Of a DNA stretch of 64,000 nt, positions 1-64,000 are shown in pieces; position 1 is the first letter of the stretch; each line of letters starts with the position of its first letter. The translations under genes were made by a program, and so were the position numbers. The stretch lies in contig NZ_CP036271.1 of assembly GCF_007745175.1 (NCBI RefSeq), positions 1,276,154 to 1,340,153 of the forward strand, read 5' to 3'. The DNA is from Caulifigura coniformis. GTDB taxonomy: Bacteria; Planctomycetota; Planctomycetia; Planctomycetales; Planctomycetaceae. The notes beneath the pieces are model-generated. The model was not told where the DNA came from and did no database searches. It saw nothing but the letters and a program-made list of their open reading frames with translations.

Positions 1-706
1 TCTGCGGCTTCAGATCGATGTCCTCGGCATGCATCAGAAAGTTCCGTCCCTGCTGCTCAACCCAGACCGCCGTCGGCTCGTCGGTACACTGACTGATCCA
101 GCAACGCCTCGTGCCCAAGTGCAGGAACACCAGGAAGTACAGGTCAACCAAACCCTTCGGAGTCCACATCGGCTTGGTGACGAAGTCGCACTGCCAGAGT
201 GTCGCGGCATGACGTCTCAGGAAGGCGTCCCATGAGTCGTCTGACCGATGTGGCTGCGGATCCAGGCCTGCTTCGACCAGGATATTCTTGACGGTCTGGC
301 GAGAGAGCTTGATCCCGAGCTTCCGCAATTCACCGAGGATGCGGGTATAGCCAAAATCTGTCTCTTTCCTGATTCTGATCACCAGATCCTGGATTCCTTG
401 TTCGGTTCGTGGACGGCCCGACGGACGGCGGGTCACTTTCGGGATCGAGCCGGGTCCTTCGAACTCGCGGATCCAGCGCACGAAGGTCTCGTAGGTGCAG
501 ATCGAAATGAGATTCCGGAGTTGCGGACCAATCCTTCTGCCGGCACGGACGAGCCTCCGCCGGTCCGCGATCGACGTCGGCATGCGTGGAGGCAGCCGAC
601 CGCGGAGGATCCGGTTCTCTTCCCTCAGGTAAGCCACCTGCCGGGCCAGTTCCTGTCTCGTACAGCAGGCGAGCATTGCCAGCAGCGGGTGAAAGATCCG
701 TGACAT
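1..706 (-). CDS. DDE integrase-type transposase, 3' end cut by window edge
   Basis: A reading frame opens with ATG at 704-706 and runs without a stop to the left window edge, giving at least 235 residues. The N-terminal part has a short coiled stretch (ARQVAYLREENRILRGRLPP). The middle has a helix-turn-helix-like segment (GYTRILGELRKLGIKLSRQT). The segment LWQCDFVTKPMW then matches the start of an rve integrase core, with the first catalytic Asp, as in IS3/IS481-like transposases. A second candidate acidic position is in CTDEPTAVWV. The rest of the DDE domain lies outside the window. No terminal inverted repeat was found upstream of the start. It is probably part of an insertion element or a planctomycete integrase-core family; the exact IS family is not certain. 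Confidence 0.8.
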   Translation of the reverse strand, partial: MSRIFHPLLAMLACCTRQELARQVAYLREENRILRGRLPPRMPTSIADRRRLVRAGRRIGPQLRNLISICTYETFVRWIREFEGPGSIPKVTRRPSGRPRTEQGIQDLVIRIRKETDFGYTRILGELRKLGIKLSRQTVKNILVEAGLDPQPHRSDDSWDAFLRRHAATLWQCDFVTKPMWTPKGLVDLYFLVFLHLGTRRCWISQCTDEPTAVWVEQQGRNFLMHAEDIDLKPQ

Positions 707-920
707 CGTGCTACGGTCGATCTCAGGTGAAAATCAGGAGCGCAGAGTTTTTGTACCCCGCTGGAAGGACCGCACCGTAACGGCGAGGAGGCCGTCCGAT
801 GGTCTTCACGGCGGGAGTTCCGAAAGCGAATCTAGGTTCGCCAGTAGCAGCTCAATCCGACTGCCCCAGATTGCCTGTCTTCCGGCTGGAGTGGCCTGAG
901 GCTCGCGCCTTTTTCTCTCG

Positions 921-938
921 GCGCTCGCGCGCGAGCGC
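921..938. repeat. 18-bp perfect palindrome, GC only but for one A/T pair per arm
   Basis: The bases GCGCTCGCGCGCGAGCGC form a self-complementary palindrome, flanked on both sides by CTC/GAG-type bases that extend it imperfectly. It sits in the gene-free stretch between the transposase and the dispersed repeat at 960. There is no T-run, so it is not a convincing terminator. Confidence 0.5.
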
Positions 939-959
939 GGAGAGAGCGCCGCGGCGCTC

Positions 960-1123
960 GCGCAGGGCTTGATTCTGTTAACCAAAGGCGCTTTTCGTTC
1001 CGTAACTTCGGGTCGCGGCGGCCGGCCCCCGAGCGCGACGCGGAATCACGAAGTCAATCGCTCTCAACAGCTTGTGGCTTTTGGCTGGAGAGAAACTTTC
1101 CGCTTAGCCGTTGTGTACGGGGA
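960..1123 (+). repeat. Dispersed repeat, copy A
   Basis: This 164-bp stretch aligns end to end with 41042-41199, with one small gap and roughly four of five bases identical by eye. Shared blocks include GCGCAGGGC, CTGTTAACCAA, CGTTCCGT, ACTTCGGGTCGCG, CGGAATCACGAAGTCA, GAGAGAAACTTTCCGCT and TACGGGGAG. No plausible protein spans it in either copy. Copy A lies between a transposase and the giant surface-protein gene. It could be a mobile-element end, a MITE-like unit or an intergenic RNA. The surrounding gene-free stretch 707-1434 otherwise shows only the palindrome at 921. Confidence 0.8.
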
Positions 1124-1434
1124 GGGTTCACGAATCCGAGGTGTTGACGCCGCCCGGCTGCTTTGCCGCGGTCGATCGCCGCTGGTAAAGTGCGCCTTAC
1201 GGGCAAATAGGGCAATTGCCCAATGGGATCTGCTTCCGAGTCGACACGACCTCCACCTCATCATCTTCGATCAGCTGCTTCTTGGTGTCCGCTGTTTGTT
1301 GGCGCGGAATCAGTTGTGGTCCGTCGAGACCTCAACGCCATTGGACGATGGCCGCGATCTCTGGCAGCGATTTGAAGGACTGGGACCTCAGGTCCGCCGC
1401 AACACTTCGTTTCTGCATATCACGGGAGTCGGCA

Positions 1435-4400
1435 ATGCTCATGTCGTCCTGGCGTCGATGGTTGCGGAGGCTAGCGGCCCGGCCGGTGCGGTTCACGTGG
1501 CATCGTGGCCGTCGGGGTTGGCGTCGTCGTCCGGCGATGCGGAGGAGCATGGCCTCACGCATTGGCGGTCGCGATCGCCGCGGACCTGAGGTCCTGGAAT
1601 CCCGGCTGCTGCTGGCTGCGGTCACAGCCACATTGACGGACTCGCTCCCGGTCGGTGGTGACACCGATGCCGATGGCGTCGTCGATCCGGGCGAAACGAT
1701 CACCTACACGGCGACGATCACGGAGACGAGCGGGAGCGCTGCCACCAACGTCTCGTTCTCGGTGGACCTCGATCCCAATACGACGCTGGTCGCAAACTCG
1801 GTTCGGATCACACCGATTGCCCTCGACGATGCCTATTCACTCGTCGGCAACACGCCGCTGACGGTGAATGTCGCAGCCGGCCTCCTGGCCAACGACATCG
1901 ACATTGATTCGACCACTCCGTTTTCGAATGTCGGCCTGAGCGCGGTGGCTGCCAGCGTGACCGACATCGGCGGAACAGCCGGCGTCAGTGGCAGTCTCGT
2001 GGTCAATGCCAACGGCAGCTTCACGTACACGCCGGGCACGGGTGCGACCGGGACCGACATCTTCAGTTACCGGATCGTCGATCCGCACAACCTGCAGAAC
2101 GTCACGGTCGGCGTCGTCACGTTCACGATCACTGATCCTGTGTGGTATGTCGACAGTGCCTACGGCGGCGCGAACGGAGCGAGCGACGGCTCGTTCCTCA
2201 AGCCGTTTACGTCGCTCGCGCCGCTCAATGACACCTCACTCCCACTCGACGGCGACGCCGATGCGCCGGGCAGCACGATCTTCGTCTACGAGAGCGGTGC
2301 CAACTACACGACCGGCATTCAGCTCGAAAACAATCAGAAGTTGATCGGCGAGAGCACCGGATTGACAGTCAATGGCATGTCCCTTGGCGGCTCGGGCGCC
2401 AACCCGGTGATCGTCAACACGGCTGGAAACGACGTCACACTGGCCAGCGGCAACACCCTTCGTGGGATCAACATTGGCACGGCGTCTGATGCCGTGGGCA
2501 GCGGGTTGGCTGGATTCAATATTGGAACATTGTCGGTCTCCAATGTTTCGATCGTCACGGCGGGCGAGGACGCCATCGGGATTGGCAACGGCACGTTCGC
2601 GGCCGGGTCGGCCTTCACGTCCGTCTCGGCAAGCGGATTAGGCGGCATCAGCCTGAACTCGATGCACGGGGGGGTTGATCTCGGAACAGGTACGCTCTCC
2701 GGGAGCGGAATCGTTTTCAACGTGAATGGAGGGACCCTCTCCGCGACCTACAGCGGCAACATCACGCACACCACGATCAACGCGACGGTCTCGATCATCA
2801 ATCACTCGAGCGGCACGATCACGTTCCAATCGGGTTCGATCAATATCACCGGTGGGGCAGGCCTTCAATTTGCAAACGCCGATGGCTCCTATGACTTCAA
2901 CGGCACAAACACACTGAACGGCGGCGACGCAGGGATCGACATCCTCAACGGTTCCGCGGGCTCGTTCACGTTCTCTGCCAATACGGCGATCACCAATCCG
3001 AGCGGCGTCGGCTTCAACATGCTGAATAGCAACGGCTCGGTGAGCTACGCGGGAGCAATCGCCAAGAACAGCGCGGGCCGCGCGGTCAGCATCGACAACC
3101 ACGACGGCGCGAATAACGTCACGTTCTCGGGCAACATCTCGTCGACCGGCACGAGCGGCGGCATCCTGGTGCAGAACAACGCGGCCGGCACGGTGACATT
3201 CTCCGGGGCCAGTAAGACGCTGAACACCGGCGCGAACGCGGCTGTGTCGCTGCTGAACAACACCGGCTCAACGATCAACTTCACCGGGGGCGGACTCGAT
3301 ATCGATACGACCAGCGGTGCTGGATTCGCAGCCACCGGCGGCGGCACGGTCACGGTGCAGGGCACGGGCAACTCGATCACCTCCACGAGTGCGACGGCGC
3401 TCAACGTCGATAACACCACGATTGGCGCCGGCGGTCTCGTCTTCCACGCGATTTCCGCCGGCAATGCCAGTGCAGCAGCCGACCCGGCCAGCGGCATCAT
3501 CCTGAATACCACCGGTGCGACCGCCGGACTCACCGTCACCGGCGACGGCAACACCAGCGTCGGCGGCAACAATTCCGGCGGCACGATCCAGAACACCACC
3601 AGTCACGGGATCTCGCTGACGAATACCCGCAGCCCGTCGTTCACGAATGTGAACATCCAGGGCACGCTGGGCCACGGGGTCAACGGCACCGGTGTCACGA
3701 ACTTCACCTTCGCCAACAGCAAGGTCAACAACGCCGGCGACGCCTCCGGCGAGAACAGCATCAACTTCGATCCCGATTCCGGCACGGCCAATGTGACGTT
3801 CTTAAGCAACGTTTCCGGCGTCGTCAGCATCACGAACAATCAGATCACGAACACGGAAGCCGATGGCGTTCGCATCGTCAACGGGTTCGGGACCATCAGC
3901 AACCTCGTCATTACAGGCAATCAACTCGGTGACACCGGTGATGTCGCAACGCCCGGCTCGGCCATCCTGGTCCAGGCGAAAGCGGTTGCCGTGGGCAACG
4001 CCGCTTCGATCACCAGGGCCGACCTGAACAACAACACCATCACCGATTTCCGGGCCGGCGCCGGTTTCGTGATCCAGGCCGTCTCGACGGATGCCACCAA
4101 TAGCGCGCTCGTCAGCCTCGGCACGCCCGGCAGCGCGACCAACGTCATCAACGTCACCGGCAACCTGATGAACGGCGGCAACGGCGGCATCGGTAATCAG
4201 CCGGACCGCTTCATCACGGCCGGGATCTCCGGGACGGCCGCCGCCAACTTCAACGTCTCCAACAACGGAACCCTTGCGAATCCGATCAGGAACATCGACG
4301 GGGTCGTCATCGAATTGCAGGTGGATGGCCACTCGACCTACACCGCGACCGTCAACAACAACGTGATCGCCGCGAACAACGCGGTCGGCTCGGCCGGTAT

Positions 4401-7400
4401 TGCGATCGGCGCCGACGCCGACGGTTTTGCAGGAACCACCGACGATGCGTTCATGATCGTCACGGTCAGCAACAACAACATCAGCCAGACGGACGGCCCA
4501 GGCATTTTCGCCCTCGCGCGAGGCGAATCAACCGCCAGGCTCGATGTCCACATCCTGAACAACACCGTTGCCGCGCCGACCGCGACCAGTTCCGCCCGTG
4601 CAGGCATTCGGGTCGATTCGGGTTCGGCGATGAGCATCGACACAACCGTCAACCTGGAGATCTCCGGGAATACGACGGGCGGAAGCACCAACACGGCAAC
4701 GAGCACGACGTCCCCAGGGATCAACCTCCGCAAGCAGGGGACCTCGGTCACCATCAATGAGTTCAACATCAAAGGGATGCCCGACCCGGCGCCATTAGGA
4801 GAGGCATCACCGGCCATCGAGAACTATGTCAACAGTCAGAATACCAGCACATCGGGTACGTTCGGTGTCGGGGGCACAGCGCTGCTTTCGGCGACGAGTG
4901 GATTCACGAACAACACGCCAGCCGGCTTCCTGATGTTCGCGTACGCGCTCGAGGAAGCGCCGCCACAGCCCAATGTGGAAGAGCCGACTTCCTCGCCGAT
5001 CGACGACCCAATCAACGTCGAACCGGTCGTCATCGTCGAGGAGCACGGACCATCCCCGACCGCCGTCAATGTCCCCGAGCAGGCAGTACCGCCAGTCATC
5101 ACCTTTGATGACGGCGTGCTCTCCCAAATCGAACTCGATGCCCTTGTTGATGCGGCGATCGAACGCTGGATCGCCGCAGGTCTCACTGACGAGCAGCGGG
5201 ACTACCTGGAATCCGTCACGGTCACCGTCGCGAGCATGCCCGGCTGGTATCTCGGTTCCGCTTCACCGGGCGTGGTCACGATCGACTCCGACGCCGCAGG
5301 AAACGGCTGGTTCATCGACCAGACTCCCCTCGACGACAGCGAGTTTTCTTCCAACGGATCTGCCACGCGGCTCGCCGCCACGGCCGGCAGTGATGCGGCG
5401 GACGATGTCGACCTGCTAACGACCCTCATGCACGAGTTCGGCCATCAGCTCGGCCTGCCGGACTACTACAGCGCGGACCAGCGCAACAACCTGATGTTTG
5501 ACTACCTCACCGTTGGCGAACGGCGATTGCCGACTGCAGCACAGGCCGATGGCTATGTCACCGGCAGCGTCGCTCACGAAGCGTTCATGTTCGGCCCACT
5601 CAACCTCGGCACGCTCCCGGCCAACAAGGCGGTGCAGGTCATTTTCCAGGCGACCGTCAACACCCCCCTGCCGGCCGGCCTCGCACCGACGATCTCGGCC
5701 CAGGGCACCGTCAGCGGCACCAACTTCACCACCGTCAACACCGACGACCCCGACATCGCCGGCCCCGCGAACCCCACGACGACCACCCTCGACTCGCTAA
5801 CCATCGGTAGCCAGGTCTGGATCGAAACCGGTGGCAACTCGACGTTCGACGTCACCGACACGAAGCCCAACGGCGTGACTGTGAAACTCTACGTGGACGA
5901 CGGCGACGGCGTGCTGGATGCGGGCGATGGCGCGGCAATCGCCACGACCACGACCGCCAACATCGGCGGAACTGATGGACGTTACCAGTTCACCGGCCTC
6001 CTGCCGGGCAACTACATCATTGAAGTCGCGAGCGGCGGTCCGCTCGCCGGGCTGGCCTCTCTCGCCGGCGCGCCCGATCCCGACAACAACGTCGACAACG
6101 ACGACAACGGCGCCCCCGTGGCCGGATTCGGTTTCGCGAGTGCCCCCATCACCCTGGCCTATAACACCGAGCCAACCACCGACGGCGATGCAGATGCCGA
6201 CACGAACCTCACGGTCGATTTCGGTTTCATCGCCAACCAGAATCCCGTCGCGACGGACGACAACTTCACGGCGGCCGAAGATGGCCCGACGGTCACGGGC
6301 AACCTGATCACCGGTAACAACGGCAACGGAGTCGACAGCGATGCCGACGTGGGCAACGTCCTGTCGATCGCTTCGATCGACATTCCGGGCGTCGGAACCG
6401 GCCTGGCTGTGGGCGTCGAGCACGAGTTTGCCAGCGGCGCGACGATCCTCGTCAACGCCGATGGCAGCTTCACGTTCAATCCAGCAAACGCCTACCAGGG
6501 CCTCGATGACACCGAGACCACGCCCGAAACGTTCACCTACACGCTGAGCGACGGCGTCGGCGGGACCGATACGGCCACCGTGACGGTGACGGTCTCGGGC
6601 GACGATGACGATCCCGTGGCGACCGATAACGACGTCACGACGAACGAAGACACGTCCCTCACCGGCAACGTCATTACCGACAACAATGGCCACGGCGTCG
6701 ATTCGGATGCCGATATCGAGACGCTCACCGTGACGTCGATCACAGTCGACGGTGACGTTCTGGCGGTCGGTGTGCTTCATACGCTCGACAGCGGCGCAAC
6801 GCTCATCGTCAACAGCGACGGCAGCTACACCTACAACCCGAACGGCGCGTTCGATGGTCTCGACGTCGGCGAGAGCGACACCGAGGTGTTCACCTACAAC
6901 CTCAGCGATGGCGACGGCGCGGCCGACACCGCCACGGTGACCATCACGATCACCGGTCTGAACGACGCTCCGGTCGCCAGCGACGACGACATCTCCGTCG
7001 CCGAGTTCTCGACGGTCTCCGGAAACCTGATTACCGGGATTAACGGAAACGGCCCCGACACCGATCCCGACGTGGAGACACTCACGATCACCGAGGTCAA
7101 CGGCCTCGCCGCGAGCGTCGGCACGCAGATCACGCTTGCCAGCGGGGCGCTGCTCACCGTCAACGCCAACGGAACCTTTACCTACGACCCGAACGGCGCC
7201 TTCGATCCGCCGCCAGGCGGGTCCGAAACCGACAGCTTCACCTACACGCTCAGCGACGGAACGGTCGTTGACCAGGCGAACGTCGAAATCACGATCACCG
7301 GCATCGGCCCCCGCGGAAACATCGTCGCCACATTCCGGCGCGACAAGGCCACGCTGTCGAACACCGACAATCTCCCGCTCGATGTCGACATCGTGTTCCT

Positions 7401-8067
7401 GGCCGGGGCCGTTCGATTCGTCGGCCGAAACGGCACGACGATCAACGGTGTCTCCGTCCTGGAAATCCCGGGCATCGATTCGATCGGCGGCCGGCTTGGC
7501 AGCAGTGAGGACACCGTCAATGTGACCGGCGACGCGGACCTGTTCAGCCTCGACCTGCGTGCCGGGGACAACGCGATCAAGTTCGAGGACTTTTCATCGC
7601 GACGCACGGTCACCGCGACCGGCCGGCTGGGAGGACTCGACTTCGACGCCATCGACAGCCAGTTCTACCGACTGGCCGTCAACACCGGGAATTTCGCCGA
7701 CTCGGTGAGTCTCCAGAACATTGACGTCACCAGCACGACGTCAATCCGCCTCTATGCCGGATTGCACGACGTCACGATCGACGACTCGACGTTCGGAAAC
7801 ACCTTCACGCTCAGTTCCACAGGACCCAATACGACGCTGGACATCGAGGCCGGTGCTCCCAATCTGGCGGGGACCAGTTTCCTCGGGAACTTCACCGTGA
7901 CGACCGGCAGCAGCGCCGTGATTAACATCAGCCCGCTGTTGACGTCCGACCAGACGACGTTTTCGAAGTTGTTCACGATCACCGCCAAAACGCCCAACGC
8001 CCAGCTGATTGACGCGAATGCGATCTACTCGAAGCCGAAAAAGCTGAAGAATGTGACCGATCTCTAG
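1435..8067 (+). CDS. Giant LEPR-XLL surface protein with beta-helix, metzincin-like and VCBS/cadherin-like domains
   Basis: The protein has about 2210 residues. The start at 1435 was chosen because GGGAG lies 7 nt upstream and because the Arg-rich leader ending in EVLESRLLLA, the planctomycete LEPR-XLL export motif, then falls near residue 55; the frame stays open back to 1216. Domain order: a DUF11-like conserved-repeat segment and one cadherin-like unit (about 60-230), then a long right-handed beta-helix rich in GN/NN turns (about 240-1150). A zinc-protease motif HEFGHQLGLPD follows near residue 1333 with a possible Met-turn LMFDYL. Next come an SdrD_B-like beta domain (about 1460-1600), three VCBS/cadherin-like units (about 1603-1960) and a beta-rich tail. 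It is probably exported to the cell surface. The substrate and the activity of the protease-like part are unknown. Confidence 0.85.
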   Translation: MLMSSWRRWLRRLAARPVRFTWHRGRRGWRRRPAMRRSMASRIGGRDRRGPEVLESRLLLAAVTATLTDSLPVGGDTDADGVVDPGETITYTATITETSGSAATNVSFSVDLDPNTTLVANSVRITPIALDDAYSLVGNTPLTVNVAAGLLANDIDIDSTTPFSNVGLSAVAASVTDIGGTAGVSGSLVVNANGSFTYTPGTGATGTDIFSYRIVDPHNLQNVTVGVVTFTITDPVWYVDSAYGGANGASDGSFLKPFTSLAPLNDTSLPLDGDADAPGSTIFVYESGANYTTGIQLENNQKLIGESTGLTVNGMSLGGSGANPVIVNTAGNDVTLASGNTLRGINIGTASDAVGSGLAGFNIGTLSVSNVSIVTAGEDAIGIGNGTFAAGSAFTSVSASGLGGISLNSMHGGVDLGTGTLSGSGIVFNVNGGTLSATYSGNITHTTINATVSIINHSSGTITFQSGSINITGGAGLQFANADGSYDFNGTNTLNGGDAGIDILNGSAGSFTFSANTAITNPSGVGFNMLNSNGSVSYAGAIAKNSAGRAVSIDNHDGANNVTFSGNISSTGTSGGILVQNNAAGTVTFSGASKTLNTGANAAVSLLNNTGSTINFTGGGLDIDTTSGAGFAATGGGTVTVQGTGNSITSTSATALNVDNTTIGAGGLVFHAISAGNASAAADPASGIILNTTGATAGLTVTGDGNTSVGGNNSGGTIQNTTSHGISLTNTRSPSFTNVNIQGTLGHGVNGTGVTNFTFANSKVNNAGDASGENSINFDPDSGTANVTFLSNVSGVVSITNNQITNTEADGVRIVNGFGTISNLVITGNQLGDTGDVATPGSAILVQAKAVAVGNAASITRADLNNNTITDFRAGAGFVIQAVSTDATNSALVSLGTPGSATNVINVTGNLMNGGNGGIGNQPDRFITAGISGTAAANFNVSNNGTLANPIRNIDGVVIELQVDGHSTYTATVNNNVIAANNAVGSAGIAIGADADGFAGTTDDAFMIVTVSNNNISQTDGPGIFALARGESTARLDVHILNNTVAAPTATSSARAGIRVDSGSAMSIDTTVNLEISGNTTGGSTNTATSTTSPGINLRKQGTSVTINEFNIKGMPDPAPLGEASPAIENYVNSQNTSTSGTFGVGGTALLSATSGFTNNTPAGFLMFAYALEEAPPQPNVEEPTSSPIDDPINVEPVVIVEEHGPSPTAVNVPEQAVPPVITFDDGVLSQIELDALVDAAIERWIAAGLTDEQRDYLESVTVTVASMPGWYLGSASPGVVTIDSDAAGNGWFIDQTPLDDSEFSSNGSATRLAATAGSDAADDVDLLTTLMHEFGHQLGLPDYYSADQRNNLMFDYLTVGERRLPTAAQADGYVTGSVAHEAFMFGPLNLGTLPANKAVQVIFQATVNTPLPAGLAPTISAQGTVSGTNFTTVNTDDPDIAGPANPTTTTLDSLTIGSQVWIETGGNSTFDVTDTKPNGVTVKLYVDDGDGVLDAGDGAAIATTTTANIGGTDGRYQFTGLLPGNYIIEVASGGPLAGLASLAGAPDPDNNVDNDDNGAPVAGFGFASAPITLAYNTEPTTDGDADADTNLTVDFGFIANQNPVATDDNFTAAEDGPTVTGNLITGNNGNGVDSDADVGNVLSIASIDIPGVGTGLAVGVEHEFASGATILVNADGSFTFNPANAYQGLDDTETTPETFTYTLSDGVGGTDTATVTVTVSGDDDDPVATDNDVTTNEDTSLTGNVITDNNGHGVDSDADIETLTVTSITVDGDVLAVGVLHTLDSGATLIVNSDGSYTYNPNGAFDGLDVGESDTEVFTYNLSDGDGAADTATVTITITGLNDAPVASDDDISVAEFSTVSGNLITGINGNGPDTDPDVETLTITEVNGLAASVGTQITLASGALLTVNANGTFTYDPNGAFDPPPGGSETDSFTYTLSDGTVVDQANVEITITGIGPRGNIVATFRRDKATLSNTDNLPLDVDIVFLAGAVRFVGRNGTTINGVSVLEIPGIDSIGGRLGSSEDTVNVTGDADLFSLDLRAGDNAIKFEDFSSRRTVTATGRLGGLDFDAIDSQFYRLAVNTGNFADSVSLQNIDVTSTTSIRLYAGLHDVTIDDSTFGNTFTLSSTGPNTTLDIEAGAPNLAGTSFLGNFTVTTGSSAVINISPLLTSDQTTFSKLFTITAKTPNAQLIDANAIYSKPKKLKNVTDL
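6241..7310 (+). repeat. Three tandem VCBS/cadherin-like repeat units inside the giant surface protein
   Basis: Units begin near 6241, 6610 and 6967, with a period of about 350-370 bp. Each unit opens with PVA(T/S)D(D/N), continues with G(N)xIT.NNG.G.DSDAD, then SGA.L.VN.DG(S/T).T(Y/F).P, and ends with FTY.LSDG followed by TVT(I/V)(T). They are diverged, so duplication is not recent. One related unit lies in the N-terminal part near 1815-2130. Confidence 0.75.
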
Positions 8068-8091
8068 TTCGTGAGGAGTTTGAGTCAGCCT

Positions 8092-8184
8092 GGCCGGAGC
8101 TCGGCGAGCGGGACGAACTGAAATCGAGGTGCCTTCGCGCCGGTCAAGTATGATCGATAGATCAAGCCCTCGGGCAGAACCTAC
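8092..8184 (-). pseudogene. Relic of a second DUF1207 gene
   Basis: Read on the minus strand, this stretch encodes W, a TAG stop, then VLPEGLIYRSYLTGAKAPRF before ending in another stop. It matches the intact DUF1207 protein at 9019-9966, which has QVLPKGLIHRSYWAGLHEPR. In the relic the Gln codon of W-Q-V-L-P appears as TAG. Only about 30 codons remain recognisable, and no flanking DUF1207 sequence is seen. It lies between the convergent giant-protein gene and the ICMT-like gene. Confidence 0.6.
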
Positions 8185-8287
8185 CAGAGACCGCAATCCG
8201 ACTCAGAGTTAAGGAATGCGTCGTTAAGCCGAAGGCCCGCGGCGATCTCGGTACGTCCGTACCACATGTCAGGCTTCGCTGACCGAC

Positions 8288-8929
8288 TTACGGCAACAGA
8301 AAGAGATCCGGCCACCATTCCCTCGTTCGCAGAAGTGCGACCCCTTCGGCCAGTATGGGAATCCAGATCCACCGCAGGCACATGCGAAGCTCCCCCTTCA
8401 GGCCATCGAGGCTGACGGACAGCATCGGTGGCGAACTGAGCAGCCCCGGCCTGGGAATGAACACGGGCACGCTCGAGCGATAGCGAACGAAGTCTTCGCC
8501 GAAGATGCCCTGGAGCTTCGCTTCCTCGTAGGGCACAGTGATCAGCAGGTAGATCGGCAGGGCGAGCAGAACTCCGATCGCAAACGTGACGCTCTGCACG
8601 AAGAACGCGATCGAAAGAGTCAGGAGAAACGTTCCCAGGTACAGCGGATTCCGGCAGATCGAATAGGGGCCCTCGGTCGCCAGTTGCCGGTGCTTCCGCC
8701 CGCCGATGTAGAGCGTCGCCCACCAGCGGAACAACGCACCGGCGGCGAAGCACACCCATCCGGCGACTTCCAGTATCCAGGCCTCGCGCGAGTTCTCGCG
8801 TACCATTGGCGCCGACAGGGCACTTGCCACCGCAAACGGCGCGATCACCAGCATCGAAAGCCAAGCCCGCGATCGGACGAACCAGCGTCTCGTTGGCGAC
8901 TGAGGATTGATTCCGACATCACTCGTCAT
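8288..8929 (-). CDS. Isoprenylcysteine carboxyl methyltransferase (ICMT)/phospholipid methyltransferase family membrane protein
   Basis: The protein has 213 residues with four to five hydrophobic segments. The family signature GPYSICRNPLYLGTFLL, followed by the P-Y-EE-LQ-FG-Y pattern (VPYEEAKLQGIFGEDFVRYR), is typical of ICMT/PEMT-like methyltransferases that use SAM at the membrane. The start at 8929 (MTSDVG) follows an AAGGTG site; longer in-frame starts would add a non-conserved tail. The substrate is not predictable, because bacterial ICMT homologues act on various small molecules or lipids. It follows the DUF1207 gene on the same strand by 89 bp and may be co-transcribed. Confidence 0.8.
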   Translation of the reverse strand: MTSDVGINPQSPTRRWFVRSRAWLSMLVIAPFAVASALSAPMVRENSREAWILEVAGWVCFAAGALFRWWATLYIGGRKHRQLATEGPYSICRNPLYLGTFLLTLSIAFFVQSVTFAIGVLLALPIYLLITVPYEEAKLQGIFGEDFVRYRSSVPVFIPRPGLLSSPPMLSVSLDGLKGELRMCLRWIWIPILAEGVALLRTREWWPDLFLLP

Positions 8930-9018
8930 CGTAGTTGCACCTTGATCCGTTCGAGGGAAATCCACAGTGGCCGTGATGACGGCGAGTGAGGCCGCTGGAT
9001 GGCGGGTCGCCCGACGTG

Positions 9019-9966
9019 TCAGAAGTCGTACCACAGTCCAGCACCGACAAGTTGCTGGGAGTCGTCATAGAACTGGTACTGGCTCGACTTGCCGTTGAAG
9101 TAAAAGCCGCCCACACGCAACACGTGCCCGGTCTGTTCGCGCCAAAGCCAGCCCGCCTCCGTCGTGACGTCGCCGCCGAAGTCGTGCTCCTCCCGCAGGT
9201 GGGCGTGAACCGCGAGAAAGGGCGTTCCTTCCGGCCCTGTGACGCCGGCCTTGGAAAGCTCCGTTCCGAACTGGAGCTCCCAGGGGTCGGCGCCACCCTC
9301 CCGAAAGAAGGCATAGGCGGCCTCGGCGTACAGCCGCATGGAATCCACCGGGTAGTGCGACACACCCAGTTGCACCGCGTCGCGAACGTAGTTGACGCGT
9401 TTGTCGAGGCTGCCGGGAGTGCGGATGGCGTATTCGTCGCCGAGGTGCGAACTGAGGTGGTAATACCCGAACTTGAACTGCCAGTCGTCGATGCCGTACG
9501 TCAGCGGCAGGCCTCCGCGGAAGTCCACGGAGTCGAGATCCCGCATGTCGTCGAGGGTCAGCCGCGCCATGGCGGCTGCTTCGACATCGAGCTGCCAGCC
9601 CTGTGGTCGCAGCGGGTCATCATTGCCGTAGCGAAAGAGTCCCACGCGGGCACCGAGAGTCGGATCCCAGTACGAGGCGCCCCCGTGCTCGGAGAAGACT
9701 TGAACGCCGAGGCGCGGCTCATGCAGACCGGCCCAGTACGACCGATGGATCAACCCCTTGGGCAGAACCTGAGAGGTCCAGAACTCATCGCCGTCACTCA
9801 GTGCCCGCACCCAGTCGTGTCGTTCATGGGGCCGAGAATCGTCTGCGAACGTGCTGGAGGGCATCACGATCAGCGACGAAAGCATCAACCACGCGATCAC
9901 TTCGCGGCCGGAGTGACGACGACGCTCGTCGCCGTCGAGACTCCTCAAGTCTTGGCCGTGTGGCAT
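9019..9966 (-). CDS. DUF1207 family outer-membrane protein
   Basis: A protein of about 315 residues with a hydrophobic export segment (VIAWLMLSSLIVMPSSTFA) after a charged N-region. Alternating amphipathic strands follow, ending in GAGLWYDF, whose terminal Phe is typical of beta-barrel proteins. The opening QVLPKGLIHRSYWAGLHEPR and GGASYWDPTLGARVGLFRYG are DUF1207 signatures. The frame stays open to a GTG at 10044, so the start is uncertain. The function of the family is not established. It lies 100 bp downstream of another barrel-like gene (10067-11449), suggesting a two-gene envelope unit. A decayed relative lies at 8092-8184. Confidence 0.8.
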   Translation of the reverse strand: MPHGQDLRSLDGDERRRHSGREVIAWLMLSSLIVMPSSTFADDSRPHERHDWVRALSDGDEFWTSQVLPKGLIHRSYWAGLHEPRLGVQVFSEHGGASYWDPTLGARVGLFRYGNDDPLRPQGWQLDVEAAAMARLTLDDMRDLDSVDFRGGLPLTYGIDDWQFKFGYYHLSSHLGDEYAIRTPGSLDKRVNYVRDAVQLGVSHYPVDSMRLYAEAAYAFFREGGADPWELQFGTELSKAGVTGPEGTPFLAVHAHLREEHDFGGDVTTEAGWLWREQTGHVLRVGGFYFNGKSSQYQFYDDSQQLVGAGLWYDF

Positions 9967-10066
9967 GAGCTCACTCGTCGGTCTTTTCCACGCCAACGCA
10001 ACGGGCATGGAAGGGGAAGAAGAAGCGGGACGTCCGGGCGTCACGCAACGACGCGCGGTCGCGCGG

Positions 10067-11449
10067 CTAGAGGTTCCATGTCAGCCTCGCGCCGACGAAT
10101 GCACCGGGCTCGAGTTTCACCTTGTCGTGAAGGTTCTGCTGGTCGTCACCTTCACCGTAGTGGCGGTCGAACGCGTATCCGGCGCTTACGTCGAACGTCA
10201 TATTCTTCCGGAAGTCATGCTTTACGCCGAAGACCAGCCGCTGCTCGATGGCGTAGAACAGATCCTGCCGGTCCGTTCGGTCGGACAGAAAGTAGGTGTC
10301 GGTGGCGTACTGGTAACCGCCGTAGGCGCGGGTCCGCTCGGTCAGTGCGTAGGTCGCAAGGCCGTCGATATTCAGGAGCGGCAGGTACGACAGCTTGAAG
10401 TGAAGGTCTTCAGTGGCCTGCCAGGTCATGTCGAACGGCAGACCGATATTCATGTGAAACGTCTCCGACGGATTCCAGTTGTACGCCAGCAGGGGAATGG
10501 GGAAGTTCGGCGACCCTGATGGCGAGTACATCACCCCCAGCATCCACGAATCCCGGCCGTCCTGAACAGGAATGACCAGAAAGCCCCCGAGCTGACAGCT
10601 CAGTTCCTTCAGCGAATCAAACGGCTTGTCGCTGGGCGAGCCGATGTCGGCCATCAACATGCTCGACCAGCCGTTCTCGAACTGGTGCATGTGTTTCACG
10701 CCGAGCGTGATGTTCCAAAGATCGGACGGAAACCGGCGGAGCGAGTCGGGAAGGACGGCATTGCCGGAGAAGTGGGTTTCGTCAACGACGAGGCTCATCA
10801 TCACGGCATCGGCCCCTTCGAACCACACGGGGATGTCGACACCGAGTCGATTCCGGACGATCTGCAGGTCGCCCGTCTGACCTTTCACCCCGGCCGATGG
10901 ATACCAGAGGAACTCATATCCCGGCTCGTCGCCGGGCCCCCCCGGTCCACCGGGTCCGCCAGGACCGTCACCGGAACCTCCCGGTCCGTCGGCCGGTGTT
11001 CCTCGCCCCGCTCTTTCGTCCGGGGCGAACTGTCCCACTCCACCTTCAAACACATGCTCGGGTTCGAACGTGCGGCCTTCCGCGAGTGTGCCGTTGTCCA
11101 GGATCGAGTCCGCGTTCGCCCGGAGCACGTCGGGAGCGTCGAGACTTGTCTCAAATGCAGTTTCGTCCCCGAGCGGTTCCTCCTCGTTCAAAGGAGGTGA
11201 GGCACCCATGTCGGGACTTGCCGTGTCATGTGACATCGGAGATTGCGCCGCTGACAGGTGAAACGTCTCGGTGACGTCCCAGGCCGATGCACACACCATC
11301 TCGTTGCAGTCCGAGAGGGACTGCCCCGCGCCAGACATGGTCGCGCATCCCGAGATGGTGATCAGAATCGCGCACGCGAGGATCCATGCGATCCACCGCG
11401 CGAATACTGAGGTGCGAGGCGAGCCGTCCTGTGGCCTGTTCGCAGACAT
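10067..11449 (-). CDS. Lipobox-bearing DUF6268-like outer-membrane beta-barrel protein
   Basis: The protein has 460 residues. The N-terminus is a signal sequence with lipobox (ACAILITISGC), so the mature protein is probably a lipoprotein. A non-conserved linker contains a Gly-Pro-rich tract (about residues 154-175). The C-terminal 270 residues show barrel strands with W-N-P-S, NIGLPF and GGYQYATDTYF patterns typical of DUF6268, and they end in RLTWNL. The start ATG at 11449 faces the response-regulator gene across 388 bp; the shared intergenic region holds a direct-repeat motif at 11579-11595. Function unknown; surface exposure is an inference. Confidence 0.75.
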   Translation of the reverse strand: MSANRPQDGSPRTSVFARWIAWILACAILITISGCATMSGAGQSLSDCNEMVCASAWDVTETFHLSAAQSPMSHDTASPDMGASPPLNEEEPLGDETAFETSLDAPDVLRANADSILDNGTLAEGRTFEPEHVFEGGVGQFAPDERAGRGTPADGPGGSGDGPGGPGGPGGPGDEPGYEFLWYPSAGVKGQTGDLQIVRNRLGVDIPVWFEGADAVMMSLVVDETHFSGNAVLPDSLRRFPSDLWNITLGVKHMHQFENGWSSMLMADIGSPSDKPFDSLKELSCQLGGFLVIPVQDGRDSWMLGVMYSPSGSPNFPIPLLAYNWNPSETFHMNIGLPFDMTWQATEDLHFKLSYLPLLNIDGLATYALTERTRAYGGYQYATDTYFLSDRTDRQDLFYAIEQRLVFGVKHDFRKNMTFDVSAGYAFDRHYGEGDDQQNLHDKVKLEPGAFVGARLTWNL

Positions 11450-11578
11450 GATCGACTGTTTCCTTCAGACGAAGACGGAACCTGTCTTCGAGCGACTCCG
11501 GTTCGGATGCTCACCCAGCGTCTCCGTGATGAGAGTGTCAGGCTGCCCGCAATCGCTCAATTTCGGTTTCGTATGAAT

Positions 11579-11595
11579 CTGTATCAGGCTGTCAT
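11579..11595 (+). promoter_or_regulatory. Candidate OmpR-family operator, copy 1
   Basis: CTGTATCAGGCTGTCAT contains two CTGT-starting half sites 10 bp apart. It closely matches 14241-14257 (CTGTATCAGTCTGTATG, 14 of 17 bases). Tandem half-sites with a 10-11 bp period are typical of OmpR/PhoB-class regulators. It lies 130 bp before the DUF6268-like gene and 242 bp before the response-regulator gene. Confidence 0.45.
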
Positions 11596-11837
11596 CGAAT
11601 GTTTCCGATGCCGCGTCTGCCCGCCGGAGTCACCGCCACGTGACGGATCATCACGGGCAGAACACTAGGTGCGGCCAGAGCAGCGCTCAACGGCGCTTGG
11701 GTATCGCGATGTATCGGTTTGTAACCGCCTCCGAAGAGCATTGGCGCGCGAGGGGGAAATCGCGGAGAGTGGCGCCTCGCCTGTCGAATCCGCCCCTGCC
11801 AACCGCACGTTCGTCGCGTCCGATTCCCGAGCCCGTG

Positions 11838-12542
11838 ATGAGTGAATCCGTCGACTGCCGTGTCCTGCTGGTAGAAGATGACCGTGAGTTGGCATCAATG
11901 GTCGCTGACTTCCTGGCACCCCATGGATTCGCCGTGGCCATCGAGCGGCGCGGCGATCTGGCGGTTGAGCGGATGCGATCTGAGCCTCACGACGCCGTTA
12001 TTCTCGACGTCAACCTGCCGGAGATGGACGGATTCACGGTGTGCCGGACGATGCGGTCCTGCTTTCAGGGGCCGATCCTGATCCTCACGGCCCGCGGCGA
12101 CGAAGTTGATGAAGTCGTCGGTCTCGAAGTCGGAGCGGACGACTACCTCGCCAAACCGGTTCGGCCGCGCGTCCTGCTGGCACGTCTCCGTGCCCACCTG
12201 CGCAAGGCGGTCGTGCAGAACGGCGACACCTCCGCGAACCGGATTTCAGTTGGAGAGTTGTTGATCGACGCCGGGCGGCGCGTCGTCGAGCTGGCCGGCC
12301 AGGAGGTCAACTTGACTTCCGCCGAGTTCGAACTCCTGTGGCTGTTGGCAGAGAAAGTCGGACAGGTCGTCAGTCGAAACGAGATCTACAAGAAGATTCA
12401 CGGCATTCCGTATGACGGACTCGATCGGTCGATCGACCTGCGCATCTCGCGAATACGGAAAAAGCTGGGCGACGATCCGGTGAACCCGCAGCGCATCAAG
12501 GTTGTCCGGAGCATCGGCTACATGCTCTCCGAAGCCCGGTGA
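11838..12542 (+). CDS. OmpR-family response regulator, RstA-like
   Basis: The protein has 234 residues. The receiver domain (about 6-120) has the acidic pair in EDDRE, phosphoacceptor Asp in ILDVNLPEMDG, the Thr switch in ILTARG and Lys in YLAKP. The C-terminal winged helix (about 135-232) has the TSAEFELLWLL and DRSIDLRISRIRKKLGDD signatures of RstA/OmpR-type regulators. ATG 11838 was chosen because the receiver starts directly after it; the open frame continues upstream to 11640. The matching histidine kinase is at 14357, separated by an oppositely oriented peroxidase gene. Both intergenic regions hold the same direct-repeat motif, which suggests autoregulation. Confidence 0.92.
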   Translation: MSESVDCRVLLVEDDRELASMVADFLAPHGFAVAIERRGDLAVERMRSEPHDAVILDVNLPEMDGFTVCRTMRSCFQGPILILTARGDEVDEVVGLEVGADDYLAKPVRPRVLLARLRAHLRKAVVQNGDTSANRISVGELLIDAGRRVVELAGQEVNLTSAEFELLWLLAEKVGQVVSRNEIYKKIHGIPYDGLDRSIDLRISRIRKKLGDDPVNPQRIKVVRSIGYMLSEAR

Positions 12543-12585
12543 TTCAGCGCCGTGTCGCGTCTCACGGGCGAGAAGTGCTCGCCGC

Positions 12586-14109
12586 TCAGAGTCGCTTGAG
12601 ATACGCGACCAGGTCCTTCTTCTGCTGGGCGCTCGGTGCTTCGGGCGGCCCTGCATCGCCGTCAGCGTCCGGCTCCGGCGGGCCATCACTGATGCTCAGC
12701 GGCGGGAACCGCGCCATGAAGTGGTCGCTGTAGAGTTCGACCACGTCCTCCAGTTTCTCCGCAGTATTGTTGTGAAAGTACGGCGCGGTCCTGCTGATGC
12801 CCCGCAGTGAAGGGATGTCGAAGGCCTCGAAGTCGTACGGACTACCGGTGATCATCGCGCGCCCCGGGTCGGTCGAGTACAGCTGCATCGCAATGTTCGG
12901 CCCGGTGATCGGATTGCCGTCGCCATCCTTCTTGTTCGAGAACGGATTGAAAGACGCAGGCTGCGGAGGCAGATCGGCCACCTTTTTCGTCCGCGTTCCG
13001 TCTGTGTAGAACCGGTACCGGTAGTGCGGAAAGCTCACGCTCTTCGTAAAGCTCTGCGAATCCGGGTCGAGCCCGGCCATGAACGCTTCGTACGCGGAAC
13101 CGATGTTGATGAATTCGTTGGTCGGCTGGTGAGACGGCACAGGCGTGGGAGGATCGGTCGCGGGAATCTGATAGACGACCGTTCCGTTCGGTCGCAGCGA
13201 CGAGAACGACAAATCGTGGATCCTTCGATCCACGATTGTCGTCATCGCCCCACCCCCATGACACACCGCACAGACTTTCTTGAACACCTCTCGCCCCCGC
13301 TCCTCGGCCGACGTGAGCTGTAGCCCTTCATCAACCTGGGCCGCGGTCTCATGGCTGCCGCCGGCCGACAGCGTCGTTGCTGCACGTCGGGCCCGGTCCG
13401 ATGAAAAGATGCTCCGCTCGAACGCCGCAAGATGTTCGAGGTCCGCCCGCGATATGGTTCCTCCCTGGCTGTGATCCGTGATGGCATGCTGCGCCTGCTC
13501 CTCGAGAGTCGCGACTCTGCCATCGAGCTGAAATGGAGCCGTCATCGCGCTGTCGCGGATCGAAGGGACGCTTCGCCACACGAACAGCCTCCGGTCCCTG
13601 GGCGTCGTCACATTGCCGAGGTAGTCGATGATGTCCACGTTGTCTGGCAAAGTGATCCAGACGCGCACCAGGCCCTTTCTCAGGTGATTGAAAGTCAGCT
13701 TCCTGGCGTCCGGGTCATCCGCATCAATCGCGTTGAACAAAGGATCGTTCGGATTGGACTTCCAGAGCGATTCGACATGTGCCGGAGTGAGCGTGAAATC
13801 GTTCTCCGGGACATGACACGTTGCACACGACCGGCCGTTTGTGCCAGGAAACGCCTGGCGGAAAAGCTGTTCGCCCAGTTCCTGCGGCGTCTGGGCGAGA
13901 ATTGGTCGGGAGACGCAGATCGCCAACGCCAACACCGTCGCCAAGGTCCTCACGAACAGGTTCAGCGGCCTGCCACGTGATGCGCTCGCAAGGCCCTGCA
14001 CCAGGATTATCCTGCGAGTGGGACGTCCTGCGAACGATCGCGACTCGGCCAGGAGCTGAAGCTCGTCACACACAATGCCACCGCGTGCTGTAGTGAAGGA
14101 ATCGTTCAT
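12586..14109 (-). CDS. Di-haem cytochrome c peroxidase / MauG-like protein
   Basis: About 507 residues from ATG 14109 (14121 is possible). A hydrophobic export segment (LNLFVRTLATVLALAICVS) lies near residues 50-70, so the N-terminal extension is longer than usual and a later start is possible. Two CxxCH haem sites, CATCH (about residue 95) and CAVCH (about residue 280), mark the bacterial cytochrome c peroxidase/MauG superfamily. The later APYFHNNTAEKLEDVVELY segment is the family C-terminal signature. It probably acts in the periplasm, reducing H2O2 or oxidising an unknown substrate. It is inserted head-on between the two-component genes, and the operator-like motif at 14241 lies 132 bp before its start. 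The C-terminal tail is Pro/Asp-rich. Confidence 0.88.
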   Translation of the reverse strand: MNDSFTTARGGIVCDELQLLAESRSFAGRPTRRIILVQGLASASRGRPLNLFVRTLATVLALAICVSRPILAQTPQELGEQLFRQAFPGTNGRSCATCHVPENDFTLTPAHVESLWKSNPNDPLFNAIDADDPDARKLTFNHLRKGLVRVWITLPDNVDIIDYLGNVTTPRDRRLFVWRSVPSIRDSAMTAPFQLDGRVATLEEQAQHAITDHSQGGTISRADLEHLAAFERSIFSSDRARRAATTLSAGGSHETAAQVDEGLQLTSAEERGREVFKKVCAVCHGGGAMTTIVDRRIHDLSFSSLRPNGTVVYQIPATDPPTPVPSHQPTNEFINIGSAYEAFMAGLDPDSQSFTKSVSFPHYRYRFYTDGTRTKKVADLPPQPASFNPFSNKKDGDGNPITGPNIAMQLYSTDPGRAMITGSPYDFEAFDIPSLRGISRTAPYFHNNTAEKLEDVVELYSDHFMARFPPLSISDGPPEPDADGDAGPPEAPSAQQKKDLVAYLKRL

Positions 14110-14240
14110 CCGTGCAGCCACTCACGACAGCCGTCCTGATTCGCTGCAATCGCATCAGCCGACGCCCAAAAGCTGAGTTCCGGCGACGCCGCGAACCTAC
14201 GACACCCGGGCGCGACGCTCTATTCCCATCGCGTGTCTTT

Positions 14241-14257
14241 CTGTATCAGTCTGTATG
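14241..14257 (+). promoter_or_regulatory. Candidate OmpR-family operator, copy 2
   Basis: CTGTATCAGTCTGTATG is a near-perfect tandem repeat of CTGTAT with a 10-bp period and resembles 11579-11595. It lies 99 bp before the histidine kinase start and 131 bp before the divergent peroxidase start, so one regulator could act on both. Confidence 0.5.
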
Positions 14258-14356
14258 CGGCCGACACGCGCGCGTTGCACGAGCCCGCGTGGTTGCCCGA
14301 TGCTCTGGCCGGCGAAGATCCGGCAGCAGAAAACGTGCAGGTCAAGCGGTGAGTTC

Positions 14357-15634
14357 ATGACGCGGTTGTTCATCCGCTTTTACGTCAGCGTGATTCTCAT
14401 TCTTTCAGTCGCGATGTGCGTGATGGCGTTCGCCTTCAGGTACCGGATCGATACCGACATCAGCGGTGTCGCCGAGAAGGCAATGCGGGGAGGCATCCGG
14501 CAGGTACGGCAGTCGATCCGGAACTCACCGGCCGCCAATGACCCCGCGCTCTTCGACAGTTTGCAACGGCAACTCGGATTCCCGGTCCAGCAACTCTCGA
14601 CAGAAGAGACCTCGCTGATCGTTGGCGAATGGCTGCAGAAGAAGGACGACGTCATCGTGCACGCTGGTCACCAGCTGGCCGTCTTCATGCCGCTGGACGA
14701 CGGCGCGAATTCACTGCGTCTCGGACCCGTTCCCGCCCACGACGGCACGATTGAGACCGACATGATCGTCGCGATCGGCGCCGTCCTGCTGCTGGTGGCG
14801 GTCGCAATTGCCGCCGTGCTTCGCCCCCTCGCGAAGCAGCTGAGCATCATGGAACAAACGGCCGTCTCGATCGCGGATGGCAACCTCGCGGCTCGGGTCG
14901 ACATCACCAAGGCCAGCTCCGCCGCGACCTTCGCACATGCGTTCAACGACATGGCTGCCCGCACCGAGACGCTCCTTCGAACCCAGCAGGAGCTGCTTCA
15001 AGCCGTCTCGCATGAGTTACGAACTCCGCTGTCCCGCATTGGATTCGCAATCGACCTGCTGCGCACTTCCCGAAACGACGATGAACGGGAGCAGCGACTG
15101 ACGTCGCTCGAGACCGCCTCTCAGGAACTCAACGGAATGGTCGGCGAGCTGCTGCAGTACGTCCGCCTGGAAACGGGAAGTCCGCAATTGGTCAAAGAGA
15201 GCGTGGCCCTGCGACCGCTGGTCGATGATCTGATTGAAAAGGCCTCACTCACAAACAGAGCGATTCGGTTCCAGATCGGTCCCCAACTCGCCTCCAGTGA
15301 AAGTGACATCACCGCCGACAGTAGCGGCTTGGTGCGAGTGCTCGGCAACTTGCTCGCCAACGCCAGCCGTTTCGGCCGTCACACTGTGGTCGTGAACGCA
15401 GTCAGTTCGGCCGCAGGAACCACGATCGACGTCGACGACGATGGACCAGGAATTCCCGACGCCGAACGTGAACGGGTCTTCGAACCATTCGTCCGGCTCA
15501 ACGAGGACCACCCTGGCGCCGGCCTCGGCCTGGCCCTCGTCAAGAGAATCCTGACAAACCACGGCGGAACCGCCGCGGTCCTCAAAAGCCCACTGGGCGG
15601 CTGTCGCATCCGGACCGTCTGGCCGAAATCATGA
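14357..15634 (+). CDS. Sensor histidine kinase, RstB-like
   Basis: The protein has 425 residues. TM1 spans about 5-27 (FYVSVILILSVAMCVMAFAF), a periplasmic loop of about 110 residues follows, and TM2 is near 137-157 (IGAVLLLVAVAIAAVL). Then come a HAMP linker, HisKA with SHELRTPLSRI (phospho-acceptor His near 220), an N-box in LGNLLANASRFG, G1 in DDDGPGIP and G2 in GAGLGLALV. The ATG at 14357 follows GCGGTGAG; the frame is open further upstream. It is the likely partner of the regulator at 11838. The periplasmic signal is unknown. Confidence 0.92.
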   Translation: MTRLFIRFYVSVILILSVAMCVMAFAFRYRIDTDISGVAEKAMRGGIRQVRQSIRNSPAANDPALFDSLQRQLGFPVQQLSTEETSLIVGEWLQKKDDVIVHAGHQLAVFMPLDDGANSLRLGPVPAHDGTIETDMIVAIGAVLLLVAVAIAAVLRPLAKQLSIMEQTAVSIADGNLAARVDITKASSAATFAHAFNDMAARTETLLRTQQELLQAVSHELRTPLSRIGFAIDLLRTSRNDDEREQRLTSLETASQELNGMVGELLQYVRLETGSPQLVKESVALRPLVDDLIEKASLTNRAIRFQIGPQLASSESDITADSSGLVRVLGNLLANASRFGRHTVVVNAVSSAAGTTIDVDDDGPGIPDAERERVFEPFVRLNEDHPGAGLGLALVKRILTNHGGTAAVLKSPLGGCRIRTVWPKS

Positions 15635-15755
15635 CACAGCCTTGCGCTGTTCCAGGCGGGGCCAAGAGGCTTCAGTAGCGAGTGGTTGATCAGATTCCGC
15701 CGTCGACAAGACTGATTCTGGTTGGTGAACCCGGGCCGGCATCTGGGCCGCGGCG

Positions 15756-16200
15756 TCACAAGCTCTCGAAGATTGGAATTCTCGGCGCAGCTGGTTGTGG
15801 CATCGGATCCTCTGGCTTCAGATCCAACCGAATGGGCAGCTTCTCGTAGCGTTCAAGTCGATAACGCGAGCACGTGAATTCCACTCTGACGATTGGGCTC
15901 GATTCCTCGATCGCTGCGTTGACATTGGTCGCGGTCTGGGTGACTCCGCCTTCAATGCCTCTGCTGAATGTACTCGGGAGCGTGGAACCTGCCGCCGGAC
16001 CCGTTTGCTATTCTGAACGACCGTCGAGCTGAATGGCTGGACGTTGTGCGACACGGCCGACTGGGCGGACAGTTGAAGTCGTGCTCGCGATGGGCGCCGT
16101 GTTCTCCAGAGGGATGAGCCGGGAGCGTGCCTTTTCACTGCAGCGGCCCACCTCACTGAGGAGATCTTTCCAGCGACGCCCGGTGCCCAGGACATACTAC
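15756..16200 (-). pseudogene. Possible decayed coding region of unknown family
   Basis: On the minus strand one frame is open from about 16200 to 15756 apart from one TAG near 16003. The part after the stop (about 80 codons) looks protein-like, with VNAAIEESSPIVRVEF and RYRLERYEKLPIRLDL, and ends with TGA at 15756. There is no good ATG, so this is either a relic or chance. I do not recognise the family. The whole 15635-16300 interval holds no other supported gene. Confidence 0.3.
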
Positions 16201-16300
16201 ATCGCCCTCGTGACGCGACGGTTGGAGATCGGGGGCCGGCCGCTCGTCCAACCGCATTGTGGCACTTCCCACATGCTCGCACGTACCCGCTCCACTGGTG

Positions 16301-17050
16301 CTAGATCTGAGCCATCCCACCATCGACGCAAAGCTCGATCCCGGTCACGAAACTACTGTCGTCTGAAGCCAGGAAGAGTGCGGCCCGCGCGATTTCCTCT
16401 GGTGTCCCCATTCGGCCAAGAGGGATCGCTGCGGCCAGCACGCCGTCGAGATCCGCCCTTTGTGCTTCAGAGAGTCCCATCTTGCCCAGGATCGGGGTCT
16501 TTGTCGGTCCGGGACTCAGGACGTTGACCCGAATCTTGCGGGCCCTCAACTCCGAGGTCCAACTTCTTGCGAACGAACGCAGGCTCGCTTTCGCCCCGGC
16601 ATACAAGCTGTGGTTCTCGAACACCCTCATTGTCGCGATCGAACCGACGAGAATAACCGCGCCACCATCTTTCAGGAGAGGCAGCAGCCGTTGCAGGCCG
16701 AAGTACACGCCTTTGACATCGACCGCGAACAGATGATCGAACTGTTCCTCAGTGACTGACTCAAAGCGGCCGACGATGTTGACGCCGGCGTTCGCGACAT
16801 AGACATCGATTGACCCCAATTGCCGACTGGCCTCTTCAGCCAGTCGGTCGAGGTCGGTCAGATTGCCAGCATCGGCCAGCACGCCGGTGGCGCTCTGGCC
16901 GATCTCGAGAACAGCCTCGTCGAGTGCTGATTGCCGTCGCCCGGTGACAATCACTTTTGCACCTTCGGCTGCGAACAACTTGGCCACCGCGAGCCCGATG
17001 CCACTGGTGCCGCCTGTGATGACTGCGGTTCGGTTTGTCAGTTTCTTCAT
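16301..17050 (-). CDS. Short-chain dehydrogenase/reductase (SDR)
   Basis: The protein has 249 residues, the normal length of a classical SDR. It has the NAD(P)-binding TGGTSGIG (about 13-20), NAG in VANAGVN (about 88), catalytic Ser in VGSIA, and the YAGAK motif with catalytic Tyr and Lys. The C-terminal SPGPTKTPI and FVTGIELCVDGG are also typical. The Arg after TG favours NADP, by inference. ATG 17050 was chosen because the Rossmann fold starts 10 residues later; the frame extends upstream without conservation. It is downstream of an ECF41-like sigma factor on the same strand. ECF41 factors are usually linked to oxidoreductases, epimerases or carboxymuconolactone decarboxylases, so this SDR may be the regulated gene. 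Confidence 0.9.
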   Translation of the reverse strand: MKKLTNRTAVITGGTSGIGLAVAKLFAAEGAKVIVTGRRQSALDEAVLEIGQSATGVLADAGNLTDLDRLAEEASRQLGSIDVYVANAGVNIVGRFESVTEEQFDHLFAVDVKGVYFGLQRLLPLLKDGGAVILVGSIATMRVFENHSLYAGAKASLRSFARSWTSELRARKIRVNVLSPGPTKTPILGKMGLSEAQRADLDGVLAAAIPLGRMGTPEEIARAALFLASDDSSFVTGIELCVDGGMAQI

Positions 17051-17142
17051 GGCGACGTTCTTAATGCGTAGTTCAGATTCCAGGCTTCGAAGACCAGGAT
17101 CCCGACTTTCCGGGCGCGGTGTCGCGACTCGTCCTGGCGAGT

Positions 17143-17397
17143 TCATCGTCCTGAGTTCACGAGCCGAGTCCCAACAAGCCCTTCCGGAGGCTCGAAGGAA
17201 GCGAAAGGAACGTTGTCGATGACTTCCCATTCTGCGATGCACTCGCGAACGACTCGCCACAGCGAGAGTTGTAAATCGAGCCAATTAATGGCCCCCGAAG
17301 ACAACACGGCCTGATATACGGCAGTGGTCAGGTCGGCGATGAAGGCCTCAAGGCGGTCGTCATCGTTCGAAAGGATGAATTCGCTGGAATGCATCAT
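17143..17397 (-). CDS. Small hypothetical protein, 84 residues
   Basis: The protein is acidic and helical-looking (LEAFIADLTTAVYQAV, LQLSLWRVVRECIAEWEV). No family is recognised. The start is supported by GGAG six to seven nt before the ATG pair at 17392-17397. It lies between the SDR and the sigma factor gene on the same strand, as expected for a co-transcribed member. Confidence 0.5.
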   Translation of the reverse strand: MMHSSEFILSNDDDRLEAFIADLTTAVYQAVLSSGAINWLDLQLSLWRVVRECIAEWEVIDNVPFASFEPPEGLVGTRLVNSGR

Positions 17398-17481
17398 GTT
17401 GTTCTCCGAAGGGATGTTGTGCTTCTGGCAGGCGTCGATCGCTTGTCGCAGTCGACGTCGAGGAGCGCTGGCCGGTATCTG

Positions 17482-18249
17482 CTACCCGATGACCGGCGAT
17501 GCCCGCAGGCACGAACTGTCCATTGCACTGCGACTGAAGCGGTGCGCGGTGACGCGAGAAGCAGTCGATCCACACTGAAGTTGAGCCAGTCGCTGTGGAG
17601 AAGCTTCTTGGAAACCGGTCGGAAGTCGCTGCGAGCTCAGTTTCGCGGCATTCCTCGTGACCGAACCCGTATTCGGAATGATCTTCGAAACAATCGAGTC
17701 GACATCTCCTGTCCGGCAAGCAGCAACGAACTGATCGACAAGTCTCGCGACAGCTCCGGGGGCCGGATCGAATCGTGCCTTACTGTTGCGAACTCGCGAT
17801 TGAGCGCGGTGGAAGATCTGCCTGCCATTGGCTTCGGTCTTATTCAGAATTCTCGCGATGTCGACATGGTCATAGTTGAACACGGTTCGCAGGACGTAGG
17901 CTGTCAGTTCGCCTGGTGTTAGACGCTCCAGCATGAAGAGGAAGGCATCGTGTAACGAAGCGCCTGTTTCCGGAATTCGTCCGGACACTGTGGCAATGGC
18001 GGAGCAGAGCGTCGACGGGCGAAGGTTTTTGTCACGGGTCCGTTTCTCCCGCAATCGATCGATGCAGCGTCGGATGGTGGTCCTGACGAGAAAGCCTTCG
18101 AGGGAGTGCACCTCCCGAGTCTGCAGCAATCGCACATAGGCTTCCTGTACTGCGTCCTCAGCGTCGGCGACATTGGGGAGCACGCGCTTCGCTATAGAGC
18201 ACTTCCACAGTTGCTTTTCAGAGGGATGATAGGGGAAAGGATTTCTCAA
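17482..18249 (-). pseudogene. ECF41/SigJ-type sigma factor, 5' end disrupted by IS630
   Basis: The core is clear: region 2 (VADAEDAVQEAYVRLL), region 4 (RLTPGELTAYVLRTVF, DVARIL-like motif, EANGRQIFHRAQSRV) and the start of the ECF41 extension (LVDQFVAACRTGDVDSIVSKI). The frame runs into IS630 sequence: genomic sequence ends at the TA at 18195-18196, so residues upstream of KRVLPNV come from the element and the normal region 2 N-terminus is missing. About the last 65 residues (17482-17680) do not resemble the SnoaL-like tail of ECF41 factors, so a second frame defect is possible. It is probably inactive. The intact ancestor may have controlled the downstream SDR. Confidence 0.7.
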
Positions 18250-18275
18250 GTGGTTGGCTCAATCAAGGAAGAGTC

Positions 18276-18626
18276 ATGCCCACCCCCTACTCAATGGATT
18301 TGAGGCGACGTGTCGTGGCCGAAGTCGACCGCGGCTCTCCGCCGGCCGAAGTCGCCCGGCGATTTCAGGTCACTGAACGAACCATCTGGAACTGGCTCGC
18401 GCTTCGCAAAGAGACTGGCCAGATCACTCCCCGGCAGGGAGATGTCGGCCCGGAGTGCGTTCTGGAACCGCATCGGGAGCGGATTTTCAAAAGCGTCCAG
18501 GACGACCCCGGCCTGACGCTCGCCCAAAGGCAACGCCAACTCGGTCTGCCGGGCTGCGCGACCACTCTGTGGAATGCGCTTCGGCGCTGGGGAATCACTC
18601 TCAAAAAAAGTGCTCAAAGCTGCTGA
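18276..18626 (+). CDS. IS630 transposase, N-terminal helix-turn-helix part (ORF A)
   Basis: The 116 residues contain a helix-turn-helix (VARRFQVTERTIWNWLALRK) and the ATTLWNALRRWGITLKK segment that in IS630 family proteins leads directly into the catalytic domain. The frame stops after SAQSC*, just past a run of seven A at 18603-18609. The continuation is in ORF B, one base further on. Confidence 0.85.
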   Translation: MPTPYSMDLRRRVVAEVDRGSPPAEVARRFQVTERTIWNWLALRKETGQITPRQGDVGPECVLEPHRERIFKSVQDDPGLTLAQRQRQLGLPGCATTLWNALRRWGITLKKSAQSC

Positions 18627-19215
18627 ACAACAGCGGCCGGATGTGGCTCAGAAGCGCCGCTGGTGGAACATCCTGGTGCAGTCGAAAGCCTGTCGCCGTC
18701 TGGTGTTCTTCGACGAAACCGGGGCCGACACGAAGATGACGCGACGCTATGGCTGGGGACCAAAATCACGCCGGGTCGTGGACCATGTCCCTCAAGGGCA
18801 TTGGAAAACGACGACGTTCGCAGCGGCGCTCAGGGCCAGCGGAGTGATTGCTCCCCTGGTGCTGGATGGCCCGATGGATGGGGAATGCTTTCTGGCTTAC
18901 GTCCGTCAGTTCCTGATCCCGGCGCTGGAGCCGGGAGACTTGGTGGTCATGGACAACCTCAGCAGCCACAAGCAGAGCGCGGTGGGTGACGCGATTCGAC
19001 AGGCCGGGGCTGAGGTGTACTACCTGCCGCCGTACTCACCCGATCTCAACCCGATCGAGAAGTTGTTCTCGAAGTTCAAGACGCTTTTGCGGACGAGCGC
19101 TGAACGGACGACAGAAGGACTCTGGAACCGGATCGGAGTGCTGGTGGACGAGTTCACTCCGAGCGAATGCCTGAACTACATCCGTTCCTGCGGATACACT
19201 GCACACGAATCATGA
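18574..19215 (+). CDS. IS630 transposase, DDE catalytic part (ORF B)
   Basis: The 213 residues have the DDE triad of IS630: D in FFDETGAD, D in VVMDNLSSHK, and E in PDLNPIEKLFSKFK. It overlaps ORF A by 53 bp and is read in the +1 frame. The homologous join is at the A7 run, where both frames read Lys-Lys. A fused product needs +1 or -2 slippage, or transcript slippage removing one A. The ATG at 18574 gives an N-terminus out of keeping with the family, so separate initiation is less likely. Confidence 0.85.
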   Translation: MRFGAGESLSKKVLKAAEQQRPDVAQKRRWWNILVQSKACRRLVFFDETGADTKMTRRYGWGPKSRRVVDHVPQGHWKTTTFAAALRASGVIAPLVLDGPMDGECFLAYVRQFLIPALEPGDLVVMDNLSSHKQSAVGDAIRQAGAEVYYLPPYSPDLNPIEKLFSKFKTLLRTSAERTTEGLWNRIGVLVDEFTPSECLNYIRSCGYTAHES

Positions 19216-19386
19216 AGTTGCTCTAGAAATCATCCGCGGCCGCAGGTCAGTCACGGCTTCTCGGTACGTGATCATTGATCGCCTCGTCAGGAATGTCGCT
19301 CAATCTTTTGCCCGATATATTCTGGCCATCCGTCCTGCAGCCACGGCACAATCGGGCCTCAACTCTGCTCGTACTGAGCGTGGCTC

Positions 19387-20085
19387 ATGGACAGCGCGAA
19401 GGTTAAGATCCGCTCGCAGCTTGAAGGCCTTCCCAGTCGGTGCATCAAAGTGGCTGACGAACATACGACTGCGATCGTCCAACGCTATTTGGACGACCTG
19501 GGTGGCGGTTCCCCGGCCGAGCCTGTCATTCGTACGCTCCTGGACCGGGCCACCGGGCGGCTACAGGCGTTGTGCACACGCCTGCTCTTCCGTAGTTATC
19601 CCCGGTTGATGCATCCGCCGCTGAATCTGCAGGCAGACGAATTGCTGGGCGGTGTTGTCGAACGGCTGCTCAAGTCTCTCCGCAAAATCCGGCCACAGAC
19701 GGTCCGGCAATTCTTCGCGCTGGCCAATCAGCATATTCGCTGGGAACTCAATGACCTGGCCCGCCGCTTAGATGAGGCGCCACGGACTGCTCAGCTGACG
19801 GATGGCGCCCTCTCGCCCCCCGACAGCAGCGACTCCGTCCTGAGTGCGACAGGCCGGCGAATGCTGGAGGCCATTGAAAAGCTTCCTGAGGAAGAAAAAG
19901 AAGTGTTCGGACTGGTGCGAATTCAGGGACTGACGCAGGCGGAGTCCGCGACGATTCTTGGCGTCTCGACGAAGACGGTGCAGCGGCGACTCAATCGAAG
20001 CCTGTTGCTGCTGGCCGATGAGTTGAGGGATTTGCAACCAGATCTCGTGCAGCCAGGCGAGTCGGGGGACGAGGTACGGGCGTGA
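19387..20085 (+). CDS. ECF-family RNA polymerase sigma factor (planctomycete ECF-STK type)
   Basis: The protein has 232 residues. It has a region 2-like part (LQADELLGGVVERLLKSL), a long linker, and region 4 with LPEEEKEVFGLVRIQGLTQ and the helix-turn-helix ATILGVSTKTVQRRLNRSL. The stop at 20085 is one base before the ATG of the kinase at 20087, so the genes are translationally coupled. In planctomycetes, sigma factors of this type occur next to Ser/Thr kinases that are thought to control them, in place of a classical anti-sigma factor. The intergenic stretch from the IS630 end to 19386 is only 160 bp. Confidence 0.85.
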   Translation: MDSAKVKIRSQLEGLPSRCIKVADEHTTAIVQRYLDDLGGGSPAEPVIRTLLDRATGRLQALCTRLLFRSYPRLMHPPLNLQADELLGGVVERLLKSLRKIRPQTVRQFFALANQHIRWELNDLARRLDEAPRTAQLTDGALSPPDSSDSVLSATGRRMLEAIEKLPEEEKEVFGLVRIQGLTQAESATILGVSTKTVQRRLNRSLLLLADELRDLQPDLVQPGESGDEVRA

Positions 20086-20086
20086 G

Positions 20087-23000
20087 ATGAGCGCTGACCC
20101 CCGACTCAACGAGTTGCTCGAAGAGATCCTGGAAACCGGGTGTTCACCCGAAGTCGCCACTCGCGACTGCCCCGAACTGTTGCCTGAGCTGCTCACGAGA
20201 TTGCGCCACGTGCATGCCGTGGAGGCACAAGTCGAGGCCCTCTTTCCAGATTCGGGCATCTCCTTCTCACCGGCTCCGGAGCGGCCTCAGACTGATGAGT
20301 TGCCACTGATTCCCGGTTACGAAGTGCTGTCGGTTCTGGGCCGAGGCGGCATGGGGGTGGTCTACAAGGGACGCCATCTGCAATTGAATCGCAGCGTCGC
20401 CATCAAGATGCCGCTGGTCGGAACACATGCCACACAGGCGGAACGTGAACGGTTCCACCGGGAAGCGGAAGCGGCCGCCCGCCTGCAGCATCCGGGTCTC
20501 GTTCCGGTGTACGACGTGGGTGAACACCGCGGACGCCTGTACTTCACGATGGAGTTCGTCGACGGAGGTAGCCTGGCGGAGAAACTGGGTGGAACGCCGC
20601 AGCCCAGCCGAGCCGCGGCCGAGTTGCTCGTCACTCTGTCAGACGCTGTTCATGCCGCGCATGAAAAGGGAATTGTTCATCGAGATCTGAAGCCCTCCAA
20701 CATTCTGTTGACCTCTGACGGCCGTCCGAAGATCAGCGATTTCGGACTGGCGAGACAGACGGAGAACGCGGCGGGTCTGACACTCTCGGGCATGCCAGTG
20801 GGGACACCCAGCTACATGTCTCCCGAACAGGCGCGCGGCGACAGTCATCTCCTTGGCCCGTCCGTCGATGTGTACGCTCTCGGGGCGCTGCTGTACGAGC
20901 TTCTCACCGGCCGGCCTCCCTTTCACGCCGATTCCTCCCAGGCGACGCTCACGCAGGTGATGACGCAGGAAGCCGTCCCGCCGACGCAACTGAACCGGGG
21001 AATTCCATCGGATCTGGAGACGATCTGCCTCAAGTGTCTGCAAAAGACGCCTCGAGATCGTTACGCAACTGCCGCAGACCTCCGGGACGATGTACGACGT
21101 TTCCTCAGGAACGAACCGATCGTCGCCCGCCCTGTCGGGCCTGCCGGCCGCATGGTGCGCTGGATCCGTCGCAACCCGGCATGGGCGGCGCTGCTCGCGA
21201 CGAGTGTTCTTTTCTCAGCCACTCTTGCGACCGCCGTTCTGAGGAACGCATTGCAGGAGGCGGATCGACGCAACGAGATCGAAAGAGAGCTTCGTCAGAT
21301 TGGTGACTTTCAACAGCAAGGACGTTGGAACGACGCTCGCGTCTATATGCAGAAGCTGGAGGATCCGATCCGCGGGAGCGGAGTCGAGGACCTTCAGAAG
21401 CGAATCAGCACGATTCACGACGACCTCGATCTCGTCGGGAAGCTGGACCGGATTCACCTGAACCGGGCCACGAGCGCAGGCGATCTGGCACACTACAAGT
21501 CGAAGGCCGATCGACAATACGTGGAGGCATTAGAAGGGGCAGGCCTGACGAACGAGGACGAGGAATCCGAAGTCGTAGCCGCTCGCGTCAAAGCGTCGGC
21601 AGTGCGTCTGGCCCTGATTGCTGCGATTGATGATTGGGCCATGTGTGCGTCAGACAGAACACGGCGGGAATGGCTGTTGCGGATCGTTCGCGATGCCGAT
21701 CCCGATCCACACGGTTGGAAAGACCGTATCCGCGACCCTGTGAAATGGGACAGCCGCGAGGCGCTCGCCGCGCTGGCGACGGAAGTGCCGGTCACAGGTC
21801 AGCCGGTGTCATTGCTGTTGACGCTCGGGGAACGGCTTCGTGACGCCAACATCGTCCCGACAGAGTTCCTGACCCGCGTCCAGCATGAGTATCCGTCGGA
21901 CTTCTGGGCGAATATCGCGCTCGGCGATGCCATTCTGTGGGCATCGCCAGTCGAGGCCGCCGGTTACTTCCGAGCGGCGCTTGCCAGTCGTTCCAATGCG
22001 GCCGTCGCTTATACGGCGCTCGGCGACTCACTTCGAATCCAGAAGCGTTACGCTGAAGCACGCAGTTATTACGAGCACGCACTCGAGCTCGACCCTGTTT
22101 ATGCCAGGGGCCAGAGCAGTCTGGGCAACCTCCTCAGGGAGTCCGGGCATCTGGACGAAGCGATCAAGTATCTCCGGATCGCTCTCGATCTGGACCCTCA
22201 CTACGCCTATGCCCACCTCGACCTGGCGAACGCGCTGCGAGACTCCGGGCGCAACGAAGAGGCCCTCGAGCACTTCCGCGAGATTCACGCCGTCAACCAG
22301 TCGATTCCATACGTCGAGAATACGCTGCGATCGGAATCCATTCGGCTTGGGAAGTCTGCGGAGGTTCTCCGTGACTGGAAGGCGATTCTCGCAAATGACC
22401 CGCCGCAGCACGTACGGTGGTTCGGATACGCAGAGCTGTGCCTGTTCCTGGGGGATGAGCAGGAGTATCGCCGCGCCTGCTCGGACCTGATTCGTCGATT
22501 TAGAGACACCGACGATCCGTATGTCGCCGAACCAGTTGCCAGGGCGATCCTGCTGGCGCCGCCTTCGGAAGAGGTTCTCCGCGTCGCCTCTGAGCTTGCG
22601 GATCGGGCAGTCGATTCCGAGCCAACCAGATTTGGATGGGTCTTTCCCTACTTTCAGTTCGCCAAGGGATTGGCGGAGTACCGTCAGGGGAACTTCAGCG
22701 AAGCGGTCTCCATTCTGAGCGGACCGGCTGCCAACGTCCTCGGCCCTTGTCCCGGACTTGTCACAGCAATGGCGAGATCCCGGCTCGGCGACCAGCAGGC
22801 CGCTCGCCTGGCGCTGGCGAACGAGATCAGCGCGTTCAACTGGAGCTTTGCGAAAGTCCGCGGTCACGACCAATGGCTTTGGCACGTTCTCCGGCATGAG
22901 GCCGAGTCCGTGATCGTTCCTGAAATGGCGGCGTTCTTTGAGGGTCAATACGAGCCCCAGGACAATATCGATCGACTGATCCTGCTTGGGGAATGTCGTT

Positions 23001-23422
23001 TCAAGAACCACACTGCCAGGGCAGCGCGGCTTTATGCCGATGCGTTCGCCGCAGATTCAGCACTCGCCGAGGCCCCTCGCTCCGATCACCTCTTCAACGC
23101 GGCTCGCATTGCCGCCCTCGCTGGCTGCGGCGAAGGAGAAGACGCGTCAGGCCTGAGTGAGGACGATCGCCAGAAGTGGCGCAGCCAGGCACGAACCTGG
23201 CTGCGGGCGGAACTCTCCATGCGGGCCGCCGGGATGAACCCCAAGCTCGAGTCGAGTCGTGAAAACGTCCGACGAAAGATCGTCCGCTGGCGAACGGATG
23301 CAGAACTCGCGGGCCTGCGCGAACCGGCTGAGTTGCAGAAGCTCAGTCCGGCCGAGCGCGACGACAGCCTCGCACTCTGGAGTGAAGTGGAAGCTCTGCT
23401 TCGTCGCTGTGACTCGCGGTAG
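20087..23422 (+). CDS. Membrane Ser/Thr protein kinase with TPR sensor domain
   Basis: The protein has 1111 residues. A short N-terminal segment precedes the Hanks-type kinase domain (about 78-345): P-loop GRGGMGVV at 85-92, VAIK Lys107, catalytic HRDLKPSN, DFGLA, and SPEQARG of the activation loop. One transmembrane helix follows (WAALLATSVLFSATLATAVL, about 365-385), then a long extracytoplasmic part with TPR units (AYTALGDSLRIQKRYAEARS, ARGQSSLGNLLRESGHLDEA, AHLDLANALRDSGRNEEALE). It is coupled to the ECF sigma gene immediately upstream and is its probable regulator. The signal sensed by the TPR part is unknown. Confidence 0.92.
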   Translation: MSADPRLNELLEEILETGCSPEVATRDCPELLPELLTRLRHVHAVEAQVEALFPDSGISFSPAPERPQTDELPLIPGYEVLSVLGRGGMGVVYKGRHLQLNRSVAIKMPLVGTHATQAERERFHREAEAAARLQHPGLVPVYDVGEHRGRLYFTMEFVDGGSLAEKLGGTPQPSRAAAELLVTLSDAVHAAHEKGIVHRDLKPSNILLTSDGRPKISDFGLARQTENAAGLTLSGMPVGTPSYMSPEQARGDSHLLGPSVDVYALGALLYELLTGRPPFHADSSQATLTQVMTQEAVPPTQLNRGIPSDLETICLKCLQKTPRDRYATAADLRDDVRRFLRNEPIVARPVGPAGRMVRWIRRNPAWAALLATSVLFSATLATAVLRNALQEADRRNEIERELRQIGDFQQQGRWNDARVYMQKLEDPIRGSGVEDLQKRISTIHDDLDLVGKLDRIHLNRATSAGDLAHYKSKADRQYVEALEGAGLTNEDEESEVVAARVKASAVRLALIAAIDDWAMCASDRTRREWLLRIVRDADPDPHGWKDRIRDPVKWDSREALAALATEVPVTGQPVSLLLTLGERLRDANIVPTEFLTRVQHEYPSDFWANIALGDAILWASPVEAAGYFRAALASRSNAAVAYTALGDSLRIQKRYAEARSYYEHALELDPVYARGQSSLGNLLRESGHLDEAIKYLRIALDLDPHYAYAHLDLANALRDSGRNEEALEHFREIHAVNQSIPYVENTLRSESIRLGKSAEVLRDWKAILANDPPQHVRWFGYAELCLFLGDEQEYRRACSDLIRRFRDTDDPYVAEPVARAILLAPPSEEVLRVASELADRAVDSEPTRFGWVFPYFQFAKGLAEYRQGNFSEAVSILSGPAANVLGPCPGLVTAMARSRLGDQQAARLALANEISAFNWSFAKVRGHDQWLWHVLRHEAESVIVPEMAAFFEGQYEPQDNIDRLILLGECRFKNHTARAARLYADAFAADSALAEAPRSDHLFNAARIAALAGCGEGEDASGLSEDDRQKWRSQARTWLRAELSMRAAGMNPKLESSRENVRRKIVRWRTDAELAGLREPAELQKLSPAERDDSLALWSEVEALLRRCDSR

Positions 23423-23576
23423 CGCGGGGGGCAGAGAGGAGTAATTCTGCGCGGAAGTGGAGGATTCCTCGTCTGAATTGTCACAGACGAACCACCTCGA
23501 ACCGTCCTTGATGACACGTTCTCGCGGTTCAAGCGAAATGGCGCGAGCCCACATCACTCCTTCCTGGACGAACCAA

Positions 23577-24521
23577 ATGCCTGCATTAACACTTGGTCGC
23601 AAGGCCAGCCAAGAAAACAACTCGCACGACGAGCGAACACGACTCGATGAGCCAGTCCCCTCGCGGTATGAACTCAAGGTCGGCGACATCGATGTGCTGG
23701 TGATCAGCGATGGAGTGCTGACTTTGCCCGGCGAAATGCTGGGGCACAACGTCGCCCCGGACGTTCGTGCGGCCTGCCTGGATGAGATGTTTCTGCCGCC
23801 GGACTATTTCGAATGGGCACTGAACGTGGTCCTGGTCCGCAGTGGCAGCCAGACGATCCTGATCGATGCAGGACTGGGCTCGGATCCGAATCTGAATCTG
23901 CCGAAGGCGGGTCGGACGATTGAGCGACTGGAGGCCGCCGGGATCGATCTGGCCTCTGTGACGGATGTCGTGCTGACGCACCTGCACATGGACCACATCG
24001 GGGGACTCCTCGTCGCCGGGATCAAGGAGCGGCTGCGGCCACACTTGCGAATTCATCTCGCGGCAGCGGAGGCTGAATTCTGGGAGTCGCCCGATTTCTC
24101 GCACACATCGATGCCTGCTGGTTTTCCGGATGCACTGCGCAGTGCCGCCAGGCGGTTCCTGCACGAGTACCGCGGCAATCTGCATCCGTTCGAGAACGAG
24201 TACGACGTGGCCCCAGGCGTTATGGTCCAGCGCACCGGCGGCCACACGCCAGGGCACAGCGTCGTCCGACTTGCGTCCAAAGGCAACCGGCTCACCTTCG
24301 CCGGTGACGCCGTGTTCCAGGTCGGCTTTGAACATCCTGGTTGGTTCAACGGGTTCGAACACGATCCCGAAGAGGCGGCCCGCGTCAGAGTCAAACTCTT
24401 GCGGGAACTCGCAGCGAACCGCGAGCCGCTTGTGGCGACACATCTCTCCTTTCCGTCAGTGTGCCACGTGGCGGTGGACGGTGACGCATTCCGTTGGGTT
24501 CCCGGCCCATGGGAATACTAG
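23577..24521 (+). CDS. Metallo-beta-lactamase-fold hydrolase
   Basis: About 314 residues. Zinc ligands are in THLHMDHIGGL (HxHxDH), GHTPGHS and FAGDAVF, and a final His is in ATHLSF. The order fits the glyoxalase II / lactonase-like branch of MBL proteins rather than beta-lactamases. There is no convincing signal peptide. The start at 23577 (MPALTL) is a compromise; the frame is open from 23457. It lies 155 bp after the kinase gene and 192 bp before the nitroreductase gene. Substrate unknown; quorum-signal or other lactone hydrolysis is one possibility. Confidence 0.8.
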   Translation: MPALTLGRKASQENNSHDERTRLDEPVPSRYELKVGDIDVLVISDGVLTLPGEMLGHNVAPDVRAACLDEMFLPPDYFEWALNVVLVRSGSQTILIDAGLGSDPNLNLPKAGRTIERLEAAGIDLASVTDVVLTHLHMDHIGGLLVAGIKERLRPHLRIHLAAAEAEFWESPDFSHTSMPAGFPDALRSAARRFLHEYRGNLHPFENEYDVAPGVMVQRTGGHTPGHSVVRLASKGNRLTFAGDAVFQVGFEHPGWFNGFEHDPEEAARVRVKLLRELAANREPLVATHLSFPSVCHVAVDGDAFRWVPGPWEY

Positions 24522-24713
24522 ATGCTGACTGGGTCAGGCCCGAACGAGTCGTCGCACACGCTCCGGGATCCGCAGCGCGGGTTCAGGTAAGTGAGACGAC
24601 TCGTTCGGCGGAGGGCTGAGGAACACCTGATCTGTAAGCGTGGATCGCCCGACCAGGCCGCGGACGGCTCCCCGAATCTTGGCGTCCACTTCAGTCTGAA
24701 GGGAGCGTGATCG

Positions 24714-25379
24714 ATGGATGTCTACGAGGCGGTCGCGAGTCGACGGTCGGTGCGTGGATTCACCGATCAGCCTGTTCCTGACGATGTGCTGGAGCGAGTT
24801 CTTACTGCAGCCGCAATGGCCCCGTCCGGATCGAACATCCAACCCTGGCGGATCTACGTACTGACAGGCGAGCGGCTCACACAGCTCAAGAAAGCTGCCG
24901 TTGAACGAGTGGCGGCCGGCGATCCCTGGGACAGTCGGGAGTTCGCGATGTACCCGGAATCGTTGAAGTCCCCGTACACGGAACGACGCTCTGAATTCGG
25001 AAAGGAACGATACAACGCACTCGGAATTGATCGAGAAGACTGGGGCGCACGTCAGCGGGCAGCGATCGGAAACTGGAACTGCTTCGGGGCGACGACCGCT
25101 CTCTTCTGCTATATCGATCGCGACCTCGGCCGGCCGCAATGGGCTGACGTCGGGATGTACCTGCAGACAGTGATGTTGCTGCTGCGTGCTGAGGGCTTGC
25201 ACAGTTGCCCTCAAATGGCGTGGTCGCAGGTTCGCAAATCGGTCGCAGAGATCGTGTCGCCTCCAGCGGACCTCATACTGTTCTGCGGAATGTCAATCGG
25301 CTACGAGGACTCCGCGGTGGACTATGTACGCATCGGCCGGGCGCCGCTCCAGGAAACGGTCACATTCGTTAGACACTGA
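24714..25379 (+). CDS. Nitroreductase family oxidoreductase
   Basis: The protein has 221 residues, typical for FMN-dependent nitroreductases. The FMN-binding N-terminus is visible (SRRSVRGFTDQPV and AAAMAPSGSNIQPWR), as is the later DVGMYLQTVMLLLRAEG helix. AAGGGAGCG lies 8 nt before the ATG. Likely a cytoplasmic flavoprotein reducing nitro compounds or quinones with NAD(P)H. It is convergent with the PQQ-propeller gene at 25452. Confidence 0.88.
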   Translation: MDVYEAVASRRSVRGFTDQPVPDDVLERVLTAAAMAPSGSNIQPWRIYVLTGERLTQLKKAAVERVAAGDPWDSREFAMYPESLKSPYTERRSEFGKERYNALGIDREDWGARQRAAIGNWNCFGATTALFCYIDRDLGRPQWADVGMYLQTVMLLLRAEGLHSCPQMAWSQVRKSVAEIVSPPADLILFCGMSIGYEDSAVDYVRIGRAPLQETVTFVRH

Positions 25380-25451
25380 TCTGCCCTTCCTTTAACGGCT
25401 CCACATTCCGTTGTACTCCGCTTTGACCGGCGCGGTCGCTGCCACTGTCGT

Positions 25452-26699
25452 TCAGGGAGCAACGCTGACTGCTGTCCCGAATTCCTTCCCGATCCGCAGC
25501 AGATGGCCCTCCGTTCGAACGAAGAGGCTCCGATGGGCGATCGCCGGAGTCGAGTAGACGCCCTCGCCGAGACCATTCTTTGAAAGAACCTCGAAAGTCT
25601 TTCCGTTAGCGATCACGGTGCATGTACCAGAGTCCTCGAAGAAGTAAATGCGGTCTTCTGCCGCGACTGGCGAACTGTAGACCGGTCCCGTTCTTCGAGC
25701 TGTCATCAGGGAGCGACCGGTGCGCGGATCCAGGCAAGTGTAAACGCCGGTGTCACTCAGAATATGGAGATAGTCGCCCAGCAGGATTGGTGTCGGGACG
25801 TAGGGCATCTGTCGCTCGTTGCGCCAGGCGACGAACTCTTCCGAGATTTCTCCACGGCCGCCGAGTTTGACGGCCATGGCCTTCTTCTCCGGAGAGCCGC
25901 CGAAGCTGAAGACCATTCCATGACCGACTGAGGGCGTGCTGACGAACTTCTCAGCTGGACCGGCGATCGACCAGATCGGTTCTCCGGTTGCAGGGTTCAG
26001 GGCGACGGTTTGCGAAGCCCCGGTCAGGATGAGTTGCAGTTCGCCGTCGTGCTGCGTCAGCAGGGGTGTCGAGAACGATCGCAGGTTGATCGACGGCTTG
26101 TAGCGCCAGATCTCGTCACCCGTCATCGTATTCAGCAGGACGACGAAGGCCTCGCCGTCCTGCTGACCATTGATGATCACTCCATTGCCGAATACGACGG
26201 GGCTGGCGGCGAAGCCGTGCTGGGAGTGAAACGTCCCCGGAGACTTCGACCACAGGATGCGGCCCTCGAGGTCAAGAGCGACAACCTGCATTGCACGGTC
26301 GTCGACGAAGACCGCAAAGATGCGCTGCCCATCACAAGCCGGCGTGCTGGAGGCGGCGGTGTTGAACTTGTGCATGTCTCCGGTTTCGCCGCGGTGGACG
26401 ACGGTGTTCCAGCGGACGACGCCAGAGGAAGCATCGATGGCAAGGACCCGGCGTGTCTGGTCGAAGACGTCCGCCAGGGTGATGACGACGTAATCACCGA
26501 TGACGATCGGGGACGACCTTCCTCCGCCGGGAAGAGAAGTCTTCCAGGCGATGTTCTCATTCGGTGACCAGCTGATAGGGACGCCGGTTTCAGTTGAGAC
26601 CCCGTCGCCTTTTTGACCGCGCCAGGAGGGCCAGTCGCCGGCGCTGGTGGTACTCGTGATCGCGAGCAGCAGGCACGGAATCGTAGTGCGGAGGCTCAT
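25452..26699 (-). CDS. PQQ-like beta-propeller protein, exported
   Basis: The protein has 415 residues. A signal peptide (TIPCLLLAITSTTSAG) precedes the WPSWRGQKGDGVSTETGVP motif, common at the start of planctomycete outer-membrane-assembly-like PQQ propellers. Six to seven blades follow, with repeats such as VLAIDASSGVVRW, VVALDLEGRILW and VALNPATGEPIW. No metal or substrate residues can be assigned, so it is probably a scaffold or binding protein. ATG 26699 was chosen for the signal peptide; the open frame runs back to 27107 within the upstream gene. It is the last gene of a five-gene minus-strand cassette, 37 bp after the cytochrome-WD40 gene. Confidence 0.85.
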   Translation of the reverse strand: MSLRTTIPCLLLAITSTTSAGDWPSWRGQKGDGVSTETGVPISWSPNENIAWKTSLPGGGRSSPIVIGDYVVITLADVFDQTRRVLAIDASSGVVRWNTVVHRGETGDMHKFNTAASSTPACDGQRIFAVFVDDRAMQVVALDLEGRILWSKSPGTFHSQHGFAASPVVFGNGVIINGQQDGEAFVVLLNTMTGDEIWRYKPSINLRSFSTPLLTQHDGELQLILTGASQTVALNPATGEPIWSIAGPAEKFVSTPSVGHGMVFSFGGSPEKKAMAVKLGGRGEISEEFVAWRNERQMPYVPTPILLGDYLHILSDTGVYTCLDPRTGRSLMTARRTGPVYSSPVAAEDRIYFFEDSGTCTVIANGKTFEVLSKNGLGEGVYSTPAIAHRSLFVRTEGHLLRIGKEFGTAVSVAP

Positions 26700-26736
26700 T
26701 TCGGATGCCCGGTGAGCAGTGATGGCGAGGGAACGT

Positions 26737-28413
26737 TCAACGGGTTGTTGGACTTGCCGATCCATGATTCGATTGTTCGAGCCGCCGGATGTCGGCATTG
26801 AGACGCTCGGAGACGGCCCGTTGAGTGGCGAGGGCGGCCTCGGTGGCTTTGACGGCCGCATCGGCGAGTGCGGCGGAGTGCCGCAATTCGGCCAGGCGGT
26901 CCCCGGCAAGTCCGATCGATTGAGCCGCATTCTCGATCGCAGGCGTGGACTTCGAGGTGTCGTTGACGGCGATGGCGGCCGTTTGCAACTGCGAACGGCG
27001 GATCGGAGCCTTCGCAATTGAGGGAATTGCTGCCGCGACTGGAATCTGAAGTGACGAGCGATCGGCCTGGTCGTTGAGGCCAATGACCTCGACGCCTCCA
27101 GAAGCACTGGCAGCGATCACGCGGGAGTCCGTTGCGGCAACTTCAACGGCTTCACCGTTGAATGGAAGCGTGGCGACAAGTGTGAGAGAGCTGTTCAGGA
27201 CGGCGATGGCATTCTGGCGACCGCCGAGACAAACGCGGCCCGAAGCGTTGGTGGTAGCGGAGAGGATTGGACCGATGCCGATGTTGGTTACGGACTTCGA
27301 TGAGCCGTCGTGCATGTTCCACACACGAAGCGTTCCATCATCGCCGGCAGTCGCGAGTGCGTCAGAGCTTGCTGGCCACCAGACGGCGGTGACCTGTCCG
27401 GAGTGGCCGCGGAGCGTGTCGAAGATCTTGCCGGTTTCTGCTTCCCAGACCTGCACGCCGCCGAAGCGATCGCTGCTCGCGAGGAGCAGCCCATCTGGGC
27501 TGTATGCGAGTGAGAGAATCCAGTCGGTGTGCTTCTTGAGAGTCGTGAGCAGTTCGCCGTTCGAAGTGCGGTAAATCTTGACGGTCCGGCCAGGTCCGCC
27601 CATCGCGACGAGCGAGCCGTCCGGTGAGAGATCGGCAGCGAGCACAATGTCGGTCTCGTCGCCGATTGCGAACAGCCGCTTGCGCGTTGCCACATCGAAA
27701 GCGACGACCCGGCCGGACTCAGCGCCGACACCGCCGCCGGCGAGCAGAACGTCGCCGCCGCGGACGAACTTCAGGACGAAGGCTTTGCCCTCGGGAAATG
27801 GCAATGCGCCGATCGCGGGGCGGGAGAGATCGTCGTAGAGGAGGACCTGATTGAGTCCAGCGACCGCGGTCAGGTCTGATTTCGGATGCACCGCCAGCGC
27901 CGTGACGGCGGCGTTCTGCTGCCAGGGCTTCACTGGTTCCAGACCGCCCTTGGCCACAGTCACCTCAGCCGAATTCGCCGGAGTTGCCTTGGCCAGCACA
28001 ACTTGTGGTTTAGCCGCCGGCTTCAGCTCGGTCTCGGAGATGCCGCGGGCGATCCAGTCGCGAATGAGATCGAGTTCGCGCTGCGGGATTCGCGGCGCGC
28101 CGGGCGGCATCTTGGGATCCTCGCGATGAGCGGCGAGGGTGTAGACGAGGCTGTCATCGGGCTTCCCGGGAACGATTACCGGTCCGGAGGACGACCCGGC
28201 CTTGACCCCTTCCAATGACGTGAGATCGAGGTCGCCGCGAGTTCGCTCTTCGTCGTGGCACGAGGCGCACCTTTTCCTGAACACCGCTCGTACTTCGTCG
28301 AACGAAACGGTTCGTGGCGCGTCGGCCGCCAGGGTCGCCTGGGCTGCAACAGCACAGGTGGATGCGACAGCGAAAGCGAAGAGGTGTCGACGAATCATGT
28401 TGGAAAGCCGCAA
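26737..28413 (-). CDS. Planctomycete cytochrome C (PSC1) domain protein with WD40 propeller
   Basis: The protein has 558 residues. A signal peptide (about 1-30, ending ATLAADA) is followed by the PSC1 haem domain: CASCH near 49-53, later PGKPDDSLVY and DPKMPPG. A WD40 propeller occupies about 165-450, with clear repeats such as LKKHTDWILSLAYSPDG and LRGHSGQVTAVWW. The C-terminal 70 residues look like a coiled coil (AELRHSAALADAAVKATEAA). It probably acts in the periplasm in an electron-transfer or carbohydrate-related complex; family function is not established. Spacings of 30 and 37 bp to its neighbours indicate one operon. Confidence 0.88.
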   Translation of the reverse strand: MRLSNMIRRHLFAFAVASTCAVAAQATLAADAPRTVSFDEVRAVFRKRCASCHDEERTRGDLDLTSLEGVKAGSSSGPVIVPGKPDDSLVYTLAAHREDPKMPPGAPRIPQRELDLIRDWIARGISETELKPAAKPQVVLAKATPANSAEVTVAKGGLEPVKPWQQNAAVTALAVHPKSDLTAVAGLNQVLLYDDLSRPAIGALPFPEGKAFVLKFVRGGDVLLAGGGVGAESGRVVAFDVATRKRLFAIGDETDIVLAADLSPDGSLVAMGGPGRTVKIYRTSNGELLTTLKKHTDWILSLAYSPDGLLLASSDRFGGVQVWEAETGKIFDTLRGHSGQVTAVWWPASSDALATAGDDGTLRVWNMHDGSSKSVTNIGIGPILSATTNASGRVCLGGRQNAIAVLNSSLTLVATLPFNGEAVEVAATDSRVIAASASGGVEVIGLNDQADRSSLQIPVAAAIPSIAKAPIRRSQLQTAAIAVNDTSKSTPAIENAAQSIGLAGDRLAELRHSAALADAAVKATEAALATQRAVSERLNADIRRLEQSNHGSASPTTR

Positions 28414-28443
28414 GAGGAAAGTCGGGAACCGGCGCTGCGCGAT

Positions 28444-30882
28444 TCAGTGGTTGAACACGAACTCGTTCGAGTTCAGGAGTGCCCAGAAGAGATCGGTGAG
28501 CGCCGTGATCGCGTCTTCCGATGAAGCGAGCTTCGCCTGGATGGCGGACTGCTCTTCGGGACGCGGCGCGCGTCCCAGGCATCGTTCGTAGAGGGCGGTG
28601 ACGATCGCGACTGAGTCGGGGTTCGTGGTGATCAGCCGTTCTATGACCTTGCCCTGCGCAATCTTTCCCGAGGTGGCCTCGCCGTTGATCAAGTGCAGCG
28701 CCTGCGACAGCGTCGGAGAAGTTTTCTGAACCTCGCAGGTGCAGGCCGTGGCGCGGTCCGACCTGCCAAAGGTGGTTAGGAAGTAGTTGGGGACCTGGCC
28801 ATCGGCGACTTCAATCGCGCGGCCGCCAGCAGGGAGGCCAGGCAGCCGCTCAGTCGTCGCGGTGACCTGGTTCAGGCAGTCGAGCAAGACCTCTGCTCGG
28901 AGGCGCCGGATGCGGGCGTGCGAGAAGTTTCGCATGTCCCAGGCGTTCGACGCGTTACGCGTGCTCGCGAGCTGGTAAGTTCGTGAGTTGCAGATCTCGC
29001 GAACGAGGGGGCGGATGTTGAAGCGATCTCCAGCGAGTTTCCGACCGATGTGGTCGAGCAGGGCCGGATTCGATGGTGGATTGCTGACACGGAAGTCGTC
29101 GACGGGCTCGACGACTCCAACGCCGAGGAAGTGCGCCCAGACGACATTGGCCACGTTCCGGGAGAACGATGGATTCTCCGGCGAGGCGAGCCACTCGGCG
29201 AGGACCTTGCGGTAATCCTCGCCCGGCTTGACGGCCGGCGGTTCTCCGCCGAGGTGACGAAGCACAACGTCACGACCATCGACGGGATGCTTGAGGCTGC
29301 CCATTCCGGCGTTGAAGACCGTGATCTCGCGGGGATCCTGGGCCTGCTTATATCCAACCTGCGCGAAGAATTCGGCAAAGCCGTAGTAGTCGTCCATCGT
29401 CCAGCGGTCGAACGGATGGTTGTGACACTGCGCACATTGGATGCGAGTTCCGAGGAACGCCTGCGCGGCATTCTCCGCGAGGAGTTGCGGAGTGGTCTCG
29501 GTCTGGAAATAGCTCGAAGCCGGGTTCTCGAATGTGCCGCCGGTTGCGGAAAGCGCTTCGGCGACGATCTTGTCGATCGTCTCGCCGGCGTGCACGCGCT
29601 CGCGAAGCCACTGGTCATAGAGGTGCAGGCCCTTGCGACTGATGCCGTTCGATGTGCGGATCTGCAGGAGCTCAGCCCATCGCATGATCCACATGTCCTG
29701 AAAGTCACGAGTCTCGATGAGCTCATCGACCAGGTGGCTGCGCTTGTCGGACGATGTGTCGGCGAGAAACGTCGCCCACTTTTCGGGCGTCGGCAGAAGG
29801 CCCGTGAGATCGAGAGTTGCACGGCGCAGAAAGACTTCGTCAGAGCAGAGGTCTGAAGGAACGATGTGCATGTCGTTCCAGCGGGCGAAGACGTGCCGGT
29901 CGATCTCGTTCTGGGGTTTGAGGTCAAAGCCGGGGTACTCCGTGCCGGGGCGTGTCGTGAGCGCCGCACCTTCGGTGAACTGATCGAAGCGTGCGAGAAT
30001 GAAGGCGTTGCCGGGCCCGGTCGACGTCGCAATGCCTTGTTCGGAGACAGTGGCCGCTGCGTCGTTGTTGCTGAGGAATACGGCGAGGTCAGTGACGTCG
30101 CGCTGCGTGCCGTCGCTGTACATTGCGATGACGACGAGCCCTTGCTTCTCGCCGGCCTTGGCGAAAACGGCCTGACGCGGAAACACAGTGATTCCGGTTG
30201 GCACTGGTGTCTCCCGGTTGTCGTTCGGGGCCCCGTTCTTCAGCCACGCCAGAAGCTGTTCATGCTCGAAGCTGCCTTCGACGATGCATTGGCCGCCCGT
30301 ATGATCGACGGCGCCAGTCGCTTTCGCGACGAGCAGGCAGTTCTCGGGCGACGCCAGGTCGATGCGGCGACCGGAGAATTCGCGAGTCAGTCGATAGTGA
30401 TCCCCCTGCGGGTCAAAGCCGTAAAGGCTCAGGCGGAAACCATCCTTCCCGGAGCCGGCGCCGTGGCAACGCCCGGCGTTGCAGCCAGTCTTCGTGAGAA
30501 TCGGAAGAATATCGTTCCGGAAGCTGAGCGGCGTGACGTCGGACGCGGCTTCTACGTCGATGGTCGCGCGGACGGTGCGGCCTTCGTGAGTGACCGCGAG
30601 CTCCGTCGTACCGTCCGCAGCGGGAGTGACGACCGTTCCGACAAGAGTCGCAATGGATGTATTCTTGACTGAGAACTTTGCGGCCGAGGTGACGTCGCGC
30701 GTGCTGCCGTCGCTGAGGCGGGCCTGGACGACGAATCGTTTCTCGTCGCGAGCGCCCTGCAAGCGGATCTGCTCAGGCATCACCCTGAGCTCGGTGATCT
30801 CAACAGGGGCCGCGGCGTCTGCGTTGCCTTGGAGCAACACTGTCAGCCCGAGCGCCGCCACACACAACTTCCACGTCGACAT
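28444..30882 (-). CDS. DUF1549/DUF1553 protein with Big2 domains and haem-like motifs
   Basis: The protein has 812 residues. The start at 30882 follows AAGGA by 7 nt and gives a signal peptide (WKLCVAALGLTVLLQGNADA). Two Big2-like Ig domains (about 28-105 and 215-305) flank a cytochrome-like segment with TGCNAGRCHG, a CX4CH spacing. DUF1549 follows (about 320-520) and contains a canonical CxxCH in QCAQCHNHPFDRW. DUF1553 (about 560-800) ends with ALLNSNEFVFNH, the usual family end. Such proteins nearly always pair with DUF1501 proteins, as here three genes upstream. Likely exported; the biochemical role is unknown. Confidence 0.9.
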   Translation of the reverse strand: MSTWKLCVAALGLTVLLQGNADAAAPVEITELRVMPEQIRLQGARDEKRFVVQARLSDGSTRDVTSAAKFSVKNTSIATLVGTVVTPAADGTTELAVTHEGRTVRATIDVEAASDVTPLSFRNDILPILTKTGCNAGRCHGAGSGKDGFRLSLYGFDPQGDHYRLTREFSGRRIDLASPENCLLVAKATGAVDHTGGQCIVEGSFEHEQLLAWLKNGAPNDNRETPVPTGITVFPRQAVFAKAGEKQGLVVIAMYSDGTQRDVTDLAVFLSNNDAAATVSEQGIATSTGPGNAFILARFDQFTEGAALTTRPGTEYPGFDLKPQNEIDRHVFARWNDMHIVPSDLCSDEVFLRRATLDLTGLLPTPEKWATFLADTSSDKRSHLVDELIETRDFQDMWIMRWAELLQIRTSNGISRKGLHLYDQWLRERVHAGETIDKIVAEALSATGGTFENPASSYFQTETTPQLLAENAAQAFLGTRIQCAQCHNHPFDRWTMDDYYGFAEFFAQVGYKQAQDPREITVFNAGMGSLKHPVDGRDVVLRHLGGEPPAVKPGEDYRKVLAEWLASPENPSFSRNVANVVWAHFLGVGVVEPVDDFRVSNPPSNPALLDHIGRKLAGDRFNIRPLVREICNSRTYQLASTRNASNAWDMRNFSHARIRRLRAEVLLDCLNQVTATTERLPGLPAGGRAIEVADGQVPNYFLTTFGRSDRATACTCEVQKTSPTLSQALHLINGEATSGKIAQGKVIERLITTNPDSVAIVTALYERCLGRAPRPEEQSAIQAKLASSEDAITALTDLFWALLNSNEFVFNH

Positions 30883-30919
30883 GGAGAGTTCCTTCATTCG
30901 GAGAGTTCGCATGACGGGC

Positions 30920-33349
30920 TTACTTGCCTTCTGATTTCGGTCCGGCCGTTGCGCGCTGCAGGACTTCGAGCCGTGAGAGAGCCCGCCCTGATTCATCGCG
31001 GAAAAGCCCGCCACGCGGCTCGACCCGGAGCGTTCCGCTGCGTCCGACGCAGTACGAAACCGACTCGCCATTGAGCGTTCCCGTGAGGCGGACGACGAGG
31101 TCCGGGAAAACGCCGACCGGGGCGTCCGGCGCGAGGTGGAGCTCAAATTGAACACGGCCTTCGCCGCGCGCGATGGCGACAGGCGATGCCGTGACGCGAT
31201 TCGGAAGCCCTTCGAGTTCGGCCGTCATCGTCTCGGGGAGCTGGCCATGGGCCTCGATGGAACACGACACCGAAACGGCAGCCCCCTGTTCGGTAACGAC
31301 CTCCTCGAGTTTTCCAGCCACGGGGCTGGATCCAACGGTGAGCTTGACCAGTTCGGAGGCGACGGCCACTTCTGGCGGCGGGGCCACCGGCAACGGATCG
31401 TTGGCTCCCGGCAAAGCCGACTCGGCTCGTCGACCACTTCGGCCGCCGGCCATCGCCTCGGCGCAGATCGTCCATTCACGAACGGCCGCCTTGGGATGAG
31501 CCCGCAGCCGATAGACGGCCATCGTCTCGCCTGGTTTGATCACAACTTCCGACGGGCCATCCACCCACGGAGGCAGGAACGGGATCACGACCTCGACGCT
31601 GCCGGTAAAACCCGGTTCGCGAGTCAGCTTCAACTGCAGATCCAGCGTTCCATCCTTCGCAACCGGCGCCTCGGGTTGGAGGAGATCAACGTGGAACGGA
31701 ACCGGCTCGATGACCACCACCGCCAGGCGATCGACAACAGCCGACTGAAACAGGGCATCCGCGGATCCGGCAATGAGGTCAACCACTTGTTGGAACTTGC
31801 CCTGCACGGAACGATCGCCGTCGTTTCCAGACGCCAGGACGTCAATCAGCATCGCGTTCAGGGGAGCATCCTTCGAGGCCTCCACAATCGTGGGCGTCCA
31901 GTATCGATCGGCATCGATGCGGGCTTCAGAGAACAGGACTCCTTGCGGACCTCCGCTCGTCGAGAGCTGAACGTCCCCTTTGAAGTGCCGCCGTTGAACG
32001 GCGAACGTCGTCATGATCCGATTGCCGCGCGGGACGGCGACCGTCTGGCGTTCCTGCGAAAGCCGCTCGGGCCGGGAGACGAAGGCCGTCAGCTGCGGCT
32101 GCAGTCGCGTCGCTTCAACCCGGTAGATGAAATCCGGACGCCCCGCCCTTCGCTTGTCGCGGATCTCGAGCGAGTACTTTCCCGGGGCCGGTGGAACGAA
32201 GACGAGGCGGCTGTCGTGTGAGCCGTCGTCGTCGTTCGAGATGAGTGTCTCGCCTTCGCCGTCGAGAATCGCGATGACCGTATCGATCGGGGATCCGATC
32301 CGGTAAGCGAACGATTCGAACTGAATGGGCTCGCGATTCGAAACGTTGAACTCGAACGTGTCGGCTTCGCCCATGGTCGAAAGCACACCGTTGAACGCGG
32401 CCGGCAACTGCGCGGGCGACGGACCGCGAATCTCTTCAAGGACGTTTGGAAATGGCGAGACCCGGAACGGACTCGCCGACGGTGCCTCGCGCCCGTCGCG
32501 CGAGGCAATCAGGCCGAAGCCTGGGGCGGGAGACTCGGGCAGCGCGAACGACTGTTCGAAGTCGCCGGCCGCGTCTCCGCGGAACTGCACTTTCACCGTC
32601 ATACCCGCCTGGCCGCCGGCGGGATAGACGGCGGCGGGCCGCGGGAAATCGCCGAGCGAAAGCAGGTAGCGGCTGTTGTCGTCGCCGTCACGGTTCGTTC
32701 CCTGGACTTCGACGACGTACCGGCCGTCCTGCGGTGCGATCAGCGTAATGAACGGGTCCTGATAGAAGAGCGGCGTGTCGTCCACCGAGCCGATGAGTGC
32801 TCCGTCCGGGCTGAACACACGGATCGAGGTGTCGAGCAGGACGCTGCCAGACCGAACGCTGGCAACCTCGGCCGCCAGACGCTCGCCCTTCTTCAACGTG
32901 ATCGCGTAGCAGTCGACATCTCCATTTTCGAGAACTCCTGCCCACGTCAGGTTGCGACTCTTCTCATTGGCCTTTGAAACCTCGTCGTTAGGTTCCGACT
33001 CCGGCTCAACCGGCTGATTCGTCAGCAGCACGGTGTGGAGTTCAGAGAGTCCCTGGGGATTCCGAAGCCGGAACGCATACGGCCCGATCGCGGCGTCCTC
33101 TCTCGATTTCAGGCGGATCTCCAGTTCGTTGTCGCCTGTGGGTTTCAGGGCGAGGCATTCAACTCCCGGGGAGTAGAACAGAATCTCCGAGGCACGCTCG
33201 AAGCCGGCGCCGACAACATTGAGCGTGAACTCCGTCCCGCGCTTCCCGCCAGCGGGAAAGAACCGCTCAATCGACGGAGCTCCGCCGAGAACTGCACGCG
33301 GTCCTCCGAAGAGGATCGCGGCAATGAAGAACAACCTGTGTTTTCGCAT
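30920..33349 (-). CDS. Secreted protein with pre-peptidase C-terminal (PPC) domains
   Basis: The protein has 809 residues. A signal peptide (RLFFIAAILFGGPRAVLGG) precedes an Ig/IPT-like domain (SIERFFPAGGKRGTEFTL). PPC-like beta domains follow, recognised by PNDEVSKANE, DVDCYAITLKKGERLAAEV, GEADTFEFNVSNREPIQFE, DDDGSHDSRLVF and PGKYSLEIRD. The C-terminal 300 residues are beta-rich and not assigned. No catalytic residues are seen; it is probably a binding or structural partner of the DUF1501/DUF1549 pair, since it sits between them with 92 and 37 bp gaps. Confidence 0.85.
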   Translation of the reverse strand: MRKHRLFFIAAILFGGPRAVLGGAPSIERFFPAGGKRGTEFTLNVVGAGFERASEILFYSPGVECLALKPTGDNELEIRLKSREDAAIGPYAFRLRNPQGLSELHTVLLTNQPVEPESEPNDEVSKANEKSRNLTWAGVLENGDVDCYAITLKKGERLAAEVASVRSGSVLLDTSIRVFSPDGALIGSVDDTPLFYQDPFITLIAPQDGRYVVEVQGTNRDGDDNSRYLLSLGDFPRPAAVYPAGGQAGMTVKVQFRGDAAGDFEQSFALPESPAPGFGLIASRDGREAPSASPFRVSPFPNVLEEIRGPSPAQLPAAFNGVLSTMGEADTFEFNVSNREPIQFESFAYRIGSPIDTVIAILDGEGETLISNDDDGSHDSRLVFVPPAPGKYSLEIRDKRRAGRPDFIYRVEATRLQPQLTAFVSRPERLSQERQTVAVPRGNRIMTTFAVQRRHFKGDVQLSTSGGPQGVLFSEARIDADRYWTPTIVEASKDAPLNAMLIDVLASGNDGDRSVQGKFQQVVDLIAGSADALFQSAVVDRLAVVVIEPVPFHVDLLQPEAPVAKDGTLDLQLKLTREPGFTGSVEVVIPFLPPWVDGPSEVVIKPGETMAVYRLRAHPKAAVREWTICAEAMAGGRSGRRAESALPGANDPLPVAPPPEVAVASELVKLTVGSSPVAGKLEEVVTEQGAAVSVSCSIEAHGQLPETMTAELEGLPNRVTASPVAIARGEGRVQFELHLAPDAPVGVFPDLVVRLTGTLNGESVSYCVGRSGTLRVEPRGGLFRDESGRALSRLEVLQRATAGPKSEGK

Positions 33350-33441
33350 CACGTAGTCCGGCACGAGTGGAATTCGAGTGGGCCGAGCAACCAGCAGAAA
33401 ACTCGCTGGACCGGCGAGGCCGGCCCAGCGTCGTGGAAGTG

Positions 33442-34797
33442 TCACGCCAGGAGGTCGCTCATGACCTTGCCATTCATGACAATCTGTTGCGGTCGATCAC
33501 CTGGCGACATCAGGTGCTTCTTCGCATCGATGCCGAGGAGGTGGTAGACGCTCGTCATGTAATCCTCGACGGACAGCGGACTATCCGCGACTTCCGCCGC
33601 AAGGCCGTCGGAGGCGCCGAAAACCTGGCCACGTTTGATGCCGCCGCCGGCCGCAACAATGCTGAACACACGCGGCCAGTGGTCACGCCCGCCGCCCGCA
33701 TTCACCTTCGGTGTGCGCCCAAACTCGCTGGTGACCAGAACGAGCGTCGAATCGAGCAAGCCGCGCTGATCGAGATCGGTGATCAGGCCTGCGAATGCCT
33801 TGTCGAGATCGGGCATCTGGGTTTCGATGCCGCGGTAGTGATAGGAGTGCGTGTCCCAGGCGCCGAAGGTGACGGTCACGCATCGGACGCCAGCTTCGAC
33901 AAGCCGCCGGGCGATCAGGAACCTTGGGCCGGCGGATGGACGAAGGATCAGGCCCCAGGGTTCGAAGCCATACAGCTTCTTCGTCTCCGGTGTCTCTCCC
34001 TTAAAGCTGAAGGCGTCGCGCGCTTCATCCGATCCAAGCAGGTCATACGCGCGCTGATAGAACGAATCCATCGTCGCGATCGCGTCGTCCTTCTCGGTCT
34101 GATGGAAGTGATTGTCGACGAGATCCTTCCAGCTCTTCCGGCTTTCGAATCGGGCCTCATCAACGCCCTTGGGCAGCTTGAGGTCGCGAACGGTAAAGTT
34201 GCCTCGCGCGGGATCGTTGCCGAGCGCGAACGGACCGAAGGCGTTGCTGAGGTAGCCGCTGCCGAGGAACTGGCTTCCCTGAGTCGGAATGCAAACGTAT
34301 GGCGGAGCCGCTCCTCGCGGACCAAGTTCCTGGGCGACGACGCTGCCGGTGCTCGGATAGGTCAGAGCCGGGCTTGGCCGGTAGCCGGTAAACATGCTGT
34401 GTTCGCCGCGGCCATGATCAACCTCCGTGTGAGTCATGCTACGGACGACCGTCAGCTTATCGGCGACCTTCGCCGTCTCGACCATGTGAGAGCTGAACTG
34501 AACGCCCGGGATCGACGTACTGATCGGATCCAGGATGCCGCGATATTCAACAGGTGCATCAGGCTTCGGATCGAAGCTGTCCATATGGGCGAATCCGCCC
34601 TGCAGGTAAATGTGAATGACCGATTTTGCCTTCGGTGCCGGCGCATCTTCAGTGGCGGCGCGAGCCTGCAGTTGGAACATGTTGCCGAGTGATAGCCCCA
34701 GCCCACCGAGCCATCCGGCGTAGAGGAAATCGCGCCGCGAGGGGCGTCGAGAATGCGAGGGATCAGCCAGCCACGTTCCGGGTTGGGGAGCGGACAT
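33442..34797 (-). CDS. Tat-exported DUF1501 (sulfatase/alkaline-phosphatase-like fold) protein
   Basis: The protein has 451 residues. A twin-arginine leader (SRRDFLYAGWLGGLGLSLG) follows 20 residues of N-region. DUF1501 motifs include SVIHIYLQGGFAHMDSFDPK, VVRSMTHTEVDHGRGEH, WDTHSYHYRG and TSEFGRTPKVNAGGGRDHW, resembling the metal-binding layout of the alkaline phosphatase superfamily. The ATG at 34797 has a strong AGGAGGT site 7 nt upstream, which decides the start. It is the first gene of the cassette ending at 25452. Substrate unknown. Confidence 0.92.
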   Translation of the reverse strand: MSAPQPGTWLADPSHSRRPSRRDFLYAGWLGGLGLSLGNMFQLQARAATEDAPAPKAKSVIHIYLQGGFAHMDSFDPKPDAPVEYRGILDPISTSIPGVQFSSHMVETAKVADKLTVVRSMTHTEVDHGRGEHSMFTGYRPSPALTYPSTGSVVAQELGPRGAAPPYVCIPTQGSQFLGSGYLSNAFGPFALGNDPARGNFTVRDLKLPKGVDEARFESRKSWKDLVDNHFHQTEKDDAIATMDSFYQRAYDLLGSDEARDAFSFKGETPETKKLYGFEPWGLILRPSAGPRFLIARRLVEAGVRCVTVTFGAWDTHSYHYRGIETQMPDLDKAFAGLITDLDQRGLLDSTLVLVTSEFGRTPKVNAGGGRDHWPRVFSIVAAGGGIKRGQVFGASDGLAAEVADSPLSVEDYMTSVYHLLGIDAKKHLMSPGDRPQQIVMNGKVMSDLLA

Positions 34798-34880
34798 CAA
34801 TGCACCTCCTGAAGAGACTTCGCGACACTAGGCCGCTGACATGAAGATCTGAGGACGAACACTCGAAGATTCGGCGAGCG

Positions 34881-35549
34881 CTAGCGGGGCGCAACAAACT
34901 CGATGACCAGCTTCGGCCGTTGCGAGACATTCATGAATTCGCTGGCATAGAAATCCCAGCCATTGCCGCCCGTGTTCATGAAAACCCAGCCGTGGTTGTC
35001 TTCGCCGTTCACCCACGCCTGAACAGTGTCGGTCACATCGAAGACAATCTCGGATGAGTTTGCTGCGATCTTGCCGAACGTGAAGCTGTCCTTATGGCGA
35101 GACGCTTCGAGCCCGTCGGCCGAAATCCCCGAGACCACACTGCTCCAGGTCGCCGACTCATCGAAAGGCACGAGCAGGCGATGGAGATTGACCGTGGTCC
35201 CCTGGTCGAATGCGCTGACCAGGAGTCGGGCCGACTTGACCTGGGCATTCTTTGGGATCTTTTTTTCGCCAGCGCCAATGACCTCGTCAAACCGCATCAG
35301 CACCTGGCTTTCGCCGCCGTCGTTGTTGGCATCAGACGACGCGTTGGGATTGCTCTCCAGCAGCGTCTTCGTCGCCAGAGCCCAGATTTCGGTATCGACG
35401 GTCCCCTTGTAGCCATCGACTCCCTGCTGGAAGGAGACGGTTCTCGTCATTGGGGACTGTGGGGGAGCGTCCGGCTTCGGGACATCCGCAGACCAGGCAT
35501 TCGTCAGGAAAACGAGGCCGCACGTCAACACAGCGAGGCTTCTCAGCAT
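34881..35549 (-). CDS. DNRLRE-domain secreted protein
   Basis: The protein has 222 residues. A signal peptide (about 1-20, ending NAWSADV) is followed by a DNRLRE-type beta-sandwich: SFQQGVDGYKGTVDTEIW, SQVLMRFDEVIG, AQVKSARLLVSAF, FDVTDTVQAWVNGEDNHGW and a final KLVIEFVAP. The domain is thought to bind carbohydrate or surfaces. AAGGA lies 8 nt before the ATG. It sits between the phosphatase and DUF1501 genes on the same strand, with gaps of 76 and 83 bp. Confidence 0.85.
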   Translation of the reverse strand: MLRSLAVLTCGLVFLTNAWSADVPKPDAPPQSPMTRTVSFQQGVDGYKGTVDTEIWALATKTLLESNPNASSDANNDGGESQVLMRFDEVIGAGEKKIPKNAQVKSARLLVSAFDQGTTVNLHRLLVPFDESATWSSVVSGISADGLEASRHKDSFTFGKIAANSSEIVFDVTDTVQAWVNGEDNHGWVFMNTGGNGWDFYASEFMNVSQRPKLVIEFVAPR

Positions 35550-35625
35550 TTCTGCGTTCCTTGATCGGTGGAGTAGGTCCCCACGGCGTGAGACGGCCGC
35601 GGGTCCTTGACCGTGCCCTTCGACC

Positions 35626-37029
35626 TCAGCGGACTGCCTGCTCTTTGCTTCCTGTGGCCCGCAGGCGTTCGGGCACTTCCGGAATCTGCTCGATCAGCTT
35701 GTTGATGGAGCCGTTCTGCTTCTGGAGCGTGAAGGCGTCGTACACATCGCCCACAGCGGTACGGGCTTCGTACTTCAGCGTCTCGCCGTCGATGTGGATG
35801 ATCTGATAGAGCTGGGTATCCTGGGCCTGCCGCTTCATGAATTCATGCCGCTGCAGGTCGTACTGCTTGGGGCCGCTGACCGACACGACGTAGACAGTTC
35901 CAGTCTTCTCATCTCGGGCGTTGAGGCCTGTAGGAACGTTCCCGATCGTCTGGGCCGGAACCTTCGGCGTTTCGAGTCCGGTACGACCATAGGTGTGGTC
36001 ATGCCCCTGAAGGACGATGTCGACCTTGTGCCTGTCGAGAATCGGCTTCCAGGCCTCGCGCAGCTCTTTGTTGTCCCGTTCCTTGCCTGTCGAAAAGACG
36101 GGATGATGGAACGTGCAGACAACCCAGCGGCATTTGTTTGCGGCCAGCACCTTGTCGAGCCACATGGTCTGGTCGTCCAGACGGCGATTGCTGTCCAGTC
36201 CGATGATCCGGACGCCCTGGTACTCCAGCGTGTAACAGGCTTCTTCCAGTCCTTCGGGACCATTCGTCGGCAGGGCGAACTGCGGACGCCAGTGATGGGA
36301 CAATCGGGCCCGCTCGCCGTTTGCCCCCTTGGCCTGCTCGTGATTGCCGGGAATCGGCACGCTCGGCATCATCGCGTTCAGCCATGCCCCGGCGCCAAAC
36401 CACTCACCCCACTCAGCGTCATCTTCTGCCTTGTTGATCAGGTCGCCCGCGTGCAGCATGAACGCCGCCTTCGGCGCGTCGCTGTAGGCCTCGCGGACCA
36501 CGCGTGACCACAGACTGCGGATGTCGTTCTGAGCGTCGCCGAAGTAAATGAACGAGAACGGTTCTGGCCTGTCGCTGGCCGTCGTGACGTGGAACCATTC
36601 ACTCCAGTTCAAGCCGTCGCCGACGCGGTAGGCATATTTGGTCTTCGGCGAGAGTTCGGTGAACTCGACAGAGTGGAATCTCGCTTCATTGATATCCGTC
36701 TTCAGCGTCTCGGCCGTCGCCATCACCTGCCGGGCCTTTTTCGGAAAGTACGGCCCGGCATCGGCCACCGCGATCTCGGCGATTCCCTGCTCCACGTCGG
36801 CCGATGTCCGCCACGTCACAGCCTGAGTTGTCGACGGATCGCCAGACCACGTCAGGATGATGCGGTCCGGCACCGGAGACGGAGCGTAGTACTCGGCCGG
36901 CTTGACCTGCCGCGGGGCGTGTCTGTGATCGGGTCCGTCGTGGGCGAGAACTACCGTTGACGGGCCGAACGCCACGAGCGTCGCGATGGCCTGTCCGCAG
37001 AAGGCCTTGAATGAGAGTTGATGGTTCAT
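35626..37029 (-). CDS. Purple acid phosphatase-like metallophosphoesterase, exported
   Basis: The protein has 467 residues. An export signal lies in the N-terminal 40 residues, and the mature N-terminus is a fibronectin-III-like PAP domain (PDRIILTWSGDPSTTQAVTW). Metallophosphoesterase motifs follow: FGDAQND, HAGDLI, PGNHE, TFHHPVFSTG and QGHDHTYGR, giving a full set of dimetal ligands. It probably releases phosphate from organic esters in the periplasm or outside the cell. ATG 37029 was chosen over 37203, because the upstream part lacks a signal-like or conserved sequence. The HTTM gene begins 184 bp upstream. Confidence 0.9.
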   Translation of the reverse strand: MNHQLSFKAFCGQAIATLVAFGPSTVVLAHDGPDHRHAPRQVKPAEYYAPSPVPDRIILTWSGDPSTTQAVTWRTSADVEQGIAEIAVADAGPYFPKKARQVMATAETLKTDINEARFHSVEFTELSPKTKYAYRVGDGLNWSEWFHVTTASDRPEPFSFIYFGDAQNDIRSLWSRVVREAYSDAPKAAFMLHAGDLINKAEDDAEWGEWFGAGAWLNAMMPSVPIPGNHEQAKGANGERARLSHHWRPQFALPTNGPEGLEEACYTLEYQGVRIIGLDSNRRLDDQTMWLDKVLAANKCRWVVCTFHHPVFSTGKERDNKELREAWKPILDRHKVDIVLQGHDHTYGRTGLETPKVPAQTIGNVPTGLNARDEKTGTVYVVSVSGPKQYDLQRHEFMKRQAQDTQLYQIIHIDGETLKYEARTAVGDVYDAFTLQKQNGSINKLIEQIPEVPERLRATGSKEQAVR

Positions 37030-37212
37030 CTTCGATGCCGTCGATGGAGTTTCGGAAGACACGTCCGGAGAAGCTCTGGGGAGCGAAACCACGAGGACCC
37101 GACGAAAGCCGCCGAGCCCCCTGACCGTCGCGATGAATGAATGCGTCGGGACCACTGAGCGAGCAGCTAAGGTCACCGCTTCTTGTGAAGAAGTTGTGTT
37201 CACCCGTTGAAA

Positions 37213-38742
37213 TCACGGCGAATCGCCAATACGCCGCACTTGACTCTCATCGGCAGCGACTGCAGATCGGGACGGCTGACCATTGGACGACATGCGACCC
37301 AGAAACGTGAGTTCCGGGATGGAGATGTGACGTTCCCATTCCTGCACCGGCACCGTCCAGGGAACATCCGGCAGGGGTTCGGTTAGCGGCATGATCCACG
37401 CCTGCTCGAAACCATTTCGCCGGACGGAACTGAGATCGACGTTCGGATCAACCAGGAGTTGCGGCCTTCGTCCGTTGAGACTGCACAGCACCACGGCCCG
37501 CACCTCGAAGTCCCGGTTGAGGGATGCCCGAAACCGATCTCTCAGGTGATGGGCGCAGTGGACGATCATTTCCGGATCGCGCGCCATGCGCGTCAATTGC
37601 TCCGGCGTGATGTACTGCAGGAGATCCGTCTGGACGGATTCGCCGCTGGCGCGGTCCGTCAGGAGGAAGCGAACCCCGGCCGTCTTTCCTCGCAGCATCA
37701 TGCGCCACGCAAAGTGGTGCCCCTGCTCGGTCCAGTTCGTGGCGTCAGAGTATGCCATGTGACGCAGCGGCAGGATGCACTGCACGATGACATAGACCGC
37801 CGCTGCGGCCACTCCCGCCCGCCGACGTCCAGTCCACGTCGCCGGTCCTGAGCTGCCGGTCACGGACACCGGCGCCCGTCGACGCCAGAGCCTGCGGGGC
37901 CATCCGCAATCGAAGAAGATCGTCGTGGCAAAAATCATGAACCACGGAAAGATGTGGATCTGGAACAGATGGGCATTGATCAGGTGGAAAGCGACGCTGG
38001 CCAGGTAGGCCCACATGCGAGTCGGCTTCCAGAGGAGGAGCGGAATCACTGCGAGATCGAAAAGCAGGCCACCCCAGCTGAGAAACCTCGCGGCCACCTC
38101 GACCGGTCCCCATTCGCTGAACAGAGGCCCCCAATCCGTCGTTGCCAGGTGCGTCCGCATTGGCTCACCGGCCAGCCAGTCGGAATTGATCTTCGCAATC
38201 CCGCCAAAGAAATACGGCAGACCGATGTGGAATCGCGTCAGACACAGGCACCATGCGGGGATGACCGGACTGCGCTTCACATGGCCGTTCAGGACGTCGA
38301 CCGACATCGTCCGGTGTGCGGGCATCAGCGGCATCGACCAGCTGATCAGTGCCAGCAGGTAGTAGTGATTCTGGTAATTCGCGCGATCCAGGAGGAAGAC
38401 GTACGTGAATCCAGCGGCCAGCAGCGTCGAAGAAAGGCGATAAACCGATCCGATTGCGACGAGCAGGCCGAGAAACGCCAGCGCCACGAAATGAATCTTC
38501 ATTCCAACGCCGCCCCAGGGTGTGATGAAGTCCAGCCCCGGATAGGTGAAGTGGAATCGCGGCGTCATATAGAGATCGTCGACGCGTCCCACCCATAAGT
38601 AATGCAGGGCCCACGCCGTCATCATCAGCCCGAAGCCGATGCGGAAGATCACCAGGCTGGCGATGTCGACGTTATCAAACAGTCGGCACAGCCAGCCTTG
38701 CCTTCCAGACGCCACCCCCAGGTTGCAATGCACGTCGGACAA
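37213..38742 (-). CDS. HTTM-domain membrane protein (vitamin K-dependent gamma-carboxylase-like)
   Basis: The protein has 509 residues. The N-terminal 310 residues carry about six to eight transmembrane segments with HTTM features: LVIFRIGFGLMMTAW, ANYQNHYYLLALISW, FHIGLPYFFGGIAKINSDWL and FHLINAHLFQIHIFPWF. The C-terminal 200 residues are soluble and contain the WTEQGHHFAWRMMLRGK segment seen in bacterial HTTM proteins. These are related to vitamin K-dependent gamma-glutamyl carboxylase, but the bacterial activity is not established. Translation seems to start at TTG 38742, four bases after the stop of the lipoprotein gene, so the two are coupled. Confidence 0.85.
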   Translation of the reverse strand: MSDVHCNLGVASGRQGWLCRLFDNVDIASLVIFRIGFGLMMTAWALHYLWVGRVDDLYMTPRFHFTYPGLDFITPWGGVGMKIHFVALAFLGLLVAIGSVYRLSSTLLAAGFTYVFLLDRANYQNHYYLLALISWSMPLMPAHRTMSVDVLNGHVKRSPVIPAWCLCLTRFHIGLPYFFGGIAKINSDWLAGEPMRTHLATTDWGPLFSEWGPVEVAARFLSWGGLLFDLAVIPLLLWKPTRMWAYLASVAFHLINAHLFQIHIFPWFMIFATTIFFDCGWPRRLWRRRAPVSVTGSSGPATWTGRRRAGVAAAAVYVIVQCILPLRHMAYSDATNWTEQGHHFAWRMMLRGKTAGVRFLLTDRASGESVQTDLLQYITPEQLTRMARDPEMIVHCAHHLRDRFRASLNRDFEVRAVVLCSLNGRRPQLLVDPNVDLSSVRRNGFEQAWIMPLTEPLPDVPWTVPVQEWERHISIPELTFLGRMSSNGQPSRSAVAADESQVRRIGDSP

Positions 38743-38746
38743 TGGC

Positions 38747-39220
38747 TCAGTCGTCCTTGTTCCGGGCGGCTTCTCGGGCCTCGATCATCTTCGCACGCTT
38801 GCTCGCCGGCTTCAGTGCAATCTCAAACGTGTTCTGCCCTTCTGCGACGTCGATCTCTGTCGCGACAAGCTCCGTGTTGAGGGCACAAGAGCATTCGAAG
38901 CCTGAACGGGACTCTCCCATCGGCGGACCGACTTTCACCTGGTGACGGCCGACGACCGCTCCATCGTTCGTGTCATAGGTCGAAATCACAAAGTGGCCGT
39001 TCTCGTCACAGTGGCCAATCCCCTGCTTGCCGACATTGGCGTTCTCCCCCCTCTGCATCGGCTCAAAAAAAACGGCGACCCAGGGGACGGGCTTTCCATT
39101 GCATGTCACGGTTCCCTCTGTTGGCGCAAGACCCATCTTGACGCGGCCATCAGAGCATCCAAGCGCGGTCATCAGAAACAACACCGGGATCAGTCCTGGG
39201 ACACAGTGCCATCGATTCAT
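38747..39220 (-). CDS. Small lipoprotein with carboxypeptidase-regulatory/transthyretin-like domain
   Basis: The protein has 157 residues. A lipobox occurs in LFLMTALGCSDG, so the mature N-terminus is probably lipidated Cys. The rest is a beta-sandwich typical of planctomycete lipoproteins: PTEGTVTCNGKPVPWVAVFF, DENGHFVISTYDTNDGAVVG, HQVKVGPP. Such proteins commonly lie next to DUF1559 genes, as here. The gene ends four bases before the HTTM start. Confidence 0.85.
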   Translation of the reverse strand: MNRWHCVPGLIPVLFLMTALGCSDGRVKMGLAPTEGTVTCNGKPVPWVAVFFEPMQRGENANVGKQGIGHCDENGHFVISTYDTNDGAVVGRHQVKVGPPMGESRSGFECSCALNTELVATEIDVAEGQNTFEIALKPASKRAKMIEAREAARNKDD

Positions 39221-39381
39221 GAATCGACTCCTGCCATCAGATTGCGGTATCGCTGGCGGCCTCGAAGCTCGGCGACAGCGGAATGAATGTTCGAACAACA
39301 CAACCGCGGCCTCTTTGGATTCCGGAGAGGTCGGGGGATCGCGAAGACTTCCGTGCCTCAATGCCCCGGCACGTAAGGCGA

Positions 39382-40401
39382 TCAGAACTCGCCGATCGGG
39401 ACGCCATCCGAGATGTCGTGCAGGTTGCTGTACGTCTGAATCGAGATGTTTTCGCTGATGAATCGCACTGAACCATCGCCGAGAACGAACTGGCATCCCC
39501 CCGTATGGAAGCTGCCGTTCGCATCGTCGTTGATGCCATACGCCATCCGCATGGCGCTCACGCCGTTGTTGATCGGCGCGTTCGTCCGACCGTTCGTGCG
39601 GGACATTTCGTCGTCGCCGCAAGTGAAGTACATCGTCGGCCAGTCCTGGATGCCGGTTGACGAACCATCGACGACCGGGTTGTTGTTCGAGGTGACAATC
39701 GAGGACTCGCCGATCAGCAACGTATTGCTGAGGCCGTCGGTCACGTCTCGGAACTCATGGCCTCCAGGCACTTCACAGTTCTTCTGCATCGGGCCAAAGT
39801 CACCGCGTGCCGAGCCACCGGCCCCTTTGTAGTCAGTCGTCGGCCAGCCGATTGCGCGGGTCGTGCTCGTCTGCCCGGCAACGACGTTCCCGGGAATCGT
39901 CCAGCTGGCAGGCACGAACCGGGGAAGGATCGACGACGGACACTTGAACGCCTCCAACGGCGTCTCGCAGCCCGGAATCACAGCGCCGGAGGCCGGGTTG
40001 CCGACCGAGGCGGCATACAACTCCGTGGCCCCGAACTTTCCCCACCACGGTGACAGCGTCAGCCGGTTGTAGACAGGACTCTGGTCCATGTACGGAAGAA
40101 TCGAGGCGGTCCAGTTCACCCCGTCGTCATCGTATGACGAGTTTCCGCCCGGGAATCGCGGCACGCCGCCAATATCGCACGTATCCGCCACGATCAGCAT
40201 CGGAAGACGCTTGTAGGTGCTCTCATAGTTATGAAGTGCGAGCCCCATTTGCTTCAGGTTGTTCTTGCACTGAGTTCGCCGCGCGGCTTCGCGCGCCTGT
40301 TGCACCGCAGGCAGAAGCAGCGCGATGAGGATGGCGATAATGGCAATCACCACCAGCAACTCGATCAGGGTAAATCCGATTCGTCGTCGTGACTCTGGCA
40401 T
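39382..40401 (-). CDS. DUF1559 prepilin-like protein
   Basis: The protein has 339 residues. A type IV pilin-like N-terminus (IGFTLIELLVVIAIIAILIA) is cleaved and methylated at Gly-Phe by a prepilin peptidase in related proteins. It continues with PAVQQAREAARRTQCKNNLK and ends with the H-X9-DG signature: His of FHTGGCQF and DG of LGDG. Such pseudopilins are very numerous in planctomycetes; a role in secretion or surface structures is inferred. The gene heads the minus-strand group that continues with the lipoprotein, HTTM and phosphatase genes. Confidence 0.93.
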   Translation of the reverse strand: MPESRRRIGFTLIELLVVIAIIAILIALLLPAVQQAREAARRTQCKNNLKQMGLALHNYESTYKRLPMLIVADTCDIGGVPRFPGGNSSYDDDGVNWTASILPYMDQSPVYNRLTLSPWWGKFGATELYAASVGNPASGAVIPGCETPLEAFKCPSSILPRFVPASWTIPGNVVAGQTSTTRAIGWPTTDYKGAGGSARGDFGPMQKNCEVPGGHEFRDVTDGLSNTLLIGESSIVTSNNNPVVDGSSTGIQDWPTMYFTCGDDEMSRTNGRTNAPINNGVSAMRMAYGINDDANGSFHTGGCQFVLGDGSVRFISENISIQTYSNLHDISDGVPIGEF

Positions 40402-40602
40402 CTGGACCCTCCACGCAGCAGGGACGAAAAGAGAATGGTGCGGGATTCCGCTGCGGAATCCGCAGAACAACCGGTCGATCTAAAAGCGGTCAGAACTGAA
40501 CACCGGAGCAACTCGGCGTGGCGGAACTTTGTCCGGCGAACGTAAAGGTCTGATGTTCGCACTGCGAATAACTCGCGAGAGCGAGTACGCGTTCGACGAT
40601 GT

Positions 40603-41000
40603 TCAGAGCTTTCGTCCGAGAAAAGCGAAGGACGGGACGCGGCCGAGCGGGACGTACCGCACGCGACCGCTGGATTCACGGAGAAACTCGACTTCGAACC
40701 GAGACTTCAGCAGCGGCAACAGATCGGTCCCCAGGAAGACGTTGTCGAACACGAACCACGTCGACCAGAACGTCCGCGTCCACCAGCGATGTCGCGGACT
40801 ATCCATCGGGACTTCCGGGAGACGTAGAAATCCGCAACTCCCAGCAGACCGCCGGGGTTGAGAAGCGAACAGGCCCGCTGGAGGGCGAGAATCCAGTCCG
40901 GGATCATCACCAACGAACACGAAAACGTGACGACATCGACTGGTCCGTTCAGTTCCAGCGGCGTGGCGTCGGCCTTCAGAGCTTTACGTTCGACCACCCA
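40603..41000 (-). pseudogene. Broken second copy of a BtaB-like methyltransferase
   Basis: Two overlapping minus-strand frames together match the C-terminal half of the intact protein at 50997-51722. The first frame (about 41000-40800) reads ADVVTFS-like [16 protein letters not shown] and [10 protein letters not shown]. The second frame (about 40800-40603) reads [20 protein letters not shown] and [20 protein letters not shown]. The N-terminal half with the SAM-binding GxGxG motif is absent. A frame change occurs near 40800. The homology starts just beside copy B of the dispersed repeat, which suggests a rearrangement removed the 5' half. Confidence 0.85.
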
Positions 41001-41041
41001 TTGGTGCGGATTCGCTGTCGAGCCACAGAGAGCAACGACTC

Positions 41042-41199
41042 GCGCAGGGCATGACGCTGTTAACCAATGCCGGTTTTCGTTCCGTCACTTCGGGTCGCGA
41101 TGGCCTGCCTCCGAGCCCGACTCGGAATCACGAAGTCACTGGCTCTCAACAACGTTTGGCCGGAGAGAAACTTTCCGCTGAGCCGTTGCATACGGGGAG
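41042..41199 (+). repeat. Dispersed repeat, copy B
   Basis: This stretch aligns with 960-1123. It begins about 40 bp from the broken end of the BtaB-like pseudogene, on the side where the missing half would have been. From 41200 to 41427 nothing else is supported; a weak hairpin (CTCTC/GAGAG) is visible around 41229-41248. Confidence 0.8.
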
Positions 41200-41427
41200 A
41201 CGCACGACCGCGTCCGTTTGGCGCAAAACTCTCTTTCCCGTGAGAGAGCGCCTACCCGGCGGTTAGCAGCCTAACTTCCCACATCCATGCTGGCGGGCAT
41301 GAACTGCATTGGCGACGGATTCGCAATACGACAAGACCTCACTGAAGCAGGACCGGACCGCGGCAGGGGCTGTACGGCCGATGAGAATGAAGGCGATTTG
41401 ATTGGTATCGAAATGACGCCTGACAGG

Positions 41428-42804
<1,377 letters not shown>

Positions 42805-42809
42805 GTCGT

Positions 42810-44813
42810 TCACCCTTTGACGGTGCGGTGCGTGAACAGATAACTGGTGACGACCTCAATGATGATCGTCCGCATGCGGTAATCTTCCTGGGCAGTCCTG
42901 GCCAGCAGCTGGTCGATCACGATCTCATCGTAACCTTCCAGTTGCCGCCCGAGCGCGTAGGCCATCAATCTTTGGACCAGGTTTCGCGCCAGGTCTGCCT
43001 TCCGCCTGGACAGCACATTCTTGAGATCCGCGGGGGACGAAAAGCTCTCTCCACCGGGAAGTTTCCCCGCGGAGTCGATCGCGACGCCAGCGTCATCCGT
43101 GTCCCGCCATCGGCCAATGGCGTCAAAATTCTCCAGTCCGAAGCCAATCGGATCGAACACCTTGTGACAGTTGGCGCACGTCGGGTCGGATTGATGCAGT
43201 TCCGTCCGTTGACGAAGCGTCAATCCCTCCAGGTCCTTCTGCTTCTGATCTTCGAGCGCGGGAACGTTCGGCGGAGGCGGCGGGACACGTTCTCCCAGGA
43301 CCTGTTCGAGCACCCAGACGCCCCGTTTGACGGGACTAGTCCGGTTGGGAAACGACGTGGTCGCGAGCGTGGCCGGCATGCCCAGGATGCCGCCGCGATT
43401 CGGGTCCTCGAGCTTGACGCGACGCATCGCGGGACCGTGGACGGAGTCTTCCATTCCGTAAAGTGCGGCGAGGGGCTCGTTCAGGAAGGTGTAATCGCTG
43501 TCCACGAATCGAACCACGGTCTGGTTCTCGCGCACGATATTCTCGAAGAGCAGGCGGGCTTCGTCCACCATCGCCGTTCGCAACGCAGGCGTCATCTGCG
43601 GAAAGACGTTCGGGTCGAACGTCTGATCTTCGAGCCCGGCCACGCCCAGCCACTGGGCGCCGAAGCCATCGAACAGGGCTCGCGACCGCGAATGCTCGAG
43701 CAGGCGCTCCGCCTGGGCCTTAAGCACCTCAGGCTTCCGCAGTTCGCCCGCATCAGCCAGGCCGGAAAGCTCCGCATCAGGGGGAGCCGACCACAGCAGG
43801 TAAGAGAGGCGGGAGGCCAGTTGGTAATCGTCAAGCGGCACGATTGAGTCATCCGGGTCCACGTCCGCCGCAGGCGTGATGAACAGGAACTGCGGGGAGA
43901 CGAGGATCGCCTTCCACATAAGGTTCAGGGAAGCCGTGTCACTCAGTTTGTTCTCGCGGCCGAGTTTGAAGATGCCCACCAGGACATCCAGCTCTGCCTC
44001 GGTGGGCGGACGACGGTAAGCATCGCGAGCCAGCGACCTCGCCACCTCCCGCGCCCCGTCGAGGACATCGGCCGCGTTGGCGGGCAACTCCCCGAACAGA
44101 CGCTTCTGAACCTCGGTGGGTGGTTGACCCTCCCGAGCGACGACCTGCTCGATCACCTTGTTGGCGATGTCGAGGAACAACTCTGACTGCAGCGGAGAGA
44201 TCGAGTTGAGATAACCTTCCCCAACGACCTCGTCGGGGAGACTGTCGGCGATCGATCGGTCCACACCGTACAGATCGTGAAGCGTGTTGGCGTATTCGAC
44301 CTTGCTGAGACGACGAATCACGAAGTGACCTGGATCGGGCGAAGCCAGGTGCTTGAGCTGGCCGATCCACTCGATGAACTGAAGTCGCTCATCATCCGTC
44401 GGAATTTTGTCGGCGCCATCAGGCGGCATGTCGTGCACCTTGACGCTTGCCACCGCCTTCTTCCAATGCAGGAATGAGGACGCAGCGCCGGGAGTGTCGA
44501 GCGCCGACTTGAGGTTAATGCCCGCCTCGGGTCTGGTCCCATGGCATTCGAGGCAGTACTTCTTGACGAAGGGCTCGACCTTCTTCTTGAGGACTTTCTG
44601 AGCATCGGCCTGGAGCTCTGCTTCAGACCGGGGCCCATCGACCTGAACGGCAGGATCGCGACTGTCATTGCCCTGCTCTTGGGCGAGAGCAACAGCCTCC
44701 ACACCCGGCAGCAGGCCCGCAATCAGATTGCAGGCCAGCAAAACGGCGGAGGTCCGGCGAACGAGTTCAGCTTGGCGTGACATGGTCACCATTCTCGCGT
44801 TCGCCTCGATCAT
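42810..44813 (-). CDS. DUF1592/DUF1588/DUF1587 haem-domain protein
   Basis: The protein has 667 residues. A hydrophobic export segment (about 18-45) is followed by a cytochrome-like site KKYCLECHG and a [12 protein letters not shown] segment. The DUF1587-DUF1592-DUF1588-DUF1585 series follows, with [73 protein letters not shown] and a second CxxCH in [20 protein letters not shown]. The start at 44813 follows GGGAAGA. It is the first gene of a two-gene unit with DUF1552 and is likely periplasmic. Redox or sugar-acting roles have been proposed for such modules; not shown. Confidence 0.9.
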
Positions 44814-45042
44814 TGTCTTCCCATCTTGAGCGACTTGCCGGGCAGTCTACCCACTATTCCCACAACCGGCGATCTCCTGCGCCTCGGTGGATTTCACCCT
44901 CGGAGTGCTACCGAATGGAACCTCGTGTCCGTACTGGCCTCGAGGTGATGCGAAGTTCGTGGCAGATGGCAAATCAGGGAGTGCGGCAAAATGCCGGATG
45001 TTGGTCAGGAGTTGCTACTGACATTCCCCGGAGTTCCGCACC

Positions 45043-45162
45043 ATGCCGCGTCCGAACGCCGCTGTCCTTGACTATTCAAAGCACTCTGCGACAGGCCAGG
45101 CTGTCATCGACGTCAACAGGCGAGCGATCTACCTTGGCCCGCACAGTGCCCCGCCCCCTTGG
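45043..45162 (+). pseudogene. N-terminal relic of a tyrosine-type integrase
   Basis: From ATG 45043, preceded by GGAG nine nt upstream, the frame reads KHSATGQAVIDVNRRAIYLG, resembling the AP2-like N-terminal arm of planctomycete phage-type integrases (pattern SGQA.V...G.D.YLG.hGS). After about 36 residues the sequence loses the family pattern, and no catalytic domain follows. The surrounding 44814-45300 interval holds no other supported gene. Confidence 0.5.
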
Positions 45163-45300
45163 CGACGCGACTTCGCCACCTGTGTGATCCCAGGCTCCAC
45201 TTCGCTGCGGTTCCTGTCTCAGGACTTTCGACACATTGCGATTGCGATCGAATTCAGAATCGGATGCGATCGCACACTTCTTGCTTTCGTCCCCGAATCC

Positions 45301-46422
45301 TCAGGCCATGGATCCAAGCGTCGACCGAAGCCTTCGCTGGGCGATCGTAAACAGGACGCCGCCAATCACTGCCAGAAACGCCAGCTGAGGCCACACGGTG
45401 GCCAGGCCAGCGCCGCGGTAGAGCACTCCCTGCGAGAATGACACGAAGTGCGTCGTGGGAGCAGCCAGCATGACGTTCTGAACGAACAGGGGCATGCTTT
45501 CCCGCGGAGTCGATCCGCCCGAGAGCATCTGCAGCGGCATCAGGATCAACATCAGGAGCAGGCCGAACTGCGGCATCGAACGCGTGAACGTGGCCATGAA
45601 GATGCCCATCGACGTCGTTGCGAAGAGATGCATGGCCGTGCCGGTGAGAAACAGGGGAATGGACCCCTGGATGGGAATGGCCAGCCATCCGCGGATCACG
45701 ATGAAGAGCGAGAAGGCAGTCGCGACAAGCACCACCAGCCCCATCGACCAGACCTTGGCAGCCATGATTTCCAGCGGCGTCACCGGCATAACCAGCAGGT
45801 GCTCGATCGTTCCGCGTTCGCGCTCGCGAATCAGCGCGGCGCCGGTCAGGATGATCGACAACAGGGTCACCTGGTCGATGAGCTTCATGACTCCGGTAAA
45901 CCAGGACTTGTTCAACTGCTGATTGAACCGGACCCGTTCCACCACGTTCACGGGAAGCGACTGCCGAACGCGATAGCGATTGACGAACTCGGTGACCTCG
46001 CTGCTCACAATCTGCTGGACATAGCCCCCGCCGTTGAAGGCCTGGCTGACCCGCGTGGCATCGATGTTCAGCTGAACCTGCGGCGAGCGTCCGGCCAGGA
46101 CGTCGCGCTGGAAGTTCGGGGGAATGTTGAGGGCGAACGTGATGGTTCCGGCATCCAGCTGTTCATCCATTTCGGACGCCGTGATGAAGACCGGGGGCAG
46201 GAAGTACGGTGGGTAGAACGACTCGCCAATGCGCATCGACAGCGGCGACTGGTCTTCATCGACGATGGCGATCGGGGCCCTGTTGAGGGTTTCCGGCGCC
46301 GAGGCCGCGGGCGAGTAGATCGAGAATGTAAACGCAAACACGATGAACAGCAGCAGCATCGGATCGCGTGCGAGGGCCCGCAGCTCTTTGACCCCCAGGC
46401 GATACATGTGGTCGAAGCGCAT
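45301..46422 (-). CDS. ABC-2 type permease, YhhJ-like
   Basis: The protein has 373 residues. An N-terminal transmembrane helix (PMLLLFIVFAFTFSIYSP) precedes a large extracytoplasmic domain and five C-terminal transmembrane segments. RERERGTIEHLLVMPVTPLEI is the ABC-2 permease signature. It starts three bases after the stop of the RbbA-like gene and is the third gene of the HlyD-RbbA-YhhJ unit. It probably forms part of the export channel with the fused permease. Confidence 0.92.
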   Translation of the reverse strand: MRFDHMYRLGVKELRALARDPMLLLFIVFAFTFSIYSPAASAPETLNRAPIAIVDEDQSPLSMRIGESFYPPYFLPPVFITASEMDEQLDAGTITFALNIPPNFQRDVLAGRSPQVQLNIDATRVSQAFNGGGYVQQIVSSEVTEFVNRYRVRQSLPVNVVERVRFNQQLNKSWFTGVMKLIDQVTLLSIILTGAALIRERERGTIEHLLVMPVTPLEIMAAKVWSMGLVVLVATAFSLFIVIRGWLAIPIQGSIPLFLTGTAMHLFATTSMGIFMATFTRSMPQFGLLLMLILMPLQMLSGGSTPRESMPLFVQNVMLAAPTTHFVSFSQGVLYRGAGLATVWPQLAFLAVIGGVLFTIAQRRLRSTLGSMA

Positions 46423-46425
46423 CGA

Positions 46426-49191
46426 TCACTGCTCCTGCTTCTGGAGGAAGGCAGCGCTCGCGCCGAGCAGCACGGGGATTGCAATGAGCAGCGCCAGTAA
46501 GGGCTGATGGATGTCCGCCAGGGTCAAACCCTTCGAGAAAATGCCTCGCGAGATCGTGAGAAAGTGCGTTGTGGGAAAGACCCGGCCAACAACGGCCCCG
46601 GCGCCTTCGAGTGACGACACCGGGTCGAGGAGCCCGGAGAACTGCGTCGCCGTCACCATCGACAGCACGGCCGTGCCGAAGATGCCGGCGATCTGACTGC
46701 GAACGAAACTCGAAACCAGCAGGCCGAGGGCCGTCGCACACATCAGGTACAGCCAGGCGGCGAGAACGAATGCGGGAAAACTGCCGGTCAACGGAACCCG
46801 GAACACAAAGACTGCCATGGCCGTCAGCAGCAGGAAGTTGAGCATCCCGAGGGCCACGTAGGGGACCTGCTTGCCCAGCAGGAACTCCCAGCGCGTGACG
46901 GGCGTTGCATAGAAATTGGTGATCGAGCCCAGTTCCTTTTCGCGGACGACGGACAATGTCGCCAGCATCGACGGGATCAACAGCAGGAGGAGCGGAATCA
47001 CGCCCGGGACCATTGCCACGATGCTCTTGACGTCCGGGTTGTATCGAAACCGGGTTTCGACCGTCGCATCGGCGACGACCGGACTTCCCAGCCGCTGCCG
47101 GGCGAGGTTGGCCATCCACAGCTGGTGCATGCCCTGGACGTATCCACGCACCGTTTCTCCGCGGCTGGGCATCGCACCGTCGATCCACGCGCCGATCTCG
47201 ACGTTTTTTCCGCGGCCAAGGTCGCGTCCGAAGTTCGACGGCAGTTCCAGCGCCAGTGTCAGCTCGCCCGATCGCATCCGGCGATCGAGTTCGGCGTAAT
47301 CAACGAGCGGTGGCTGCTCGCGAAAATACCTGGAACCTGAAAGATTGAGCGCATAATCGCGACTGACGGTCGTCTGGTCGCGGTCGAGAACTGCGAAGGA
47401 CAGGTCTTCGACATCCATCGTGATTCCGTAGCCCATGATGAGCATGAGGACGACGGTGCCGACCAGCGCCATCGTCGCGCGGATCGGATCGCGGCTGAGT
47501 TCCAGGGCCTCCCGCCGGGCATAGCTCATCATGCGGCGAACACTGAACCACTTCGGCGCCGGGTGTACTGAAGTTGCGGGTGGAGCTGCTGCACCCTGCT
47601 GCGGGCTGACATCCTGATTCGCTGGCAGAGTGGCAGACTTCGCCTGGGATGCCTCCTCCAGGTACGCGATGAAGGCGTCTTCGAGGGTCGCCGCCTGTCG
47701 CGACCGGGTGATCCCTTCCGGCGTATCGCTCACCAGGACCTTGCCTGCATGCATCAGGGAGATGCGGTCGCAGCGTTCCGCCTCGTTCATGAAGTGCGTC
47801 GAGATGAAGATCGTCACCTGGTCTCGACGCGACAGATCAATCAGTAGGTTCCAGAAGTCGTCACGGGCGACCGGATCGACACCGGAGGTGGGCTCGTCGA
47901 GAATCAGCATCTCGGGGCGATGGACCATTGCGACCGCCAGCGACAGACGCTGCCGCTGTCCGAGAGGCAGCGATTCTGGCAGTGCGTCGAGAATCTCCGT
48001 GAGTCCGAACCGGCCGGCGAGTGTCTCGACTCGCGGGGGGATCTCTCGCTCGGGGACTTCGAACAGCCGGGCATGCAAGACGAGGTTCTGGCGGACGGTC
48101 AGTTCCGAGTACAGCGAGAACGCCTGCGACATGTAGCCGACACGGCGGCGGACCTCGATGTCATTGGCATCGACCGTTCGCCCGAACAGCCTGCATTCCC
48201 CTTCGCTGGCCGCGAGCAGACCCGTCAGCATCTTCATGGTGGTGGTCTTGCCACAGCCATTAGAGCCGAGGAACCCGAAGATCTCGCCGCGTTCGATTCG
48301 GAAGCTGACGTGATCGACGGCGACGAAGTCACCGAACCGCATCGTGAGGTCGCGGGCCTCGATCGCGATTTCGGGGTTGGCCTGGACAGGCCTTGGCGTG
48401 ATGACCACCTGGGTGTGCCCGGACCGCTTTTCTTCGGGCAGCAGTTCCACAAATGCCGCCTCGAGCGAGTCGGTGCGGGTCCGCTCGAGCAACTCACGGG
48501 GCGTGCCGGTCGCGAGGATGCGAGCTGAATCCATCGCGACCAGCCAGTCGAAGCGTGAGGCTTCATCCATGTAGGCCGTGGCGACGATCACGCTCATCTC
48601 CGGGCGATCATGTCGCAGACGATCGATCAGTTCCCAGAACTGGCGGCGCGACAGCGGATCGACGCCCGTGGTCGGCTCATCAAGAATCAGCAGGTCGGGA
48701 TCGTGGATGAGTGAACAGCAGAGGCCCAGCTTCTGCTTCATTCCGCCGGACAGCTTCGCCGCCGGCCGGTTGGCAAACGGCCCCAGCCCGGTGTCGTGCA
48801 GAAGCGAATCGATGCGACGCTTGCGCTCATGGGCGTCCTGCCCGAACAGACGCCCGAAGAAGTCGACGTTCTCCAGGACGGAGAGCGTTGGATAGAGGTT
48901 CTTCCCCAGTCCCTGCGGCATATAGGCAACGCGGGGACAAACCTCGGTGCGGTGCGCGGCCCGCGCCATGTCGCCGCCGAGCACTTCCACGCGGCCCGAC
49001 TGAATCTGCCGTACCCCTGAAACCAGCGACAGCAGCGTCGATTTCCCGACACCGTCGGGTCCGATCAGCCCGACCATCTGCGACGACGGAAACTCAATCG
49101 TCACGCAGTCGAGCGCGCGAACCTTGCCGTAGGTCTGCGAAACCTCGCTCAGGCGGGCGACCGGTGTGTTGAGCGGTGTTGCCGTGGTCAT
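46426..49191 (-). CDS. rbbA: RbbA-like fused ABC transporter: two ATPase domains plus permease
   Basis: The 921 residues match the three-part layout of E. coli RbbA/YhiH. NBD1 (about 10-235) has Walker [10 protein letters not shown] and signature LSGGMKQKL with Walker [16 protein letters not shown]2 (about 280-500) has GSNGCGKTT, a degenerate signature LPLGQRQRL, and [12 protein letters not shown] permease part (about 555-921) has ABC-2 segments and [20 protein letters not shown]. It overlaps the HlyD gene by four bases (ATGA). The system probably exports a hydrophobic compound or drug. The ribosome-associated role known for E. coli RbbA cannot be judged here. Confidence 0.92.
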
Positions 49192-50255
49192 TCTGCAAGC
49201 TTGACCTCGAGGTGCTCCGGCCAGACGGCCTGTGGATCAAGCTGAACGTAGGCCACCCCGGGAAGCCCCGTCTTCACCCGCTTGAGATGTTGCTTCAGCA
49301 ACTCGGGCGCAATGCGGGCCTTGAGCCGGAACATGAGTTTCAACCGCTCCTCGGCGGTTTCCACCGTCTTCGGTGTGAACTGGGCCTCGCTGGCGACGAA
49401 GGTGATCTTCGCGGGAATCACGATGTGCGGAGCCGCGTCGAGCACGATCCTCGCATCGGCCCCCATCTGCACGCGCCCCGCCTGCGCCGTCGGCAGAAAC
49501 AACGTCATGTAGACATCTGCGAGGTCGAGCAGATTGAGAACTTTGCCGCCGGCGCCGAGCACTTCGCCGGGCTGAGACACCCGATACTGAATCCGACCGT
49601 CACGCGGCGACTTGAGCTGACAGTCGTCGAGATCGACCTGGATGCGAACGATCGTTGCGCGCGCTGCCTCGACTTGCGCCTGGGCTCCAATCACCTGCGA
49701 ACGCGCGGTCGCAATGGCGGCGTCGGCTGCGGCCGCCTGCGCCTTAGCAGCATTCATCGCGGCCTCGGCGGCATGGAACGACGCGCGGTCGGTGTCGCGC
49801 TGCTGTTCCGTTGTCGCACTCTGTTCAGCCAGTGATTCGGTCCGCTTCAGCCGACGACTGGCCGCATCCAGCTCGGCATCGCGTTGAGCAATCAGCGACA
49901 CCGCCGCGGCCTTTTCGCTCTCCCGTTGACGGACCAGTCCTTCCGCCGAGGTGACCGAACTGACGGCCTGCGCCAGGCTGGCCTCCGCTTCCTTCAGCTG
50001 GGCACTGAGCGTATTCGTTTCCATCCGGGCGATGACTTGCCCGGCCGTGACGAAATCTCCTTCGTCAAACAGGATCTCGGTGATGCGGCCTGGAGACTTC
50101 GTCGCAACATCGATTTCCACGGCCTCGATCCGGCCGTTGCTCATCGCAAATCCATCGGGCAGCTGTGCACCGCCGAAGTTCTGCCAGAGTGACGATGCAA
50201 CGGCGACACCAATCGCCACCATCAGCCCAGGCACAAGCCATTTTTTCAATGACAT
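49188..50255 (-). CDS. HlyD-family periplasmic adaptor, YhiI-like
   Basis: The protein has 355 residues. One N-terminal transmembrane helix ([18 protein letters not shown]) is followed by a biotinyl-lipoyl-like half ([31 protein letters not shown]). A long helical hairpin comes next ([29 protein letters not shown]-like), then the second half ([19 protein letters not shown]) and a beta-barrel domain. It is the first gene of the three-gene exporter and overlaps the RbbA-like gene by four bases. Confidence 0.92.
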
Positions 50256-50399
50256 TCATGTCACCGTTCTGATTGCTTTCCAAGTTGTCGACCGATTGTA
50301 GGTCGGCCGTCACTCGCATCCCAATCGAATTGCTCACCGGCACGTCATCGGGCGGTTCCTCGGCCGAATCAAACGCTTCCGGCGCGTCGCGACACAGTA

Positions 50400-50844
50400 C
50401 GAGAAGACAATGTTCATTGGCGTCGCGGAACCAAAGCTCATGACCTCGCTGACGATATCGGCCGGCTCGAACGAGAACCGAACATCGGGCAGGGCGGCCG
50501 CCAGCTTGTCGCGAAGCGTCTCTTTCATTCCTTCGGTGCTGATGCCCGAACCGTCCTTGATGGCCACGCGCAGAATGCGCCTTTTCCGGGCCGCGGGTGA
50601 ACTGGTAGACAGCGTTGATTGGAAACGACGGCGGGACGGTGCCGACATATCCGAGCGTGAGGGCCACATTCTCCGCCCCGACTTTCTGCTGAATCGCTGC
50701 GAGGGCCTGGTTGGCCAGATTCTCGGTGCGGTCATTGTGCGTGCCGTCGGGAGCTCGCATCTGCAGCCGGAATTCACCGGCATCCACCGTCGGAAAGATC
50801 TCCATGCCGAGCCTCGGCCGCAGGAGCGTGCCAAAGCGATCCAT
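50400..50844 (-). pseudogene. Decayed fragment of an RND efflux pump permease
   Basis: Minus-strand frame one (50844 to about 50580) reads RLGMEIFPTVDAGEFRLQMR, then ENVALTLGYVG and FPINAVYQFTRGPEKA. Frame two (about 50585 to 50400) continues as ILRVAIKDGSGI, LPDVRFSFEPADIVSEVM and SFGSATPMNIV. Joined, these match the first periplasmic loop of heavy-metal/multidrug RND permeases. About 150 of the usual 1000 residues remain, with one frameshift. It lies between the exporter operon and the betaine-lipid operon. Confidence 0.8.
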
Positions 50845-50996
50845 CCGTCACGGTTCAGGAATCGGGTTGAAGGTCAGTCGTGCAGCTCCATTTTCCTTCT
50901 GACCTGCCCCCTGAAGTGCGTCGAGCTGTTGGGTAGGTTTCCCGACAATCTCGCTCTATGAAAAACGCGCAAGAGCAACGTCACGACCGACCACGC

Positions 50997-51722
50997 CTAT
51001 TGCTTCCGTCCGACGAACATGAAGTACGGAACGCGGCCGAGCGGCACATAGGGTACGCGACCGCTCGACTCCCTCAGAAAGTCCACGTCAAACCGCGACT
51101 TGAGGAGCGGCAGAAGATCACTCCCGAGGAACACGTTGTCGAAAGCGAACCAGGCTGGCCAGAAAGTGCGCGTCCACCAGTTGTGCCGCGGGCCTTCGTC
51201 CGAGCGGTACTTCCGCGAGACATAAAAATCGGTGACGCCGATCACGCCCCCCGGCCGCAGATTCGCACACGCCCGTTCAACCGCGGCAATCCAGTCGGGA
51301 ATCATCGTCAGCGAGTAAGAGAACGTGACAACGTCCGCTGGCTCATCCAGTTCGAGGAGTACTGCGTCTGCTTTGCGAAGCTCAATGTTGGTCCAGCCAT
51401 TCAATCGAATCCGCTCGCGGGCCACCGCCTGAAGTGAATCCGAAAGATCGACCAGAGTGACGCGGCGTAGGGCCGCCAGACGAGCGCCTGCGTGTGCAAG
51501 ATTGCTCCCGGTCCCCGCGCCGATATCAATCCATGTGGATCCCTGTGTCAGCGGCAGACGTTGAATCAGCTCCTTTCGCCCGTGAAGCAGCCGCTCGCGA
51601 AAGTCGTCATAGCTCGACGCCTGTCCCGAATAGAAACTCTCCAACCGTTCGGCATGCGTCGCTCCCCGGATTGGATGAGCGACGAGATTCATCAGGATCT
51701 TCAGGTCGGAGGCGACGCCCAT
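50997..51722 (-). CDS. btaB: BtaB-like SAM-dependent methyltransferase (diacylglyceryl-homoserine N-methyltransferase)
   Basis: The 241 residues form one class I methyltransferase: SAM motif WIDIGAGTGSNL (about 63-74), VTLVDLS, DVVTFSYSLTMIPDWI, RPGGVIGVTDFYVSRK, and a C-terminal WWTRTFWPAWFAFDNVFLG. Family knowledge: BtaB trimethylates diacylglyceryl-homoserine to the betaine lipid DGTS. The start ATG overlaps the btaA stop by one base (TAATG), so translation is coupled. A broken paralogue lies at 40603-41000. Assignment rests mainly on its adjacency to btaA and the protein family pattern. Confidence 0.88.
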   Translation of the reverse strand: MGVASDLKILMNLVAHPIRGATHAERLESFYSGQASSYDDFRERLLHGRKELIQRLPLTQGSTWIDIGAGTGSNLAHAGARLAALRRVTLVDLSDSLQAVARERIRLNGWTNIELRKADAVLLELDEPADVVTFSYSLTMIPDWIAAVERACANLRPGGVIGVTDFYVSRKYRSDEGPRHNWWTRTFWPAWFAFDNVFLGSDLLPLLKSRFDVDFLRESSGRVPYVPLGRVPYFMFVGRKQ

Positions 51723-52939
51723 TAGAGGAGTGCAGGCGAGAGTTCTGGCTTAGGCCGGGCGATATGAAAGCTTCCATAGGTATGCACGCGGTCGTATCGA
51801 TGCAGCAGGTCCGCGAGTTCACGATCGAATATCAGGCGTTCCGTCAGCGTCCCCGTACCGCTGCCAGAATCAATCTTCACTCGGGAGATGTAGTCCGTCG
51901 TGAGGCCTCCGCTGCGCCAAAGGAAGACGGCATTGGGCGTGGCCTGCGCGAGCAGTGCCTGCCATTCCTCTTCCAGGACATGGAAATGGTGCGAGCTCAG
52001 CCAATCCATGTGGTCGAGAAGCACGAAGCGTGATGCCTTCTGCTTCCGTGATTGCAGGTGGTCAAGCATCGTCGAAGTCTCAATGTGCAATCGTTCGATC
52101 AGTCCGGACTTCAACTGCCGGAATCCTGATTCCGTCAGATACTGTGGGCAGCAGTCGCGCGAGTAGGAGCCCGTCAGATACACTCGCCAGAAATAGTTGT
52201 CTCTGAGGGGGAGATCACAGAAGACGGCCTCGATGGCGTCCTCGATGAATCCAGCGACTCGACGCGGATGATCGCGTTCGACTTCTTCCCGCTGGGCTTT
52301 CGGAACGCCGAGCAATGCCAGGACGGAATCACGTCCAATCGCCCAGCGCAGGAACCGGTTCCAGAAGCGAGGTTTCACAACGGAGTGATAGATGTCGCGC
52401 TGCTCGCTGATCGAGTTGGCATTCAGAATCGCGTTGATCGCCGGGCGCACTTTGGCGACATTGTCGATGTACTGGTTCAGGATCCACGCGACGGTACCGC
52501 TGGAGCCTCGAAAGTAGAACGAATCGCGACGTCCCGATCCCGAGAACCAGCGAATGTGCCGGTCCCAGTAATCCTTCGCGAAATCGGACAGGCCCGTTCG
52601 CAGATGAGCCTGGTACAACCACGCGAATTGTGGATGCCGGCCAGTTCCGAAAAGCCGGAAAAAGTCTTCGTGATCGAGATTCCGGATCCCCTGGCGTTTC
52701 AGTTCGAGCAGCGCGTTCTGCCGCGGATTGATGTCGACGGCAGAGACTTCCGCCGGTCCGTCCAATAGGTATTCGAGCGCGTTGCAGCCTGCGGACGTGA
52801 TGACGACCACACGGTCGCTGGCCGAGAGACGCAGTGCTTCGCGGTCCAGACGCGGATCTTCCCAGCAGGTGTTGTAGACCAGGTTTCCGCCATGCACGGC
52901 TCGAAACCACCGCGTCTGCATCCAGTCCAGTGGTCGCAT
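51722..52939 (-). CDS. btaA: BtaA-like (DUF3419) SAM:diacylglycerol 3-amino-3-carboxypropyltransferase
   Basis: The 405 residues match DUF3419: YNTCWEDPRLDREALRLS, VVITSAGCNALEYLL (SAM site), VSAVDINPRQNALLELK, ENFF-like HEDFFRLFG, RRDSFYFRGSSG, and LLDHMDWLS near the C-terminus. BtaA transfers the aminocarboxypropyl group of SAM to diacylglycerol, the first step of DGTS synthesis. The start is ATG 52939, inside TGATG, overlapping the stop of the upstream phosphoesterase gene by one base. Membrane association is expected. Confidence 0.92.
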   Translation of the reverse strand: MRPLDWMQTRWFRAVHGGNLVYNTCWEDPRLDREALRLSASDRVVVITSAGCNALEYLLDGPAEVSAVDINPRQNALLELKRQGIRNLDHEDFFRLFGTGRHPQFAWLYQAHLRTGLSDFAKDYWDRHIRWFSGSGRRDSFYFRGSSGTVAWILNQYIDNVAKVRPAINAILNANSISEQRDIYHSVVKPRFWNRFLRWAIGRDSVLALLGVPKAQREEVERDHPRRVAGFIEDAIEAVFCDLPLRDNYFWRVYLTGSYSRDCCPQYLTESGFRQLKSGLIERLHIETSTMLDHLQSRKQKASRFVLLDHMDWLSSHHFHVLEEEWQALLAQATPNAVFLWRSGGLTTDYISRVKIDSGSGTGTLTERLIFDRELADLLHRYDRVHTYGSFHIARPKPELSPALL

Positions 52940-53859
52940 CAATTGACTCCACTCATCGAGGCGAGTGATTCGAGTTCCATCGGGTCGGATTGCGAATCCG
53001 GTGTGTTGTCGGCTTCGGACGGTGACTCGATGCTCCAGGGGTGGTAGATCAGTTCAACGCTGCCGTCGGTGTATTCGACAAGTGCCGTGCAGCTTTCGAC
53101 CCAATCGCCCGTGTTCCAGTAGTCAATGCCATTCCGCTCGCTCATCCTGGGCGTGTGGATGTGACCGCAGATCACGGCATTGCACCCATGCGACGCCGCA
53201 TGTCGGGTAATCACATCTTCGAAGTTGCTGATGAAGCTGGTCGCCCGTTTGACCTGCCGCTTGATGTAGGCACTCAGAGACCAGTACCCCATTCCCAGCA
53301 TCTGCCGGGCCCAGTTGAAAAGTCGATTGAGCGCGAGCAGGGCGTCGTAGCCGAAATCCCCCAGCATCGAGAGCCACCGATGGTGCCGGACGACCGTGTC
53401 AAACTGGTCGCCATGCATCACCAGGGCCATCCGTCCATCCGCGAGCCGATGAACGAACTCATCTGCGATCTCAATACTGCCGAAGCTGTCGAAGAAGTTT
53501 CGCAGGAACTCGTCATGGTTGCCGGGGCAGTAACGCACGATCGTGCCGTGCTTCATCATGCCGATCAGTCGTCGTACCAGGAACGAATACTCGTCGTTCC
53601 AGTACCAGCCTCGCTTCACCTTCCAGCCGTCGATAATGTCGCCGACGAGATAGAGGAACTCCGGCTTCTGATGCTTGAGAAACGAAAGCAGCGCTGCGGA
53701 TTTCGTATGCCGGCAACCCAGATGAAGGTCGCTCAGAAAAATGGATCGCACTCGACGTCCGTCGGTCGACTCGCTGCGAGCTTCTTCGACCCAGTAGGCA
53801 GAACTGAGTCCGGTGATTCCATCGGCCATGCCCGAGATCCCACTCGTCGAAGATTCCAT
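52939..53859 (-). CDS. Calcineurin-like metallophosphoesterase, PlcP/LpxH-like
   Basis: The protein has 306 residues. Dimetal motifs are LSDLHLGCRH, GDIIDGWKVKRGWYW, PGNHDEFLRNF, VMHGDQFD and CGHIHTP. The family (COG2908) includes LpxH and the phospholipase C PlcP, which under phosphate starvation cuts phosphatidylcholine and phosphatidylethanolamine to diacylglycerol for non-phosphorus lipid synthesis. The GWKVKRGWYW segment is like PlcP proteins. Operon position directly before btaA supports PlcP over LpxH: its product, diacylglycerol, is the substrate of BtaA. The ATG at 53859 has AAGGTG close upstream; 53829 is an alternative. The function is inferred. Confidence 0.8.
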   Translation of the reverse strand: MESSTSGISGMADGITGLSSAYWVEEARSESTDGRRVRSIFLSDLHLGCRHTKSAALLSFLKHQKPEFLYLVGDIIDGWKVKRGWYWNDEYSFLVRRLIGMMKHGTIVRYCPGNHDEFLRNFFDSFGSIEIADEFVHRLADGRMALVMHGDQFDTVVRHHRWLSMLGDFGYDALLALNRLFNWARQMLGMGYWSLSAYIKRQVKRATSFISNFEDVITRHAASHGCNAVICGHIHTPRMSERNGIDYWNTGDWVESCTALVEYTDGSVELIYHPWSIESPSEADNTPDSQSDPMELESLASMSGVN

Positions 53860-53890
53860 TCACCTTCGTTTGCGGGAGAGTATGGAGCTT

Positions 53891-53923
53891 CGCGATGAAG
53901 CGTTGATGGGCGCGGGATGAAAG
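53891..53923 (-). promoter_or_regulatory. Candidate PHO-box-like direct repeats upstream of the plcP-btaA-btaB operon
   Basis: On the minus strand three heptamers, CTTTCAT, CGCCCAT and GCTTCAT, are separated by exactly four bases (11-bp period). PhoB sites consist of CTGTCAT-type heptamers with 4-bp spacers. The first heptamer matches six of seven bases, the other two four each. The array ends 31 bp before the ATG of the phosphoesterase gene, leaving space for a -10 element. Inference only. Confidence 0.4.
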
Positions 53924-54107
53924 TTTGAGGAACTCCCGGCCAGACGACGAGCCGCATTCACAGCAAACGAGCTGACGCTCGTTCTGGAAGGCTCATTGGC
54001 GGCTGCACGTGCAGTCATGCATAGCGCACGGCGAATCATGGTGCCTTCGGCCAGCGGAATCGGAAGTCAACGACGGCGAATTCCGGCTCTCGCTCCGAGG
54101 GCAAGCC

Positions 54108-55010
54108 TTACCTCGGAAAGAGCATCGCCACGGCAAGTCGGAACTGCCAGTCGGGACCACCGCTGGGGGACGCCAGATACGGTGCGAAGCGGCAAGAGAC
54201 GTTCAACGGCTGTCCGAACAGCGGAAAGACGCGGCCAGCGCCGGGGCCAGCGACAATCGACCAGCGGTTCTTGTCATCCTGCTGCCAGTCGGCATTGGCC
54301 TCACCGATCAGGCTCAGAAAATAGCCCTTGGGCAGGTTGTAATTGAAGAACGGTTGAAACAGGAAAGGCTGACTGGCCCCTCGAGTGGTAAACATCTGGT
54401 TGACGAGGGCTCCCGCGACGATCGGCTTCGCCGAAATCAACCCCACGGCACAGACACCGGTTCCCCAGTCGTCGCTTCCCAGCGTCGGTTCAGACGCCGT
54501 TGGGAAGATGATGGAGGGACCGACACCCCAGGTGAATTCGGAGTCGTTCCGCGGACTGAAAAAGAACTGTCCGACTATGTTTCCGATGCCATCGGCCCGC
54601 TCATCAATGCCGATTGGGACGTTCTCGAAGGGAATAATCGCACGAGAAATGAGGTTCCAGTCCTCATTGAGCTTCAGCGGAACGACCGGTTGCAGATTGC
54701 CGATGTAGCGCGTTCTATCTTCAGAACCGATTCCGAAATCGAAGTTGTTCTGAATCGGAACGGACGCCAGATCAGAGACGGGATTCTGCGACTTGGACGC
54801 CAGGTCGCCTCCCCCTCCCTCGTCCTGTCCACGAAGGGTGAGGGCCAGATCGAGTGGAGGCCCCGAGGGGAGCCCCCCTGCCAGCCAGTCCGATTCAGAC
54901 GATCCGTTCAACGCCATTTCGGCTGTTGGCTCGTCAGCGGCCAGGTGAGTGACCGCGCAGAACAGGAGGCTGTGCAGCAGAACCAATCGAAGCAGGCGTC
55001 GTCCGGACAT
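54108..55010 (-). CDS. Outer-membrane transporter-like beta-barrel protein
   Basis: The protein has 300 residues. A signal peptide (LVLLHSLLFCAVTHLAADE) is followed by a linker and by barrel strands beginning with DLASVPIQNNFDFGIG and LQPVVPLKLNEDWNLISRAI, then WGVGPSIIFPTASEPTLG, and ending in FRLAVAMLFPR. This is the neuromedin-U-like/transporter family, common in planctomycetes and proteobacteria with unknown cargo. ATG 55010 was chosen for the signal peptide. The gene is divergent from the OprB-like porin across 298 bp, a likely shared promoter region in which I see no clear motif. Confidence 0.75.
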   Translation of the reverse strand: MSGRRLLRLVLLHSLLFCAVTHLAADEPTAEMALNGSSESDWLAGGLPSGPPLDLALTLRGQDEGGGGDLASKSQNPVSDLASVPIQNNFDFGIGSEDRTRYIGNLQPVVPLKLNEDWNLISRAIIPFENVPIGIDERADGIGNIVGQFFFSPRNDSEFTWGVGPSIIFPTASEPTLGSDDWGTGVCAVGLISAKPIVAGALVNQMFTTRGASQPFLFQPFFNYNLPKGYFLSLIGEANADWQQDDKNRWSIVAGPGAGRVFPLFGQPLNVSCRFAPYLASPSGGPDWQFRLAVAMLFPR

Positions 55011-55308
55011 GGAATCAGTCCCTGGCTGCAACACCGCACATGAAAGCCCTGAGTGGATCACTCCCTCATCAAGATCGGGTTCTGACGGCTCTGTCATTCG
55101 AATCAGACGTGCCGGTCGGCCGCTTTGAGCAAAGTCTGAGGATTGGAGGCGGTACAGATTGCCAGGTCCCCGTCTCCAGCCGTCGCCCGCCAGTTTCTCT
55201 AACCGCTTCGACCACCACTTCAATCGGTAGAAGCACCCCCGCAAGGAATTCCGCCGATGTTCTTGGAAGCTGATTCTTCGACCACAGTTCTCCGCGGAAG
55301 GAACCGCA

Positions 55309-56631
55309 ATGCGGAAAGCTCGCAAGGCGTTCGCTGTTCTGTGCTGCGCTGTCGGCCTGGCCGCGACGCCCGCTGCGCTCCACGCCGAGGACTGGATCGC
55401 CTTTGTCACTCCCTGCCAGGACCTGAGTGCGTCCGATGGCGAATCACTCTGGGAACGCCCCCGACTGGCGGGCGATCTGTTCGGCCTGCGCAGCGGGCTC
55501 GAAGAAAAAGGGATCGGGCTGCACTTCTACGCCACGCAGTTCTATCAGGGCCTGGCCGCAGGGGGGAACGAGAGCGACTGGGAGTACGGCGGAAAGCTTG
55601 ATTCGCTGATCGATATCGACGGGCAAAAACTGGGACTGTGGGAAGGCCTGTTCGTCAACCTGCATAGCGAGACGCGACTGGGCCAGTCGGTAAATAACCT
55701 CGATGGCCTGCTCACCCCCAGCAACATCGCGATGTCGTTTCCCGAGGCCGAGGGGAACGTAACGGCGCTCACCGGCGTCAAGATCACGCAGGCGCTGTCC
55801 CCTAATTTCGCCGTCTATGCCGGCAAGATCAACACGCTCGACGAATACCCGCTGCGGTACAGTCCGGCCCTGGGCCTGGAGCGGCCCGGCATTGGCGGGT
55901 TCATGAACACCTCGCTGGTGTTCAACCCGATCATGGCCCGCACGATCCCGTATTCGGCCTTGGGGGTGGGAGCGGCCGTGCTGTCCGAAGGCGAGCCGGT
56001 GTTTACGCTGACGGCCTTCGATCCCCAGGAACGCGCGACGATCGGGCTCCAGGACCCCTACGAACGCGGCGTGGTGATCATGCCCGACTTTGTTCTGCGT
56101 CTGAAGCCGTTCGACCTGCCGGGCGTCTACAACTTCGGCGGCGGATACAGCACGGCCGAGTATCGATCCGTCGATCCGGCCTCCTATCTCTTCCTGCCGG
56201 ATATCGGTCTTGTCGGGGGAACGGAAGACGGCTCATGGGCCGCGTACGCCAACTTCTACCAGGCATTGTGGGCCGATTCGAAGGACGACACGAAGAGTTG
56301 GGGCGTCTTTGGTCAGTTCGGAATCTCGGACGGTAATCCCAACCCCATTCGGTTCGTCGCGAATATGGGCCTGTCGGGCCGCAGCATGGTTCCACACCGG
56401 CCCCTGGATACGTTCGGTCTCGGCTTCTTCTACCTGGGTCTGAGCGAAAACTTCAAAGACCTCGCGGAGCCGATCCTGCCGCAGCAGGATGAGTATGGTA
56501 CGGAACTGTTCTACAACTACGCGGTCACCCCGTGGTGCCGAGTGACGGCCGATCTGCAGGTCGCCCGCCCCAGCACGCAGGGGCTGGACACGCCAGTGAT
56601 CCCCGGAGTCCGAATGTCCATGATCTTCTGA
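55309..56631 (+). CDS. Carbohydrate porin, OprB family
   Basis: The protein has 440 residues with a signal peptide (about 1-26, ending AALHAEDW). OprB-type features are ERPRLAGDLFGLRSGLEEKG, IGLHFYATQFYQGLAAGG, YGGKLDSLIDIDGQKLGLWE and GLFVNLHSETRLGQSVN, then alternating strands and a C-terminal ending in RMSMIF with terminal Phe. It probably forms a selective outer-membrane pore for sugars. AAGGAACCGCA lies just before the ATG. Confidence 0.9.
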   Translation: MRKARKAFAVLCCAVGLAATPAALHAEDWIAFVTPCQDLSASDGESLWERPRLAGDLFGLRSGLEEKGIGLHFYATQFYQGLAAGGNESDWEYGGKLDSLIDIDGQKLGLWEGLFVNLHSETRLGQSVNNLDGLLTPSNIAMSFPEAEGNVTALTGVKITQALSPNFAVYAGKINTLDEYPLRYSPALGLERPGIGGFMNTSLVFNPIMARTIPYSALGVGAAVLSEGEPVFTLTAFDPQERATIGLQDPYERGVVIMPDFVLRLKPFDLPGVYNFGGGYSTAEYRSVDPASYLFLPDIGLVGGTEDGSWAAYANFYQALWADSKDDTKSWGVFGQFGISDGNPNPIRFVANMGLSGRSMVPHRPLDTFGLGFFYLGLSENFKDLAEPILPQQDEYGTELFYNYAVTPWCRVTADLQVARPSTQGLDTPVIPGVRMSMIF

Positions 56632-56814
56632 GCAGTTTGCCTGACCGGAACTGCCAGCCAGTATGTCGGCCGCACAATCCGGATCACCGAGACATTCCTC
56701 AATGGCGGACAGGACCGACGCCGAAGTGATAAGCTGGATGAATCGGGCTTGGAATGGCTGATCACACCTGAATGCAATGACGGCGAATCTCTGGGCATCG
56801 CGAGGGCGGCGACG

Positions 56815-57828
56815 ATGGACATTCGCATTCTTACCGCCGCCGTCCTCGCCTTCATTGCACTCGATCTCGCGGCGCAGGCGGCAAGTCCGAATCTGCGACC
56901 AGACACTGTCTTCGCCGATTCGCCAGATGCAACGCCCATCGTGACCTGCAGCCTGGAAGAGAGCTGGTCATTCTTCGGCTTGAACAGGCAACAAACTGAA
57001 CCGACGCCTGGCACACAGAAAATCGAAGCCGAACCGCACGATGCCCTCGTCGACCGCTTTCTGCCTCGTTCGCCGCTTCCGCTGCCCATGTTTCAATCGC
57101 TGACGGAGGGGCTGGACGTCACGATGCCCCTCCCCGTCGGAGCGAGCTTCCTGTGGACCGAGATCGACCGGCATGTCGCGGTCTCGGACGTGCGTCTGGC
57201 CCTTGGCGGCGGCACGCCGACCTCCGTCGAACGCGTCAACGTTCCAACAACAACGTTTCACTCAACACCGAAGCTGGCCCGCATTGATGCATGGGTTCTG
57301 CCGTTCATGAACGTGTACGGCATCGTCGGACATACCGAGACACAGGGCGACGTGCGGGTCACAATCAACCGGTTTCCCCTGCCCGGGTCACCCCCGATTG
57401 AACTGATCGTTCCAGCCGACCTTCAGGGAACGACGGCCGGCTTTGGCGCCACCACGGGCATCGGCACGAAGAAATGGTTCGCGATGGTCGACGTCAACAA
57501 CACCTGGACGAGTTTCGACAAGCTCGACTCGGCGTTGACGGCGCTGGTCGTCGCCCCGCGAGTCGGACTGGTCATCGATCAGTCGTTCTTCAAAGGCGAA
57601 GTCCACGTCGGCGCCATGTGGCAGGACACCGATCAGACCGTCGAGCTGACGATCGACCATCCGCTGCTGGGAAACGGTCTGCATGTCGAAGTGGATCAGT
57701 ACGAACCGAACCCGTGGAACTTCCTGGTCGGCGGAATGTGGGCGATCGACGAACGACTGCAGCTGACCGTGGAAGGCGGCATGGGCGGGCGAAGCTATAT
57801 CGTGTCGGGCATCACCGTTCGATTCTGA
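56815..57828 (+). CDS. Exported beta-barrel-like protein of unknown family
   Basis: The protein has 337 residues. A signal peptide (DIRILTAAVLAFIALDLAAQ) is followed by a linker and a beta-rich C-terminal 220 residues. These contain repeated amphipathic strands (ARIDAWVLPFMNVYGIVGHT, GTKKWFAMVDVNNTWTSFD, NFLVGGMWAIDERLQLTVE) and end in SGITVRF. This suggests an outer-membrane barrel. It follows the OprB-like gene by 183 bp on the same strand and may be co-expressed. ATG 56815 was chosen for the signal peptide. Confidence 0.7.
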   Translation: MDIRILTAAVLAFIALDLAAQAASPNLRPDTVFADSPDATPIVTCSLEESWSFFGLNRQQTEPTPGTQKIEAEPHDALVDRFLPRSPLPLPMFQSLTEGLDVTMPLPVGASFLWTEIDRHVAVSDVRLALGGGTPTSVERVNVPTTTFHSTPKLARIDAWVLPFMNVYGIVGHTETQGDVRVTINRFPLPGSPPIELIVPADLQGTTAGFGATTGIGTKKWFAMVDVNNTWTSFDKLDSALTALVVAPRVGLVIDQSFFKGEVHVGAMWQDTDQTVELTIDHPLLGNGLHVEVDQYEPNPWNFLVGGMWAIDERLQLTVEGGMGGRSYIVSGITVRF

Positions 57829-57859
57829 ACGCGCCGACTTCGGAGGACGAAAACAACCA

Positions 57860-57890
57860 GAGGGCGGAGCAACGTGGTTGCTCCGCCCTC
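57860..57890. terminator. Strong hairpin between convergent genes
   Basis: A perfect 14-bp stem (GAGGGCGGAGCAAC against its complement) encloses a 3-nt loop GTG. It lies between the ends of the barrel gene at 57828 and the sulfatase at 57922, so it may terminate both. No long T-run follows on the plus side; GGTTGTTTTCG follows on the minus side. Confidence 0.75.
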
Positions 57891-57921
57891 GATCGGTTCT
57901 CATAAACCCTTGCGAGAGTTT

Positions 57922-59466
57922 CTACTTACCAGCGCCCGTTGTGGAGAGGGCGTCGAGGGCGTCACCCGCGGTAAAGCTCGCCGGCTTCTGCCGGGGCGGG
58001 AACTCCTTGAACGTCGCGATCATGTTGGCCACGGCGTCCTGAGCCGGAACCATCACGTAGGCCCGGTGGTAGAACCAATCCTCATAACCGACGCCGTCAT
58101 CCCCCTTCTCATAGGGATCGACCTTGAGATCGAAGAGAACCGGCAGACGCGTCTTGACGAACGGGTTCTTCCAGACGTCGAGCCCTTTCGCTTCCTGGAT
58201 CATGAAGTGCACTTTGAACCGCTCGTTACGGAGCGCGAGCAGGTCGCCGTCGTCGCTGAAGTAGAAGAACGCCTTGCGGGCACTCTTGTCGGATTTGCCC
58301 GAGAGGTAGTCCATCTGATCGAAGCCGTCGAGGTGCACCTTGAACGACTTCTCACCCGCCTTCGTCCCTTTGACGAGCTGATCCTTCACATCCGGATTGC
58401 CGGCCGCGGCGAGCAGCGTCGGGAACCAGTCTTCCGAGGAGACGAGTTCCTTGTACACCGTGCCCGGTTTCACCACGCCCGGCCAGCGGATCATTGCTGG
58501 CACGCGCCAGCCGCCGTCCCAGTTCGTGTTCTTCTCACTCCGAAATGGCGTAAAGCCGCCATCGGGGAACATGCAGGTCATCGGGCCGTTGTCCGTCGTG
58601 TAGATCACGATCGTGTTTTCCTTGACGCCCAGCTTGTCCACGTAATCGAGCAGCTTGCCGATAATGGCGTCGTGCTCGACCATCCCGTCGGCGTAGAACC
58701 CGAGCCCCGTCTTGCCAAGGTTCTCCGGCCTGACGTGGGTGTAGTTATGCATCCGCGTGGTGTTGAACCAGCAGAAGAACGGCTTCTTCGCCTTGACCTG
58801 GCGGTCGAGAAAATCCGAAGCCTTGGCCAGCACTTCCTCGTCGACCGTCTCCATCCGCTTCTTGGTCAGCGGGCCCGTGTCGGTAATCTTGCCGTCCGAG
58901 GTTGATTGAATCACGCCGCGCGGGCCGTACTTCTTCTTGAACTCCGGATCCTTCGGGTAGTCAGAATTCTCCGGCTCCTCTTCCGCGTTGAGGTGATAGA
59001 GGTTGCCGAAGAACTCGTCGAAACCATGCGCCGTCGGGAGGAACTCATCTCGATCGCCGAGGTGGTTCTTGCCGAACTGCCCGGTCGCATAGCCAAGCGG
59101 CTTGAGCATCTCGGCAATGGTCGGATCTTCCTTCTGCAGACCCAGTTTCGCCCCGGGCAGGCCGACCTTGGACAGCCCCGTGCGGAACGGCATCTGACCG
59201 GTGATGAATGCCGATCGGCCGGCCGTGCAGCTCTGCTGGGCGTAGTACGTCACCAGCTTGCCGCCTTCTTTGGCGAGTCGGTCGATGTTGGGCGTGTCGT
59301 AGCCCATCACTCCGTTGTTGAACGCGCTGAGATTTCCGTAGCCCACGTCGTCACCGAAGATGACGAGGATATTGGGCTTCTTGCCGGCCTCCTGCGCCGA
59401 CAACGTCGGCATGGCTGCCGTGAATGACAGCATGGCGGCCGCAAACAGGGCCAGGTGCTTTCGCAT
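57922..59466 (-). CDS. Secreted type I sulfatase (arylsulfatase-like)
   Basis: The protein has 514 residues. A signal peptide (LALFAAAMLSFTAAMPTLSA) is followed by KPNILVIFGDDVGYGN with the first metal Asp pair. The key motif is SCTAGRSAFITG, a Cys-X-Ala-X-Arg site in which Cys becomes formylglycine. Later motifs include FGKNHLGD, IVIYTTDNGP and GGWRVPAMIRWPG. The substrate may be a sulfated polysaccharide or sterol/aryl sulfate. AAAGGAGA lies seven nt before ATG 59466. It is divergent from an AraC regulator across 277 bp. Confidence 0.93.
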   Translation of the reverse strand: MRKHLALFAAAMLSFTAAMPTLSAQEAGKKPNILVIFGDDVGYGNLSAFNNGVMGYDTPNIDRLAKEGGKLVTYYAQQSCTAGRSAFITGQMPFRTGLSKVGLPGAKLGLQKEDPTIAEMLKPLGYATGQFGKNHLGDRDEFLPTAHGFDEFFGNLYHLNAEEEPENSDYPKDPEFKKKYGPRGVIQSTSDGKITDTGPLTKKRMETVDEEVLAKASDFLDRQVKAKKPFFCWFNTTRMHNYTHVRPENLGKTGLGFYADGMVEHDAIIGKLLDYVDKLGVKENTIVIYTTDNGPMTCMFPDGGFTPFRSEKNTNWDGGWRVPAMIRWPGVVKPGTVYKELVSSEDWFPTLLAAAGNPDVKDQLVKGTKAGEKSFKVHLDGFDQMDYLSGKSDKSARKAFFYFSDDGDLLALRNERFKVHFMIQEAKGLDVWKNPFVKTRLPVLFDLKVDPYEKGDDGVGYEDWFYHRAYVMVPAQDAVANMIATFKEFPPRQKPASFTAGDALDALSTTGAGK

Positions 59467-59743
59467 GATCTCGATCTCCTTTCCGGGAGTGGTTGAAGCG
59501 GGTTGATCTGACGAGGAGCAGGTCGATGACATCAGGGGCGCGTGAATGTCGACAAGAGTGAAAGAAACCCCAGCATCCCGCGTGGGAATGAAGGGGCGGT
59601 CTGACTCTGATGAACTTTCGACGAACGTCGGGGGGTGGATTGTTGCGTTCCAGTGTGAGTGACGTTGATAATCTCGAAGCAGTCATCGAATCGGCTATGC
59701 AGATTCGGCCAAATATCGTTCCTGCGGGCCGCGGAGGGGTGCG

Positions 59744-60667
59744 ATGCAGCGAGTCTTCGCCGACTTCGAAGCCTTCGAAGAGGCGGTCCAGCATGCCGAG
59801 ATCCGGATGACGCTGCTCAGACGTCCCCGGCCCCGCTGGGTCGTGGGCGGGCTGAACGTCGGGTCGATGCATCTCCAATGGGGCGCCACCGGCGGACGCA
59901 TGGTGACTGAGGGGGCGGTCGTCCCTGGCGGCTATGCGATCTACATGCCGCTCAACCGTTTCGCGACAAATAAGGTCAACGGTCAGCAGCTCGATGCTGG
60001 ATCGCTGATGATCGCCGGATCCGGATCGGAATTCTGTATTGCCGGCGACGATGCCTATGACTGGTGCTCGGTTTTCATCCCGGGCCGTTTCGCCGCCGGC
60101 GAAGACACATCGAACTCCGAGCCGCTTCGTCGCGGGTGTCGCGTCGTCCATGTCGGTCGCGATCCATTGCGCCGCATCCGCCGAATGGTGCGATCGCTGA
60201 TGAGGCTCGACGCCATGCTGATCGGCAGCATCCGCCAGGCGGCCTGCCGCGTTGCCCAGGACGCGTTCCGGAATCTCGCACGGAACGCGATCCGCGCCGC
60301 CGGGCAGTCTCCCGGTCTCGTTCGCGGACGACCATTGGCGGACCGCCAGGACGTTCTGGAACACGCCAGAGAACACGGCTGCGAATGTTCGTTCGCCGTC
60401 CCGGAGATGGCGGCCTCGGCACACGTCTCAGAACGAACCCTCCGCCGTGCGTTTCAGGATTGGTTCGGAATCAGTCCCGCGCGATACTCACGGCTGAGGA
60501 AATTCCACCACGCCCGTGAAGCACTGCGGGTGGCCGATCCCTCAGAGTCCAGCGTGACGGAAGTCCTCGCGGAGTGCGGCATCTTCGAGTTCGGACGCTT
60601 TGCCGGTGAGTACCGCAGGTTATTCGGAGAGCTTCCGTCCCAGACTCATCTCCGTCTCTACGACTGA
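59744..60667 (+). CDS. AraC/XylS-family transcriptional regulator
   Basis: The protein has 307 residues. The N-terminal half (about 1-190) resembles the AraC-binding-like sensor domain. The C-terminal helix-turn-helix pair is VPEMAASAHVSERTLRRAFQ and the second helix DFG-like ECGIFEFGRFAGEYRRLFGE, typical of AraC proteins. It lies divergent from the sulfatase and may control it; effector unknown. Neither promoter is obvious in the 277-bp gap. Confidence 0.9.
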   Translation: MQRVFADFEAFEEAVQHAEIRMTLLRRPRPRWVVGGLNVGSMHLQWGATGGRMVTEGAVVPGGYAIYMPLNRFATNKVNGQQLDAGSLMIAGSGSEFCIAGDDAYDWCSVFIPGRFAAGEDTSNSEPLRRGCRVVHVGRDPLRRIRRMVRSLMRLDAMLIGSIRQAACRVAQDAFRNLARNAIRAAGQSPGLVRGRPLADRQDVLEHAREHGCECSFAVPEMAASAHVSERTLRRAFQDWFGISPARYSRLRKFHHAREALRVADPSESSVTEVLAECGIFEFGRFAGEYRRLFGELPSQTHLRLYD

Positions 60668-60703
60668 AACATTGTTGCCAGAGCCTTTCCTTCCCGGCCG
60701 TCG

Positions 60704-61261
60704 TTACACGCTTGCGGCTTCCTGAATCACGCGATGGACGTGTTTCAGGGTGACCGCCAGCACCACCAGAGCGCAACCGGTCGTCAGAAGGTCGACTCCG
60801 ACAAACACGCCCACTGCCCAGAGCCCGGAGAGGGGCCATTGGCTCCAGATCATCCAGCCCAGAGCCATGGCGATGAGGCCGCTGATCAGCATGGCGATCC
60901 AGCCGGCGGCCGGCCTGTAGGAGAACGACATGATGATTTTCCAGAGGCCTTCGACGCCAAGAAACAGCGCCAACATGAGCGTCAGGGTTTCGAGCCCGAG
61001 GATCGGGTGAGCGAGAACCGCCAGTCCGGCCAGCAGGATCAAGGTTCCCAGAACCAAAGGGGCCGTCTTGTGAGTCCAGCCCTCGCTACGCACGCCCTGA
61101 AAAATCTGAGCGCCGCCCGCAACGGAAAGAATCGCCCCGATCACGATCACCACGGCCTTCCCGGCGACGGCCGGACTGACCATTGAAAAGCCCCCCGCAA
61201 TCATCAGCACAATTCCGGAAAGCATCAGCCGGGTTGTCCCGGGCGTTCGTGAATCGTTCAT
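60704..61261 (-). CDS. HdeD/DUF308 family membrane protein
   Basis: The protein has 185 residues with about six transmembrane helices (LMLSGIVLMIAGGFSMVSP, AVVIVIGAILSVAGGAQIF, APLVLGTLILLAGLAVLA, LTLMLALFLGVEGLWKIIM, AMLISGLIAMALGWMIW, AVGVFVGVDLLTTGCALV). This matches HdeD, linked in E. coli to acid resistance, but DUF308 members are diverse. AGGAAAATCT precedes ATG 61261. It is convergent with the AraC gene (37 bp apart). Confidence 0.88.
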   Translation of the reverse strand: MNDSRTPGTTRLMLSGIVLMIAGGFSMVSPAVAGKAVVIVIGAILSVAGGAQIFQGVRSEGWTHKTAPLVLGTLILLAGLAVLAHPILGLETLTLMLALFLGVEGLWKIIMSFSYRPAAGWIAMLISGLIAMALGWMIWSQWPLSGLWAVGVFVGVDLLTTGCALVVLAVTLKHVHRVIQEAASV

Positions 61262-61723
61262 AGATTTTCCTGTGATGTAACATCCATGGTGAGCATTCAC
61301 TGCAGCGCAGCAACTCTGAAGATGCGAGGAACGTCACGTCCGCTCAACTGTGACGCTCATGATTGTTCCCTGAATCGCAGAGGGCGCGACATGTGCCTCC
61401 GAGAAGTTTGCTCCGAGATCGAGGATTCTCCTTGGCGGCGGGTCAGACCAGCATGTAAGCCATGCTCACTCCAGCCATTGGCGTCTGCTCGACGGTACTC
61501 ACCGCCTTGGACACTGGACCACCAGTGGCATCCTGAACCGATGGCGCAACGATGATCGCCTTCGATCGAGGGGGAATCAGAGGCCGAAGCGACGTCGTAT
61601 CGGGGATCGCGATTCAATACTGAACTCGCAGCATTCCTGATGAGTGATGGAGTATCGCACGTAAGAAAAGCGAGTCGCCATCTGCACTGTACCATCGTCT
61701 CTCAATGATTTGCGATGACAACG

Positions 61724-61767
61724 ACGGCTGCCCTGCGTCCTGTCGCCACCGGACACAGGGCAGCCGT
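61724..61767 (+). promoter_or_regulatory. Strong inverted repeat upstream of eutB
   Basis: A perfect 12-bp stem, ACGGCTGCCCTG against its complement, encloses 20 bases that contain a further TCC/GGA pair. It lies 111 bp before the eutB start in the 616-bp gene-free stretch 61262-61877. No T-run follows on either strand. It could be a leader RNA element, an operator or a chance palindrome. No recognisable cobalamin riboswitch is seen. Confidence 0.4.
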
Positions 61768-61877
61768 GAGAGAATCTGAGGACGACGACCCGACTCTCGG
61801 CACATCGCGTTGATGTTTTGACACCGTTGCTGGATGCTAACTGGTGACTGCCCTCCGAACAGGACCAGTTGGAGCCT

Positions 61878-63287
61878 ATGCGATTCAGTCATGTCGTCCG
61901 AAACGAACGTTTCGACTTCCCCAATCTTCGGGATCTCCTGGCCAAGGCCAACGAGGAGAAATCGGGCGATCGTCTCGCCGGCGTGGCGGCAACATCGGAA
62001 CGGCAGCGGGTCGCGGCGAAACTAGCCCTTGCAGACGTGCCGCTGAAAACCTTCGTCGACGATCCGGTCATCGATCCCGGCGTCGACGACGTTTCGCAAC
62101 TCATTCTCGACACGCACGATCGCGCCGCGTTTTCCCCGTTCTCCTCACTCACCGTCGGCGAGTTCCGCGACTGGCTCGTCGCCGCCGACATCGATCAGCC
62201 TGTCGACTGGCCCGTGGTCCAGAAGGCCATCACGCCAGAAATGGCCGCAGCGGCCGCGCGGCTCATGAGCAACAAAGACCTGGTCACCGTTGCGAGCCGA
62301 ATCCGTAACGTCACCCGCTGCCGTAACACGCTCGGCGAGCGTGGCGTTCTGGGCATTCGCCTTCAGCCCAATCACCCCGCCGATGACATCGGCGGCATCA
62401 TCCTGACCACGGTGGAGGGACTGCTCTACGGCTGCGGTGACGCCGTCATCGGAATCAACCCCGTCACCGATTCCGTCGATTCCGTTTCCAGCATCCTCAG
62501 TAGCATCGATCGGTTGATCGCGAAGCTGGGAATCCCGACGCAGGCCTGCTGTCTCGCTCACGTCACGACGCAGATGCGATGCATGGAGCGCGGCGTCCCG
62601 GTGGACCTCGTCTTCCAATCCGTCGCCGGGACCCAGGAGGCCAATGCCTCGTTCGGCGTCACGCTGTCGCAGCTTCGCGAAGCCCGGGAGATGGCGATCG
62701 AGCAGCATCGGCGGCGCGACGTTCCCTGGATTGGCGAGCAGGTCATGTACTTTGAAACCGGCCAGGGGAGCGCCCTCTCCGCCGAGGCCCATCACGGCGT
62801 CGATCAGCTGACGCTGGAGGCCCGCGCCTACGCCGTCGCCCGCGCCTTCGATCCCTTCCTGGTGAACACCGTCGTGGGATTCATCGGCCCCGAGTATCTC
62901 TACGACGAGCGGCAGATCATCCGCGCGGGGCTCGAAGACCACTTCATGGGCAAGCTCCTGGGCCTGCCGATGGGCTGTGACGTCTGTTACACGAACCACG
63001 CCGAGGCCGACCAGAACTCCGCCGATAACCTGCTGGTGCTCCTTTCCGCCGCCGGGTGCAACTATTTCATGGGCGTCCCCTGCGGCGACGACGTAATGCT
63101 CAGCTATCAATCGACAAGCTTCCACGACGCTGCTGCGATGCGCCAGCTCTTCGGGCTTCGTCCGGCGCCGGAGTTCGCGGCATGGCTCACCAGGAATTCG
63201 CTGACGCTCGGCGACCACCCCACGGGTGATGACTCCGCAGCCGGCCGCAAACTGCTGGCCAGCGCCATGTCTCTCGTCGATCCATGA
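61878..63287 (+). CDS. eutB: Ethanolamine ammonia-lyase large subunit
   Basis: The protein has 469 residues, the usual EutB length. Conserved motifs are KANEEKSGDRLAGVAA, VGEFRDWLVA, IRNVTRCRNTLGERGVLGIR, RLQPNHPADDIGGI, GCGDAVIGINPVTDS, IPTQACCLAHVTTQM and NYFMGVPCGDDVMLSYQSTS. With EutC and adenosylcobalamin it splits ethanolamine into acetaldehyde and ammonia. ATG 61878 was chosen; a TTG at 61869 would add three residues. The permease gene starts nine bases after its stop. EutC is not in the window and may lie beyond it. Confidence 0.95.
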   Translation: MRFSHVVRNERFDFPNLRDLLAKANEEKSGDRLAGVAATSERQRVAAKLALADVPLKTFVDDPVIDPGVDDVSQLILDTHDRAAFSPFSSLTVGEFRDWLVAADIDQPVDWPVVQKAITPEMAAAAARLMSNKDLVTVASRIRNVTRCRNTLGERGVLGIRLQPNHPADDIGGIILTTVEGLLYGCGDAVIGINPVTDSVDSVSSILSSIDRLIAKLGIPTQACCLAHVTTQMRCMERGVPVDLVFQSVAGTQEANASFGVTLSQLREAREMAIEQHRRRDVPWIGEQVMYFETGQGSALSAEAHHGVDQLTLEARAYAVARAFDPFLVNTVVGFIGPEYLYDERQIIRAGLEDHFMGKLLGLPMGCDVCYTNHAEADQNSADNLLVLLSAAGCNYFMGVPCGDDVMLSYQSTSFHDAAAMRQLFGLRPAPEFAAWLTRNSLTLGDHPTGDDSAAGRKLLASAMSLVDP

Positions 63288-63296
63288 AAGGCTCCT

Positions 63297-64000
63297 GTGA
63301 CTGACCCCGCTCCCGATGACGTCGCCAACGTTCGGGCTCATGACGCCAAGATGCTCGGGCGCCTGGGCTACAAGCAGGAACTCGCCCGGCGGATGTCGGG
63401 TTTCTCCAACCTCGCGATTTCACTCTCGATCATCTGCGTTCTCGCCGGCGGACTGACCTCATTCCACCTCGGTTACTGCAGCGTCGGGGGAGCGGCCATT
63501 GGGATTGGATGGCCCGTCGCCTGCATGATGTCGCTCGCGGTCGCCGCAGCCATGGCTCAACTGGCCTCGGCCTTTCCCACCGCCGGCGGTCTCTATCATT
63601 GGGCCGCCATTCTCGGCGGCCGAGGCTGGGGCTGGGTGACGGCCTGGTTCAACATCGTCGGCCTCGTCACCGTGCTGGCGGCGATCAACGTCGGCGCCTT
63701 CGAGTTTCTGACGAGGGCCTTCCTGCCGGACGTCGAGCCCGGCCTTTCCCTGCAACTTTCCATCGTCGGAGTCATCACGGTTTCCCAGGCGATCCTCAAC
63801 CACCTCGGGATCCGGCTGACAACGCGCCTGACCGATTTCAGCGGCTACTGGATCCTCACCGTGTCACTGGTTCTCACGGTGGTTCTGCTTGCCGTCACAC
63901 GGTCCTTCGACCTGAGTCGCCTCATCACCTTTTCCAACTTCAGCGGACAGCCGGCAGATTCTCCAGTCTGGCCCGGCACCGAATCGATCGCCTGGCTCTT
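63297..64000 (+). CDS. APC-superfamily amino-acid/ethanolamine permease, cut by window end
   Basis: A frame starting at GTG 63297 (nine bases after eutB) runs open to the window edge, giving at least 234 residues. The N-terminal ELARRMSGFSNLAISLSIIC, then FPTAGGLYHWAAILGG and several hydrophobic segments (TVLAAINVGAFEF, LQLSIVGVITVSQAILNHLG, YWILTVSLVLTVVLLAVT) match the amino-acid/GABA-permease branch of the APC superfamily. Linkage to eutB suggests it takes up ethanolamine or a related amine. Confidence 0.85.
   Translation, partial: MTDPAPDDVANVRAHDAKMLGRLGYKQELARRMSGFSNLAISLSIICVLAGGLTSFHLGYCSVGGAAIGIGWPVACMMSLAVAAAMAQLASAFPTAGGLYHWAAILGGRGWGWVTAWFNIVGLVTVLAAINVGAFEFLTRAFLPDVEPGLSLQLSIVGVITVSQAILNHLGIRLTTRLTDFSGYWILTVSLVLTVVLLAVTRSFDLSRLITFSNFSGQPADSPVWPGTESIAWL

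Follow-up and report, generated by a model that had tools for sequence, protein, structure and literature searches.

A predicted PhoB-dependent promoter of a plcP-btaA-btaB betaine-lipid operon and a putative lineage-specific Pho box in planctomycetes

In the pho promoters of E. coli the -10 element follows the boxes at a distance of 10 bp, and in cyanobacteria the SphR box has the sequence CTTAACCT and occurs as at least three tandem repeats (PMC1906773). Regulation of btaAB by PhoB, and lipid exchange driven by PlcP, are established or have been proposed for Sinorhizobium, Agrobacterium and marine bacteria; the btaAB genes of Sinorhizobium (S. meliloti) are reported to be PhoB-regulated, and marine bacteria carry plcP-btaAB clusters with putative Pho boxes (PMC3972451, PMC4796936). 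We found, in the literature searched, no account of a Pho box in planctomycetes. Here we analyse a putative site of this kind in Caulifigura coniformis, whose complete genome is 6.76 Mb and whose BtaA relatives place it among the planctomycetes; the window is the whole stretch of 64,000 nucleotides of that genome that was analysed.

The operon concerned lies on the minus strand of the window. Its first gene (52939-53859, with an alternative start codon at 53829) encodes a plcP-like metallophosphoesterase (Pfam PF00149), which in profile comparison is LpxH-like but falls far under the LpxH cut-offs, and which is ~45% identical to Sinorhizobium homologues; this similarity, together with the place of the gene before btaAB, points to a putative phospholipase C, PlcP. 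The second gene, btaA (51722-52942), is assigned as the S-adenosylmethionine:diacylglycerol 3-amino-3-carboxypropyltransferase (DUF3419, PF11899, E 2.7e-116), its product being only ~30% identical to rhizobial BtaA. It is followed by a btaB-like N-methyltransferase gene (50997-51722; Methyltransf_23/25), which shows synteny with btaA in relatives. The BtaAB gene pair expected of a lipid-remodelling operon is present with its two members adjacent. The overlap between btaA and plcP is 4 bp, and all overlaps among the three genes are four bases or less. The order plcP-btaA-btaB was found again in many genomes of the family. There was no btaA match in the only other genome of the same genus examined (G001), so that the presence of the operon varies even among members of one genus.

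The first-pass annotation of this DNA had described three heptamers with an exact 11-bp period upstream of the operon and had noted that this layout, that of PhoB sites, would fit phosphate control of lipid exchange. The heptamers are present on the minus strand between 53923 and 53895, as CTTTCAT (53923-53917), CGCCCAT (53912-53906) and GCTTCAT (53901-53895), with starts spaced exactly 11 bp apart. The array does not end with these three units: a fourth (GTTCCT) and a suitably placed -10-like hexamer (CATACT) are also there. The full site (53933-53879, minus strand) reads GTTCCT-N5-TTTCAT-N5-GCCCAT-N5-CTTCAT-N10-CATACT. Scoring the sequence with the unit model described below, we find that unit 1 (GTTCCT, 53928-53933), the most upstream and one period before unit 2, is weak, that unit 2 is TTTCAT (53917-53922), that unit 3 (GCCCAT, 53906-53911) is degenerate and that unit 4 (CTTCAT, 53895-53900) matches the lineage consensus fully. 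Units 1 and 3 are thus poor matches, and the spacers are G+C-rich. The first units of relatives resemble unit 1, with the forms gaATTC(T/G)C and gaGTTCCTC. The predicted -10-like hexamer CATACT (53879-53884) lies 10 bp past unit 4, which is the gap seen in the pstS promoters of the family, and N10 also precedes GATACT in the loci L020, L015 and L190 of relatives. TACTCT at a 12-bp gap is an alternative that ranks first too, and the exact -10 of the promoter is therefore uncertain between CATACT at N10 and TACTCT at N12. The first ATG of plcP (53859) is 35 bp past the end of the last heptamer.

Our reading of this array, which we hold to be very probable on the basis of its sequence, is that it serves plcP-btaA-btaB as both PhoB operator and core promoter and would couple phosphate starvation to lipid replacement. 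PhoB binding, low-phosphate activation, the lipid product and the activities of the enzymes are inferred. Under phosphate limitation, PhoR, with sensing via PstSCAB-PhoU, would phosphorylate PhoB, and PhoB molecules would then line up head to tail on the 11-bp direct repeats, all on one face of the DNA. Bound in this way, PhoB would substitute for a -35 element, bringing sigma-70 RNA polymerase to the -10 located 10 bp past the last unit. PlcP would then remove phosphate head groups from phospholipids, and the leftover diacylglycerol would be converted by BtaA and BtaB to DGTS, a phosphorus-free betaine lipid.

The regulator expected for such an array exists, since the genome contains one classical phosphate locus, phoR-pstS-pstC-pstA-pstB-phoU-phoB (L119, with phoB at 14588-15322); PhoB- and PhoR-type models were the top matches for its PhoB and PhoR, with scores under the curated NCBIfam cut-offs. 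OmpR-family winged-helix regulators use similar direct repeats, and six proteins of the genome carry OmpR-type DNA-binding domains (Trans_reg_C), so that another response regulator of this family could bind a similar 11-bp direct-repeat site in response to a different signal. However, the pst locus has its own phoR and phoB, and the model with which the site was found was learned from promoters of pstS, a classical PhoB target; we regard binding by another regulator as very unlikely.

We derived the box of the lineage by expectation-maximisation, fitting a tied 11-bp unit to the regions upstream of pstS in 30 sequences of the family. A box of the form tTCTT(A/C)A(C/T)AaT was recovered in essentially all 30 regions, in which a period of 11 gave a log-likelihood of 282, compared with at most 190 for the other periods between 8 and 14. 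TANNNT was found 10 bp past a unit in 25 cases and at any other distance in at most 3. The consensus of the lineage is therefore CTT(A/C)A(C/T) with an 11-bp period and TANNNT 10 bp past a unit. In several pstS promoters of the family (L129, L135, L138 and L139) an extra unit often lies 22-23 bp, rather than 11 bp, past the second, as if there were two overlapping modules.

The lineage consensus also explains why the match of the window site to CTGTCAT is only partial. The first-pass annotation had taken the proteobacterial consensus as its yardstick and had noted a partial match; the partial match is real (14/21, the top score among the relatives listed), but the heptamer scored is the consensus of E. 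coli and not that of the lineage, which uses CTT(A/C)A(C/T). Scoring with CTGTCAT showed no enrichment at any period in the regions upstream of btaA operons in 96 relatives, and we rejected it as the right consensus here.

We next consider chance, i.e. that TTCAT/CCAT words stand 11 bp apart by accident and serve no regulator. Two of the four units are weak, and unit pairs alone are unremarkable, the best pair of the site having p ~5e-4 per position. Perfect pairs are not enriched across the genome: the strict pattern YTTMAY-N5-YTTMAY gave 10 matches genome-wide, mostly within reading frames, compared with 12 in the reversed control. Column-permuted unit models equalled the score of the site in 11-13% of trials. 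Against this stands the composite as a whole. With 564 kb of the genome as calibration, an array of units alone is expected 0.004 (three units) or 0.0008 (four units) times per region of this size, and an array with a generic -10 at N10 is expected 0.0004 or 0.0002 times, respectively, figures that carry a modest multiple-testing cost as three unit numbers and three -10 models were examined. With the generic -10, which was added after CATACT had been seen although both the pstS data and E. coli support the 10-bp gap independently, 1/301 control upstream regions of the genome scored as high with three units and 0/301 with four.

The four-unit composite ranked third among 327k positions. We then used a retrained unit model that leaves out this genus, with 1.76 Mb of the 6.76 Mb (26%), or 3.5 million positions, as background. 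With three units plus a textbook -10 at N10, the top site was the pstS promoter of the genome itself and the second was the window site; with four units the window site ranked first. For four units with N10, the site was rank 1 at a period of 11, but rank 641 at a period of 10 and rank 4163 at a period of 12. The site thus ranks first or second of 3.5 million, beside the genome's own pstS promoter, it sits at the promoter of exactly the expected operon, and orthologous promoters share its architecture, all of which argues against chance; we consider an accidental array very unlikely.

The conservation upstream of btaA operons was assessed with the pstS-derived model, which was trained on no plcP sequence. 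With the pair model, plcP-led btaAB operons (n=37) had a mean best score of 7.6, compared with 0.65 for shuffled sequences and 0.8 for the reverse strand. With the unit pair, 59% of the 37 plcP-led sequences were above the 95% point of the shuffles and ~40%, the window included, were under it, approximately one third of these sequences coming from one genus and the number of independent events therefore being smaller than the number of sequences. When three or four units were used, the period scan of plcP-led operons peaked at 11 only. Matches of at least 12 bits fell almost exclusively on the sense strand, the opposite strand having just one, and in 16/29 arrays a generic sigma-70 -10 lay 10 (mod 11) bp away from the array. 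Examples from relatives are GTTCCT-N5-AATCAT-N5-CTTCAC-N10-GATACT (L020), ATTCAT-N5-TTTCAT-N5-GTCAAT-N10-TATGAT (L026) and CTTAAC-N5-ATTCAT-N5-GCGAAC-N10-TAAGAT (L192). The check for conservation in relatives that the first-pass annotation had suggested therefore came out in its favour, as 11-bp arrays that match the pstS box of the family recur in related genera upstream of plcP-btaAB. PhoB and phosphate control of the betaine-lipid operon is the best reading of the site.

In btaA operons without plcP (e.g. L040-L044, L051 and L053-L059) the box was not above chance in either ~350 bp or 3 kb upstream. As these operons are unenriched for the box, the betaine-lipid synthesis they encode may lie outside phosphate control. 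A broader proposal, which we put forward tentatively and at slightly less than even odds, is that the family has its own Pho box (CTT(A/C)A(C/T), 11-bp period, 2-5 units and a -10 ~10 bp further on) and that phosphate control of betaine lipids tracks plcP, i.e. plcP-led btaA operons have the box and most others lack it. The two groups would then use betaine lipids under different conditions.

Elsewhere in the genome, only weak or antisense Pho boxes were found near the phoD- and phoX-like genes. The third-best three-unit composite, TCTTAT/CTTCAG/CTTCAG-N10-TATCCT (L120:9673-9716, plus strand; genome C1 ~2643672), is 137 bp in front of a gene for another OmpR-type response regulator and is possibly a further Pho target. 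Weaker Pho-like composites on the minus strand of the window, at 34868-34825 (upstream of a reading frame at 34800), 37223-37169 (near a frame starting at 37203) and 59626-59572 (upstream of a sulfatase frame at 59532), are probably due to chance. In addition, a reading frame that starts with MRFGAGESLSKKVLKAAEQQRPD occurs twice in the genome, at 18574-19215 of the window (plus strand) and in L200 (C1 ~4.70 Mb); it looks like an IS630-type transposase.

These results provide a tested sequence model of phosphate-starvation promoters in a large, little-studied bacterial family, and would place betaine-lipid exchange in the Pho regulon of that family. With this model the Pho regulon can be mapped across many genomes, and the planctomycetes expected to swap phospholipids for DGTS once phosphate is exhausted can be predicted.

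Compared with the PHO box of E. coli (phoA, pstS; CTGTCAT N4 CTGTCAT), the window site shares the 11-bp direct repeats and the 10-bp gap to the -10, and the proteobacterial box controls phosphate-starvation genes, as is likewise proposed for the window array. The unit itself differs, being CTGTCAT in E. coli and CTT(A/C)A(C/T) in this planctomycete family, and the window site has four units; units of the CTGTCAT form are absent from the window site, but PHO boxes do not require them and those of cyanobacteria differ too. The SphR box, with its CTTAAC core and 11-bp spacing (8 bp plus a 3-bp linker), is close to the planctomycete pstS box, although in the latter CTTAAC alternates with CTTCAC/CTTCAT and TANNNT 10 bp past a unit is typical. 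The window array has the TTCAT/CCAT form only, whereas planctomycete pstS units alternate between CTTAAC and CTTCAC/CTTCAT. The type 1 cluster of marine proteobacteria (Phaeobacter MED193) has the same gene set in the same order, plcP, btaA, btaB, with putative Pho boxes, and the window operon differs from the proteobacterial clusters in its planctomycete host and its box sequence. The principle of placing plcP and btaAB under Pho control is known from proteobacteria, both rhizobial and marine, and what appears to be new, going by the literature searched, is the planctomycete version with its lineage-specific box.
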